A stretch of DNA of 41,337 bases, taken from positions 1 through 41,337 of IMG/VR virus record IMGVR_UViG_3300047548_000361, one strand, 5' to 3'. The position numbers and the translations under genes were made by a program. The notes beneath the pieces were generated by a model that did no database searches, had not been told where the DNA came from, and saw only the letters and a list, made by a program, of their open reading frames with translations. Numbering within the stretch: position 1 is the first letter of the stretch; each line of letters starts with the position of its first letter. This document shows, in pieces, positions 1 through 41,337 of the stretch. Source of the DNA: a virus.

Positions 1-205
1 CCACCCTCGCGTGTGCGCCCACGTGCCCACGTGCGAGTGCGCCCACGTGCGTATGCGCCCACGTGCCCACGTGCGTATGCGCCCACGTGCCCACGTGCGT
101 ATGCGCCCACGTGCGTATGCGCCCACGTGCGTATGCGCCCACGTGCCCATGTGCGCCCATGTGCGCCCATGTGCCCATGTGCGGGTATGCGCACCCGTTC
201 ACGCG
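1..205. repeat. CACGTG-rich tandem repeat array (left contig end)
   Basis: The stretch is built from short units, mainly GTGCGTATGCGCCCAC (16 bases) and GTGCCCAC (8 bases), giving many copies of the palindrome CACGTG. Towards position 180 the units decay to GCGCCCATGT forms. Its first 126 bases recur at 41180-41305. Both strands stay open across the array (Arg-His-Val or Gly-Ala-Tyr-Ala repeats), but I see no start or ribosome site that supports coding. It lies between two converging transcription units. Repeats of this kind could be terminase or replication-protein binding sites; the sequence alone does not decide. Confidence 0.85.
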
Positions 206-254
206 CCCCTACGCCCCCACCAAGAGTTTTTAAGCACTCATCAAGCCTCCTCTC

Positions 255-329
255 AGTCGATTTAAGCCACGAAACGCCACAAACATTGGCAAGGGTAGCG
301 CCCACAATTTTTCGTCGCTTAAATCGACT
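255..329. repeat. Long inverted repeat, 18-base arms
   Basis: AGTCGATTTAAGC (255-267) is matched perfectly by its reverse complement at 317-329. The match extends to 18 bases with one mismatch (255-272 and 312-329). The arms are separated by about 40 bases. The element sits in the gene-free segment between the tandem repeats and the terminator at 365-395. It may be a protein-binding or cruciform site; no function is evident. Confidence 0.7.
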
Positions 330-364
330 CTCAGCCAGTCGCGCCTGTTTTGACGGGTACGCAC

Positions 365-395
365 AAAAAAGGCCCCAGATGGGGCCTAGTTTTTT
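365..395. terminator. Bidirectional rho-independent terminator
   Basis: Six A (365-370), a perfect GGCCCC-AGAT-GGGGCC stem-loop (371-386) and a TTTTTT run (390-395) give a hairpin with a T tract on both strands. It lies just past the stop of the leftward gene ending at 406, so it ends the 1415-406 operon. It would also block transcription coming the other way out of the repeat region. Confidence 0.9.
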
Positions 396-405
396 GCTGA
401 CTGGC

Positions 406-561
406 TTACAGTTCTATCCAGTTCCCGCTCTTGTCTTGTGTAACGGCTATGACTTCACCCTCTTGAACTGGATCTCTTTCCAGCCCTGTTTCATCTGTAT
501 AGATCCACCCTTCGCGGGTATCTACTGAGCCAGTGCAGGGGTTCATGTAAAAATTTTCCAT
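406..561 (-). CDS. Small hypothetical protein, 51 aa
   Basis: The gene is read leftward from ATG 561 to a TAA at 406-408. It starts four bases after the stop of the upstream gene at 566, and the terminator at 365-395 follows it. The protein is acidic (MENFYMNPCTGSVDTREGW at the N-terminus, ending NWIEL), with one Cys and no membrane segment or signal. I do not recognise a family. Spacing within the operon and the terminator after it support it as the last gene of a four-gene leftward unit. The ribosome site is weak (GGTGAGTGGG), so it may rely on translational coupling. Confidence 0.65.
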   Translation of the reverse strand: MENFYMNPCTGSVDTREGWIYTDETGLERDPVQEGEVIAVTQDKSGNWIEL

Positions 562-565
562 TGTT

Positions 566-940
566 TTACCCACTCACCGTTTCAAGTTTGAATTTTGCGG
601 GTTTGCGGGTGACTTCTTCGACATAAAACGTATAGCAGGCCGACCACAAGTCACATTCGCCCTTCTTCCACTGCTCAATGTCCCGCTTGCTCGCGCAATA
701 CCCTTCAGCGGTTTCTAGAAAAGAAATATCTGCTCTCCCTTCGCCCTCATCCATTGGGTCAAGGTCAAATTCGTAGCTGTCTGGCATCCCAAAAAAATCT
801 CGCACCTTTTGCAATAAATCCTCGATTGTGTCCGCGCTGAATCTGTTATTTCCCGAATACGATACGCCAGTGTCCGGATCACGCCCGTGTCCCCATTCAT
901 CCTTCTCAGCGAACTTAATCCATCCGTTTATCTCGTACAT
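566..940 (-). CDS. Hypothetical protein, 124 aa
   Basis: ATG at 940 is chosen over an in-frame TTG at 955 because GGAG lies about nine bases upstream of the ATG. The protein begins MYEINGWIKFAEKDEW, is rich in Asp, Glu and aromatic residues, and has no membrane segment. It is soluble and acidic, with an alternating pattern that suggests a small alpha/beta fold. Its start follows the stop of the gene at 945-1139 by four bases, so the genes are cotranscribed and probably coupled. I do not recognise the family. Position at the edge of the genome, in a small leftward operon, fits an early host-takeover or accessory role, but that is inference. Confidence 0.7.
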   Translation of the reverse strand: MYEINGWIKFAEKDEWGHGRDPDTGVSYSGNNRFSADTIEDLLQKVRDFFGMPDSYEFDLDPMDEGEGRADISFLETAEGYCASKRDIEQWKKGECDLWSACYTFYVEEVTRKPAKFKLETVSG

Positions 941-944
941 TTTC

Positions 945-1139
945 TTAAACTCCAATATTTTTCAAACCGTATAGAACCTGCTCAATCATCATGAACTGTT
1001 CAGCCGTTATGTTTATCCATTTTGTAGATCGGCCCCCGTCATGATCGGATCGAATCTGAATCTTGAAAACGTCAGATTCTTTGATAGACACGGGCATCAC
1101 ATGAGTCAGTTCTGCGCTTATAAAAGATTGTGTATACAT
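945..1139 (-). CDS. Hypothetical protein, 64 aa
   Basis: This is the second gene of the leftward operon, starting at ATG 1139, three bases after the TAA (1143-1145) of the upstream gene, with GAGG about eight bases before the start. The product begins MYTQSFISAELTHVMPVSI and has a mixed hydrophobic/charged composition with no signal or membrane span. The C-terminal part (EQFMMIEQVLYGLKNIGV) looks helical. No family is recognised. The tight spacing on both sides is the main support for its being real. Confidence 0.65.
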   Translation of the reverse strand: MYTQSFISAELTHVMPVSIKESDVFKIQIRSDHDGGRSTKWINITAEQFMMIEQVLYGLKNIGV

Positions 1140-1142
1140 TGA

Positions 1143-1415
1143 TTAACCCTCGAAAGTAACAGTGTTCCAATCAGCACAAGGGATGAAGTAATACCCCTCG
1201 TTATCTGACCCGACCGTGAATTTATCGCCCCACTTAAGATCCAGTTTTTTGATAAGAGCCCGCGCCGCTTTTGCATGACAGGCTCCGATCCCGCCCTCAT
1301 ATTCGTACGGGATAGTGATAGACCCAGCCTGACAAGTCGCCTTGATGCGAGCGCCACGGCTGTTAGTCGGACCGAAATATTTGGTTGTGATGATTGCGCT
1401 TGATGAAATTTCCAT
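1143..1415 (-). CDS. Hypothetical protein, 90 aa, first gene of leftward operon
   Basis: ATG 1415 (MEISSSAIITTKYFGPTNSR) is preferred to an in-frame TTG at 1430, since GAGG lies nine bases upstream of the ATG. The product has a Gly/Ala-rich middle (YEGGIGACHAKAARALIKKL) and an aromatic C-terminus ending ADWNTVTFEG. It resembles small phage proteins that recur near the ends of siphovirus genomes, but I cannot name a domain. It is the gene nearest the strong leftward promoter at 1546-1574, so it should be the most highly expressed of the four. Confidence 0.7.
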   Translation of the reverse strand: MEISSSAIITTKYFGPTNSRGARIKATCQAGSITIPYEYEGGIGACHAKAARALIKKLDLKWGDKFTVGSDNEGYYFIPCADWNTVTFEG

Positions 1416-1545
1416 GGTCTTAGTCCTCAAATAATCAGGTCTAGAAGTCCCTCGCCTACAGCGGCAAGGAGGATGATTGCGAGAATGGTTGGGTGCATAT
1501 GTGGTACTCGGTCAGTGTCTCAGGCCAGCCCCTCGACTTGCAGAT

Positions 1546-1574
1546 AGTGTATACATGCTTTGACACTTTGTCAA
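1546..1574 (-). promoter_or_regulatory. Leftward sigma70-type promoter
   Basis: On the minus strand a perfect -35 TTGACA (1569-1574) is followed after 17 bases by TACACT (1546-1551), four of six matches to the -10 consensus. Predicted transcription starts near 1539 and runs into the gene starting at 1415. The -35 lies inside an inverted repeat, TTTGACA-CTT-TGTCAAA (1559-1575), so a repressor bound there would block it. The same -35/-10 pair, with an 18-base spacer, occurs at 32192-32221 before the second leftward operon. Confidence 0.75.
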
Positions 1575-1598
1575 ACACTTTTTGCAAAAATATTTTGC
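1559..1598. promoter_or_regulatory. Cluster of operator-like palindromes
   Basis: Three perfect inverted repeats lie nearly end to end: TTTGACA-CTT-TGTCAAA (1559-1575), TTTTTGCAAAAA (1579-1590) and GCAAAA-ATA-TTTTGC (1584-1598). They lie between the leftward promoter and the start of the rightward structural genes at 1666. A -10-like TATAAA at 1642-1647 could serve the rightward gene, though no good -35 is present. The arrangement looks like a control region for diverging transcription. The rest of 1416-1665 shows no gene. Confidence 0.55.
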
Positions 1599-1665
1599 GG
1601 TTTATTGCGGCGTGGTTGTGGGCGTGGTAGGTTCGCGCCCGTATAAATAGCGGACACAAGCGGCC

Positions 1666-2094
1666 ATGGCTACTCAACAGGCAACACCAGCAAAGGATGA
1701 ACCAATACCAGGTTATCCAAACCTTAAACGCAATGGTCGCCCGAAAGGCGCACAAAACAAGACAACCATCACGTTTAGGGAAACCATCACCAATCTATTG
1801 CAAGACAACAGCGCCAACGTAGGCTTATGGCTCGCCCGTGTCTCAGAAGATGACCCAGCGAAAGCCTTGGATCTACTTGCGAAGCTTGCAGAATATGCAG
1901 CGCCTAAGCTGTCGAAGGTCGAGATGCAAAGCGACGTAAGTGTGACCCACGGCTATGCTTTCAGGATCGAAAGGCCTGAAAAAGTGATAGATCCCGCTCT
2001 AGTCAGCGAAAACTCACAGCCAGCGATAGCAAGCGCCATCGACCAAGGCGAAGTGATCCCACTCACCAAAGCGACAGACAAAATTCCCTTATAA
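1666..2094 (+). CDS. Putative terminase small subunit (GRPKG-type)
   Basis: The 142-residue product has an N-terminal basic GRPKGAQNKTT segment (about residues 25-35) and then a helical stretch with DDPAKALDLLAKLAEYAAPK (about 62-81). This pattern is common in phage proteins encoded just before TerL and often annotated as small terminase or DUF5681-like. The expected role is recognition of viral DNA for packaging, partnering TerL. The C-terminal third is Ala/Ser/Asp-rich and probably disordered. No clear ribosome site precedes the ATG, and a TATAAA box lies only about 19 bases upstream, so the mRNA leader may be very short. Assignment rests mostly on position. Confidence 0.6.
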   Translation: MATQQATPAKDEPIPGYPNLKRNGRPKGAQNKTTITFRETITNLLQDNSANVGLWLARVSEDDPAKALDLLAKLAEYAAPKLSKVEMQSDVSVTHGYAFRIERPEKVIDPALVSENSQPAIASAIDQGEVIPLTKATDKIPL

Positions 2095-2142
2095 ATCAAT
2101 GCATGGCGCATAATCGCTATTATGTTAAATAGGCGGCCAATC

Positions 2143-2186
2143 CTTTGAATATCAAAGACTTAGGCGAAAAAAGCTCGAAAGCGAGC
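2143..2186. promoter_or_regulatory. Palindrome and hairpin in the terS-terL gap
   Basis: A 15-base palindrome CTTTGA-ATA-TCAAAG (2143-2157) is followed by a perfect hairpin GCTCG-AAAG-CGAGC (2173-2186), then a CCGACCGACCGACC repeat. They occupy the gene-free 2095-2322 segment between the putative small terminase and TerL, where packaging sites are sometimes found. Function is unknown. The hairpin has no T tract, so it is not a good terminator. Confidence 0.45.
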
Positions 2187-2266
2187 CGACCGACCGACCC
2201 CCGGCACCACCCCTTTTTCTGGCCGAGGGCCATTCCCTGTATCCTATAGCCGAAACAAATTTCAAC

Positions 2267-2320
2267 TTGTAAACCCCAATTTACAAAACCCAAATTCTTT
2301 TTTGTAAAACAGCTTTTACA
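2267..2320. promoter_or_regulatory. Paired TGTAAA inverted repeats before terL
   Basis: Two perfect inverted repeats built from the same half-site occur: TTGTAAA-CCCCAA-TTTACAA (2267-2286) and TGTAAAA-CAGC-TTTTACA (2303-2320). The second ends two bases before the TerL ATG at 2323. TerL lacks a Shine-Dalgarno sequence, so these sites, or the hairpins they form in RNA, replace the usual leader. They may be operators or translational control elements. Confidence 0.55.
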
Positions 2321-2322
2321 CT

Positions 2323-3579
2323 ATGAACGCTCCACCGCCCAAGAACATCAAGATCAGCCTGACCATCCCCCAGGAAGACTTCGTATTCTCGGAAGCTAAA
2401 CACCCCGGAATGGTGGCGGGTTATGGCAGCGGGAAATCACACGCGGCGGTGGTGCGGATCGCAATCAAGGCGCTCCAGTACCCAAACCTGTCATTCGCGT
2501 TCGTAGAGCCGACCTTTGACCTTATTCGCCTGATCGCCTACCCCCGGTTCATGAACCTGTTCGACGAGTGGGGTGTGACCTACAAACTTAACCGCGCCGA
2601 CAACATCATCACGGTGGAGAACGGCGCCCAGATCATTTTTCGGTCAGCGGATACACCGGACAGGCTGGTCGGGTTTGAAGTCGCGGACGCAGTAATCGAC
2701 GAAGCCGACACCTTGCGCCCGGAGCAGGCAGCGGATGTATGGACCAAGATGTTGGGCCGTTGCAGGCAGAACAAGCCGGACGGGGCGCAGAACAGTCTCG
2801 CGGCGGTGTCGACCCCGGAAGGATTCGGCTGGATGTACGAGACATTTGGCAAGACCCTGAAGCCTGGGTACGAACTGATCCGGGCCCCGACCTCCAGCAA
2901 CCCGTATCTTCCTAAAGGTTATGTCGAGCAGTTGGAGGCTACATATTCCAGTGCCCAGCTTGCGGCATATCTGGACGGGCAGTTTGTGAATTTGAACTCC
3001 GGATCGGTATACCCCGGCTTTGATCGGCATCTCAACCACACCAACATCGTCGAGAAGCCGGGAGAGCCGCTTCACATCGGGATGGACTTCAACGTCACCA
3101 ATATGTCGGCCATTGTCCATGTGATTCGGGATAACAAGCCCCGAGCGGTGAACGAAATTGTCAAAGCGTTCGACACGCCGGACATGATCCGGATTATTCA
3201 GGAGCGGTATCGCGGTCACCGGATTTTTGTATACCCGGACGCCTCCGGGTCACAGCGTAAGTCCAACAATGCGTCGATCTCTGACCATGCGCTGCTCAGA
3301 GCGGCGGGGTTTGTGGTGTGCGTCAACACTCGAAACCCGGCGGTGAAGGACCGGGTGCTGTCGATGAACAAGGCGCTGGAGGATAGGGATTACCTGATTA
3401 ACATGGATCGTTGTCCGTTTTTGGCTGAGTCGCTGGAAAAGCAGGCGTATAACAAGGCGGGTGAGCCGGATAAAGGCGCGGGATTTGACCACGCTAATGA
3501 CGCGGCTTCGTATTTTGTGGTATATCGCTATCCTATTCAGAGCAATCGTCCCCGTTTGGCACTCGTTGTAGGTATCTAG
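2323..3579 (+). CDS. terL: Terminase large subunit
   Basis: This is the DNA-packaging motor: an ATPase that pumps DNA into the prohead and a nuclease that cuts the concatemer. The 418-residue protein has Walker A GYGSGKS (33-39) and Walker B AVIDEAD with D126/E127. It has an RNase H-like nuclease domain with candidate metal-binding acids at D255 (GMDFN), D306 (VYPDASG) and D389/D393 (DHANDA). Length and motif order fit a complete TerL. The ATG at 2323 has no Shine-Dalgarno and follows two inverted repeats. The portal gene begins two bases after its stop, so the genes are cotranscribed. Confidence 0.93.
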   Translation: MNAPPPKNIKISLTIPQEDFVFSEAKHPGMVAGYGSGKSHAAVVRIAIKALQYPNLSFAFVEPTFDLIRLIAYPRFMNLFDEWGVTYKLNRADNIITVENGAQIIFRSADTPDRLVGFEVADAVIDEADTLRPEQAADVWTKMLGRCRQNKPDGAQNSLAAVSTPEGFGWMYETFGKTLKPGYELIRAPTSSNPYLPKGYVEQLEATYSSAQLAAYLDGQFVNLNSGSVYPGFDRHLNHTNIVEKPGEPLHIGMDFNVTNMSAIVHVIRDNKPRAVNEIVKAFDTPDMIRIIQERYRGHRIFVYPDASGSQRKSNNASISDHALLRAAGFVVCVNTRNPAVKDRVLSMNKALEDRDYLINMDRCPFLAESLEKQAYNKAGEPDKGAGFDHANDAASYFVVYRYPIQSNRPRLALVVGI

Positions 3580-3580
3580 C

Positions 3581-4978
3581 ATGGCAGTTGACACAAAGCA
3601 CGAAGACTATGACGAGCATTACGCCCAGTGGGAGAGGTGTGAACACGCCGCCGAGGGGCAGGATGAAGTTCATGAGTACGGGGTGAAGTATCTTCCTCGG
3701 CTATCGGGTCAGACCGATCAGGAATACAAGTCTTACAAGCAACGGGCGCTGTTCTATAACGCAACCCAGAGGACCATTGACGGCCTGACGGGTTTGTTGT
3801 TCATCAAACCCCCGGTGATGGAGTATCCGGCTGGGTTGGAGACATTCCTTGAGGATGTCACCATGTCAGGCGTCAACTTGCACCAGTTTGCCGAGATGGT
3901 GGCCGAACAGGTTGTGATGATTGGCCGTTGCGGGGTGCTGGTGGATCACCCGCCCATGACGGAAGCCCTGACGGTTGCACAGGCCGAGTCTCTTGGAATG
4001 CGGCCTTATATGCGGCTCTACGATGCCGAAAGCATCATCAACTGGCGCACTGAGCGCGTTTCAGGCGTAGAAATGCTCGTGCTGGTGGTGTTGGAGGAAG
4101 AGTACAAAGTCTTTAAGGATGAATTCGAGTACGAGTGCAAACCTCAGTGGCGTGTTCTCGATCTACCACCGGAAGGCTACAGACAGCGGGTGTTCAGGAA
4201 AAATGACAAAGGCGATTTTGTTCTTGAGTCGACTATTTACCCGACCTCGCAAGGCCGACCCATTGCCCGGATCCCGTTCGAATTCTTCGGCATCCGGGAC
4301 AACACGCCGTGTATCGACAAACCGCCGCTCCTTGACTTGGTGGACGTAAACCTGAGTCATTACAGGACTACGGCTGATTATGAGCATGGGCTTCATTTCA
4401 CGGGGCTCCCGACCCCAGTGGTGACCGGGTTTTACTCGGACGACCAGACCGCGCAACTGCGGATTGGCTCAGGGACTGCGTGGCTCTTACCCGATCCAGC
4501 GGCTAAGGCGTTCTATTTGGAGTTCACCGGGCAGGGCCTGAGCGAACTCAGAGAAGCACTTAGAGCCAAAGAAGCAATGATGGCGACCCTCGGCGCCAGA
4601 ATCCTCGCGCCTGAGCGCAAGGTGAGTGAAACGGCGCAAGCGGCGGCGATCCATCAGGCGGGTGAAAACTCGGTGCTGGCGTCGATTGCCCAGAGCATCA
4701 GCATTGGCCTGACGCACTGCGTTGAGTGGATGGCGAACTGGGTGGGCGTTTCTGGCACAGTGGAAATTCAGATCAACCGCACCTACCTCCCGAACTCGCT
4801 GACGTACCAAGATGTGCAGGCGCTTGTGCAGTCATGGCAGGCGGGAGCTATCTCGCATCAGACGCTATTCGATAATCTCGTCAAAGGCGATGTCATCTCC
4901 GCTGATGTCAGCTTTGAAGATGAGCGCGAGCGCATTGACCTTACCACCCCCGGCTTGCCTGCACCTAGTCAGGCATGA
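3581..4978 (+). CDS. Portal protein (DUF4055 family)
   Basis: The portal forms the ring at one capsid vertex through which DNA passes and on which TerL docks. The 465-residue product has the look of the DUF4055 family: an N-terminal YLPRLSGQTDQEYKSYKQRA segment and a following NATQRTIDGLTGLLF helix (around residues 55-70). A long beta-rich wing region comes next, then a helical C-terminal half containing SGTAWLLPDP and the barrel region. The C-terminus overlaps the next gene by four bases (ATGA). Position directly after terL is typical. Confidence 0.88.
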   Translation: MAVDTKHEDYDEHYAQWERCEHAAEGQDEVHEYGVKYLPRLSGQTDQEYKSYKQRALFYNATQRTIDGLTGLLFIKPPVMEYPAGLETFLEDVTMSGVNLHQFAEMVAEQVVMIGRCGVLVDHPPMTEALTVAQAESLGMRPYMRLYDAESIINWRTERVSGVEMLVLVVLEEEYKVFKDEFEYECKPQWRVLDLPPEGYRQRVFRKNDKGDFVLESTIYPTSQGRPIARIPFEFFGIRDNTPCIDKPPLLDLVDVNLSHYRTTADYEHGLHFTGLPTPVVTGFYSDDQTAQLRIGSGTAWLLPDPAAKAFYLEFTGQGLSELREALRAKEAMMATLGARILAPERKVSETAQAAAIHQAGENSVLASIAQSISIGLTHCVEWMANWVGVSGTVEIQINRTYLPNSLTYQDVQALVQSWQAGAISHQTLFDNLVKGDVISADVSFEDERERIDLTTPGLPAPSQA

Positions 4979-6027
4979 GCCTCAATGACGATCTGCGGGA
5001 CGAGGCGATAGCGCATCAGATTTATCTATTGCGCTATCAGGCCCAGCTTGTTCGCAGAATTTCTGAGTTTTTCACCGCCATAGATGAGCAGATCAGGCGC
5101 GAATTGTCGGGCCTTGAAGATGGGCTACGCGCAGATCAGGTCGATGCTGAATTGCTCGGTGTTCGTGCGCTGATTCGTGAGGCTTGGGCCCAGGTCAATA
5201 CTGAATTGGCCAGTGAACTAGCGGCGCTGGCTGAGTATGAGGCCCAACATCAGAACGCCGCGCTGGTTGAACTGTCACCTGTTGAACTCATGACCCTCCT
5301 TCCACCCCCTGAGCGCATTGTCGCGGCGGTTGAGACTAACCCGTTCGAGGGCAAGCTGTTGTCCGAGTGGACCACCAAGTTGGAAGATGAAAGCTACGTC
5401 CGGATCAGGGATGCAGTGCGGATGGGTGTTGTGGAGGGAGAGTCTTACGCTCAGATCACCAAACGAGTCGTCGGGACGAAGGCGTTGCGCTATTCGGATG
5501 GCGTCTTGGCGCTGAATCTCCGACAAACGCAGGCGCTGGTTTCTACGGCGGTTGCACACACAACCAATCAGGCTAGACAAGTTTTTTTCGAGGCAAACGA
5601 TGACATTATCAAGGGCGTTCAGTGGGTCAGTACGTTGGATGCTCGCACAACTCCCGTCTGCCAGTCACGGGATGGAAAAGTTTACCCTCTTGACTCTGGG
5701 CCTCGACCACCAGCGCATTTTCGGTGTCGAAGTGTTACGGTGGCCCTCACAAAATCATGGCGAGAACTGGGGATCGACATTGACGAGGCCCCACCAGGAA
5801 CACGCGCTTCGATGGACGGACAGGTACCTGACGCCGAAACCTATCAAACTTGGCTCAAGAAGAAATCTGCTGCGTTCCAAGATGACGTATTGGGACCGAC
5901 CCGTGGAAAATTATTCAGAGAGGGAATGCCACTGGACCGATTTGTAGATGAATCGGGTAAGGAATACACCTTGGCGCAATTACGTTCCAAGGATGCTTCG
6001 TTATTCAAAAAGGCTGGTATTGACTAA
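4975..6027 (+). CDS. Minor head protein (phage Mu F-like)
   Basis: The 350-residue protein carries a helical N-terminal half and, at about residues 217-258, the Mu F-like signature: VSTLDARTTPVC, then PRPPAHFRCRSV. Cys and His residues are placed as in SPP1 gp7/Mu gpF proteins. Such proteins enter the prohead with the portal and help DNA ejection or head assembly. The start overlaps the portal stop (ATGA). After its stop comes an 84-base gap with a promoter-like sequence before the scaffold gene. Confidence 0.87.
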   Translation: MSLNDDLRDEAIAHQIYLLRYQAQLVRRISEFFTAIDEQIRRELSGLEDGLRADQVDAELLGVRALIREAWAQVNTELASELAALAEYEAQHQNAALVELSPVELMTLLPPPERIVAAVETNPFEGKLLSEWTTKLEDESYVRIRDAVRMGVVEGESYAQITKRVVGTKALRYSDGVLALNLRQTQALVSTAVAHTTNQARQVFFEANDDIIKGVQWVSTLDARTTPVCQSRDGKVYPLDSGPRPPAHFRCRSVTVALTKSWRELGIDIDEAPPGTRASMDGQVPDAETYQTWLKKKSAAFQDDVLGPTRGKLFREGMPLDRFVDESGKEYTLAQLRSKDASLFKKAGID

Positions 6028-6046
6028 TTTTATTTTGTGATATAGT
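6020..6046 (+). promoter_or_regulatory. Putative promoter for scaffold/coat genes
   Basis: TTGACT (6020-6025) and an extended -10, TG-A-TATAGT (6038-6046), are separated by 15 bases, short of the optimum but helped by the TG. It overlaps the end of the minor head gene. A small hairpin GTCCC-AGA-GGGAC (6077-6089) follows in the leader. A dedicated promoter here would raise coat and scaffold output above that of the terminase and portal. Confidence 0.5.
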
Positions 6047-6111
6047 CGCCATAACGTGATTGTGTCGCGTTAACCCGTCCCAGAGGGACAACCATCAAAC
6101 CAGAGGTATCG

Positions 6112-6735
6112 ATGGAAATCAGTGAAGAAGAACTCAACGCCAAGATTGCCGAGGCGGTTGAGAATGCGACTGGCGGTTTGTCAAAGAAGAACCAGGAACT
6201 TCTTGCCGAACTAAAAGAAGCGCGAAAGGGTAAAGCAATAGATCCGGCTGAAATTGACAGGCTTCAGGCCAAGATTGATTCACTTGAATCTGATCTGGGT
6301 ACAGCACAAACGGCCAAGAAAGCGCAGGACAAGTTGCTGAAACAGGCTCAGGACGCATTAGCGGCTGAATCTGGTTTCACCCAAAAACTTCTTCTTGATA
6401 ATGGGTTAACTGAGGCATTGGTTAAGGCTAACGTGGCAGCGCAATATCTGCCAGCGGTCAAGGCCATGTTCGGCACACAGGCCAAGATTGTTGTCGAGGG
6501 TGATAACCGCAAGGCGGTCATCGGTGATAAGGATCTTGCAGACTTCATCAGCGGGTGGGCAACCAGCGATGAGGGCAAACATTATGTCGCGGCCCCCGGC
6601 AACGGCGGCGGTGGCGGCGCAGGCGGCTCCAGTGGAGGGTCTGGGCAAAAGATTTGGACTCGTGAAAGGTTCGATGCAGCGTCGCACTTTGAGCGGTCTG
6701 AATTTGCGAAAGCTGGCGGGAAGGTGGAAGGCTAA
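6112..6735 (+). CDS. Capsid scaffolding protein
   Basis: The product is 207 residues long. It has a Glu/Lys-rich helical, probably coiled-coil N-terminal half (about 1-90), a short folded middle, a Gly/Ser linker (about 160-180), and a basic C-terminal segment (KIWTRERFDAASHFERSEFA). Scaffolds use such a C-terminal helix-turn-helix to bind coat protein during prohead assembly. The gene lies immediately before the coat gene, the standard place. The ATG at 6112 follows AGAGG at a good distance. Identification is by architecture and position. Confidence 0.82.
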   Translation: MEISEEELNAKIAEAVENATGGLSKKNQELLAELKEARKGKAIDPAEIDRLQAKIDSLESDLGTAQTAKKAQDKLLKQAQDALAAESGFTQKLLLDNGLTEALVKANVAAQYLPAVKAMFGTQAKIVVEGDNRKAVIGDKDLADFISGWATSDEGKHYVAAPGNGGGGGAGGSSGGSGQKIWTRERFDAASHFERSEFAKAGGKVEG

Positions 6736-6740
6736 ATCCC

Positions 6741-6780
6741 TGATACCTCTCGTCGGTGTAACAACTGACTTGAGGTATCA
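6741..6780 (+). promoter_or_regulatory. Hairpin covering the coat-gene ribosome site
   Basis: TGATACCTC (6741-6749) pairs perfectly with GAGGTATCA (6772-6780). The right arm contains the GAGG Shine-Dalgarno of the coat gene, whose ATG is at 6784. Folded RNA would hide the ribosome site; translation of the scaffold through its stop at 6735 ends just outside the stem. The string GAGGTATC also occurs before the scaffold ATG (6103-6110), so the left arm could pair with either ribosome site. Confidence 0.6.
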
Positions 6781-6783
6781 AAA

Positions 6784-7926
6784 ATGGCTAACACTCTCAA
6801 TAACTTAGCCGCCGATATTTATAAGGCGGCTGACGTAGTAGGTCGTGAACTCGTAGGGTTCATTCCTTCTTCAACCATCAACGGTGACGCAACGACTCGG
6901 GCCGCCAAGGGCGACACGATCCGCGCAGCTTTCACCCGCACCCCGACTGTCAACTCGACTTTTGCTCCGTCTATGACGATTCCGGAAGGAACCGATCAGA
7001 CGGTAGACAACAAGACGATGACGCTCGACACCTATGCTTCTGTACAGATCCCGTGGACGGGTGAAGAAATCAAGCACGTGAACAACGGCTCTGGTTTTGA
7101 AACTATCTACGGTGACCAGATCAAGCAGGCCATGCGAGCCATCTGTAACAGCATCGAGGCATCACTCGGCGCGGCTGTTTACAAGGGTGCTTCCCGCGCA
7201 GTTGGCTCTGCGGGTACGACTCCGTTTGCTTCCAACTTCAACACGGTTGCTGAGGTTCGTCAGATCCTCGTTGACAACGGCTGTCCGACTGACAACCAGC
7301 TTACGCTGGTCATCAACTCAGCGGCTGGCGTAAAGCTCCGTAATCTGGCGCAGCTTCAACAGGTCAACACCTCTGGCGGTACGGATCTGCTCCGTCAGGG
7401 TACGCTCCTTGACCTCCAGGGCATCATGATTAAGGAGTCCGCTGGCGTTGCAAGTCACACCAAGGGAACGGGTACGAGCTACCAGCTTTCTGCGGCTGGT
7501 GCGGTTGGTGACACAACGATCAACGTGGACACTGGCTCCGGCACCTTGCTTGCTGGTGACTGCGTAACTTTCGCGGGTACGTCTGACATCTACGTTGCGA
7601 ACACGGCACTGTCTGGTGGTTCATTCACCATCGGCGCACCGGGTCTTCGCTTTGCAGAAGCAGACAACGATGCCATTACCATCGGCAACAGCTTCACCGC
7701 AAATGCTTGCTTCCACCGCACTGCGGTTGAACTTGGTATTCGTCCCCCGGCACTCCCGGCGGGTGGCGATGCGGCAGTTGACATGATGACCGTTCAGGAT
7801 CCCTTCTCCGGTCTGGTTTTTGAGCTTGCAGTCTACAAAGGCTACATGAAGACCATGATTGAGGTTCGCGCTCTGTACGGTGTCAAGGTCTGGAAGCCCA
7901 ACCACGTTGCGCTTCTCCTCGGCTAA
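6784..7926 (+). CDS. Major capsid protein (P22 coat-like)
   Basis: This is the 380-residue shell protein. The N-terminus (ADIYKAADVVGRELVGFIPS) and the phrase SVQIPWTGEEIKHV near residue 85 match the P22 coat protein-like family, an HK97-fold group. A beta-rich insertion around 230-290 (GDTTINVDTGSGTLLAGDCV) and a C-terminal QDPFSGLVFELAVYKGYMK segment also fit. It follows the scaffold gene and is expected to be the most abundant virion protein. Codon choice is strongly biased to C-ending codons, which fits high expression. A GC-rich hairpin follows the stop. Confidence 0.92.
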   Translation: MANTLNNLAADIYKAADVVGRELVGFIPSSTINGDATTRAAKGDTIRAAFTRTPTVNSTFAPSMTIPEGTDQTVDNKTMTLDTYASVQIPWTGEEIKHVNNGSGFETIYGDQIKQAMRAICNSIEASLGAAVYKGASRAVGSAGTTPFASNFNTVAEVRQILVDNGCPTDNQLTLVINSAAGVKLRNLAQLQQVNTSGGTDLLRQGTLLDLQGIMIKESAGVASHTKGTGTSYQLSAAGAVGDTTINVDTGSGTLLAGDCVTFAGTSDIYVANTALSGGSFTIGAPGLRFAEADNDAITIGNSFTANACFHRTAVELGIRPPALPAGGDAAVDMMTVQDPFSGLVFELAVYKGYMKTMIEVRALYGVKVWKPNHVALLLG

Positions 7927-7932
7927 TCACAC

Positions 7933-7950
7933 AGGGGGCTTCGGCCCCCT
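7933..7950 (+). terminator. GC hairpin after coat gene, no T tract
   Basis: AGGGGGC-TTCG-GCCCCCT is a perfect seven-pair stem with a very stable TTCG loop, starting seven bases after the coat stop. With no T run it is more likely an mRNA-stabilising or partial terminator element than a full stop. It would protect the 3' end of the coat message. Confidence 0.6.
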
Positions 7951-7966
7951 CACCTGAAGGTGATTC

Positions 7967-8113
7967 ATGGCGACTGAAAAGAAACAGGACACGAAGGCGG
8001 CAGAGTTTGTCATTCTCAAGCGTGACCCGGAAATCTACCCGGCTCCGCATGAGGTGGCAGTCCCACCGTCAGAGGTTGAAAACTACAAGGCTGGCGGTTA
8101 CGAGCCAGCCTGA
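7967..8113 (+). CDS. Small hypothetical protein, 48 aa
   Basis: ATG 7967 follows GAAGGTG by about seven bases. The product (MATEKKQDTKAAEF, later KRDPEIYPAPHEVAVPPSEV) ends in YKAGGYEPA. Small proteins of this form are common directly after phage coat genes and read like a peptide that binds a partner, with a Pro-rich core. There is no membrane segment. Function is not known; a head-completion or minor decoration role is possible from position only. Confidence 0.7.
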   Translation: MATEKKQDTKAAEFVILKRDPEIYPAPHEVAVPPSEVENYKAGGYEPA

Positions 8114-8177
8114 CCTTTCGGGGGGTTCCGGTATCCTGTGACCGTTCTTACTCCCCACCTAATTTGAGGTAACCGCA

Positions 8178-8318
8178 ATGCCCCTGAAAAAAGGCTACAG
8201 TCAGAAATCAGTGAGTGCGAATATCAAGACTGAGATGAAGTCGGGAAAGTCGCAGAAGCAAGCGGTCGCCATCGCGCTATCCACAGCGCGTAAAGCCAAA
8301 GCAAAGGCCAAGAAATGA
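8178..8318 (+). CDS. DUF6496-type small basic protein, 46 aa
   Basis: The product reads MPLKKGYSQKSVSANIKTEM and continues with a GKSQKQAVAIALSTARK segment and a Lys-rich tail. This matches the small DUF6496 family found in many phage structural regions; role unknown. It is very basic (AKAKAKK at the end), so DNA binding within the head is conceivable. The stop overlaps the next start (ATGA at 8315-8318). TGAGGT precedes the ATG at suitable spacing. Confidence 0.8.
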   Translation: MPLKKGYSQKSVSANIKTEMKSGKSQKQAVAIALSTARKAKAKAKK

Positions 8319-8797
8319 AACGCTATTGCACTCGCATTGCCGTAAAGCCCACAACTTTTACTGAGGACACGGCCTACCAATCATGGGTGAACACCGATAC
8401 AAAGACCGTTCGCTTGTTGCGAATGCACTTGCAGTTGGACTCAGCCGATGCAGGTGGGACGGGGAACAGCGTTTATGGGTTCCAGCGTATCAAGGGGACA
8501 CCATCAGCCACGGGTGCAGATGTGATTGTTCCGACGAAGTACGACAACAACACCGAGCCGAGCATGATGCTCTGTTATCGAAAGAACGCTGGATTGGATA
8601 TGACGGGAGTTACCCGTGAGGCGTATTTCCTCGAACGCTCTTGCGTGAGCAAGACCACGGGATCCGCTTCTAATATCGAGTTTGACCACAACGAAGGTTT
8701 TCTTCTGCTTCCTGGCGAAGGGCTTTGCATCTTCGCTGACAACACGGTGATTGATGGGTCGGGTGTTTATGGAATGCTTGAGTGGGGTGAAGAATGA
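8315..8797 (+). CDS. Hypothetical virion-region protein, 160 aa
   Basis: The product begins MKRYCTRIAVKPTTFTEDTA and is predicted mostly beta, with repeated short strands separated by Gly/Thr turns, and ends GVYGMLEWGEE. Position between the coat and the head-tail connector genes suggests a head decoration or accessory protein. I do not recognise a domain. Start and stop overlap both neighbours by four bases, so it is translated as part of the head operon. Confidence 0.7.
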   Translation: MKRYCTRIAVKPTTFTEDTAYQSWVNTDTKTVRLLRMHLQLDSADAGGTGNSVYGFQRIKGTPSATGADVIVPTKYDNNTEPSMMLCYRKNAGLDMTGVTREAYFLERSCVSKTTGSASNIEFDHNEGFLLLPGEGLCIFADNTVIDGSGVYGMLEWGEE

Positions 8798-9315
8798 GCC
8801 TGATAGTCGAAGACGGCACTGGCAAGTCCAACGCCGAGAGTTATACCTCAGTCGTCGAGGCCGATCTTTATCACTCAGATCGCGGAAACACGGCATGGGC
8901 TGATCTGACGACCGCCCAGAAGGAGCGATTGCTCAGGATCTCGACGGACTACATGGTGGCGGTCTATCGCCTTCGGTGGGACGGCTACAGATACGTCAAC
9001 ACTCAGGCACTTGACTGGCCTCGGATCTACGTCCCCGTTCGGGATATTTGCTCGGTCAATGCTTATCCTGAGTATGTCGATTTTGACATCGTGCCCGTAC
9101 AGGTCAAAAACGCTTGCGCGGAGCTGGCTCTGAAGGCAAATGGCGAGACTTTGCTGGCAGACCAGACCCAAGGTGTGACCCGAGAAAAAGTCGGCCCTAT
9201 CGAGGTCGAGTACGACAAATTCAGTCCGCAGTTCAAACGCTACTTGCAGATCGACGCCATGCTGAATATCTATTTTGCATCCAGCGCCAATCAAGTGAAG
9301 TTGATGCGGTCATGA
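8794..9315 (+). CDS. Head-tail connector (DnaT-like/gp6-like), 173 aa
   Basis: The N-terminus (MSLIVEDGTGKSNAESYTSV) followed by WADLTTAQKERLLRISTDYM is the standard start of the phage family often labelled 'DnaT-like ssDNA-binding protein'. By position and helical content it behaves as a head-tail connector under the portal. The C-terminal half (VQVKNACAELALKANGE) is helical. It is the first of four ATGA-overlapped completion genes (8794-10482). The DnaT label reflects distant similarity, and I do not suggest it acts in replication here. Confidence 0.78.
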   Translation: MSLIVEDGTGKSNAESYTSVVEADLYHSDRGNTAWADLTTAQKERLLRISTDYMVAVYRLRWDGYRYVNTQALDWPRIYVPVRDICSVNAYPEYVDFDIVPVQVKNACAELALKANGETLLADQTQGVTREKVGPIEVEYDKFSPQFKRYLQIDAMLNIYFASSANQVKLMRS

Positions 9316-9674
9316 CAGCCCTCGATACTCGCGCCAGAGCAACAGCGTTAAGGCTTTTGCAGAAATACGGCAAGCCCGTTACTTTGACGCAAGTGACAGA
9401 AGGAACTTATAACCCTGCAACGGGAGAACTGTCAGGCGGCGGCACTACGACTGAAATACCTTATGCACTCGTTGAAGATTTCAACGGTAAAGATTACATC
9501 TCAGGGCTGATTGAAATTGGTGACCGCAAACTGATGACGCCAGCGCAAGGGTATGCCGAACCTAAGCCCAATGACAGGTTTACGGTTGACAGCGATTCTT
9601 ACACGGTCATCGCGGTTGAAACGATCTGGTCAGGCGAACAAGCCGCCGCATACATATCGCAGATACGCAAATGA
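9312..9674 (+). CDS. Head closure / head-tail joining protein, 120 aa
   Basis: ATG 9312 overlaps the stop of the preceding gene (ATGA). In-frame starts further upstream lie inside that gene and are not needed. The protein (MTALDTRARATALRLLQKYG, then a beta-barrel-like region with GDRKLMTPAQGY) fits the small head-closure or stopper group that seals the portal after packaging. Position between connector and tail-completion genes supports this. No catalytic motif is present. Confidence 0.72.
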   Translation: MTALDTRARATALRLLQKYGKPVTLTQVTEGTYNPATGELSGGGTTTEIPYALVEDFNGKDYISGLIEIGDRKLMTPAQGYAEPKPNDRFTVDSDSYTVIAVETIWSGEQAAAYISQIRK

Positions 9675-10075
9675 GTATGCAAGTTGTCATTGACAAGATT
9701 ACCAAGAATGTAGATGAGAGCGTCTATAAATTGACCTTGGATCTGGATAAAAGCATTGTCAAGGGTACACCTGTTGGTGATCCGTCTTACTGGCGGTTTC
9801 CACCACCGCCTGGATACGTTGGTGGTCGCGCAAAAGGTAACTGGCAACCCTCTGTTGGCGAACCGATCACCACAGAGATTGATCGCATTGATGCCTCCGG
9901 TAATTCGGTGATGGCCGATATTGAGCGAGTTGTTCCGAAAAAAGCGGGTTCGGTTGTTTGGCTATCGAATAACGTAGACTATATTCAGAGATTGGAAGAA
10001 GGATATAGTCCGCAATCGCCGCCGAATGCAATGGTACGGCTTAACTTTCAGCGCATAACCAGTGTGTTTAGATGA
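9671..10075 (+). CDS. Tail completion protein, HK97 gp10-like, 134 aa
   Basis: The product begins MSMQVVIDKITKNVDESVYK and contains PVGDPSYWRFPPPPG and VGGRAKGNWQPSVG, then WLSNNVDYIQRLEEGYSPQ. The last phrase is typical of HK97 gp10-like tail-completion proteins. It helps join the finished tail to the head. Both ends overlap neighbouring genes by four bases (ATGA). Confidence 0.8.
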   Translation: MSMQVVIDKITKNVDESVYKLTLDLDKSIVKGTPVGDPSYWRFPPPPGYVGGRAKGNWQPSVGEPITTEIDRIDASGNSVMADIERVVPKKAGSVVWLSNNVDYIQRLEEGYSPQSPPNAMVRLNFQRITSVFR

Positions 10076-10482
10076 GCATAGTAAATATACGCACCGCGCT
10101 TGAATCACGGCTAAGTACCATGTCCCCCGCGCTATCTACCGCTTGGGAGAGTGTACCGTTTACTCCGGTCACCGGGACACCGTATCAGCAAGTCAACTTA
10201 CTGGTGAATGAGTCACAAAATCCCACGATTGGCGGCTCTATGTATCGCCAGATGGGAATTTTTCAGGTTACTTTGAGCTACCCGCCGGGAACAGGAGCGA
10301 AAGCGGCAGCATCGAGAGCGGAGGCAGTGCGCTCGCACTTTCCGCGAGGATTGGGGTTATCTTCAGGCGGCACTAACGTCCTGATTGACCGCACTCCAAG
10401 TATCGCCCCGGCGATTATTGACGGTGATCGGTACCGGATTCCGGTGTCGATCTATTTTTCGGCAGACATTTTCCCTAGCTAG
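10072..10482 (+). CDS. Tail terminator protein (DUF4128-like, gpU-type), 136 aa
   Basis: The protein (MSIVNIRTALESRLSTMSPA, then YQQVNLLVNESQNPTIGG, then QMGIFQVTLSYPPGTGA) has the fold signature of small terminators that cap the tail tube and fix its length. An alpha-helix after the central strand (KAAASRAEAVRSHFPRG) matches the family. It lies immediately before the tube gene, as usual, with a nine-base gap containing AGGAG. Confidence 0.82.
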   Translation: MSIVNIRTALESRLSTMSPALSTAWESVPFTPVTGTPYQQVNLLVNESQNPTIGGSMYRQMGIFQVTLSYPPGTGAKAAASRAEAVRSHFPRGLGLSSGGTNVLIDRTPSIAPAIIDGDRYRIPVSIYFSADIFPS

Positions 10483-10491
10483 GAGTAAGTC

Positions 10492-11697
10492 ATGACAAAC
10501 ATCGCACAGGGGATTTCCAAAGTCCTCGCCTACAAAAAGCAGTCCGGTCTCGGGTCTCCCGCTTCCGGGTCTGGTGGTCAGCAGCTTCGCCGCACCACCT
10601 CAACCATCAACCTGACCAAGGAAGCCTATCAGTCAGCGGAGATCCGTCCTGACCAACAGGTCGCCGATTATCGTCATGGTCCGAATCAGGTCACGGGTTC
10701 CATCGCTGGTGAACTGTCACCTGGCACTTATGAAGACCTGATGGCGGCAGTACTTCGCAAGGATTTTGTCGCGGTCACCTCGCTGACCAGTGCGGCGGTC
10801 ACCATCGTTGCGTCGACTGGTGTTGTTACGTTCCAAACGGGCAACCCACTGTCTGCGGGTATCAAGGTCGGCATGGTCGTTCGCTTCACGGCGGGTTCAC
10901 TTGCCGCCGCCAACCTCAACAAAAACCTTCTGGTCACAGCGGTTACCGCAAGCACCATGACGGTTTCTGCTCTTAATGGATCGGCGCTTGCAGATGATGC
11001 CACCAGCGTCACGGGTGTGACGGTTGCTATCCCCGGAAAGGTATCCTATGTGCCTGAGACTTCTCAGACGCATGATTACTTTACGGTAGAGCACTGGTTC
11101 GCTGACATCGCTCAGTCAGAACTGTTCACGGATGTAAACGTCTCCAACATTCAGGTTGCAATCCCGGCAACGGGTATGGCGACTTGCACGTTCCCGTTGG
11201 TTGGTCTTGGGCTTTCCACTGGAACCTCGCAGATCCTGACCACCCCGTCAGCTATCACCACCACGGGCGCTTGCGCGGGTGCGAATGGTCTGATGATGGT
11301 GAACGGTGCGGCTGTTGCGGTTATCACCAGCATCGACTTCGATGTGAATGGCAACACGGCGGCGGCTGATGCGGTTGTCGGATCAAACGCTCGGCCTGAT
11401 GTGTTCCAAGGGACGGTTGCAGTAACCGGAAATATGTCCGTCTACTTTGTAGATGCCACCTTCCGTGATTACTTCATCAACGAAACGGAAGTGTCCGTCA
11501 ATGTCGCTCTGACCACCTCTGACTCTGCTACGGCTGATTTTGTCAGCTTCCAGATGCCACGAGTCAAAGTCGGCGGTGCGGACGTATCTGATGGGCAGAA
11601 CGGTCTGATCCGTACTTTCCCCTTCGTCGCTATTAAGGACGTAACTGGTGGGTCGTCTTACTCGACCACCATCATGGTCCAGGATTCCCAAGCGTAG
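10492..11697 (+). CDS. Major tail tube protein, 401 aa
   Basis: The product begins MTNIAQGISKVLAYKKQSGL and carries the phrase VADYRHGPNQVTGSIAGELS, typical of siphovirus tail tube proteins. It is rich in Thr, Val and Ala with many beta strands. At 401 residues it is longer than a minimal tube protein; residues about 95-180 look like an inserted beta domain that could decorate the tube surface. It forms the stacked rings of the non-contractile tail. A strong terminator follows its stop. Confidence 0.88.
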   Translation: MTNIAQGISKVLAYKKQSGLGSPASGSGGQQLRRTTSTINLTKEAYQSAEIRPDQQVADYRHGPNQVTGSIAGELSPGTYEDLMAAVLRKDFVAVTSLTSAAVTIVASTGVVTFQTGNPLSAGIKVGMVVRFTAGSLAAANLNKNLLVTAVTASTMTVSALNGSALADDATSVTGVTVAIPGKVSYVPETSQTHDYFTVEHWFADIAQSELFTDVNVSNIQVAIPATGMATCTFPLVGLGLSTGTSQILTTPSAITTTGACAGANGLMMVNGAAVAVITSIDFDVNGNTAAADAVVGSNARPDVFQGTVAVTGNMSVYFVDATFRDYFINETEVSVNVALTTSDSATADFVSFQMPRVKVGGADVSDGQNGLIRTFPFVAIKDVTGGSSYSTTIMVQDSQA

Positions 11698-11709
11698 GGA
11701 GCCACCATT

Positions 11710-11736
11710 CCGGGGGATGACCTCCCCCGGTTTTTT
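11710..11736 (+). terminator. Rho-independent terminator after tail tube gene
   Basis: CCGGGGGA-TGACC-TCCCCCGG (eight paired bases, 11710-11730) is followed by TTTTTT (11731-11736). It separates the abundant head and tube genes from the less-needed chaperone and tape measure genes, so it probably lowers transcription rather than ending the operon. Confidence 0.92.
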
Positions 11737-11753
11737 ACTCACAGGAGCCTTTT

Positions 11754-12152
11754 ATGACTAAGCCCGTGTCACTCGCGGATCTTGATCTTGTATCCGCAAG
11801 CGAAAACACCTATGAATTTGAGTATCTGCGGGGCGATGGACGTTCCACAGGTGTGTTTATTTCAGTAATCGGTGGGCAAGCGCCCAAGGTTATGGAATTC
11901 ACTCGCAAGTATTTCAATCAGCGGCGTACCCAAGAAGCCATCGCTCAGAAGCGTGGCAAAGAAATTACGCGCATGATTGAGGACGATGAAGATTTTGGCG
12001 TGGATTACGCGGCCATTCGGATCGCCGGGTGGAAGGGAATTGCTGAACCCTATACGCCAGAAGCCGCCAAGATTCTTTGCCGTAACAACCGTGAGATCCG
12101 TGAGCAGATCATGGAGGCATCGGACAACCTGGCAAATTTTACAAAGAGCTGA
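11754..12152 (+). CDS. Tail assembly chaperone, short form (gpG-like), 132 aa
   Basis: The product begins MTKPVSLADLDLVSASENTY and has a beta-rich N-terminus and a helical C-terminal half (REIREQIMEASDNLANFTKS). It lies between the tube and tape measure genes, the universal place for siphovirus tail chaperones that coat the tape measure while the tube forms. CAGGAG precedes the ATG. Reading normally stops at the TGA at 12150-12152; a fraction of ribosomes should shift at 12134-12140 to make the long form. Confidence 0.85.
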   Translation: MTKPVSLADLDLVSASENTYEFEYLRGDGRSTGVFISVIGGQAPKVMEFTRKYFNQRRTQEAIAQKRGKEITRMIEDDEDFGVDYAAIRIAGWKGIAEPYTPEAAKILCRNNREIREQIMEASDNLANFTKS

Positions 12153-12517
12153 TCGACGACTGGATTGAATACGGCAGACGGGAATTCACTTTAGATACGA
12201 GTCAGACGGACGGGTCTAGCCTTCGCCAACACGCGAAAACTATTCTGCAAGCCACTGGCCAGTTACCCGAGGAATATCAAAGTCTGCCGATGCCAACCGC
12301 GATGCAACACATCTGGGGTTGGTTTCTTGAATTGTCCAGATCAAGAAGTAGCGGCGGGTTTGGCCCAAATCCGATAAGCTATCAGGAAATCAGGGCATGG
12401 TCTGAACTGACAGGAGTTCGACCGGATAACATCGAGGTTCAAACCATACAGGCTTTGGACCTCACCTATTTGTCGGTGCAAGCCGACGAGATCCGGAAGC
12501 GGAGTCAGAAGCGATGA
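11754..12517 (+). CDS. Tail assembly chaperone, -1 frameshift product (gpGT-like), 254 aa
   Basis: The first 129 codons are those of the short chaperone. At A AAT TTT (12134-12140) ribosomes can slip back one base and read on from 12140 (TAC AAA GAG CTG ATC GAC GAC TGG) to the stop at 12515-12517. The added 125 residues begin YKELIDDWIEYGRREFTLDT and end QADEIRKRSQKR. The extension frame has no start codon near its beginning (first ATG at 12290), so it needs the shift. The long form is expected to bind the tape measure, the short form to cover it. It overlaps the tape measure start at 12514. Confidence 0.85.
12134..12140 (+). promoter_or_regulatory. Programmed -1 frameshift slippery site
   Basis: AAATTTT read in the zero frame as A AAT TTT fits the X XXY YYZ rule: both tRNAs can re-pair after a one-base backward slip. 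It sits ten bases before the short-form stop. A GGAGG (12113-12117) lies 16 bases upstream and could act as an internal Shine-Dalgarno that promotes slipping. No strong downstream hairpin is obvious by eye. Confidence 0.85.
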
Positions 12518-15500
12518 GTGCTGAAACCTATTCGATTTTTATCAAGGTCGATTCGACTCAGGCGAAGACTGCCGCGCAGGATCTGGCAAAAATGGGCGAA
12601 GCCTCGGTCAAGGCCGAGGTTTCTCTCAAGAAAATGGGCTCCACCAGCACAGCAGCAGCGGATTCGTCCAAGACGCTTTCGAGTGCGCTGAATAACACAT
12701 CCAACACTACCCAGAAAGCCACCTCTGCTTTTGACAGCATGACGAAAGCCGCGAACTCGGTTCGCAGTGCATTCGTTCTTCTGGTAGGTATGGAAGTTGC
12801 CCGGTTCATGCGTGAAGCCGCTGGCAGTGTTCGAGAAGCTGCGGACGCCTACACCGACATGACTTCCCGGCTGAATATCGCCACGGTCTCGCAAATTGAA
12901 ATGGCCAAGGCCATGCGGGAGTCGTCAGCGATTGCCGAAAAGTACTACACCAATATCACGGACGTTGCGACGGCTTACGCCAAGTTCAATCCTATCCTGG
13001 CGACATTGGGTCGTTCTCAGTCCGATACTGAAAAAGTAGTTTCTTCCCTGAGCGCGTCATTGTTGGTCAGCGGCGCCAATGTCACGGACGCGGCAGAGAG
13101 TTTCCGTCAGTTTGCTCAGGCCATCTCTGGACCAGTCGTCCAGATGGAAGAGATGAACACGATCATCGACTCGAATCAGGCTTTGTGGCGCGGGTTGAAC
13201 CGCGAATTGGCCCCGCTGGTTTCCAAATATGGGTCGCTCAAGAACGCGATTTCAGCCAATGCGGTTACCAATGAAATGCTGGTCAACGCCACCATCAAGT
13301 TGGGCAAAGAATTTGACGACCTGGCGGCCAAGAAAATCCCGACTATTGGCAACGCACTGACGGTGCTGAATAACAAGTTCATTGAGTACGTTGGTCAGAC
13401 GGATAAGTCTTCAGGGATGACTAGAAGCCTATCCACCATCATTTTGGATTTGGCGCAAAACCTAGAAAAAGTACTGACCCCGTTGGTTGATCTTTCTAAA
13501 GCCTTTGGCGACTTAACTACTAATGGCGCTCGGATCTTGGCCGATTTAGGCCCCCTAGCAGAATTCTTTGTCCGCTTTGCTGAGGCCGTAGCAACTTCTG
13601 CTGGCGCAGCGGTTAAAAACATTGCCGATCTGATTGACGCTACTGAAGCCCTGTTTGGCAACATGGAAAAGTTCAAACAGCTTACGGGTGTCAACGAGGC
13701 CGTTGTTAGTGATAAGACACTGGAACGTCTTAACAAAGAAATTGCGCTGACTAAAGAAAAGTTAAGCCAGTTTAGTGAGATGGATCGGTATCAGTACATC
13801 AAAGGCCAGCAGATAAAGGAGTTGGAAAAAGAACTTGATGTACTGACTAAAACCAAAGAAGCGTACATTCAAAAATCTGACGCCGCCAAGAAAGCCGAGC
13901 GCGAGGAGATGGCGCGGATTGACGCCCAGCGAAAGGCAAATGTTATCCCCCCAGGCATTGATGAGAAGGCCGCTAAGAAAGCGCGAGACGAGGCCGAAAA
14001 GAACTTCACGGCCCTGCTCGATTTTCAGGTGGCGCAGGCAGAGAACGCCGCCAAGATTTTCAAGGCTCAGAGCGACACCAAGCTGGAGCAGATTGAATCC
14101 GAGAAAAAAGCTCTGCGTGATGCGGCTGAAATTGAACTGGTTGGTGCCACGGAAAAAGAAGATCGCGTTCGTATCTACAAAAAGCTGCAAGAAGATATCG
14201 AGGCTCAGATTGTTAAAGAGTCTGAAGTCAAGCAGCAGCTTTTGCAGACCGAAGTTGATCTTAACCAGATCCGGATTGACAGCGCGAATCAGCTTCTGGC
14301 TAAGTCGGCTGAGTACCAGTTTTCGCAGGCTGAGATCCTTCGGATTCAGAAAGAGATCGCCGGGTTTCAGACGAGCATCGACATTGCGCCTGAACAAGCA
14401 AGGCAGTTAGAGATTGAAGCCACGGACAAACTTCGCGCCAGTGCGGAAGGCTTGAACAAGGAACTGGTCAACACCAAGGACGCGCAGAAGGACGTCCGCG
14501 AAGAAGCCCTCCGCACTCTGGCTGTCTTTGAATCAAATCTCGACTTTGCCCGTGAGATGGCAACGGGCTTTGCGGATGCCTTTGGCGAGATGGGTGAAGC
14601 CATCGGCGGCATGGTAGTCAGCCTCGCTGAATATGAAAAGCAGATGGCGACGATCAAGATTCAGATGGAAGAGGACATCGCCAAGAATCCTGCCAAGCGT
14701 TACGAGATCGAGCAGAAAGCCGCTGAGAAGGCGGCTAAAGCGCAGATTAATGCCTATGGCGATATGACCCAGAGCGCCCAGAAGTTCTTCAAGCAGGGCT
14801 CGAAGGGCTACGAGGCCATGGGTGCGGCGGTCAAGGTGTTCAGAGCCTTTGAAATGGCGCAGTCAGTTATCTCGACGGTCTCCCAGATTGATGACATGGG
14901 CATGATGCTGGCTCAGTTCTTGGGCATGGAGACCGCAAAAACCACGGCAAAGGTTGCCAGCAATACCGCACAACAGGCGTCTGATTCACAGGCCGCAGTG
15001 GTGTCAGCACAGAAAGCTGTTGCCGATTCAGGTCAGGGCGATCCCTATACAGGCATCGTTAGGGCAGCGGCCATGCTTGCATTCATGGCGGCTATCGGTA
15101 TTGCAATAGGCGGCGGCAGTTCAGCTTCTGCTTCATCAACACCAAAGCTACCAGGCACCGGGACTGTTCTTGGCGATCCAGAGGCGCAGTCTCAGTCGAT
15201 TCAGAACGCGCTTGATACGCTGGTTGAGATCAACACCAATGACCTGTCCTACTCGGCAGGAATGCTCCAGTCGCTCAAGAACATTGAGAACGCATTGGCC
15301 TCTGCCGCCGCATTGACGGCCAGAATGGTCATGCCCTTGATTGACCGGGTGATGTCCAGCACTGGTGCGGGATCCATGCTTTCAAGCAGTGAAATCACCA
15401 AGGCAGGATTTATCGGCCAGCCGCAGTTGCTGACGGAAATCCTTCAGTCCGGTTACATGAAAGGCGGCATGGGTTACCGCAAGGAAACCACCACGTTGTC

Positions 15501-17736
15501 AATCCTCAATTCAGCCGAGGAAGTCATCGTCAAATGGCCTAAGAAGATTGGCGAAACCTTTGCCAAGATTGTCGATGAAATGTTCACCACGATTGTCGAT
15601 TCAGGAAAATCCGTTGGCGTCAGCATTGAAACCATTCAGGAACGCGCAGTCGGGTTAAAGCTGAAGCTGGGTGAAATGAATCTGGCTGGAAAGTCCTCCG
15701 AGGAACAGGCCGCAGCGATTGAGGCGGCGTTTTCTGCTATGGGTGACACCATGGCAAAAAAGCTACTTCCTGAATTTGTCGGCTTCCAAAAATCAGGCGA
15801 AGGCTATTTCGAAACCATCGTTCGTGTCGGTGCGGGAATCAAGGACGCCACCGGGCGGCTTGAGCAGTTGGGTTATGAGGCCATTGATTACACGCAGATC
15901 ATCAACAAGCATGGTGACGTTGCCGCAGAGATTGCAAAACAAACGCTTGTTCAGCAAGCCCTTCTTGGTGAGGGCGTAAAGGTCTACGTCAGCGAGTTGC
16001 AGGGCGGCGTTGAGGACGTTATTTCCGCTTACAAGCAGTTGGTGGATGTCCAGAACATCTATGTCGGCATCGGCGGCAACATGGACAACCTGACCCGCAC
16101 GATGATCAATGCGGCGGGTGGACTGGACGCATTCCAAGAGGCCATGCAGACCTTCGTGGAGAACTTCCTCCCGCCAGCCGAGCAGATCAGAATCGCGGGC
16201 GCAGGGCTTGCAAAAGATTTTGCCCGGTTTGGCTTCACCATGCCGCAGACGCGAGATGAGTTTGCCAAGCTGGTCATGGGGCTTGATGACACCACCGAGG
16301 CAGGGCAGAAGCTGAAAGGCCAGTTGATCGGGTTGACTCCCGCATTCGACGATTACATTTCGCAAGTCGAGGATCTGAACGACGAATTTAAGGATCTGTT
16401 TGCCAACATCAAGGACTTCCAGTCATCCATTCGGGACGACATTGCCAACTTGACAGGCTCGTCGGCTGAGTTTGCTCTGGCGGTCAGCAACGCGCAGGAC
16501 GCTTACAAGGCCCTGTTCGACCAGATCGGCTATGCGGAGGACCGGATCACGGGATCGCAGGAAGAGGTGGATCTTCTAAAAGATGTCCGCTCGCAAGTCA
16601 TGGCGAGATACAACGCCGAGGTCGCCATTCTCCGTCAGGTGGCTCAGGTTCAAGCCGATGCCATCCGCGAAGCCGCAGCCGCTGAGATTGATTCGGTCAA
16701 GGCTGCATCAGAGGCGCAGATTGACGCTATCAATGCCGCGCAGGAAGCTCAGATTGACGCGATCAATGCGAGCCTTGAGGCTGAACTGGACTTGCGCCAA
16801 AAAGCTAACGAAGCGGCTCTGGAAGGGCTTCAAAAGGAATATGACGTAGCGCAGAAACTCAAAATGGCAGTAGAGCAAGTGAGGGCTTATGCACAGGGTA
16901 TGGCCTTGGGTCCGAATGCACCGCTTTCGCCAGAAACAAGACTTCGCGAGGCGCAACGTCAATACAGCGATTTGCTCTCAAGGGCGCAGGGCGGCGATGC
17001 GGATGCTATCGGGCAGTTGTCCGGTGCGGCAGATGCCTACCTCCAAGCCTCAAAAGATTACTACGGATCGGGGACGCAGTACGCCAATATCTTCGATGGC
17101 GTAAAGAAAGCCATGGAGTCCATCGGCTCTATGAATGTGTCGGATCCTGACTCGATTCAAGCTCGCATTGATGTGCTTCGTGAGAGTCAGTCGAAGGAAC
17201 TTCAAGCCTTGCGTGATGCCGCCAAAGAGCAGATCGACGCATTGCGCGATTCAAACAAGGCGCAGATCGAAAGCATCAAGGCCGCGACTGCCGCCCAGAC
17301 AAAGCAGATTCAAGATTCGGCGCAGGAGCAGATCAAGAACCTGACTGACATTGAGAAGAATGCGGCCATCAGGGATCTGAAGGATCGCACAATCATTGAA
17401 TTGCAGAACCTGTATGAACTTTCAGAGAAGATTGACGCCGCCGCCAAGTTGCGTCAGAGCGAGATGGATCAGGTTGCCAGAGACAACCTGAAGGCCGCAC
17501 AGGAATCGGCTTCTTACCTGGCAACGCTTGCGGGTGCTTCGGGCTCGATCACTGGCGGTCAGGGCGGCGCGACAGATACGTCCACTGGGCTCAATTCGAC
17601 GATGCAGACCGTGGCGACAGAGACCAAAGCCAGCGTCACTATCCAGCGCGAGGCTTTCCCGAAAATGATTGAGCGATTGGGCGAACTGTCTGATCGGCTG
17701 GCAAAAATCGAACGCAACCAACGATTAACCGCTTGA
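12514..17736 (+). CDS. Tape measure protein, 1740 aa
   Basis: This is the longest gene and sets tail length. The start overlaps the frameshifted chaperone stop (ATGA). The N-terminal 100 residues are helical (TYSIFIKVDSTQAKTAAQDL). Long helical regions follow, with a hydrophobic Ala/Gly segment near residues 845-870 (AAAMLAFMAAIGIAIGGG), of the kind thought to enter the host membrane. Near residues 1385-1440 and 1550-1610 are tandem near-11-residue repeats such as EAQIDAINAAQ, a coiled-coil pattern. At about 0.15 nm per residue, a known rule for siphoviruses, the tail would be roughly 260 nm long. No lysozyme or peptidase domain was recognised. Confidence 0.93.
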   Translation: MSAETYSIFIKVDSTQAKTAAQDLAKMGEASVKAEVSLKKMGSTSTAAADSSKTLSSALNNTSNTTQKATSAFDSMTKAANSVRSAFVLLVGMEVARFMREAAGSVREAADAYTDMTSRLNIATVSQIEMAKAMRESSAIAEKYYTNITDVATAYAKFNPILATLGRSQSDTEKVVSSLSASLLVSGANVTDAAESFRQFAQAISGPVVQMEEMNTIIDSNQALWRGLNRELAPLVSKYGSLKNAISANAVTNEMLVNATIKLGKEFDDLAAKKIPTIGNALTVLNNKFIEYVGQTDKSSGMTRSLSTIILDLAQNLEKVLTPLVDLSKAFGDLTTNGARILADLGPLAEFFVRFAEAVATSAGAAVKNIADLIDATEALFGNMEKFKQLTGVNEAVVSDKTLERLNKEIALTKEKLSQFSEMDRYQYIKGQQIKELEKELDVLTKTKEAYIQKSDAAKKAEREEMARIDAQRKANVIPPGIDEKAAKKARDEAEKNFTALLDFQVAQAENAAKIFKAQSDTKLEQIESEKKALRDAAEIELVGATEKEDRVRIYKKLQEDIEAQIVKESEVKQQLLQTEVDLNQIRIDSANQLLAKSAEYQFSQAEILRIQKEIAGFQTSIDIAPEQARQLEIEATDKLRASAEGLNKELVNTKDAQKDVREEALRTLAVFESNLDFAREMATGFADAFGEMGEAIGGMVVSLAEYEKQMATIKIQMEEDIAKNPAKRYEIEQKAAEKAAKAQINAYGDMTQSAQKFFKQGSKGYEAMGAAVKVFRAFEMAQSVISTVSQIDDMGMMLAQFLGMETAKTTAKVASNTAQQASDSQAAVVSAQKAVADSGQGDPYTGIVRAAAMLAFMAAIGIAIGGGSSASASSTPKLPGTGTVLGDPEAQSQSIQNALDTLVEINTNDLSYSAGMLQSLKNIENALASAAALTARMVMPLIDRVMSSTGAGSMLSSSEITKAGFIGQPQLLTEILQSGYMKGGMGYRKETTTLSILNSAEEVIVKWPKKIGETFAKIVDEMFTTIVDSGKSVGVSIETIQERAVGLKLKLGEMNLAGKSSEEQAAAIEAAFSAMGDTMAKKLLPEFVGFQKSGEGYFETIVRVGAGIKDATGRLEQLGYEAIDYTQIINKHGDVAAEIAKQTLVQQALLGEGVKVYVSELQGGVEDVISAYKQLVDVQNIYVGIGGNMDNLTRTMINAAGGLDAFQEAMQTFVENFLPPAEQIRIAGAGLAKDFARFGFTMPQTRDEFAKLVMGLDDTTEAGQKLKGQLIGLTPAFDDYISQVEDLNDEFKDLFANIKDFQSSIRDDIANLTGSSAEFALAVSNAQDAYKALFDQIGYAEDRITGSQEEVDLLKDVRSQVMARYNAEVAILRQVAQVQADAIREAAAAEIDSVKAASEAQIDAINAAQEAQIDAINASLEAELDLRQKANEAALEGLQKEYDVAQKLKMAVEQVRAYAQGMALGPNAPLSPETRLREAQRQYSDLLSRAQGGDADAIGQLSGAADAYLQASKDYYGSGTQYANIFDGVKKAMESIGSMNVSDPDSIQARIDVLRESQSKELQALRDAAKEQIDALRDSNKAQIESIKAATAAQTKQIQDSAQEQIKNLTDIEKNAAIRDLKDRTIIELQNLYELSEKIDAAAKLRQSEMDQVARDNLKAAQESASYLATLAGASGSITGGQGGATDTSTGLNSTMQTVATETKASVTIQREAFPKMIERLGELSDRLAKIERNQRLTA

Positions 17737-17743
17737 GGCAAAT

Positions 17744-19894
17744 ATGGCTGACAAGAAAATATCCGAACTCAATGCCGCGCTGACCATTGCCGACAGCGAC
17801 GATTTCGCGGTTGTCCAAGCGGCTGAGACAAAGCAAGTCAATGCGTCCGTCATCAAGAACTACATGGGTACAGCCCCGACGATCTCGGGCGGGACGATTG
17901 ATAATGCGGTGATTGGTGGGTCGACTCAAGCGGCGGGTGCGTTCACCTCGCTGACCTCATCCAGCACGACTACGCTGAATGGAACGACGATTCCTGCCAG
18001 TAAGACGTTGTTGGTGTCGACGGATATTGGGTCATCGGTACAGGCTTACAGCGCAAACCTTGACGAATATGCGGCGGTTAATCCAACAACGGCTGGGCTG
18101 GCATTGCTTGATGATGCAGATGCCGCAGCGCAACGCACTACATTAGGTTTGGTGATCGGTACGGATGTCCAAGCCTACGACTCCGACCTGACCGCATGGG
18201 CTGGAAAGACCGCACCCACAGGCGATGCTGTTGGGACCAGCGATAGTCAGACGCTGACCAACAAGACCATCAGCGGATCAAGCAACACGATCTCGAACAT
18301 CGGCAATTCAAGCCTCACCAACTCCAGCATCACCTTCGGCTCAACGGCGACTTCATTGGGCGGCACTGTCTCTGCGCTGAATGGGGTATCCATCGGAGCG
18401 TCAACCGCTTCGACGGGTGCGTTCACAACTTTAAGCGCATCGAGCACTGTTTCTGGATCTGGGTTTTCTACTTATCTGGCGTCTCCTCCCGCCATTGGCG
18501 GCACGACTCCTGCTGCTGGTAACTTCACGACTCTGGGGGCCACAGGAAATGTCACGCTAGGCGATGCCTCTGGCGATACGGTCACTTTAAATGCCGGGAC
18601 GGTCACGCTCAACAACTCCACAGTAATCAGCGCCGCAAGCACGAAAACGCTTACATTGAATGGCGGCGCAGGCTCAAACGGTCTGGTGCTGAATGCGTCG
18701 AATAATGTGGGGATTGGTACGGGGTCGCCGGGCGAAAAACTTGTTGTCTACAGTACAACTTCAGACAATCAGCTAGAGCTTGGATACGCTTCAACTTATT
18801 CGTGGAAACTTGGCCGTAAGGCGTCCGATGGTAGCTTGCGTTTTACCGGGTTAAACGGTGGGGCAACACTAACAGATGCTTTTGTTTTGAATTTATCGGG
18901 CAACGTAGGGATTGGGACGAGTTCGCCAAGTTATAAGCTGCAAGTAATTGGTGCTAGTTCATCTACTAAAGCTGCTTTTGGATCAACAACAAATCCATTA
19001 TCAGCATGGTTTTATTCTGTAGACGGCGGAGAAACAGACCTCCTGTTAGGAGCCACCGCAGCAAACCATACATCTGCAAACATTATTGCCCAACAAGCAA
19101 TTCCGCTTTGTTTTTATACCAGTAATACAGAACGTATGCGCCTCGACGCCTCCGGCAACCTTGGCTTGGGTGTTACGCCGAGTGGGTGGTATAGCAACGC
19201 TAAATCATTAGAGTTTCAAGGAGGCTCACTTTGGTCTAGTACCACGACAAATATGCTTTTGATGGCAAATGCGTACTTAAATGCGAGCGCATCTTATATC
19301 TATAGGGTCAACGGCGCGGCCAGTTATTACTACCAAGCAGCAGGAGCGCATAGCTGGTCCACTGCTCCATCCGGTACAGCAGGAAACGCAATCTCTTGGA
19401 CTCAGGCGATGACGCTGGATGCCTCTGGGAATTTGTATGTTGGGGATACGGGTGGGCTTTTAAATGAGCGAATCCGTGTAAATTTTGCAGCAGGAAACAC
19501 AGGCATAACTGTTTCTGTTGCATCAACTGCAGTACAAAGCCACATTGCTTTTTACAATGGGTCTGTTGTTGGAACTATCTCCACCAACGGCTCCGCTACA
19601 ACTTACGCAACATCCTCCGACTACCGCCTGAAGAATACCATTGCTCCAATGACAGGCGCATTGGTAAAGGTAGCATTGCTCAAGCCTTGCACATACAAGT
19701 GGAATGCTGATGGCTCTGATGGTGAAGGCTTTATTGCCCATGAGCTACAGAAAGTTGTGCCTCAAGCAGTAACTGGTGAAAAAGATGGTGAACAGATGCA
19801 AGGCGTGGACTACGGGAAATTGACTCCATTGCTGGTAGCAGCAATCCAAGAGCTCCATCAAGAACTTCAAACCCTCAAAGCAAAGGTAAATTAA
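17744..19894 (+). CDS. Tail fibre with C-terminal S74 intramolecular chaperone, 716 aa
   Basis: The N-terminus (MADKKISELNAALTIADSDD) is a common virion-attachment motif. A long beta-repeat shaft carries NVGIGTGSP and NVGIGTSSP repeats (about residues 323-400). The C-terminus is a Peptidase_S74 chaperone: SSDYRLKN places a Ser625/Lys630 pair at the expected self-cleavage site, followed by GFIAHELQKVVPQAVTG and a coiled-coil end (AAIQELHQELQTLKAKVN). In this family the chaperone trimerises the fibre and cuts itself off just before the Ser. From about 18740 the DNA becomes AT-richer than the flanks, a sign that the receptor-binding half was exchanged. Confidence 0.9.
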   Translation: MADKKISELNAALTIADSDDFAVVQAAETKQVNASVIKNYMGTAPTISGGTIDNAVIGGSTQAAGAFTSLTSSSTTTLNGTTIPASKTLLVSTDIGSSVQAYSANLDEYAAVNPTTAGLALLDDADAAAQRTTLGLVIGTDVQAYDSDLTAWAGKTAPTGDAVGTSDSQTLTNKTISGSSNTISNIGNSSLTNSSITFGSTATSLGGTVSALNGVSIGASTASTGAFTTLSASSTVSGSGFSTYLASPPAIGGTTPAAGNFTTLGATGNVTLGDASGDTVTLNAGTVTLNNSTVISAASTKTLTLNGGAGSNGLVLNASNNVGIGTGSPGEKLVVYSTTSDNQLELGYASTYSWKLGRKASDGSLRFTGLNGGATLTDAFVLNLSGNVGIGTSSPSYKLQVIGASSSTKAAFGSTTNPLSAWFYSVDGGETDLLLGATAANHTSANIIAQQAIPLCFYTSNTERMRLDASGNLGLGVTPSGWYSNAKSLEFQGGSLWSSTTTNMLLMANAYLNASASYIYRVNGAASYYYQAAGAHSWSTAPSGTAGNAISWTQAMTLDASGNLYVGDTGGLLNERIRVNFAAGNTGITVSVASTAVQSHIAFYNGSVVGTISTNGSATTYATSSDYRLKNTIAPMTGALVKVALLKPCTYKWNADGSDGEGFIAHELQKVVPQAVTGEKDGEQMQGVDYGKLTPLLVAAIQELHQELQTLKAKVN

Positions 19895-19895
19895 C

Positions 19896-20228
19896 ATGTC
19901 AAACACATACACTTGGACGATCTCAGCCCTTGACTGCATCCCACAACTAGGGGATATGACGGATTACGTTTGTGTCTCCCACTGGCAGTGCCAAGGCGAC
20001 GATGGCGAAGGCCACACGGGTCAGGTCTATAGCACCGTTTCTTTCCCTGTCGATCCTGAGAAGCCTGACTTCACACCCTACGAGGACATTACGCTCGAGC
20101 AAGCAATCGCTTGGACGCAAGAAGCACTCGGTGAAGAACAGGTCGCGGCGGTGTACACTAGTATTGATTCTCAAATCGAGGATCAGATCCATCCGAAAAT
20201 TGTCAGCCCCAAATTGCCTTGGGCGTAA
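19896..20228 (+). CDS. DUF7936-like tail-region protein, 110 aa
   Basis: The gene starts two bases after the fibre stop. MSNTYTWTISALDCIPQLGD, then CVSHWQCQGDDGEGHTG and ITLEQAIAWTQEALGEEQVA are the typical phrases of the small DUF7936 family found beside tail fibre genes, here ending PKLPWA. It has a beta N-terminal half and a helical C-terminal half. The role is not established; a fibre accessory or assembly protein is plausible by association. Confidence 0.8.
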   Translation: MSNTYTWTISALDCIPQLGDMTDYVCVSHWQCQGDDGEGHTGQVYSTVSFPVDPEKPDFTPYEDITLEQAIAWTQEALGEEQVAAVYTSIDSQIEDQIHPKIVSPKLPWA

Positions 20229-20242
20229 CACAGGAGACAACC

Positions 20243-20398
20243 TTGGAAACCAAACCTATCAGCGTCAATCTTCTAAACGCCATGCTTCAGTATCTGAACA
20301 CCAAGCCCTACGGCGAGGTGAACCAGTTGATTCAGGCAATCTTGTCTGAGGCTGGGCAGGGTGAAGCGGTCGCAGAAGAAGCGCCAGCAGAAGAGTAA
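20243..20398 (+). CDS. Small protein with TTG start, 51 aa
   Basis: Reading from TTG 20243, six bases after AGGAG (20232-20236), gives METKPISVNLLNAMLQYLNT, then KPYGEVNQLIQAILSEAG and an Ala/Glu tail, stopping at 20396-20398, two bases before the next ATG. No ATG start offers as good a ribosome site; the first internal ATG would remove 13 residues. Proteins of this shape often follow DUF7936 genes in phages. It is predicted to be one or two helices. Confidence 0.75.
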   Translation: METKPISVNLLNAMLQYLNTKPYGEVNQLIQAILSEAGQGEAVAEEAPAEE

Positions 20399-20400
20399 CC

Positions 20401-22014
20401 ATGTCCTTTTTTCTGCTTACAGAATATGGTGAAAGGCTCGTTCAGGAGAATGGCGGGGCGCTGATCCTCGATCAGCAACCCGCAGACCGAGCGACTTTTC
20501 CTCGTCGCGCCACCAACATATTCTTGGCAGAAGTACAGGCGTATGACCCGGACTCGTCCAGTGTCATCACATGGTATTTTTCGAGCGGAAAGGGGTTCAA
20601 CAATTCAGGGACGTTCTATGTCCCTCGGATTGAGAACCCCGCCACGTTCTCACGATCAATGTCAGGCGCACTGGGTGGGCGGGTTTCACCGAATTACGGC
20701 GAACTGACGATTCTCAATCCAGACGGCGCTATTGACGCCATCGGTAATGATTATTTCGATGGTCGGACGCTGACGCTTAAATATGGCGACAGCACCGGAT
20801 CTTATGCGGCCTTCACAACGATTCTAACGGCCACCATTGAATCAGTGGCGCTGGAAAAGGATCGCGTCTCTATAAGGCTTAGAGACAAAACCGCGACTCT
20901 GGAAAAGCCCTTCAGCACTGCTAAATATGGCGGGACGAATACGCTTCCAACGGGTGTGGATGGAACCCCGGACGATATTAAGGACCAGTCAAAGCCGCGC
21001 ATCTTCGGGCGCATTGCGCTGATGACTCCGGTGCTTGTCAACACCAGTAAGCTGATTTACCAGGTCAACGATGGCGCGATAGATTCCATCGTTAACGTTT
21101 ACGATGGCGGGGCCTATCTCACGCGCTCAAGCGATTACCTGAACCTCTCGGACATGTACACTTATGATCCGCCCGAGGGAACCTATCGAAGCCTTCCGTC
21201 TCTTGGACTTTTCAGGCTTGGCTCTACACCGTTCAAGCAATTATCCGTGTGCGTTGTCGAGGAGTGGGACTACATCAGCAATTCAGCGGCGGGGATCATC
21301 CAGCGGATCTTGACCGAGAAAGGCTACACCGCATCAGACTGGGTGGCGGCTGACTTCACAACGCTGAACCAGAAGAACGCAGGATCACTCGGGATCATCG
21401 TCGGCGATGGCGAGACCACCGCTTCACTGATTGACCGGATCTGTGCGTCAGTCGGCGCATGGTGGGGATTCGATGCCGTTGGCAAATTCCGCATCGGGCG
21501 GTTTGATGCGCCCTCCGGCGTGGCGGTTGCCACGCTGACCGATAATTTCATCATCGATTGCGAGCGCGAACCCGAAGGACAGCTTCCATACTGGCGCACA
21601 GTTCTCAACGCCGATACAAATTTTGTGGTACAGGACAAGAACGCCCTTTCTGGCATTGTCCCTGACTATCGTGCCTCATGGCTTGGGCTTGCATCTCGCG
21701 ACCAGAAAGCCGAGAACGCCACGGTCAAGACGACTCGCTTGCTGGCTGATGAAGTCACTTATGAGTCAAGCCTTAACGGGATCTCGATTGCCCAGGCAGA
21801 AGCGGCAAGACGGTTGAACCTTTTCTCAGTGCGCCGGGATGTGGTCAACCTGACGCTGGCGACCCCGCAGGACTATTTCTCAACGATTGAGCTCGGCTCG
21901 GTCGTGAACTTGCAATCAGAGCGGCTAGGATATGGCCTCGGACGACTGATGACAGTCACCAGTTTGTCAGTCGATTACCAGTCCAACACATTGGACTTAA
22001 TTTTGTGGGGTTGA
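20401..22014 (+). CDS. Tail tip/baseplate hub-like protein, 537 aa
   Basis: The N-terminus (LLTEYGERLVQENGGALILD) is a short motif seen at the start of many phage tail proteins. Further on come FYVPRIENPATFSRSMSGAL, a middle domain with SLIDRICASVGAWWGFDAVG (about residues 343-362) and a C-terminal beta domain ending SNTLDLILWG. Position after the tape measure and between fibre and J-like genes suggests the hub that closes the tail tube. I cannot place it in a named family with certainty. Confidence 0.72.
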   Translation: MSFFLLTEYGERLVQENGGALILDQQPADRATFPRRATNIFLAEVQAYDPDSSSVITWYFSSGKGFNNSGTFYVPRIENPATFSRSMSGALGGRVSPNYGELTILNPDGAIDAIGNDYFDGRTLTLKYGDSTGSYAAFTTILTATIESVALEKDRVSIRLRDKTATLEKPFSTAKYGGTNTLPTGVDGTPDDIKDQSKPRIFGRIALMTPVLVNTSKLIYQVNDGAIDSIVNVYDGGAYLTRSSDYLNLSDMYTYDPPEGTYRSLPSLGLFRLGSTPFKQLSVCVVEEWDYISNSAAGIIQRILTEKGYTASDWVAADFTTLNQKNAGSLGIIVGDGETTASLIDRICASVGAWWGFDAVGKFRIGRFDAPSGVAVATLTDNFIIDCEREPEGQLPYWRTVLNADTNFVVQDKNALSGIVPDYRASWLGLASRDQKAENATVKTTRLLADEVTYESSLNGISIAQAEAARRLNLFSVRRDVVNLTLATPQDYFSTIELGSVVNLQSERLGYGLGRLMTVTSLSVDYQSNTLDLILWG

Positions 22015-22015
22015 T

Positions 22016-22783
22016 ATGGCCGCTGTGTTAGGTTACGCAAATCAGATCGACGATGGGACCGTATCCGGTGGAAGCTGGAATGCGTCCTATCCTCTGACCA
22101 ATATCAAAACCCCGTACCTGTTCCAAAAAGCGCGAACGAGCAACACGTTAGCGACATCATCGGTCATTATCATCGACTGCGCGACAGCTCAGACGCTTGG
22201 CGTCATGGCGCTGATCTCAACCAACCTGACCATCAACGCCACGGTCAAGGTGCAGTCGAGCGATGTATCCGATTTCGCTTCAACCACCTATGACTCTGGC
22301 TGGCTGACCGTCTATGACTATTCAGATTTTGCGGTCTCGTTCACACCAATCGCGGCGAGATACTGGAAGATCAGCATCTCAGATACGGGCAACGCTGACG
22401 GGTATATCGAAATCGGGCGGGTGTTCCTCGGCTGGCAGTTCAAGCCTTCTATCAATATCGACTTCGGTGCATCCATCGGCGTGGAGTCAGACACCACCAG
22501 CATGAGGGCCTTGGGCGGTCCTGATTATTTTGATGCGCGGCCTAATCGTCGAGTTTGGCGTGGCACTTGGTCTTGGCTGACAGAGCCCGAAGCCTACACC
22601 GTGATGATGAACATCCTGCGAAGTCAGGACATCGACAAGGAGGTCTACCTCATGGAAGATGACTCCGACACCACCTATCAGCCCGAACGCTGGTTCCTCG
22701 CAAGATTCTCCACGCTGTCCTCGATTGAATGGCCTTATCTGACCTATCATTCGTGCGGTGTTGAACTTGTGGAGGTCATCTGA
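22016..22783 (+). CDS. Tail tip protein with discoidin-like beta-sandwich, 255 aa
   Basis: The N-terminal half (from AAVLGYANQIDDGTVSGGSW to RYWKISISDTGNADGYIEIG, about residues 2-135) reads like a galactose-binding/F5-8-type beta-sandwich: strand, RYWKI, then IGRVFLG. The C-terminal half contains PDYFDARPNRRVWRGTWSWL and may be a second beta domain. It could bind surface sugars or act as a distal tail adaptor. The stop overlaps the next ATG by one base. Confidence 0.7.
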   Translation: MAAVLGYANQIDDGTVSGGSWNASYPLTNIKTPYLFQKARTSNTLATSSVIIIDCATAQTLGVMALISTNLTINATVKVQSSDVSDFASTTYDSGWLTVYDYSDFAVSFTPIAARYWKISISDTGNADGYIEIGRVFLGWQFKPSINIDFGASIGVESDTTSMRALGGPDYFDARPNRRVWRGTWSWLTEPEAYTVMMNILRSQDIDKEVYLMEDDSDTTYQPERWFLARFSTLSSIEWPYLTYHSCGVELVEVI

Positions 22784-25700
22784 TGGCGCTTTACCGCGAG
22801 AACGCTACCGGGTTTGTCTGTGAGTTTGCTTCATCACCTGGGGCTGGTTATACGCTGATTGATGCACAGCCCACTGACACGCTGACCAACCGGGTCAACT
22901 GGTGGCGGGATGTGGACAAGTGGAACCAGACCTCGGAATGGCATCCGTCGATTCAATCCGGCGCCGCTGAAGTACCCGGCAATGACACTCGGGCAGGATC
23001 TGGCATCAATGTCATGCCGAACGATTATTCCAGCTTCGAGTGGGCGGGAGCGATCTCTCCTGTATTCACGCAGATTGCAAGCTATTCACGCACAGCGGCG
23101 GCGGTCTATGCAGGACAATATGGCGTAAGGCTGACGCTCTCAGGCTCGGGCGGTTACATCGGGCTGGCTTCATCCTCCACGACCTACAACATCGTGCTGG
23201 CGGCATCGTCAAAGTGGATCTTCTCTGGCTTTTTCAGGCCGACCACATCCTCCGCGCAAACTGTGACCGTCACGCTTGTGACCCCGGCAGGATCTTATTC
23301 AATCACGGGGACGACAGAGGCTTCTAGCAATACTTGGAAGCGTATTTCTGGTGTGCTCGATCTGTCTGCGGACACGAGCATCTCAGGTCAGATCAGGATC
23401 AGCACCTCAACGACTGCGGCAAGCCTTGATTTCGACGCCATCATGCTCGAAGAGAAGGTCGGTCCCTATGACACGCCAAGCGCCTATTACTCGCCTTGGG
23501 GCAATGGGACGGTTGCGGATGAGTTTGCGCCTGACTCGATCACTCAGGACAAGCTCTGGGGAACGCTTTCTGATCGAATTGACCTGATCGACAACAGCTT
23601 GCCCGGATCGGTCAATGCAAGGCTGGCAAGCCAGTACGACACGCTTGTTCAGCAGATTGCCGAGGTTGCAGTCGGCAATGGGCAATTCGACGCAAATCTG
23701 ATCTGGTACTTCGACACCAGCGCCGACATTACCGGATGGACCACTAACAATGCCTCGATTGCTGTATCCGGTGGGTTCCTGACGGTTACCGCAAGCGGAT
23801 CATCTCCTTGGTTCCGCACCGCCACAATCGCGGTTGATGGCTCGGCTTATCAGCTTGTGCGGATGCGGGTTAAACGCACAGGCGGCTCTGGCTGGACAGG
23901 GACGCTCACTTATTTTTATTCCAGCGGATCAAGCACCAAGACCATTTCAGCACCCGCCAATGTCGGCACTGAATACGTCGAAGCCGATTGGGATATGTCT
24001 GGTGAGGCCTTGTGGACCTCAAACACGATCACAGGCATCAGGATCCAGCTTGGAACTGCATCGGGTGACAATTACTCGCTCGACTGGCTTGGTGTTGGCC
24101 GCAATGCGCCTGGTGCGTCTTACTCACAGGTGGAAGCTGTTCGCGTTCTGGCTGACAACAAGAACCGGGTTTTCTACCAGACGACAGCACCCGCCTCAGA
24201 TAGCAGCTACACGCTCAAGGTCAATGACCTCTGGTTTGACACCGATGATGGTTACAAGCCTTATCGGTGGACAGGATCAGCATGGACCGAAACCACGGAC
24301 ACCCGGCTTGCAACCTCGTGGGCTGAAATCTATGACATCGGCAACGCAACGGCATCTCCGTCCGGTGCGGCGGCGCAGCGGATCAACGGCATCAGCGCCA
24401 CAGCCTCGAGCAAGATCAAGACCTATTATCAGGCAAGCACCAGCGCACCATCTTCTCCGGTCTTGGGCGACTTGTGGTTTAAGACGGACCTGAACAACCG
24501 AGCCTTCCGCTGGAACGGCTCGGCATGGGTTGAAACCTCGGACGTTCGGATCGTCAACCTTGAGGCAAGTGTCGCAAACAAGGAAGAAGCCAAGGTCGGC
24601 TATTGCAGTCTAAATCCGTCAACGAACACCACCAAGGCCCTTTGCGAAGCGGCGGGTGGTACATGGACCAGCCAACCCTTCGCCACGGCGGTGAAGCAAG
24701 TCAGCGTTACGACCACAAGCGGCACAGCTACCGTCGAGCAGAACATTCAATCGCTGGCCACGGATACCGGGTCGCTCAAGACGCAGTACATGGTCAAGCT
24801 CGACGTTAATGGTTACGTCACTGGCTTCGGGCTTTATAACGCTGGCGCGGGTGCGTCCGGGTTCATTATCCGTTCAGACAAGTTCGTCGTCGGCTCGGCG
24901 TCAAACAACACCACCCCCTTTGTGGTCGATGCTGGAACCGGAGTGACCTACATCAGCGCGGCGGCAATCAAGAACGCCACGATTACCGGGGCGATGATTG
25001 CGAATGCGACGATTGGAACGGCGAATATCGCGGATGCTCAGATTACAACTGCCAAGATTGGTGACCTTCAGGTATCCACTGCCAAGATCAATGATCTAGC
25101 TGTTACCAATCTCAAGATAGGGAATCTAGCCGTTACTGAAGGCAAGATTGATAACCTTGCAGTGACTGAAGCCAAGATCGCAAATCTGGCGGTGACGAAT
25201 GCAAAGATTGCCAGCCTGTCCGCAGACAAGCTGACCGCAGGGACGATCAATGCGAGCGTGATTACCGTAAACAATTTGAACGCTTCGAACATCACAGGAG
25301 GTACGCTAAGTGTTGATCGGCTTCAGGTTGGGGGAATTGATTCAAGCAAGTTAGCTGCTGGTGCTGTAGGTAATATAGTAAGAGACTACTCAGAAACTCT
25401 AGCAAACATTGAAACAAGCTGGTCGTATTATTTAACGGCAACAATTCCATCGGTTTCTTACACAAGAACTGGCGTTATTGTTTCATTTTCTATTGAATTC
25501 TTAAACAGCCTTGGATTTGTTAGCGTCACAAGAGATTCATCTGGAATAATAACTTGGAATCCAAATACAGCTGGTTATCCTGTAGAGCTATTTTTTTACG
25601 TCACAAAAAATGGTAGCTATATGTCTCCAGTCATTGAGCATGATATTCCATGTTTAATACGGGGAAACGTAATAAATTACACTATTTCAGATTCCTCTCC

Positions 25701-25818
25701 AGGAACTGGATCAGCAATTTATCGTGTTTATATTCGTAAAGGAACTCAATACACCGCATTTAGTGGGACAACGCAATTTCGTTCAGGAACTTTAATGGTT
25801 ACCGAGTTACGCAGATGA
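22783..25818 (+). CDS. Central tail tip/host specificity protein (J-like C-terminal module), 1011 aa
   Basis: The N-terminal region has a carbohydrate-binding-type beta-sandwich (about residues 80-225). Two copies of a DLWF-T-D motif (DLWFDTDDGYKPYRWTGSAW and DLWFKTDLNNRAFRWNGSAW) lie near residues 484 and 564. Residues about 620-730 look like DUF1983, the tip-attachment region of lambda J-type proteins. A pentapeptide-like AKI-LAVT repeat (about 740-810) follows and probably forms a trimeric stem. From about base 25340 the DNA is AT-rich and codon use differs, so the last 150 residues look like a swapped receptor-binding head. It probably decides host range. Confidence 0.85.
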   Translation: MALYRENATGFVCEFASSPGAGYTLIDAQPTDTLTNRVNWWRDVDKWNQTSEWHPSIQSGAAEVPGNDTRAGSGINVMPNDYSSFEWAGAISPVFTQIASYSRTAAAVYAGQYGVRLTLSGSGGYIGLASSSTTYNIVLAASSKWIFSGFFRPTTSSAQTVTVTLVTPAGSYSITGTTEASSNTWKRISGVLDLSADTSISGQIRISTSTTAASLDFDAIMLEEKVGPYDTPSAYYSPWGNGTVADEFAPDSITQDKLWGTLSDRIDLIDNSLPGSVNARLASQYDTLVQQIAEVAVGNGQFDANLIWYFDTSADITGWTTNNASIAVSGGFLTVTASGSSPWFRTATIAVDGSAYQLVRMRVKRTGGSGWTGTLTYFYSSGSSTKTISAPANVGTEYVEADWDMSGEALWTSNTITGIRIQLGTASGDNYSLDWLGVGRNAPGASYSQVEAVRVLADNKNRVFYQTTAPASDSSYTLKVNDLWFDTDDGYKPYRWTGSAWTETTDTRLATSWAEIYDIGNATASPSGAAAQRINGISATASSKIKTYYQASTSAPSSPVLGDLWFKTDLNNRAFRWNGSAWVETSDVRIVNLEASVANKEEAKVGYCSLNPSTNTTKALCEAAGGTWTSQPFATAVKQVSVTTTSGTATVEQNIQSLATDTGSLKTQYMVKLDVNGYVTGFGLYNAGAGASGFIIRSDKFVVGSASNNTTPFVVDAGTGVTYISAAAIKNATITGAMIANATIGTANIADAQITTAKIGDLQVSTAKINDLAVTNLKIGNLAVTEGKIDNLAVTEAKIANLAVTNAKIASLSADKLTAGTINASVITVNNLNASNITGGTLSVDRLQVGGIDSSKLAAGAVGNIVRDYSETLANIETSWSYYLTATIPSVSYTRTGVIVSFSIEFLNSLGFVSVTRDSSGIITWNPNTAGYPVELFFYVTKNGSYMSPVIEHDIPCLIRGNVINYTISDSSPGTGSAIYRVYIRKGTQYTAFSGTTQFRSGTLMVTELRR

Positions 25819-26216
25819 TAAGTTTGACAGAATACGAACCAGCCACTGGCAAAATAACTAGATCATTTTGCGTGTCAAATCAATCTAGTGTAGAAATAAA
25901 TAAACGTCAGGGATTTTCCTATATTGATGGAGAATTTGGCGGCACATCATTTTACGTTAAAGAAAACACAGTAACCCCACGCCCAACCTTCACCCTAACC
26001 GCCGACAAGACCTCTATCGTCGCTGACGGGCAAGATGTCATCACGATCAGCGGATTACCGGAAGGTGAATGCGATGTTCAACTTTGGGGTGCTGTGAACG
26101 ATCAATGGACGCAAACGGGTGATATACAACTGACCGCCAATATCCCCGGCGCATACCAGATCAGAGTCAGCCAATGGCCCTACCAAGAACAGGAGATCAC
26201 CTTCAATGCCTCGTAA
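25815..26216 (+). CDS. Tail tip accessory protein with Ig-like domain, 133 aa
   Basis: The start overlaps the preceding stop (ATGA). The N-terminal 55 residues (MISLTEYEPATGKITRSFCV) are encoded by AT-rich DNA continuous with the swapped tip upstream. The rest (FTLTADKTSIVADGQDVITI, then GAYQIRVSQWPYQEQEITF) is a small Ig-like beta domain in backbone-like DNA. It may be a tip-specific partner or chaperone of the receptor-binding head. The composition break falls near base 25975. Confidence 0.7.
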   Translation: MISLTEYEPATGKITRSFCVSNQSSVEINKRQGFSYIDGEFGGTSFYVKENTVTPRPTFTLTADKTSIVADGQDVITISGLPEGECDVQLWGAVNDQWTQTGDIQLTANIPGAYQIRVSQWPYQEQEITFNAS

Positions 26217-26442
26217 CCTTCAAGGCTCGCCAGAACAGCGGAAAACTTTACGGGTTACTCTGTTGTCTACAACGGACTGGCTCACATGGCGGCACAGGGA
26301 CCAAGAATCAGAAGGCATCCCGACAACCTTGACGCCAGAGCAATGGGCGCAGCTTTTGACTTATCGCCAAGCCCTGAGGGACTGGCCCTCAACAGGCGAC
26401 TGGCAGGAACCCTATCCAACCAAACCGGAGTGGCTCAAATGA
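26206..26442 (+). CDS. Phage_tail_APC-like tail chaperone, 78 aa
   Basis: The phrase LLSTTDWLTWRHRDQESEGI, then LTPEQWAQLLTYRQALRDWP and PYPTKPEWLK, is the pattern of the short Phage_tail_APC family (PF16778) encoded next to fibre genes. In several phages it is thought to help fibre assembly. The start lies 11 bases inside the preceding gene. The end overlaps the following gene by four bases. Confidence 0.8.
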   Translation: MPRNLQGSPEQRKTLRVTLLSTTDWLTWRHRDQESEGIPTTLTPEQWAQLLTYRQALRDWPSTGDWQEPYPTKPEWLK

Positions 26443-26663
26443 TCGAATTCCTTATAAAAATGCTCGCCAGAATCCTGATCGGCTCGGCGGCATTCGAGCG
26501 TGTGCTGGCCCTTGTCGAAAAATGGGCGGCGCTTGAGATCAGTAACGCAGAAAAGCGTGAAGGTGTACTCGGTGACATTCAGGTCATCGGCCTCAAGCTG
26601 ACCGAATCAGCGGCGAGGCTCGCGCTGGAATTAGCCGTTACTTTCATGAAGTCAAAGGTATGA
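26439..26663 (+). CDS. Small amphipathic protein before the holin, 74 aa
   Basis: ATG 26439 overlaps the previous stop (ATGA), so the longer in-frame reading upstream is rejected. The product has a hydrophobic N-terminus (MIEFLIKMLARILIGSAAF) and a helical remainder (EISNAEKREGVLGDIQVIGL). It is small enough to be a peripheral membrane protein. The conserved look of SNAEKREGVLGDIQVIG suggests a phage family seen next to lysis genes. Function is not known; it could assist the holin. Confidence 0.7.
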   Translation: MIEFLIKMLARILIGSAAFERVLALVEKWAALEISNAEKREGVLGDIQVIGLKLTESAARLALELAVTFMKSKV

Positions 26664-26899
26664 AAGCTCTAAGCACCAATGCTGGCATGAACTGGATCGG
26701 GTTTCTGATCCTTGTCTACCAGGGCATCGACAATATCCCGGACGGGGTTACAAAGCACATCCTTACAGGGCTGTGCCTTACGGTTGCGGCGGTTGTAGCC
26801 TTTGCAACCAAAGGCTCGGGCATCCCACCCGATCAGGGCGCTGATGTGCTTGATGCGACCCGTGAGCTGACGGAGGTACTTAAAGATGGTCGTGAATGA
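26660..26899 (+). CDS. Putative holin, 79 aa
   Basis: Two hydrophobic segments are visible: WIGFLILVYQGI (about 12-23) and ILTGLCLTVAAVVAFAT (about 34-50). A charged C-terminal tail ends EVLKDGRE. Size, two membrane segments and position immediately before the endolysin fit a class II-type holin that opens the inner membrane. The first segment is short, so a single-span form cannot be excluded. It overlaps its neighbours: the start is 4 bases inside the previous gene and the stop is 14 bases inside the lysozyme gene. Confidence 0.7.
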   Translation: MKALSTNAGMNWIGFLILVYQGIDNIPDGVTKHILTGLCLTVAAVVAFATKGSGIPPDQGADVLDATRELTEVLKDGRE

Positions 26900-27314
26900 G
26901 CGTGGCGTCGACATCATTAAAGAGTTCGAGGGCTTACGCCTGACCAGTTACTTATGCCCGGCGGGTGTTTGGACCATTGGCTACGGCCACACGGGGCCGG
27001 ATGTGTATCAGGGCCTGACGATCACCAAGCAAACCGCCGAGGATCTTTTGCGCGGTGACTTGTTGAGGTTCGAGCATGGCGTGGATTCTTTGATCGAGAC
27101 CGCCACGGAGAATGAGTTTTCAGCGATGGTGTCATTGGCGTTCAATATCGGGCTTGGGAATTTCAAGAAATCTTCGGTTCTGAAATACCACAATTTCGGC
27201 AAACGCGCACAAGCAGCAAACAGGTTCCTGCTCTGGATCAAGGGCGGTGGGCGTCAGCTACCAGGACTTATCAGGAGGCGAAATGCGGAACGCTCTCTAT
27301 ATCTTATGTCTTAG
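26886..27314 (+). CDS. Endolysin, GH24 lysozyme, 142 aa
   Basis: This enzyme cuts the glycan chain of peptidoglycan. The active site region is clear: EFEGLRLTSYLCPAGVWTIG followed by YGHTG, with catalytic Glu15 and Thr36. The usual Asp (YxDP) is Cys24 here, a variant known in other GH24 members. There is no signal peptide or N-terminal membrane anchor, so release should depend on the holin. The C-terminus (RRRNAERSLYLMS) is the usual end of the family, so it is full length. Confidence 0.92.
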   Translation: MVVNERGVDIIKEFEGLRLTSYLCPAGVWTIGYGHTGPDVYQGLTITKQTAEDLLRGDLLRFEHGVDSLIETATENEFSAMVSLAFNIGLGNFKKSSVLKYHNFGKRAQAANRFLLWIKGGGRQLPGLIRRRNAERSLYLMS

Positions 27315-27498
27315 CCTGTCAGGTTGCATGACGGTAGCCCCAGACCTGAAGCTACCCGAACAACAATGCAACCGCCTCGCCATGCCGCCCGTTCCGCAGG
27401 ATGCCGAACTGGTGATCCACGGCGACAAGATTCAGGCCGACAAAGGCGGCGAAGCCTTATTGCGGTATTATGTACGTGCGCGACAGCTCTTGAGATGA
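27283..27498 (+). CDS. o-spanin-like lipoprotein (Rz1-type), 71 aa
   Basis: ATG 27283 follows AGGAGG (27273-27278) and lies inside the lysozyme gene in another frame. The signal MRNALYILCLSLSGC ends in a lipobox (LSGC, Cys15), so the mature protein should be lipidated and sent to the outer membrane. The mature part has a Pro-containing stretch (MTVAPDLKLPEQQ, then AMPPVPQDAELV). This is the second-stage lysis protein that disrupts the outer membrane, and it implies a Gram-negative host. The inner-membrane partner is not obvious; the gene at 27550-27816 is one candidate. Confidence 0.8.
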   Translation: MRNALYILCLSLSGCMTVAPDLKLPEQQCNRLAMPPVPQDAELVIHGDKIQADKGGEALLRYYVRARQLLR

Positions 27499-27549
27499 TA
27501 AGCTGTACATGTCGAATCACAGGGCAACCACTTTTCGAAGGACTTGACT

Positions 27550-27816
27550 ATGGCCGTCATACACCCACCGGAATCATTGCTGGCGTCGAGTGTAGATAGG
27601 CTGCGGAGGATGACTGTGCAAGACTGGATCAAAATGCTTGGGTCCGCTGCCATCGCGGTAGCAATGGCATGGTCAATGCTCCAACAACACGATTACCGCA
27701 TTAACAAGCTCGAAGACAACTTCGAGGCGCACATGAACAAGCATGATGCTCAGTTTGCGGAAAATCAGCAAACACTGAAGCGGATCGAGATTGAACTGAC
27801 CCGCTTGCAGAAGTAA
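27550..27816 (+). CDS. Membrane-anchored coiled-coil protein, 88 aa (possible i-spanin)
   Basis: ATG 27550 has AAGGA upstream at good spacing. An in-frame TTG six bases earlier and an ATG at 27610 with GGAGG directly against it are less likely starts. A hydrophobic segment (MLGSAAIAVAMAWSML, about residues 29-44) is followed by a helical heptad region (INKLEDNFEAHMNKHDAQF, then TLKRIEIELTRLQK). That is an N-terminal anchor with a periplasmic coiled coil, the layout of i-spanins, although it is XhlA-like in sequence flavour. Its stop abuts the stop of the converging leftward gene. Confidence 0.65.
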   Translation: MAVIHPPESLLASSVDRLRRMTVQDWIKMLGSAAIAVAMAWSMLQQHDYRINKLEDNFEAHMNKHDAQFAENQQTLKRIEIELTRLQK

Positions 27817-28020
27817 TCACCCCCAACGATTTTCTTTGTCGAGGCTGTTGTAGAGCATTCGGATCACAACAAAGCTGGCGCAAACACCCTCAGCAACCGC
27901 CTTGTGGCCCTCATCTTGGGCCGTAAGCAGTCCACCCTCGTCAAGTATCCTCGTCTCCAGCTTTGTGCCATAGCGGTCAAACAGTAAGACCGCATAATTT
28001 CCTGACTTGTACTTGTTCAT
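27817..28020 (-). CDS. Last gene of leftward operon, 67 aa, hypothetical
   Basis: ATG 28020 overlaps the upstream stop (ATGA). The product (MNKYKSGNYAVLLFDRYGTK, ending DKENRWG) is a small soluble protein with a possible alpha/beta fold. Its stop (27817-27819) directly touches the stop of the rightward gene ending at 27816, so two operons converge with no terminator between them. No family is recognised. Confidence 0.65.
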   Translation of the reverse strand: MNKYKSGNYAVLLFDRYGTKLETRILDEGGLLTAQDEGHKAVAEGVCASFVVIRMLYNSLDKENRWG

Positions 28021-28337
28021 CTTTTGAACCTATCTTTCCCGTGAATCTCAATCCGCTGGCGGCGGATATAAGAATCATAGCTCATGTTTACCCGACGACA
28101 CGCTTCAGCCTTACTAAACCCGCGCAAGACCAGATCCTTTGCTTCGGCGTACTTCTTTGTGAGTTCCTCACTCCAGGACGAACTCTTATCACCACAGCGG
28201 CCACGCATTGCAACGCTTATTTTCTCCCGCCGTTTTTGCATCATAGCGGCAACCCATCCAGCATTAAAGCTGACCTCGCAGCCATTCGGGTGTTCGTCAA
28301 GATAATCTTCCAAAGCCCATTCCTGTTCACGGTTCAT
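28017..28337 (-). CDS. Putative helix-turn-helix protein, 106 aa
   Basis: ATG 28337 (MNREQEWALEDYLDEHPNGC) is used; an upstream in-frame ATG at 28439 lies wholly within the preceding gene. The C-terminal part, DLVLRGFSKAEACRRVNMSY followed by DSYIRRQR, reads as a helix-turn-helix like those of resolvase or transposase recognition helices, with a basic end (IHGKDRFKR). It may bind DNA. It overlaps the upstream gene by 11 bases. The N-terminal half is acidic. Confidence 0.6.
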   Translation of the reverse strand: MNREQEWALEDYLDEHPNGCEVSFNAGWVAAMMQKRREKISVAMRGRCGDKSSSWSEELTKKYAEAKDLVLRGFSKAEACRRVNMSYDSYIRRQRIEIHGKDRFKR

Positions 28338-28923
28338 TGGCGATCCCGTGGTGTCTTTCTGCCAAGCGGATGCTGTCTCTAAAATCAGCGAAATAAGTGT
28401 CAGGATTTTCTGATTCAAATAACGCAACGATCTCCTCATGGGTCATCGGCTTCCTTGCTGGCTCGGCGGGTTTGGGTGGGTGTAGATATTGATCCCAAGG
28501 TGCGTCACCGATCAGACTGGCGATTTCTTTTGCTGCCCAGAAAATAGGATCTTCTTCGCGAATTTCTTCGTCCGTCATATCCTCTGATGTCCAAGAATCA
28601 GAGTCCCCCAAGAGGGATTCAAGGGCGTCATGGATTTGCAGAAGACGATGTTTCAGCGCCACAGGCTCCGCTTCTGGCTGGGCGGGTTTGGCGTTCTTTT
28701 CTTTTAACGCTTGCTCAATAGCTCTAGCGAAATAAGCAGGATCTAATGCTTCGCTCCATAAAGAAGTAACCTCGTGCATTTTCAACCCTTGCCAAGCGGC
28801 TGGCTCGGCGTCGAGGTAAGAGCGGATGTCTTCAAAAGCGTGATGCAATCGCTCAAAGTAAGGTTCTTCTTTATGGTCGTATGCCTCAAGCGCCCGTCTG
28901 AGCAGTTCTCTTTCTTTACTCAT
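28327..28923 (-). CDS. Hypothetical protein A of a paralogous pair, 198 aa
   Basis: ATG 28923 overlaps the preceding stop. The N-terminus (MSKERELLRRALEAYDHKEE, then FEDIRSYLDAE) and the C-terminus (ARKPMTHEEIVALFESEN, then SIRLAERHHGI) match those of the next upstream gene (28916-29464), while the middles differ. The middle is acidic, with a Pro/Glu/Ala linker (KPAQPEAEPVA). The C-terminal AE-HHGI module resembles a shuffled tail found in many small phage proteins, in my recollection. Function unknown. Confidence 0.7.
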   Translation of the reverse strand: MSKERELLRRALEAYDHKEEPYFERLHHAFEDIRSYLDAEPAAWQGLKMHEVTSLWSEALDPAYFARAIEQALKEKNAKPAQPEAEPVALKHRLLQIHDALESLLGDSDSWTSEDMTDEEIREEDPIFWAAKEIASLIGDAPWDQYLHPPKPAEPARKPMTHEEIVALFESENPDTYFADFRDSIRLAERHHGIANEP

Positions 28924-29464
28924 CACTCCCTCCTATCCCGTGGTGTTTTTCTGCAAAGCGGACGCCAGCCGAGAAACATCCTAAATCTGTTAGCCAATGA
29001 TCGTCATTCGTTGCAATCTCTTCGTCAATCTCCTCCTCCGTCAAAGGCTTCCTTGCGACTTGATTGGCCCTAATACACTGCGGATGGTGATCCAACCATG
29101 TGCAGTTAGAGTCACAAAAATTGTCCGCTTCTGGCTCGGCGGGTTTGGTGAATCTCTCGGGCCATTCGGCCTTATATTCCTTGATAGCTTCAGCCATTGG
29201 CGCTGCGTTTTCAGTCCTACCGCATGAGATAATCGTGTCTCTTGTGGTCAACCATCCAGCAAATAGATAAACCGCGCCTTCGTTTGACTGCCAGTCGATA
29301 TCTTCCCGCTCTGCCTCAATCTCTATTTTTGTTGGCTCCTCAGCGTCATCGGAATGGGTGGAGAGGTAGGTGCGGATTTCTTCAAAAATTACGGAAAATT
29401 TATCGGTTGCGGGTCTGTCCCAAGCATCAAGCGCCCGTCTGAGCAATTTGGTTGCGTTACTCAT
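28916..29464 (-). CDS. Hypothetical protein B of a paralogous pair, 182 aa
   Basis: ATG 29464 is used (MSNATKLLRRALDAWDRPAT) rather than the longer reading from 29521, which is inside the upstream gene. It shares LLRRAL-A-D, EEIRTYL and the C-terminal ARKPLTEEEIDEEIATNDD and GVRFAEKHHGIGG with the neighbouring protein A. Its own middle holds CDSNCTWLDHHPQC, a Cys/His cluster that could bind a metal; the partner lacks it. It overlaps its neighbours by a few bases. Confidence 0.7.
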   Translation of the reverse strand: MSNATKLLRRALDAWDRPATDKFSVIFEEIRTYLSTHSDDAEEPTKIEIEAEREDIDWQSNEGAVYLFAGWLTTRDTIISCGRTENAAPMAEAIKEYKAEWPERFTKPAEPEADNFCDSNCTWLDHHPQCIRANQVARKPLTEEEIDEEIATNDDHWLTDLGCFSAGVRFAEKHHGIGGSDE

Positions 29465-29673
29465 AAATCCACCCATTCCCAACCCAATACCAGCTTCACC
29501 ATCTTGCGGTGGAATAAACAAGGCTTCGTTGTGACATTAAACTGAACACCAATAGCACCGCCAAAACGATAGCCGCCAACGTATTTAGCAGGTTCGCAGA
29601 ATTTAACTCCCACGGTATCCAAATTGATCGGCCCTGATGTAGACCAAGTCCATGAACCGTTTTCTTCATTCAT
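29461..29673 (-). CDS. Hypothetical protein, 70 aa, Gly/aromatic-rich
   Basis: ATG 29673 (MNEENGSWTWSTSGPINLDT) overlaps the stop of the small membrane gene upstream (ATGA). The product has many Gly, Trp, Tyr and Val residues, as in a small beta-barrel or SH3-like fold, and ends LGWEWVDL. There is no signal or membrane segment. No family is recognised. Confidence 0.65.
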   Translation of the reverse strand: MNEENGSWTWSTSGPINLDTVGVKFCEPAKYVGGYRFGGAIGVQFNVTTKPCLFHRKMVKLVLGWEWVDL

Positions 29674-29688
29674 TCCATCCCCCTGCCA
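29670..29688. repeat. 19-base direct repeat, copy 1 (copy 2 at 29801-29819)
   Basis: TCATTCCATCCCCCTGCCA occurs identically at 29670-29688 and 29801-29819, exactly one small gene apart. On the coding strand it is the end of a gene (GRGME, stop), an SD-like AGGGGG and an overlapping ATGA start. The repeat is thus a gene-junction cassette that could arise from, or promote, recombination at gene borders. Confidence 0.85.
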
Positions 29689-29804
29689 TAGGCAAAAAAC
29701 CATAGTGCGCACAAACCAAAAAGTATGGCAACAATGTAACTACCTCCCACTGAATACACCGAGGAAATCAATAAGCTAATCCAACCTTTCCATTCCGCGC
29801 TCAT
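29670..29804 (-). CDS. Small single-span membrane protein, 44 aa
   Basis: Reading from ATG 29804, which overlaps the stop of the gene at 29801 (ATGA), gives MSAEWKGWISLLISSVYSVG, then GSYIVAILFGLCALWFFAYG and GRGME, stopping at 29670-29672. Residues about 20-39 form one membrane span. Its last five residues and its junction with the next gene (19 bases, 29670-29688) are an exact copy of the junction at 29801-29819. It looks inserted between existing genes. Confidence 0.7.
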   Translation of the reverse strand: MSAEWKGWISLLISSVYSVGGSYIVAILFGLCALWFFAYGRGME

Positions 29805-30142
29805 TCCATCCCCCTGCCAATCGCAGCGGCTGCACGAACGATGGCTCTACGGGTTGCGGCAAATGGGTCTTCAGTTTCTGTAAATCTCTCTACAACTTCG
29901 CCGCGATTACCTTGTCTCCACCAAATAACACGAACCTCATTTGATTCCTGAATTGAAAGCATCAAGCTCAGATTTACAAGTAGGTCAAAAGCCTCAGCAC
30001 TATTTTTTAATGGATTCCATTCCCCCGTGCCATCACCAAAATCCAACATCATGCGACCCATGTCTTCATAGTCGAAGCACTCATCAACCCATATAACACC
30101 CGCCGCTTTCGCCGCAAGTTCAAGCAGTTCTTTGTCGGTCAT
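29801..30142 (-). CDS. Phage ABA sandwich-like protein, 113 aa
   Basis: Starts at ATG 30142 overlapping the upstream stop. MTDKELLELAAKAAGVIWVD, then GEWNPLKNSAEAFDLLVNLS and ATRRAIVRAAAAIGRGME follow the pattern of the phage ABA sandwich domain family (PF18066), found in many temperate and virulent phages of Proteobacteria. The role is unknown. WNPL and the C-terminal RRAIVRAAA helix are the conserved parts. Confidence 0.82.
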   Translation of the reverse strand: MTDKELLELAAKAAGVIWVDECFDYEDMGRMMLDFGDGTGEWNPLKNSAEAFDLLVNLSLMLSIQESNEVRVIWWRQGNRGEVVERFTETEDPFAATRRAIVRAAAAIGRGME

Positions 30143-30435
30143 TCTTCACCTCTGGCTTTGGCTAGGGCGGCTTCGGTTTTCCGCATTGCTTTTTCCCATC
30201 TCGTCTTGTATTTTTCCAACGGGGGGCCGTTTTGTTGTGCGTGTAACTCTTCCAAAGCCTCATAAAGCTCAGGCGCGGCGGCGATTAGGTGGGCGTTGGC
30301 CTCTTGGGTTTCATGATCAACCCTATCCAGCATTTGACCATCCATCACGGAAGCAACTTCAGCCCCGCCGCTTGTCTCGATGGTTCCTTTTCCTCGTTTA
30401 ATCCAAGGCCCCGGCGTGAATTTTGTTTTGTTCAT
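30139..30435 (-). CDS. TPGPW-family small phage protein, 98 aa
   Basis: ATG 30435 with GGAGG upstream is preferred over a longer reading from 30468. MNKTKFTPGPWIKRGKGTIE, then ANAHLIAAAPELYEALEELH, is a very common phage early-protein pattern: a TPGPW motif near the start and ANA-LIAAAPELYEALE in the middle. The function is not known. It ends in a Lys/Ala helix (AEAALAKARGEE type) that overlaps the next start by four bases. Confidence 0.82.
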   Translation of the reverse strand: MNKTKFTPGPWIKRGKGTIETSGGAEVASVMDGQMLDRVDHETQEANAHLIAAAPELYEALEELHAQQNGPPLEKYKTRWEKAMRKTEAALAKARGEE

Positions 30436-30617
30436 GCTTCCTCCGCCACTGTCGGCACATCGCGCCATTCAACTTTAAATGGATCGTTTGCTGATCCGTT
30501 TCCTGACATCCATTTTTGTTGCAAATAGGCTTTATACTGCCCAGTGGTTTTATCCACTGGGACTGTTCTTATCTGCCAGCGCAGTTCGTTTGTGTTCCAC
30601 CAGCTGTCGGTGTTCAT
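30432..30617 (-). CDS. Hypothetical protein, 61 aa
   Basis: ATG 30617 follows AAGGAGG and overlaps the upstream stop (ATGA). The product (MNTDSWWNTNELRWQIRTVP, later YKAYLQQKWMSGNGSANDP and KVEWRDVPTVAEEA) looks like a small beta/alpha soluble protein with many Trp. Its end is shaped by the ribosome site of the next gene. No family is recognised. Confidence 0.68.
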   Translation of the reverse strand: MNTDSWWNTNELRWQIRTVPVDKTTGQYKAYLQQKWMSGNGSANDPFKVEWRDVPTVAEEA

Positions 30618-30820
30618 TCTTCCTCCTTCAGCGCGGCGAGTGCGGCTCTGGCTTTGTCATACCCCGTCCCGCTAACCCATTGCTCTAAATCTTCCAACGC
30701 CTCAACCAACTCATCCACCAAGTCGGCGCGGATGTAGGCAACGTCAGTCGAATCTGGATTCTCATTGACCAGCTGATTGGCGGCATAATCCCAGACCCAA
30801 ATCTTTTTCGGTGCGTTCAT
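30614..30820 (-). CDS. Small phage protein with YIRADLVDEL motif, 68 aa
   Basis: ATG 30820 overlaps the TAA of the upstream gene (TAATG). MNAPKKIWVWDYAANQLVNE, then YIRADLVDELVEALEDLEQW and ARAALAALKEEE, is a widespread arrangement in small phage proteins: an aromatic-rich N-terminus, a YIRADLV box and a helical end. No biochemical role is known to me. The C-terminal KEEE comes from codons that also form the AAGGAGG ribosome site of the next gene. Confidence 0.78.
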   Translation of the reverse strand: MNAPKKIWVWDYAANQLVNENPDSTDVAYIRADLVDELVEALEDLEQWVSGTGYDKARAALAALKEEE

Positions 30821-30975
30821 TATCTGCCCTCATTCAGTCTAATTTCATAATCCGTCAATCGCTCATACGCCCACTGCGGGTCGTAATCATCATCAGGCGG
30901 GTCAAAGTCTTCGTCGACTTCTTCGTCTTCGTCCGGTTCATCCCACTCTGGTGGGTAGTCTGGTAGTCCGTTCAT
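30820..30975 (-). CDS. Acidic small protein, 51 aa
   Basis: Reading from ATG 30975, overlapping the previous stop, gives MNGLPDYPPEWDEPDEDEEV, then DEDFDPPDDDYDPQWAYERL and TDYEIRLNEGR, ending at the TAA shared with the next ATG (TAATG). About one third of residues are Asp or Glu. Such acidic peptides can mimic DNA and block host nucleases or DNA-binding proteins; this is only a possibility. It is too short for many ORF finders. Confidence 0.72.
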   Translation of the reverse strand: MNGLPDYPPEWDEPDEDEEVDEDFDPPDDDYDPQWAYERLTDYEIRLNEGR

Positions 30976-31211
30976 GGCGTCCCCAAGTGATAAAAGTCTT
31001 CAACAACGTCCTGCAAAAACATCTCAGACCAGCGGTTCCATTCGGACTGCGCGGCTTCTTTTTGCGCCACTCGCATCCCCTCTCTGATCTGCTTGGCAGC
31101 GTCTTGTCGGTAGCCGCCATCGATCAGGAAGGTCACTTCCTCAACGATGACCTGACGCTCCTGTGCGGGTGTCAGGCGTGATCTAAAAACGTGGTTATGT
31201 ACGCCTCTCAT
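30972..31211 (-). CDS. Hypothetical helical protein, 79 aa
   Basis: ATG 31211 overlaps the upstream TGA (ATGA). MRGVHNHVFRSRLTPAQERQ, then VIVEEVTFLIDGGYRQDAAK and WNRWSEMFLQDVVEDFYHLG, describe a mostly helical soluble protein. It has no signal or membrane segment and no recognised family. Both ends overlap neighbours, which supports it as coding. Confidence 0.7.
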   Translation of the reverse strand: MRGVHNHVFRSRLTPAQERQVIVEEVTFLIDGGYRQDAAKQIREGMRVAQKEAAQSEWNRWSEMFLQDVVEDFYHLGTP

Positions 31212-31372
31212 TTTCTCAAAACCCTCGCCATAAGAATCCCACGATCCACCAGGTTCCGGTCAGCCTTGTCCATGCGGTAGGTCGACTGGATGTGGTGGGC
31301 CAAATGAAAAGCGGCATAAAAGACCGCTGACGGTACAAAAAGAAGCACCGCCATGACTGCTAGGTAGATCAT
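31208..31372 (-). CDS. Small single-span membrane protein, 54 aa
   Basis: ATG 31372 overlaps the stop of the Gly-Tyr gene (ATGA). MIYLAVMAVLLFVPSAVFYA, then AFHLAHHIQSTYRMDKADRN and a C-terminal ILMARVLRK, has one N-terminal membrane span (about 2-25) and a basic cytoplasmic tail. Size and form fit small phage inner-membrane proteins. It is missed by length-limited ORF lists. Stop/start overlaps on both sides support it. Confidence 0.75.
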   Translation of the reverse strand: MIYLAVMAVLLFVPSAVFYAAFHLAHHIQSTYRMDKADRNLVDRGILMARVLRK

Positions 31373-31707
31373 TTCTTTCTCCTCAAGTTTTTACTGGCTG
31401 TGCCGTAGCCGTAGCCGTAGCCGTCGCCATAGCCGTTGCCGTAGCCGTAGCCGTAGCCGTAGCCGTTGCCGTTGCCGTAGCCGTTGCCGTAACCGTAGCC
31501 TTTGCCGTAGCCGTAGCCGTAGACGTAGACGTAGCCGTAGCCGTAGCCGTCGCCATAGCCGTAGCCGTCGCCATAGCCGTTGCCGTAACCGTAGCCTTTG
31601 CCGTAGCCGTCGCCATAGCCGTTGCCGTAGCCGTAGCCGTTGCCGTAGCCGTTGCCGTTGCCGTAGCCGTTGCCGTAGCCGTTTCCTACGGGTTTAAAAG
31701 GGGGCAT
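31369..31707 (-). CDS. Gly-Tyr hexanucleotide-repeat protein, 112 aa
   Basis: ATG 31707 overlaps the upstream TAA (TAATG); an earlier in-frame ATG at 31719 lies in the preceding gene. After MPPFKPV the chain is almost wholly Gly alternating with Tyr, Asn, Asp, Lys or Val (about residues 8-103), closing with TASKNLRRKK. The DNA is a run of six-base units (GGN TAC/AAC/GAC), so changes in copy number keep the frame. Such Gly-Tyr tracts can phase separate or stick to other proteins. Two stop/start overlaps, upstream and downstream, identify this frame as the coding one. Confidence 0.75.
   Translation of the reverse strand: MPPFKPVGNGYGNGYGNGNGYGNGYGYGNGYGDGYGKGYGYGNGYGDGYGYGDGYGYGYVYVYGYGYGKGYGYGNGYGNGNGYGYGYGYGNGYGDGYGYGYGTASKNLRRKK
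31401..31686. repeat. Hexanucleotide tandem repeat (CCGTAG / CCGTTG / CCGTCG family)
   Basis: On the plus strand about 47 units of six bases follow each other: GCCGTA mixed with GCCGTT, GCCGTC, GCCATA and a few GACGTA and ACCGTA. They encode the Gly-Tyr protein on the minus strand. Several longer blocks recur inside (for example GCCATAGCCGTTGCCGTA), which shows past duplication or slippage. Units of six bases preserve the reading frame. Confidence 0.9.
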
Positions 31708-32006
31708 TACAGCCCCCACCCATCATGTACAGGGACACAAAAAACTTCGGCGCCTTCCGGAAGATCTACGCCGTTGGGCATTGGTTTGATCGTAACTTTT
31801 TCGGACTTAGGATTAGCGATCGTCCCATCAAAACCAACGTCTTCCCATCGGAAGACCCACACAGCGTTGTCTAACCTGATCCTGCCGTTCTCACGGGTCA
31901 CATCCCCAGCAAAAATCCAGCCGCGATCTACTACAACCACTGCACGGGAGCCAGCTGGGCGGTTTACCGGCGCGTACTCAACACCATTGATAGTTAGGTT
32001 TTCCAT
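31707..32006 (-). CDS. Hypothetical protein, 99 aa
   Basis: ATG 32006 shares a base with the upstream TAA (TAATG). MENLTINGVEYAPVNRPAGS, then RAVVVVDRGWIFAGDVTREN and a region with AVWVFRWEDVGFDG, look like a small beta-barrel. The end, VFCVPVHDGWGL, is followed at once by the Gly-Tyr gene. It resembles phage early proteins with an NG-EY-P start, but I cannot name it. Confidence 0.7.
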   Translation of the reverse strand: MENLTINGVEYAPVNRPAGSRAVVVVDRGWIFAGDVTRENGRIRLDNAVWVFRWEDVGFDGTIANPKSEKVTIKPMPNGVDLPEGAEVFCVPVHDGWGL

Positions 32007-32161
32007 TATTTAGCCTCCCGATTGGTTTGTTGAGCCGGGTAGTACCCGGTCCAATTACAGTTTCCGCATTCCCAGTGGCCAGCAAGCGCCAGCCAGTAGG
32101 TCTGCACTCCACACTCCGGGCAGTAGCCGGGGCGGGTGTTGGGGGTGTCTAGGTCGTCCAT
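32006..32161 (-). CDS. Zinc-ribbon small protein, 51 aa
   Basis: First gene of the long leftward operon. ATG 32161 follows a perfect AGGAGG (32169-32174 on the plus strand as CCTCCT). The protein has two CxxC knuckles, C14-P-E-C17 and C32-G-N-C35, with MDDLDTPNTRPGYCPECG at the start. Such ribbons bind one zinc and often nucleic acid or protein. It lies about 24 bases after the predicted transcription start. Confidence 0.78.
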   Translation of the reverse strand: MDDLDTPNTRPGYCPECGVQTYWLALAGHWECGNCNWTGYYPAQQTNREAK

Positions 32162-32186
32162 CGAATCGCCTCCTGTGTTGATTCGG

Positions 32187-32232
32187 TTGCAAGTGTAAAA
32201 GTCTGTGTGTTAGGATGTCAACACTTTTTTAC
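32187..32232. promoter_or_regulatory. Divergent promoter/operator between leftward operon and HTH gene
   Basis: Leftward: TTGACA (32216-32221, minus strand) and TACACT (32192-32197) with an 18-base spacer serve the operon beginning at 32161. Rightward: TTGCAA (32187-32192) and TAGGAT (32211-32216), also 18 bases apart, could serve the helix-turn-helix gene at 32247. The two overlap, and an inverted GTGTT-AACAC pair (32207-32224) lies across them. The block TGTCAACACTTTTTT (32216-32230) closely matches 1569-1583 at the other leftward promoter. Confidence 0.7.
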
Positions 32233-32246
32233 TTGGAGCCAAAACA

Positions 32247-32417
32247 ATGACAATGGAAGAGATCGTGTTTCAGTTGAAGGACCGGAAAGTCAGCCTTGTA
32301 GCTAAGGCCACAGGACTGACCCGGCAGACGATTTACAACATCATCAACGGCAAGACGCCCACCCCAAAGGTGGACACTTACCTGGCGTTGGTGAAATACC
32401 TGACGAGGAAGAAGTAG
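32247..32417 (+). CDS. Small helix-turn-helix (XRE-like) regulator, 56 aa
   Basis: Reading from ATG 32247 (TTGGAG upstream) gives MTMEEIVFQLKDRKVSLVAK, then ATGLTRQTIYNIINGKTPTP and KVDTYLALVKYLTRKK. The helix-turn-helix is the segment VSLVAKATGLTRQTIYNIIN (about residues 15-34), a classic Cro/C1-type pattern. It is the only short rightward gene between two leftward operons and diverges from the operon at 32161. By position it is the likely regulator of its own and the leftward promoter. It ends three bases before the converging polymerase stop. Confidence 0.82.
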   Translation: MTMEEIVFQLKDRKVSLVAKATGLTRQTIYNIINGKTPTPKVDTYLALVKYLTRKK

Positions 32418-32420
32418 CGG

Positions 32421-34364
32421 TTATTTCCCGTACCGCACACCCGATGACGGTTTAGCTTCAATCGGCAAGCCATCAGCCCACTCAGGCGCATCGAGAAGGT
32501 GCGCCAGAAGGATCTCTTCGGTGGTGTTCTGCGCGATGATTTCATCGTGAACATGGCCCACCACTTCAATCCCGGCATGGCAGGCTTTGACAATCGCGGT
32601 GCGGAGAATATCGGCGGCGGTGGCCTGTGTAGCATTTTCAAGCAATAGCCCCGGTGTGAGCGGTCTACGCGGCCAAGGCTGGCCGACTTTGGGTTTACCG
32701 CCGCCCCAGATGGCGGTGAGGCTCAACACTTCATCGCCCCAAGGCGTCACGACCCATTCAAGCGCAGGCTGGTAATAGGCCAACAGGCGATTACTGGGAA
32801 GGCGGCACCAGAGCCATGACTGGCCGTCATAGCCGTATGCCAATCGTCCGGCGTCGAACCATGTGTTCGGGTAGCGAAACGCCTCTCGTGCCGCATCAAC
32901 AAGTTCATTCCCGAACGGCATAGCCCACTGGTTTACTCGCCGCCATGCGTCACGAAGCACCACGGCGCGATCATAGGGGATGTTCATCTTGAACATCTTC
33001 GCCATGGAGATAAGAGCCCCCGCACCTCCAAGGAACCCGAGGGCAAGTTCCTGGACCTTGCCGCTCTGGCGCTGTTCATCTGTCACTTGGTCGTAAGGCA
33101 CAGCAAACAAGACTTCGGCGTTGACCTTGTACGGGTCTTTGCCGGACCTGAAAACGTCCAACTTCTGTTCCCCCGCAAGGGACTTGGCAAGCCACGGGGC
33201 TACACGGCCTTCGATGTTGGAGTAGTCCACCCACACCAACCCATTCGGATGGGAAATCACAGCGCGGATTAACTTGGCGAGGTGTTCACTAGGGCGTTCA
33301 ATCGGCGCATTGTCCAGCACTTGCTGAATGGCTTTTGCCGGGTCTTTATGGCCGTCACGCTTGAGGTTATGCACCTGGACGCCTAAAGAACTGAAGCGGC
33401 CTGTCTGACCACCACCCGCGTACAGAAACGCACCATAGAGGCGCCCATCCATTGAGCGGTCAGAAAAGGCCTCGAATTTGGAGATGGTGGCGCCACCAGC
33501 TTCTTCGACGGCCATGACAAACTCGCGCACATCCGGATCAAGGTCAGGACATAGAAGCAGTTCCTCTCTGAGCGGCTTTCCGAACTTGATCTTGCCGTCC
33601 TCGCTCAGTATCTCCTTTTGCGCGTCTGTGAGCCTCAGAGACAGCCAAGCATCCCGAGTTGTGCGCTTACGAGCGTTTGTCACTGCGCCTTTAGTGCTGG
33701 ACTGGATCTTTTCATCCGCTTCAGCGCGGATCGCGTCCCCGTATTGGGTCGCGGCCTTGGTCAGTGCCACATCAATGGGAAGCCCTCGGTCATTGATCTC
33801 TTCGTTGACCCAATAGACTTCCCACTCGTCGTCTGTCAGATCGCGCAGGATTGCGCTTAGAAGCCGCTCGACCTCAACGTCCATGCGGCAGTATTCAATG
33901 AGCAGATCCAGATCATCCGGCGGGATGTCTTTCTCATGCCCTGGCAAGCTGTAAAGTTTGAGGAGCCGCTGGCCTTCGGCCATTTTCTGCATTGGCAAGG
34001 CAAGACACCGGGCGGCGTCCTTCAACTTACCCGGCAGGCCGTGAGACCGCACCTGTGCGGCGGTGCATTTCCACTGACGCAAGGTCGGGTTGGGAATTCC
34101 GTCATAGTCTTGCGTCAGGACGTAGGCCCAGATGAGCCGCTCAAACTGGGCGTTGTGAGCGTAGATAGCCGCGCCTTGCTTGATGTGGTCAATGATTCGG
34201 GTGGGAAAGGGTTCGTCTGGGAGCCAAACCTGTACGGGCTCATCGTTGAACGCCCAGCCCATCATGAGGATTTCAGTCGAGAGGTCGCTGGCGTAGTTGT
34301 AAACTCCGGCGGTTATCAGATCAACCTGACTGCGGGTTTCAAAGTCAATGTGTAGCTTATCCAT
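32421..34364 (-). CDS. DNA polymerase, family A, with 3'-5' exonuclease, 647 aa
   Basis: The N-terminal exonuclease begins HIDFETRS (Asp7/Glu9), with a later YCRMDVEVERLL box. The polymerase domain has motif A VDYSNIEGRVAPWLA (Asp near residue 379), motif B SGKVQELALGFLGGAG (Lys near 436) and motif C GHVHDEIIA (near 606). Proofreading and polymerase activities are therefore both likely; there is no 5' nuclease domain. ATG 34364 follows AAAGG. It replicates phage DNA. A terminator stands between the upstream gene and this one. Confidence 0.93.
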   Translation of the reverse strand: MDKLHIDFETRSQVDLITAGVYNYASDLSTEILMMGWAFNDEPVQVWLPDEPFPTRIIDHIKQGAAIYAHNAQFERLIWAYVLTQDYDGIPNPTLRQWKCTAAQVRSHGLPGKLKDAARCLALPMQKMAEGQRLLKLYSLPGHEKDIPPDDLDLLIEYCRMDVEVERLLSAILRDLTDDEWEVYWVNEEINDRGLPIDVALTKAATQYGDAIRAEADEKIQSSTKGAVTNARKRTTRDAWLSLRLTDAQKEILSEDGKIKFGKPLREELLLCPDLDPDVREFVMAVEEAGGATISKFEAFSDRSMDGRLYGAFLYAGGGQTGRFSSLGVQVHNLKRDGHKDPAKAIQQVLDNAPIERPSEHLAKLIRAVISHPNGLVWVDYSNIEGRVAPWLAKSLAGEQKLDVFRSGKDPYKVNAEVLFAVPYDQVTDEQRQSGKVQELALGFLGGAGALISMAKMFKMNIPYDRAVVLRDAWRRVNQWAMPFGNELVDAAREAFRYPNTWFDAGRLAYGYDGQSWLWCRLPSNRLLAYYQPALEWVVTPWGDEVLSLTAIWGGGKPKVGQPWPRRPLTPGLLLENATQATAADILRTAIVKACHAGIEVVGHVHDEIIAQNTTEEILLAHLLDAPEWADGLPIEAKPSSGVRYGK

Positions 34365-34387
34365 AATGCCTTTGGCAAGTTGGATGT

Positions 34388-34411
34388 AAAAAAGCCCCGG
34401 CGAACCGGGGC
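34388..34411 (-). terminator. Leftward rho-independent terminator before the polymerase gene
   Basis: On the minus strand GCCCCGG-TTCG-CCGGGGC (34411-34394) is followed by six T (34393-34388). It follows the gene ending at 34427 and precedes the polymerase ATG at 34364. Polymerase expression therefore depends on read-through or on a promoter in the last 24 bases or inside the upstream gene. Confidence 0.9.
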
Positions 34412-34426
34412 AGAGGGGTGAGAAAA

Positions 34427-35083
34427 TTAAACGCTCCGGCGGCGGCGAGGCGGTTCCTGTACGACCTCTTCTGCTTCCTCTTCATCCTCATCAGGCTCAG
34501 AGGCAATCATGGCCTGGTTCTCACGAACGCCATTGATGTCAGCCCAGTCAATGATTGTGAACTGCGGTGTGTAGATCAGTCGGCCATGGGTCTTGTGGGT
34601 GTACGACCCGGAAGACAGCTCAACGACCGGGTAGAGGAAAATCTCCTGCCCTGATTGAGCCCGAACGATCACTTGCTTAATGACCGCATCGACACAATTT
34701 CTACCACCGAGGCTGTTGGTCTCGAAGATGAACTCAAGGCCGTCAGCAGTGAACGCACCGCTCAGTACCCGCGCTTCCTGCGGCTGGACGTTACCTTCGG
34801 GCGCCATCGGGAAGGGAAGCGGCTGATCGAAAGACGCAATGTTCTTCTTGGGAGTTCCGGCGATCCACATGGTCCAACCATGCCCGATGCTGGCCGTGTT
34901 GATGATCGCCTCATCTCCCGTGACTTCTTCCTGCTCTTTCCCGCAAGTCCACTTGCCGCTCTGGAAGTCAAACTTCAAAAACACCTTGCCCGCGGTTTCG
35001 CCCGTGACTTGCGGGGCGGCGGTGGTGCGAAGGCGATCAGCCAATGCGGTGGAAGGGGTGGGGATAGCAACTGCATTACTCAT
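34427..35083 (-). CDS. Replication-module protein with acidic tail, 218 aa (SSB candidate)
   Basis: ATG 35083 follows AAAGG. The N-terminal 180 residues are beta-rich (KVFLKFDFQSGKWTCGKEQE, then TASIGHGWTMWIAGTPKKN). The C-terminal tail has a run of Asp/Glu (EPDEDEEEAEEVVQ) before PPRRRRSV. An acidic C-terminal tail is the hallmark of single-strand DNA-binding proteins that recruit partners; the final Arg cluster is unusual. It occupies the place of DUF2815 proteins between the RecB-like nuclease and the polymerase. Single-strand DNA binding is an inference, not shown by a named motif. Confidence 0.6.
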   Translation of the reverse strand: MSNAVAIPTPSTALADRLRTTAAPQVTGETAGKVFLKFDFQSGKWTCGKEQEEVTGDEAIINTASIGHGWTMWIAGTPKKNIASFDQPLPFPMAPEGNVQPQEARVLSGAFTADGLEFIFETNSLGGRNCVDAVIKQVIVRAQSGQEIFLYPVVELSSGSYTHKTHGRLIYTPQFTIIDWADINGVRENQAMIASEPDEDEEEAEEVVQEPPRRRRSV

Positions 35084-35121
35084 ATGTTTACCTTTAGTGT
35101 TTAAGGATTAAAAACTCATAC

Positions 35122-36240
35122 CTAACTGGCTGAGTTGCGTTTGAGAACGTCCGTCACCGTGACAGGTGCAACCGACACGCTCTCGCGTTTGTCGCTCACA
35201 GGAGCAACTTCGAGTTCACCCGAGGGGCCTTTCAGCCAAGGGGTAAAATCGAATTCAATGCCCTCCGTCTTCAGCACTTTTTCAAGCTGTGCGGGGGTCT
35301 TTAAGGAAGGCGCCGAGTAAATGTCCTGTGCGCCTGCGCTGGTCAACGCGGCGGCAGTCTTGAAGGGGTCGGCAAATTTCCTGAGTTCTTTCTTAGCCAC
35401 CAGCTTAAAGCCGGGGACTTCTGCGCCTAACTCAATCATCGTGCGATTGGCTTCGTCCTTTACGGACTTGATGTAGGCTTCGAGTTGAGGCAGCAAGGTC
35501 AAGGCATCCGATAAAGCCTTGGCGTTATCTTTGGTCATCAGTTTCAGGGACATGAACTCTTCTCTCCGGACGGTGCAGTAAGGCTCCACCGGACACCACT
35601 CACAGTGCGATCCGGCGCTGGCCTGCGTTGTTCCGCTACGCACGATTTCAATCGCGGCGCGGATGTTTTTATCGAAGGTGCTGACTTCCTCGGCGCTGAA
35701 CTCATAAATTTGAGGTTCCGCTGACAGCGCGGGTTGGATGATGGCGCCTACTAGAGGACGATCTAACGTAAGATCGCGCACTTTAGGATCCTGAGTCGCC
35801 AGCCAGTGATAGAACAGCAACTGAGCATTGTTAGTGGGATCGACCTCGCCGCGACCAAATTTGAAATCCGCGATCAGTGACCATTTGCGACCTGCGCCCA
35901 AAACGTCAGGAGACCCGCCCACATCATTGGCAATGGAGAGTAAAGGCTCGCACTCATATTCCTCAATGCCGTACTGGGCGAACACCAGGCGAACAGCCGT
36001 GTAAGCCGAACGCATCTGAGCCAGATCGTAGTCATCAAAGGGGTACTTGGACCGTGACACCGCCGTGTCGAAGTCGTCCTGAAGCAGCATTCGCTCCAAG
36101 ACTTCGTGCATGGCCGTCCCGCGCTCGGCGGCGGCATTGGTGCGGTTGGTAGGCGGCAGTTTGGCCGCGAGGTTCACCCATGCCGGGCAGTTAAGGGTGC
36201 GCTTGGCAGTAGACCCGCCGATTCGGAAGTGTTTAGCCAT
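35122..36240 (-). CDS. DUF2800/Cas4-RecB-like nuclease, 372 aa
   Basis: The N-terminus MAKHFRIGGSTAKRTLNCPA with RGTAMHEVLERML (about residues 41-53) is the RecB/Cas4 start. A GGSPDVLGA then SLIADFKFGRGEVD segment (about 108-131) carries the metal-binding Asp and Lys, and CEWCPVEPYC (about 214-223) gives the Cys cluster that holds an iron-sulphur centre with Cys18. It belongs to the DUF2800 group found beside phage polymerases and is likely a recombination or end-processing exonuclease. It begins inside the stop region of the RHH-like gene upstream. Confidence 0.85.
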   Translation of the reverse strand: MAKHFRIGGSTAKRTLNCPAWVNLAAKLPPTNRTNAAAERGTAMHEVLERMLLQDDFDTAVSRSKYPFDDYDLAQMRSAYTAVRLVFAQYGIEEYECEPLLSIANDVGGSPDVLGAGRKWSLIADFKFGRGEVDPTNNAQLLFYHWLATQDPKVRDLTLDRPLVGAIIQPALSAEPQIYEFSAEEVSTFDKNIRAAIEIVRSGTTQASAGSHCEWCPVEPYCTVRREEFMSLKLMTKDNAKALSDALTLLPQLEAYIKSVKDEANRTMIELGAEVPGFKLVAKKELRKFADPFKTAAALTSAGAQDIYSAPSLKTPAQLEKVLKTEGIEFDFTPWLKGPSGELEVAPVSDKRESVSVAPVTVTDVLKRNSAS

Positions 36241-36418
36241 CGAGGTTCAGGTCGTGCTGGTAATAGGTGTATTGGATGCAAGCGCGGATTGCCGCACTGC
36301 GATTTTTCAGGTTTCCCCGTTCCATGATCTTGTCGAGGCGCTTGATGTCCGCTTCGGTCAGGGTGATCGAATGCGGTTTCAAGTCCCGGTCAAAATACGG
36401 ATCTTTCAATGTTTTCAT
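36233..36418 (-). CDS. Ribbon-helix-helix-like small protein, 61 aa
   Basis: MKTLKDPYFDRDLKPHSITL, then TEADIKRLDKIMERGNLKNR and SAAIRACIQYTYYQHDLNLD: a beta strand (PHSITLT) followed by two helices with KNRSAAIRACI in the second. This is the arrangement of CopG/Arc-type DNA-binding proteins. It is the first gene of the leftward replication operon and lies 14 bases from the diverging VRR-NUC gene, so it may be an autoregulator. Its start overlaps promoter-like DNA for both directions. Confidence 0.72.
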   Translation of the reverse strand: MKTLKDPYFDRDLKPHSITLTEADIKRLDKIMERGNLKNRSAAIRACIQYTYYQHDLNLDG

Positions 36419-36432
36419 GGACTTAGGCCACT

Positions 36433-36741
36433 ATGATTAAAACATATGGACAAAGTATAACAGAAAAATCATTTCAGAAAACTGTTATTTTAAGAGCAAA
36501 ACGGTTAGGATGCTTCATCGCCAAGATGGAAGCCGTGGGGCAAGCCGGGTTCCCGGACCTGTTGCTGATCTATCGGGGGCGCAGTTTGTACCTTGAACTC
36601 AAGTCACCCAAAGGAACGGGCAAGCTGTCCGCTCTGCAAGTGCATATGCACGAACAGCTCAGAGCGGCGGGGGCATGGGTCGAGGTCGCGCAGGATATGG
36701 ATCGGGTTGAAGAACTATTAAAGGAGTTGACGGGATGTTAA
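36433..36741 (+). CDS. VRR-NUC domain nuclease, 102 aa
   Basis: Active-site features of the VRR-NUC family are visible: EKSFQKTVILRAKRLG (Glu/Gln helix, about 11-26), GFPDLLLIYRGRSLYLELKS (Asp then Glu-x-Lys, about 39-58) and a helix with QVHMHEQLRAAG. In phages this stand-alone domain is a structure-selective nuclease encoded beside an SNF2-like helicase and is thought to process replication or recombination junctions. The stop overlaps the helicase start (36735). Confidence 0.9.
   Translation: MIKTYGQSITEKSFQKTVILRAKRLGCFIAKMEAVGQAGFPDLLLIYRGRSLYLELKSPKGTGKLSALQVHMHEQLRAAGAWVEVAQDMDRVEELLKELTGC
36454..36459 (-). promoter_or_regulatory. Leftward extended -10 for the replication operon
   Basis: The minus strand reads TG-T-TATACT (extended -10, TATACT at 36459-36454) about 36 bases before the ATG at 36418. 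The -35 is poor (GTTTTC), as expected for an extended -10 promoter. The site lies inside the start of the VRR-NUC coding sequence on the other strand, so transcription of the two divergent genes probably overlaps. Confidence 0.5.
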
Positions 36742-38081
36742 GTAAAGAGTGCCTCACCGAGGCACAACAGGCCGCGATCACGCGGCTGTATGAGCGGGAC
36801 CGGACCCTGTTTGTAGGCGGGTTAGGCTTTGGTAAGTGCGTTGTGGGGCTCACGGCCATGCAGGAACTGATCCGCGAGGGCGTTCTGAAGCGGGTTCTGG
36901 TACTGGCGCCTTTGCGGGTGGTGACCTCAACCTGGATGGAGGAGGTGGTCAAGTGGGATCACCTCGACCCGTCACTGATGGTGTCAGCAGTGGGTGGCCG
37001 GGGTACGCGAGAGAAAGCCCTGCGGAGTTCTGCTCGGATCATCTGCGTCAACTTTGAGTCCGCGAAAGCTCTGATCGCTGAAGCCAAGGGGGTGGGCGTT
37101 GAGTTTGACGGACTGATGGTGGACGAGATGACTTGCCTCAAGGGTTGCGGCGGGGATCTGGTCAAGACTCTGCGCCATTGGGTCAAGAAAGTTCGCTGGC
37201 GCGTTGGGATGACCGCCACGCCCGTGGCCGAGAGCGCCGAGGATATGTACGCACAGGCGTTGCTGTTGGACGATGGTGAGGCTCTGGGGACGCGCTATGA
37301 GGCGTTTTTATCCCGCTGGTTTGTGCAGGCCGATTATAAGGGGTATTCGTGGACGCTGAAGCCCGACAGCGCCAAGGAGATTGCCGCTCGATTGGGTGGG
37401 CTGGTTTATCGCGCAGATGATTCCGGTTATCTCGCCGCCCTGCCTGAACTGGTGGATGAGGTGGTCATGGACGAACTGGATCTGGCGGCGATGCCGCTTT
37501 ATCTGGAGATGCAGAAGCACTCACTGATTAAGGATCTGGACGTTGTGGCGCCCAACAAAGCGGTGCAGGCAGGAAAGCTGGCGCAGATTGCATCCGGTGG
37601 GCTTTACCGGGGTGAGGACCGTGAACTGATCTGGACTGACCCCGCGCAGACGCGATTGCGAGCCGTGGTGCGGTACGTCACGCAGATTTCCGAGCCCGTG
37701 ATTATCACCTACCAGTACGCTTTCCAGCTTGAGGCTTTACTCGGAGTGTTTCCGGGGGCGCCTGTGCTGGGTGTGGGTGGGAGCTGTACCGCTGACGATT
37801 TGATGCGCTTTAACCGGGGTGAAGTGCCCGTGTTATTGGGGCATCCACGTTCTTTCGGCATGGGGCTGAATTTGCAGGGGGCTTGCCGTACTATGGTTCA
37901 CTACTCCCCCATGTATTCCGGCGACCGATACCGTCAGGTCATCGGGCGTATTCACCGCCGAGGGCAGACGCAAGTTGTCCGGCGGGTGTCGTTCTTTGCG
38001 GCTGACACCATGGAGCAGCAGATCATTGCGGCACTGGTACGGAAGGAGAAGGACGAAGCAGCGTTCATGCTGCATCTTTAG
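36735..38081 (+). CDS. SNF2-like (SF2) DNA helicase, 448 aa
   Basis: Helicase motifs in order: I GGLGFGKC (28-35), II VDEMT (DEMT 130-133), III GMTATPV (TATP 160-163), then the C-terminal lobe with VIITYQYAFQLEALL (about 315-330), GHPRSFGMGLNLQGA, and VI QVIGRIHRRGQ (401-411). The residue after the motif I Lys is Cys instead of the usual Thr/Ser, a change to note. It is the small phage version of SNF2 helicases, encoded after VRR-NUC, and probably works with it on branched DNA. Confidence 0.88.
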   Translation: MLSKECLTEAQQAAITRLYERDRTLFVGGLGFGKCVVGLTAMQELIREGVLKRVLVLAPLRVVTSTWMEEVVKWDHLDPSLMVSAVGGRGTREKALRSSARIICVNFESAKALIAEAKGVGVEFDGLMVDEMTCLKGCGGDLVKTLRHWVKKVRWRVGMTATPVAESAEDMYAQALLLDDGEALGTRYEAFLSRWFVQADYKGYSWTLKPDSAKEIAARLGGLVYRADDSGYLAALPELVDEVVMDELDLAAMPLYLEMQKHSLIKDLDVVAPNKAVQAGKLAQIASGGLYRGEDRELIWTDPAQTRLRAVVRYVTQISEPVIITYQYAFQLEALLGVFPGAPVLGVGGSCTADDLMRFNRGEVPVLLGHPRSFGMGLNLQGACRTMVHYSPMYSGDRYRQVIGRIHRRGQTQVVRRVSFFAADTMEQQIIAALVRKEKDEAAFMLHL

Positions 38082-38083
38082 TG

Positions 38084-38115
38084 AAAAAAGCGCCGGGAGG
38101 AGAAAGGCCCGGCGC
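38084..38115 (-). terminator. Hairpin before primase gene, terminator-like for the minus strand
   Basis: GCGCCGGG (38090-38097) pairs perfectly with CCCGGCGC (38108-38115). On the minus strand the stem is followed by TTTTTT (38089-38084), a complete rho-independent terminator for leftward transcripts. On the plus strand it is a stable hairpin in the leader of the primase gene. There is no leftward gene to its right, so it may limit antisense transcription from the origin region. Confidence 0.7.
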
Positions 38116-38140
38116 AGATGTATTTAATGGAGAGGACACG

Positions 38141-40483
38141 ATGACAATTAATGTTAACACATTTCTTCAGGCCGCGTTTGACCTCGAGGATCTCAAGGGG
38201 AATCAGGTGGGGTTAGGCGTTGGGATGCACAGTTGCCGTGGGTATGACCCTGCGGGGGCTGTTGAGTTGGTCGGAGGGGGACTGCCCGTCTATGTGGTGG
38301 TGTCGACTTTGGACGGTAAATGCCGGGTGCGTAAGGATGGCACTGTGACCCGTGACCTCGGACGAGCGCGGGATAACTGCCGTGAGGCTTGGCTGTTCGT
38401 GCTGGATGACATCGGAACCAAGAGCCACACCCCGAGCGTTTTGCCGTCCTACGTCATGCAGACTTCCGTGAAGGATGGGGTGCCGAACTACCAGTGGGGC
38501 TATTTTCTTGAGCCCTTCGACGTTAGCACCGCCTCTGGGGTGGCGTTTTACGAAGGGGCTTGCCGGGCCGCTGGGGAAGCGGGGATTTCAGATCCGGGGA
38601 TGCGCGGGGTGTACCGCATCTGCCGCGTTCCCGGCTCGTTGCACTCGTCGGGGTTCAGGGCCGAGGTGGTGGAGTGGAACCCGGAAAGGGTGTTCAAGTT
38701 GGAAGACCTGGTGGTGGGGTTGGGGCTTGATGTCAGTGGGGCTATAAAGCCCGTCCCGCGCAAGGTCGCGGAAGAAGATGGCGTCTTTGCTGACGTTGTG
38801 CTTGATTGGCTTGAGGCGTCTGGGCGGGTGACTGGCGTTGTAAACGGTGACTGGGTGGAAGTTGAATGCCCCAACTGTGCGGCACACACGGACGGATCTG
38901 CAACCGCCGGGTACTCCCCGCTCGATTTCCGGCGGGAAGGCCGTCAGTTCAAGTGCTTTCACGGGCATTGCGCCGATCTCGATACCGGGTGGTTTCTGTC
39001 ATGGGTGGCCGAGAACGGTGGGCCGTTGGTTGGGGCCTATGAAGCATGGGCCATGACTCCCGAGGCGCGTGAAGTTATCGGGCGGGTGATCCGTCCTGCA
39101 CTGCCCGTGGAGACCGTGGAGTACATGGAGGCCATGGACGAGCGCGAGCGCATACTGCGTGAGTGGTACCTATGCGAAGCCAGTGGGTTGTTTGTGCATT
39201 ACGTGGGGCTTGCACCCCGGCGGTTTGTCACCACCGCCGTGTTTAACGCCATCCACGCGATCCACATGGCCGTGGGGCCTAAAGGCGGTCGCATGACCGC
39301 GGACAAGTGGTGGGCGGTGCAAGAAGGGCGTCAGGTCGTGAATGACGTTGTATGGCGCCCGGATAGAGCGTCCGGCGTGTTCACCGATGAGCATGGGCTT
39401 CAGTTGCTTAACGCCTATGTGCCTTATATCCCGGACGGTGTGGTGCTGGACGCTGAGGTGTGCGCCATGTGGGAAACTCATCTGGTGCGGCTGTTCGGTG
39501 AGGACGCCGCGATTCTGCGGCAATGGATGGGCTGGCTTGTCCAACATCCCGAGCAGCGCATTAACTGGGCGCCCGTTTTGCAGGGCATTGAGGGGTGTGG
39601 AAAGTCACTGATCGGGCAGGCACTGGTGGGAGCTTTAGGTCGGCAGTATGTGGTGGAAGTCGGGCCGAGCGCGTTCGCGGATGTTTTTAACTCGTGGATG
39701 GAAGGTAAGTTGCTGGCGCTTGGGGAAGAAATCCGCGTCTCCGGCCAGAACCGATATGCGGTCATGGATACGCTCAAGACACTGCTCACGAACGACTGGA
39801 TTGATGTCCGGGGGATGCACCGCGCTCGGCGCACGATCCAGAACACCACCTCGTACATGATCTTTACCAATCACGATGACGCCCTGCCGCTTGAGTACGG
39901 GAACCGCCGTTGGGCCATCTTTAAGGCCAAGATAGAAACCGCCGAGGGTTTGGCCCATGCAGGCATGGATGCGGATTATTTCGGGCGCCTTGCGGACAGC
40001 ATCCGTCAAAGCCCCGGAGCGATCTTTGGCTGGTTAGCAAGCATAGATGTGTCAAATTTTGACCCGAAGGGGCGAGCGCCGGGAACTGAGGGGACGGAGG
40101 AAATGATTTACGACACCACGGATGAACTTTACAGACAGGTGCTTAATTACATCCTGGCGGGGACTCATCCGGACGCGAATTCCACGGCGTTTACGAACCG
40201 GGCTGTGAAGGGAATTGTGGCCCTTCTTGATCGGAAAAATCCCGGTCGCGCACTGACCAGTGAAGGTAAATGGCGGTCATTTTTACGCAGTCACGGGTGG
40301 TCGGTGATGAAAACTGACATCCGGGACAGCATGGGTGAGGTGACTCGGGTGTGGCTTAACACCCGGAAGTTGAAGGTTGAAGAGATGACGGTTGAAGCTG
40401 TCCGCTTGTGCCTGGAGGATGGAAACCGGGGGGTCAAAACTGTGAGCAATTTGGTCAGTTTTCCCAGTAAATCCGGGGCGTAG
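38141..40483 (+). CDS. Primase/SF3 helicase (DUF5906-like), 780 aa
   Basis: ATG 38141 (MTINVNTFLQAAFDLEDLKG) has GGAGAGG at good distance; the frame is open back to a GTG at 38081 but that stretch holds an 8-base-pair hairpin. The N-terminal part resembles RepB/PrimPol-type primases. A zinc knuckle (Cys243, Cys246, Cys272, His274 or His276, Cys277) follows. The helicase has Walker A GIEGCGKS (482-489), then a Walker B LLALGEEIR and an arginine-containing NRRWAIFKA. Together this makes a single protein that primes and unwinds at the origin. It ends at 40483, next to the candidate origin. Confidence 0.88.
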   Translation: MTINVNTFLQAAFDLEDLKGNQVGLGVGMHSCRGYDPAGAVELVGGGLPVYVVVSTLDGKCRVRKDGTVTRDLGRARDNCREAWLFVLDDIGTKSHTPSVLPSYVMQTSVKDGVPNYQWGYFLEPFDVSTASGVAFYEGACRAAGEAGISDPGMRGVYRICRVPGSLHSSGFRAEVVEWNPERVFKLEDLVVGLGLDVSGAIKPVPRKVAEEDGVFADVVLDWLEASGRVTGVVNGDWVEVECPNCAAHTDGSATAGYSPLDFRREGRQFKCFHGHCADLDTGWFLSWVAENGGPLVGAYEAWAMTPEAREVIGRVIRPALPVETVEYMEAMDERERILREWYLCEASGLFVHYVGLAPRRFVTTAVFNAIHAIHMAVGPKGGRMTADKWWAVQEGRQVVNDVVWRPDRASGVFTDEHGLQLLNAYVPYIPDGVVLDAEVCAMWETHLVRLFGEDAAILRQWMGWLVQHPEQRINWAPVLQGIEGCGKSLIGQALVGALGRQYVVEVGPSAFADVFNSWMEGKLLALGEEIRVSGQNRYAVMDTLKTLLTNDWIDVRGMHRARRTIQNTTSYMIFTNHDDALPLEYGNRRWAIFKAKIETAEGLAHAGMDADYFGRLADSIRQSPGAIFGWLASIDVSNFDPKGRAPGTEGTEEMIYDTTDELYRQVLNYILAGTHPDANSTAFTNRAVKGIVALLDRKNPGRALTSEGKWRSFLRSHGWSVMKTDIRDSMGEVTRVWLNTRKLKVEEMTVEAVRLCLEDGNRGVKTVSNLVSFPSKSGA

Positions 40484-40836
40484 AGGGAGGTTGTAGGGGT
40501 TCTAAGAAGTGTAGGAGTACGCTTCTACAGCGTAAATTTCCGCGTAGCAGTACGCAAAATTTTGAGCTGTACTTCTACACAACTGCTACAAACGTAAGTT
40601 GTTGTTTTCTTATATATTTATATCTTATTTGTAGTAGTGTAGTAGTGTAGAAGTATATATACATATAAGTTGGATAGAAATGAAAAGAAAGTAGGAAGTT
40701 GTATAAAATTTGTACAGTTATCCGTATATAGAGAAACTGGGCACTTTCACTACTACGTTCTACAAGCCCGGATTTTGGGCCTCCTCCGGCGGGAGTTGAC
40801 CGCCTAAAACTTTTGACAAATTCCGACGAGGTTCCG
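40484..40836. other. Candidate replication origin: AT-rich, TGTAGNAG repeats
   Basis: No gene was found. The motif TGTAG-N-AG or its complement recurs at 40510-40517, 40522-40529, 40572-40579, 40646-40653, 40757-40764 and in looser forms. TGTAGGAG and CTTCTACA form a hairpin (40510-40529). TACTTCTACAC-AACTGCTACAAA (40570-40592) faces an inverted counterpart (40628-40655) across a very AT-rich loop (TTCTTATATATTTATATCTT). This arrangement beside the primase/helicase gene is typical of an iteron origin. It is distinct in base content from the rest of the genome. Confidence 0.7.
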
Positions 40837-40837
40837 A
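40818..40837. repeat. 20-base direct repeat, copy 1 (copy 2 at 41142-41161)
   Basis: AAATTCCGACGAGGTTCCGA occurs at 40818-40837, where it forms the ribosome site and start of the DUF6378 gene, and again at 41142-41161 after it. A degraded copy lies at 41101-41119 (AATTCCGTCTAAGTTCCGG) and GGTTTGGGTTCCGACC follows at 41166-41180. The gene is thus bracketed by direct repeats. The second and later copies have no gene after them. Confidence 0.85.
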
Positions 40838-41112
40838 TGAGCATTTTGGAAGACGCGCAGCAGATTATTTACGGTGATCGGGAACAGACTTATGGCCGAC
40901 CGTCCAAAAACCTGGATTGCATCGCCCAGTTCTGGACGACCTATCTGGCTAACCGCCCAGATCCCACTGCGGATGTCAACGCGCAAGACGTTGCAGCAAT
41001 GATGACCTTGCTCAAAGTTGCGCGGCTCGCAAACGCACCTAGTCATCGAGACAGTTTGGTCGACGCTTGCGGCTACCTTGCCCTGATCGAGCGGGTTCAA
41101 AATTCCGTCTAA
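40837..41112 (+). CDS. DUF6378-domain phage protein, 91 aa
   Basis: ATG 40837 is used (MSILEDAQQIIYGDREQTYG), with GAGG seven bases upstream; an alternative TTG at 40813 has no good ribosome site. The sequence continues RPSKNLDCIAQFWTTYLANR, then DVNAQDVAAMMTLLKVARLA and SHRDSLVDACGYLALIERVQ, which is the full DUF6378 pattern, a small domain common in phages and possibly related to nucleotide-pool enzymes. Its function is not established. It follows the candidate origin and precedes the tandem repeats. Confidence 0.85.
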   Translation: MSILEDAQQIIYGDREQTYGRPSKNLDCIAQFWTTYLANRPDPTADVNAQDVAAMMTLLKVARLANAPSHRDSLVDACGYLALIERVQNSV

Positions 41113-41179
41113 GTTCCGGCCAGTGTTCGGGTCAGCCCCAAAAATTCCGACGAGGTTCCGACTAAGGTTTGGGTTCCGA

Positions 41180-41337
41180 CCACCCTCGCGTGTGCGCCCA
41201 CGTGCCCACGTGCGAGTGCGCCCACGTGCGTATGCGCCCACGTGCCCACGTGCGTATGCGCCCACGTGCCCACGTGCGTATGCGCCCACGTGCGTATGCG
41301 CCCACTTGCCCACGTGCGTATGCGCCCACGTGCCCAC
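41180..41337. repeat. CACGTG tandem repeats (right contig end, same as position 1 onward)
   Basis: Bases 41180-41305 are identical to 1-126. After that this copy carries one extra 8-base unit (TTGCCCAC) and then realigns with 127 onward for 23 bases. The match shows that the contig closes on itself, so the genome is about 41,179 bases; the difference shows that copy number in the array is unstable or hard to assemble. The 67 bases before it (41113-41179) hold the degraded 20-base repeats and no gene. Confidence 0.85.

Follow-up and report, generated by a model that had tools for sequence, protein, structure and literature searches.

The described family closest to the locus reported here is DUF6948 (PF22253), a Pfam family without an assigned function. 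Several genes situated immediately upstream of the glycine-rich repeat genes discussed below match this family strongly and have the same position and size, whereas the corresponding protein of our window (the whole stretch of DNA analysed, a whole virus record of 41,337 bases) falls below the model when taken alone. A second point of reference is the Sm/LSm fold, as in SmAP1 (1i8f) and 3by7; Sm-like barrels can serve other jobs. The upstream protein shares with them the predicted fold and the conserved strand-2 Gly, but it has no Sm2 Arg-Gly and 13% identity, is coupled to a low-complexity partner gene and is known from a single-chain prediction. The third comparison concerns FUS and hnRNP, eukaryotic RNA-binding proteins with Tyr/Gly low-complexity domains. 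The chain of alternating Gly and another residue (Gly-X) encoded by the phage gene likewise places Tyr as sticky residues among Gly/Ser/Asn/Asp spacers and is paired with an Sm-like protein, but it is encoded by a separate gene, alternates strictly as dipeptides and is specified by a hypervariable hexanucleotide array.

At the DNA level, the D segment of the bovine ultralong CDR H3 carries repeated GGT-TAT codons whose Gly-Tyr runs are a substrate for rapid change (PMC7366855). That change proceeds by somatic hypermutation to Cys (PMC7366855), whereas in the phage arrays whole units are gained, lost and exchanged. Low-complexity regions were reported in half of 102 phage proteomes, with aromatic residues under-represented in them, and the part of that survey used here mentions neither a Gly-Tyr family nor an Sm-like partner (PMC6821194). 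The open-access papers searched gave no match for the repeat strings, DUF6948 or phage Tyr/Gly condensates, and the words repeat and glycine are absent from one gonococcal prophage paper. An earlier note on this DNA, which knew of no described phage protein of such a form, thus agrees with that literature. Sm-like folds and low-complexity chains are each familiar on their own, but we found no described system that couples them; the function of the module is unproven.

The Gly-X gene of the window encodes MPPFKPVG, then 47 Gly-X units, then TASKNLRRKK (Table 1). The earlier note had described about 47 six-base units encoding a nearly pure Gly-X chain with a basic end, in a frame fixed by TAATG and ATGA overlaps with the neighbouring genes. 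The unit count, the basic C-terminus and both overlaps were borne out, the ATGA overlap between the end of the Gly-X gene and the start of the downstream gene being real on inspection; the strand, which that note did not give, is minus. Its list of X residues holds for Tyr (30), Asn (11), Asp (4) and Lys (2) and fails for Val, which sits twice in the Gly position (GTC TAC). Read from GGAAAC, the 47 units comprise 22 GGCTAC, 10 GGCAAC, four each of GGCTAT and GGCGAC, two each of GGCAAA, GGTTAC and GTCTAC, and one GGAAAC. Tandem Repeats Finder reports a single period-6 array (31402-31682, 46.8 copies, 83% matches), and at most five consecutive Gly-X units were seen in 50 mononucleotide-shuffled copies of the window. 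All four TAT units precede a GAC unit, suggesting that blocks were copied together; the longest repeated string of units was matched or beaten in 202 of 1000 shuffles, so it is not exceptional. An Ala-Thr open reading frame in another frame of the array (31383-31616) was rejected as a by-product of the Gly-X array.

Table 1. Coordinates of the Gly-X gene, its array and neighbouring features in the window
Feature	Position	Strand	Basis or remark
Gly-X hexarepeat gene, 112 codons	31369..31707	(-)	ATG at 31707, stop ends at 31369
Hexanucleotide array, 47 units GGN-NNN	31405..31686	(-)	Repeat count and translation
TAATG stop/start overlap, couples Sm-like gene to Gly-X gene	31705..31709	(-)	Read in sequence
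GGTGGGGG, weak Shine-Dalgarno-like site of Gly-X gene, within the end of the Sm-like gene	31713..31720	(-)	
Upstream partner gene, 99 aa, predicted Sm-like fold, DUF6948-like superfamily	31707..32006	(-)	AlphaFold2, Foldseek, relatives, linkage
GGGAGG, strong Shine-Dalgarno-like site of Sm-like gene	32014..32019	(-)	
Upstream 51-aa four-cysteine zinc-ribbon-like gene, AGGAGG site	32006..32161	(-)	
Downstream 54-aa gene, hydrophobic N-terminus, ATGA overlap	31208..31372	(-)	Outside the conserved pair

The gene is one of a series of short, overlapping genes on the minus strand that follow a DNA polymerase A-like gene (phrog_17, 2e-81). A megablast search of GenBank revealed no phage closely related to the window. 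Elsewhere in the window, both ends (9-183 and 41188-41337) fall in the same GCCCACGTGCGTATGC-type tandem array on the same strand, and the genome therefore probably closes through this array. Two adjoining early genes (28327-28926 and 28916-29521) have common C-terminal parts (ARKPMT-EEI ... AE+HHGI), also present in genes of the related loci L004 and L005, and form a paralogous family of small early proteins. A large tail-region gene contains 30-nt repeats at 25113-25208 that encode KIxNLAVTEA-like units.

A scan of viral contigs for the Gly-Tyr codon pattern returned at least 120 stretches, most of them with long Gly-X open reading frames. Several of these relatives match the ends of the window gene, sharing an N-terminal (M)F[KR]P[VI]G and a basic C-terminus, for example GTVSTRNRRSL, while other Gly-X subfamilies start with LTLDG or have longer N- or C-terminal parts. 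In the loci with window-like ends, a homologue of the window's partner gene lies just upstream, and in the other subfamilies the upstream genes are of similar size with the same Gly34 and Trp54 landmarks (window numbering). The genes downstream of the Gly-X gene vary among relatives.

The linkage was counted in both directions. Relatives of the A1 partner subfamily occurred at 326 places in viral contigs, from which 85 loci were kept (80 viral, 5 from metagenome-assembled genomes, MAGs), and a Gly-X gene lies directly downstream in 80 of the 82 that could be evaluated (85 minus three ending too early), the exceptions being L133 and L139. TAATG or TGATG overlaps are common to most A1 loci. Three further partner subfamilies occurred at 534, 373 and 364 places; 240 loci were kept, 11 of these were excluded as the sequence ends within 250 nt, and 226 of the remaining 229 have the Gly-X gene downstream (224 by pattern, L285 and L416 by eye), it being absent or decayed in L239, L315 and L441. 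For the four subfamilies together, the repeat gene directly follows its partner in 306 of 311 evaluable loci, not all of which are independent of each other. Starting from the repeat, 75 clean arrays had enough sequence upstream to be judged, and 69 of them have an Sm-like gene within 1.2 kb; of the six that do not, four are tandem Gly-X copies. Given that the queries were drawn from Gly-X loci, very distant Sm-like homologues without a Gly-X gene may be under-sampled. Also, many viral contigs among L230-L469 stop inside or just short of the array; arrays thus seem to interrupt assembly from short reads and are probably more frequent than the counts suggest. An Sm-like gene stands without a downstream Gly-X gene in L133, L139, L315 and L441. 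Two or three head-to-tail copies of Gly-X genes were seen in L116, L029, L081, L087, L042, L091 and L148.

On sequence evidence, the Sm-like and Gly-X genes are a conserved two-gene phage module, kept in the same order with translational coupling signals. The earlier note was right about a real gene in an overlapping operon with coupled neighbours, but the gene is not a lone one, as genes like it occur in hundreds of diverse phages, and the Sm-like gene that almost always stands just before it had been missed. Simple repeats do slip, and a neutral microsatellite that is open by chance and has no function might be imagined; the almost invariable association with a single gene superfamily in different phages, the kept frame and the conserved termini make this extremely improbable.

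The pair is found in cultured phages as well: the Rheinheimera Barba phages (gp018/gp017), Pectobacterium phages Ymer, Taid, Amona, Koroua and Pappous, Dickeya phage Setonix, Eggerthella phage PMBT5 (gp37/gp38), Vibrio phage IKEMa6-1, Iodobacter phage phiPLPE, in which the repeat gene is unannotated, and Chlorobiaceae phage CV-1-33. For the latter, GenBank annotates gene25 (L218:2786-3031) in the wrong frame (MAMAMA), and the Gly-X frame is intact with its own ATG. Further carriers include the environmental phage genomes ctOK67 and ct8d5349, MAG loci (Burkholderiales, Dechloromonas and others), a plasmid record of Monoglobus pectinilyticus, and Neisseria gonorrhoeae chromosomes filed as plasmids in PLSDB (L470:2785-3069, L472:1485-1769), in which the arrays differ between the two strains. 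The hosts of phages carrying the pair span Pseudomonadota, Bacillota, Actinomycetota and Chlorobiota. On the Monoglobus record, PLSDB predicts a BPU beta-lactamase resistance gene at L471:5010-5198, on a hypothetical gene of only 62 aa, which makes that prediction doubtful.

AlphaFold2 models the partner protein of the window (alignment of 101 sequences) as a small barrel with a pLDDT of 94.3, in keeping with the five-stranded barrel of the Sm fold. Nearly all of the 50 PDB matches listed by Foldseek are Sm/LSm or structurally similar proteins, the best being SmAP1 (E 1.3e-3, probability 1.00), followed by spliceosomal Sm, Lsm1-7 and 3by7, which is described as Sm/LSm-like; TM-scores reach 0.70 by target and about 0.5 when query-normalised, with E-values of only about 1e-3. 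Among viral structures (BFVD), Foldseek retrieved DUF6948 proteins, one at E 1.3e-4, the Rheinheimera and Eggerthella phage homologues and, lower, proteins named Sm-like, and a sequence search of the PDB yielded no convincing match. The Gly of strand 2 that is conserved in the Sm1 motif is present in all 101 aligned sequences (Gly34), and Trp54 is the only other near-universal residue. The same alignment holds no Sm2 Arg-Gly RNA-contact signature; the window subfamily has Pro83-x-Gly-Ala/Ser in its place and no conserved Arg-Gly elsewhere, and for this reason the partner is called Sm-like in fold only and is not filed as an Sm protein. The partner is thus predicted to fold as an Sm-like small beta-barrel, and RNA binding by it is unproven.

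A Pfam search with the window partner protein alone gave no match, placing it below the curated cut-off of DUF6948. That cut-off is exceeded by the upstream proteins of L059, L047, L027, L122 and L017, and matches among upstream genes range from 3e-30 (L059), 5e-29 (L017), 1e-28 (L047) and 1e-24 (L122) down to 1e-19. The window protein is joined to the family through intermediates and fold, by the common Gly34/Trp54 and Gly-X neighbour, and by PMBT5 gp37 (34% identity, E 3e-5). It belongs, as these comparisons indicate, to a diverse superfamily whose best-annotated members are DUF6948. In phrog_18306, DUF6948 is matched at 154-238 (3e-11) and the Gly-X repeat weakly at 57-135 of one profile (E 0.013); such a fusion, if real, supports a joint function. 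A whole-genome DUF6948 search of five MAGs gave zero matches at any place and was uninformative.

Across arrays, the X residues are Tyr (47%), Asp (22%), Asn (18%) and Ser (5%). His is rare (21, as against 816 Tyr, 323 Asn and 391 Asp) even though it is one base away from all three, which suggests selection on the residues. Diversity within arrays at G1, G2, G3, X1, X2 and X3 was 0, 0, 0.13, 0.56, 0.18 and 0.12 (63 arrays), the zeros at the first two Gly positions arising by construction of the search. The Gly codon and the third base of X differ between phages and hardly inside one array, and in a second array set G3 diversity was 0.36 pooled versus 0.09 within arrays. We conclude that phages preserve the protein, while each array becomes homogeneous and is rearranged in whole units. 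Near-frozen third positions, perfect hexamer periodicity and fast copy-number change could also be read as an RNA or DNA element, with the mRNA array serving as a repeated binding site of the Sm-like protein (autoregulation) or the DNA as a recombination or slippage site, and the protein being incidental. This seems improbable, as the Gly-X frame, start and end motifs are conserved, one subfamily carries a 115-aa C-terminal domain, codons differ between phages with the residues kept, and the RNA of the window array folds like its own shuffles (z 0.18). The frame and conserved ends instead indicate that selection keeps the Gly-X protein.

Some 50 Gly-X proteins, the majority from the HRGVFFGY subfamily (L122:2453-2800 and 41 relatives), share the conserved 115-aa C-terminal domain. 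This domain is predicted with a pLDDT of 93 and has no PDB match, so it provides no functional clue; the model may represent a new fold. Several annotations of the chain itself were rejected. TrAA12 (PF22807) scores 24.5 bits against a cut-off of 30.9 through low-complexity overlap only, NCBIfam ser_rich and similar matches are sub-threshold overlaps of the same kind, a Gly-X/CspA fusion in L288 is merely a frame-shifted read-through, and the GenBank names 'adsorption protein' and 'lamprin' are probably transferred to Gly-rich sequence.

The length of the array changes while its surroundings stay constant. Where metagenomic contigs share an identical partner gene, their arrays are 9 to 210 nt apart in length, a difference that is invariably divisible by three and mostly by six; for pairs whose partner genes are at least 90% identical, differences other than multiples of three appeared only in comparisons involving L178, where two arrays confused the choice of reading frame. 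Short-read assembly can miscount repeats, and cultured isolates therefore weigh more, though isolate genomes too may rest on short reads. Rheinheimera phages 9A, 2A, 10-8D and 10-9I show 0 differences in 865 nt of flank (415 nt upstream, 450 nt downstream) and have four repeat alleles in genes of 210, 210, 216 and 216 nt, while 31A has one flank difference and a rearranged Gly-X gene of 252 nt. Across 30 Rheinheimera isolates sampled from 115, the region measures 1001 nt in most and 1007 nt in a minority. Similarly, Pectobacterium phages Ymer and Amona match exactly in the partner gene and in 500 nt downstream, with Gly-X genes of 222 versus 204 nt, and in the Pectobacterium set these genes extend from 162 to 270 nt, every step being a multiple of six. 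The hallmarks of a diversity-generating retroelement target would be a reverse transcriptase, a template repeat and adenine-specific change; in these arrays complete units change, and X1 can be T, A or G. The expectation that six-base units keep the frame while length may vary is upheld by these whole-hexamer changes in cultured isolates, and the relatives, checked for stops and frameshifts, keep the frame in nearly all cases, the misannotated CV-1-33 gene included. These comparisons indicate that the array turns over by whole hexamers, much more quickly than the flanking sequence changes.

The neighbourhood points to an early role. Among 90 neighbouring proteins scanned, those recognised are mostly ERF, YqaJ, RecE/exonuclease, RecT, DnaB, polymerase, ThyX, integrase and helicases, and the sole packaging protein among the matches listed is a terminase small subunit; SSB, Bet, DnaC and Holliday resolvase genes also occur near Gly-X genes. 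The phages closest to the window in their polymerase (L004-L007) gave no sign of the pair in the sequence examined, and L004 and L005 retain the zinc-ribbon gene beside its site, indicating that the pair is accessory. The GenBank name of PMBT5 gp38 and the existence of glycine-rich hypervariable adhesin tips, as in T-even gp38, would suit an adhesin or virion protein, and the earlier note had mentioned adhesion. T-even gp38-type genes are grouped with tail fibre genes, but the window gene and most relatives lie in replication and recombination regions with DNA polymerase, SSB, Erf, RecE/Bet, DnaC and Holliday resolvase genes. A tail fibre gene does adjoin the Pectobacterium pairs, but on the opposite strand, and no chaperone or fibre gene is conserved beside the Gly-X gene. 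Adhesion is thus disfavoured by the early-gene setting, and we regard it as very unlikely.

The strongest rival is an anti-defence module, in which an oligomer of the Sm-like protein would bind a nucleotide signal or a protein of host defence, with the hypervariable Gly-X chain as a decoy or tether under an arms race. The early accessory position, present or absent between related phages, and the population-level hypervariability of the array would fit this, as would an anti-CBASS Acb3 gene near one locus; known phage sponges are small oligomers, and the archaeal Sm ring 1loj was solved with UMP. Nevertheless, that gene is the single anti-defence neighbour in the 90 scanned, replication and recombination genes dominate, and variation is confined to four residues in fixed alternation, which is not the usual diversifying pattern. 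We consider an anti-defence role unlikely, if less so than the other rivals.

Our preferred reading, to which we assign a probability of roughly 0.4, is that of an early two-protein unit in which an Sm-like oligomer recruits a multivalent Tyr/Gly partner into a condensate-like nucleic-acid scaffold, the linkage being observed and the function inferred. The Sm-like protein would oligomerise, possibly as a ring, and present or recruit many copies of the Gly-X chain, in which Tyr would provide sticky sites and Gly, Asn, Asp and Ser the spacers. The resulting scaffold on phage or host nucleic acid, either RNA or single-stranded DNA from replication and recombination, would be multivalent and condensate-like, with repeat number setting its valency. 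Length would change through slippage during replication or through misaligned annealing of single strands, several units being copied as a block. Of the parts of this proposal, a physical interaction of the two proteins appears rather probable, and the idea of a condensate or scaffold associated with nucleic acid, whose valency follows repeat number, is put forward tentatively. The alternation of Gly with Tyr, Asn, Asp or Ser, strict through most units, resembles that of silk fibroin and keratin-associated proteins and might instead build a fibrous or gel-like protein, with silk-like beta-sheet or polyglycine assembly (e.g., an intracellular scaffold) and the Sm-like protein as chaperone or cap. 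Frequent Asp would oppose stacking, however, occasional breaks (GG, Val for Gly) are tolerated, and hexamer slippage mechanically yields alternation anyway, so a fibrous assembly seems quite unlikely.

Taken at its broadest, the condensate reading would mean that phages of at least four bacterial phyla use an Sm-like ring to nucleate a phage-made condensate through a fast-evolving Gly-X partner and to organise nucleic acid early, with repeat number as a population-level tuning dial, unlike any described system; this is possible but doubtful. The DUF6948 superfamily gains a predicted fold and a near-obligate partner, and the pair accounts for a group of arrays that annotation had missed or put in the wrong frame. 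Among cultured phages, those that differ in repeat number and composition between identical flanks offer a natural experiment on low-complexity repeats. If the pair works together, it would be a minimal, portable phage version of a eukaryotic arrangement in which Sm/LSm-type proteins are paired with disordered partners rich in Tyr and Gly, and phage-built RNA/DNA condensates would become a directly testable question.
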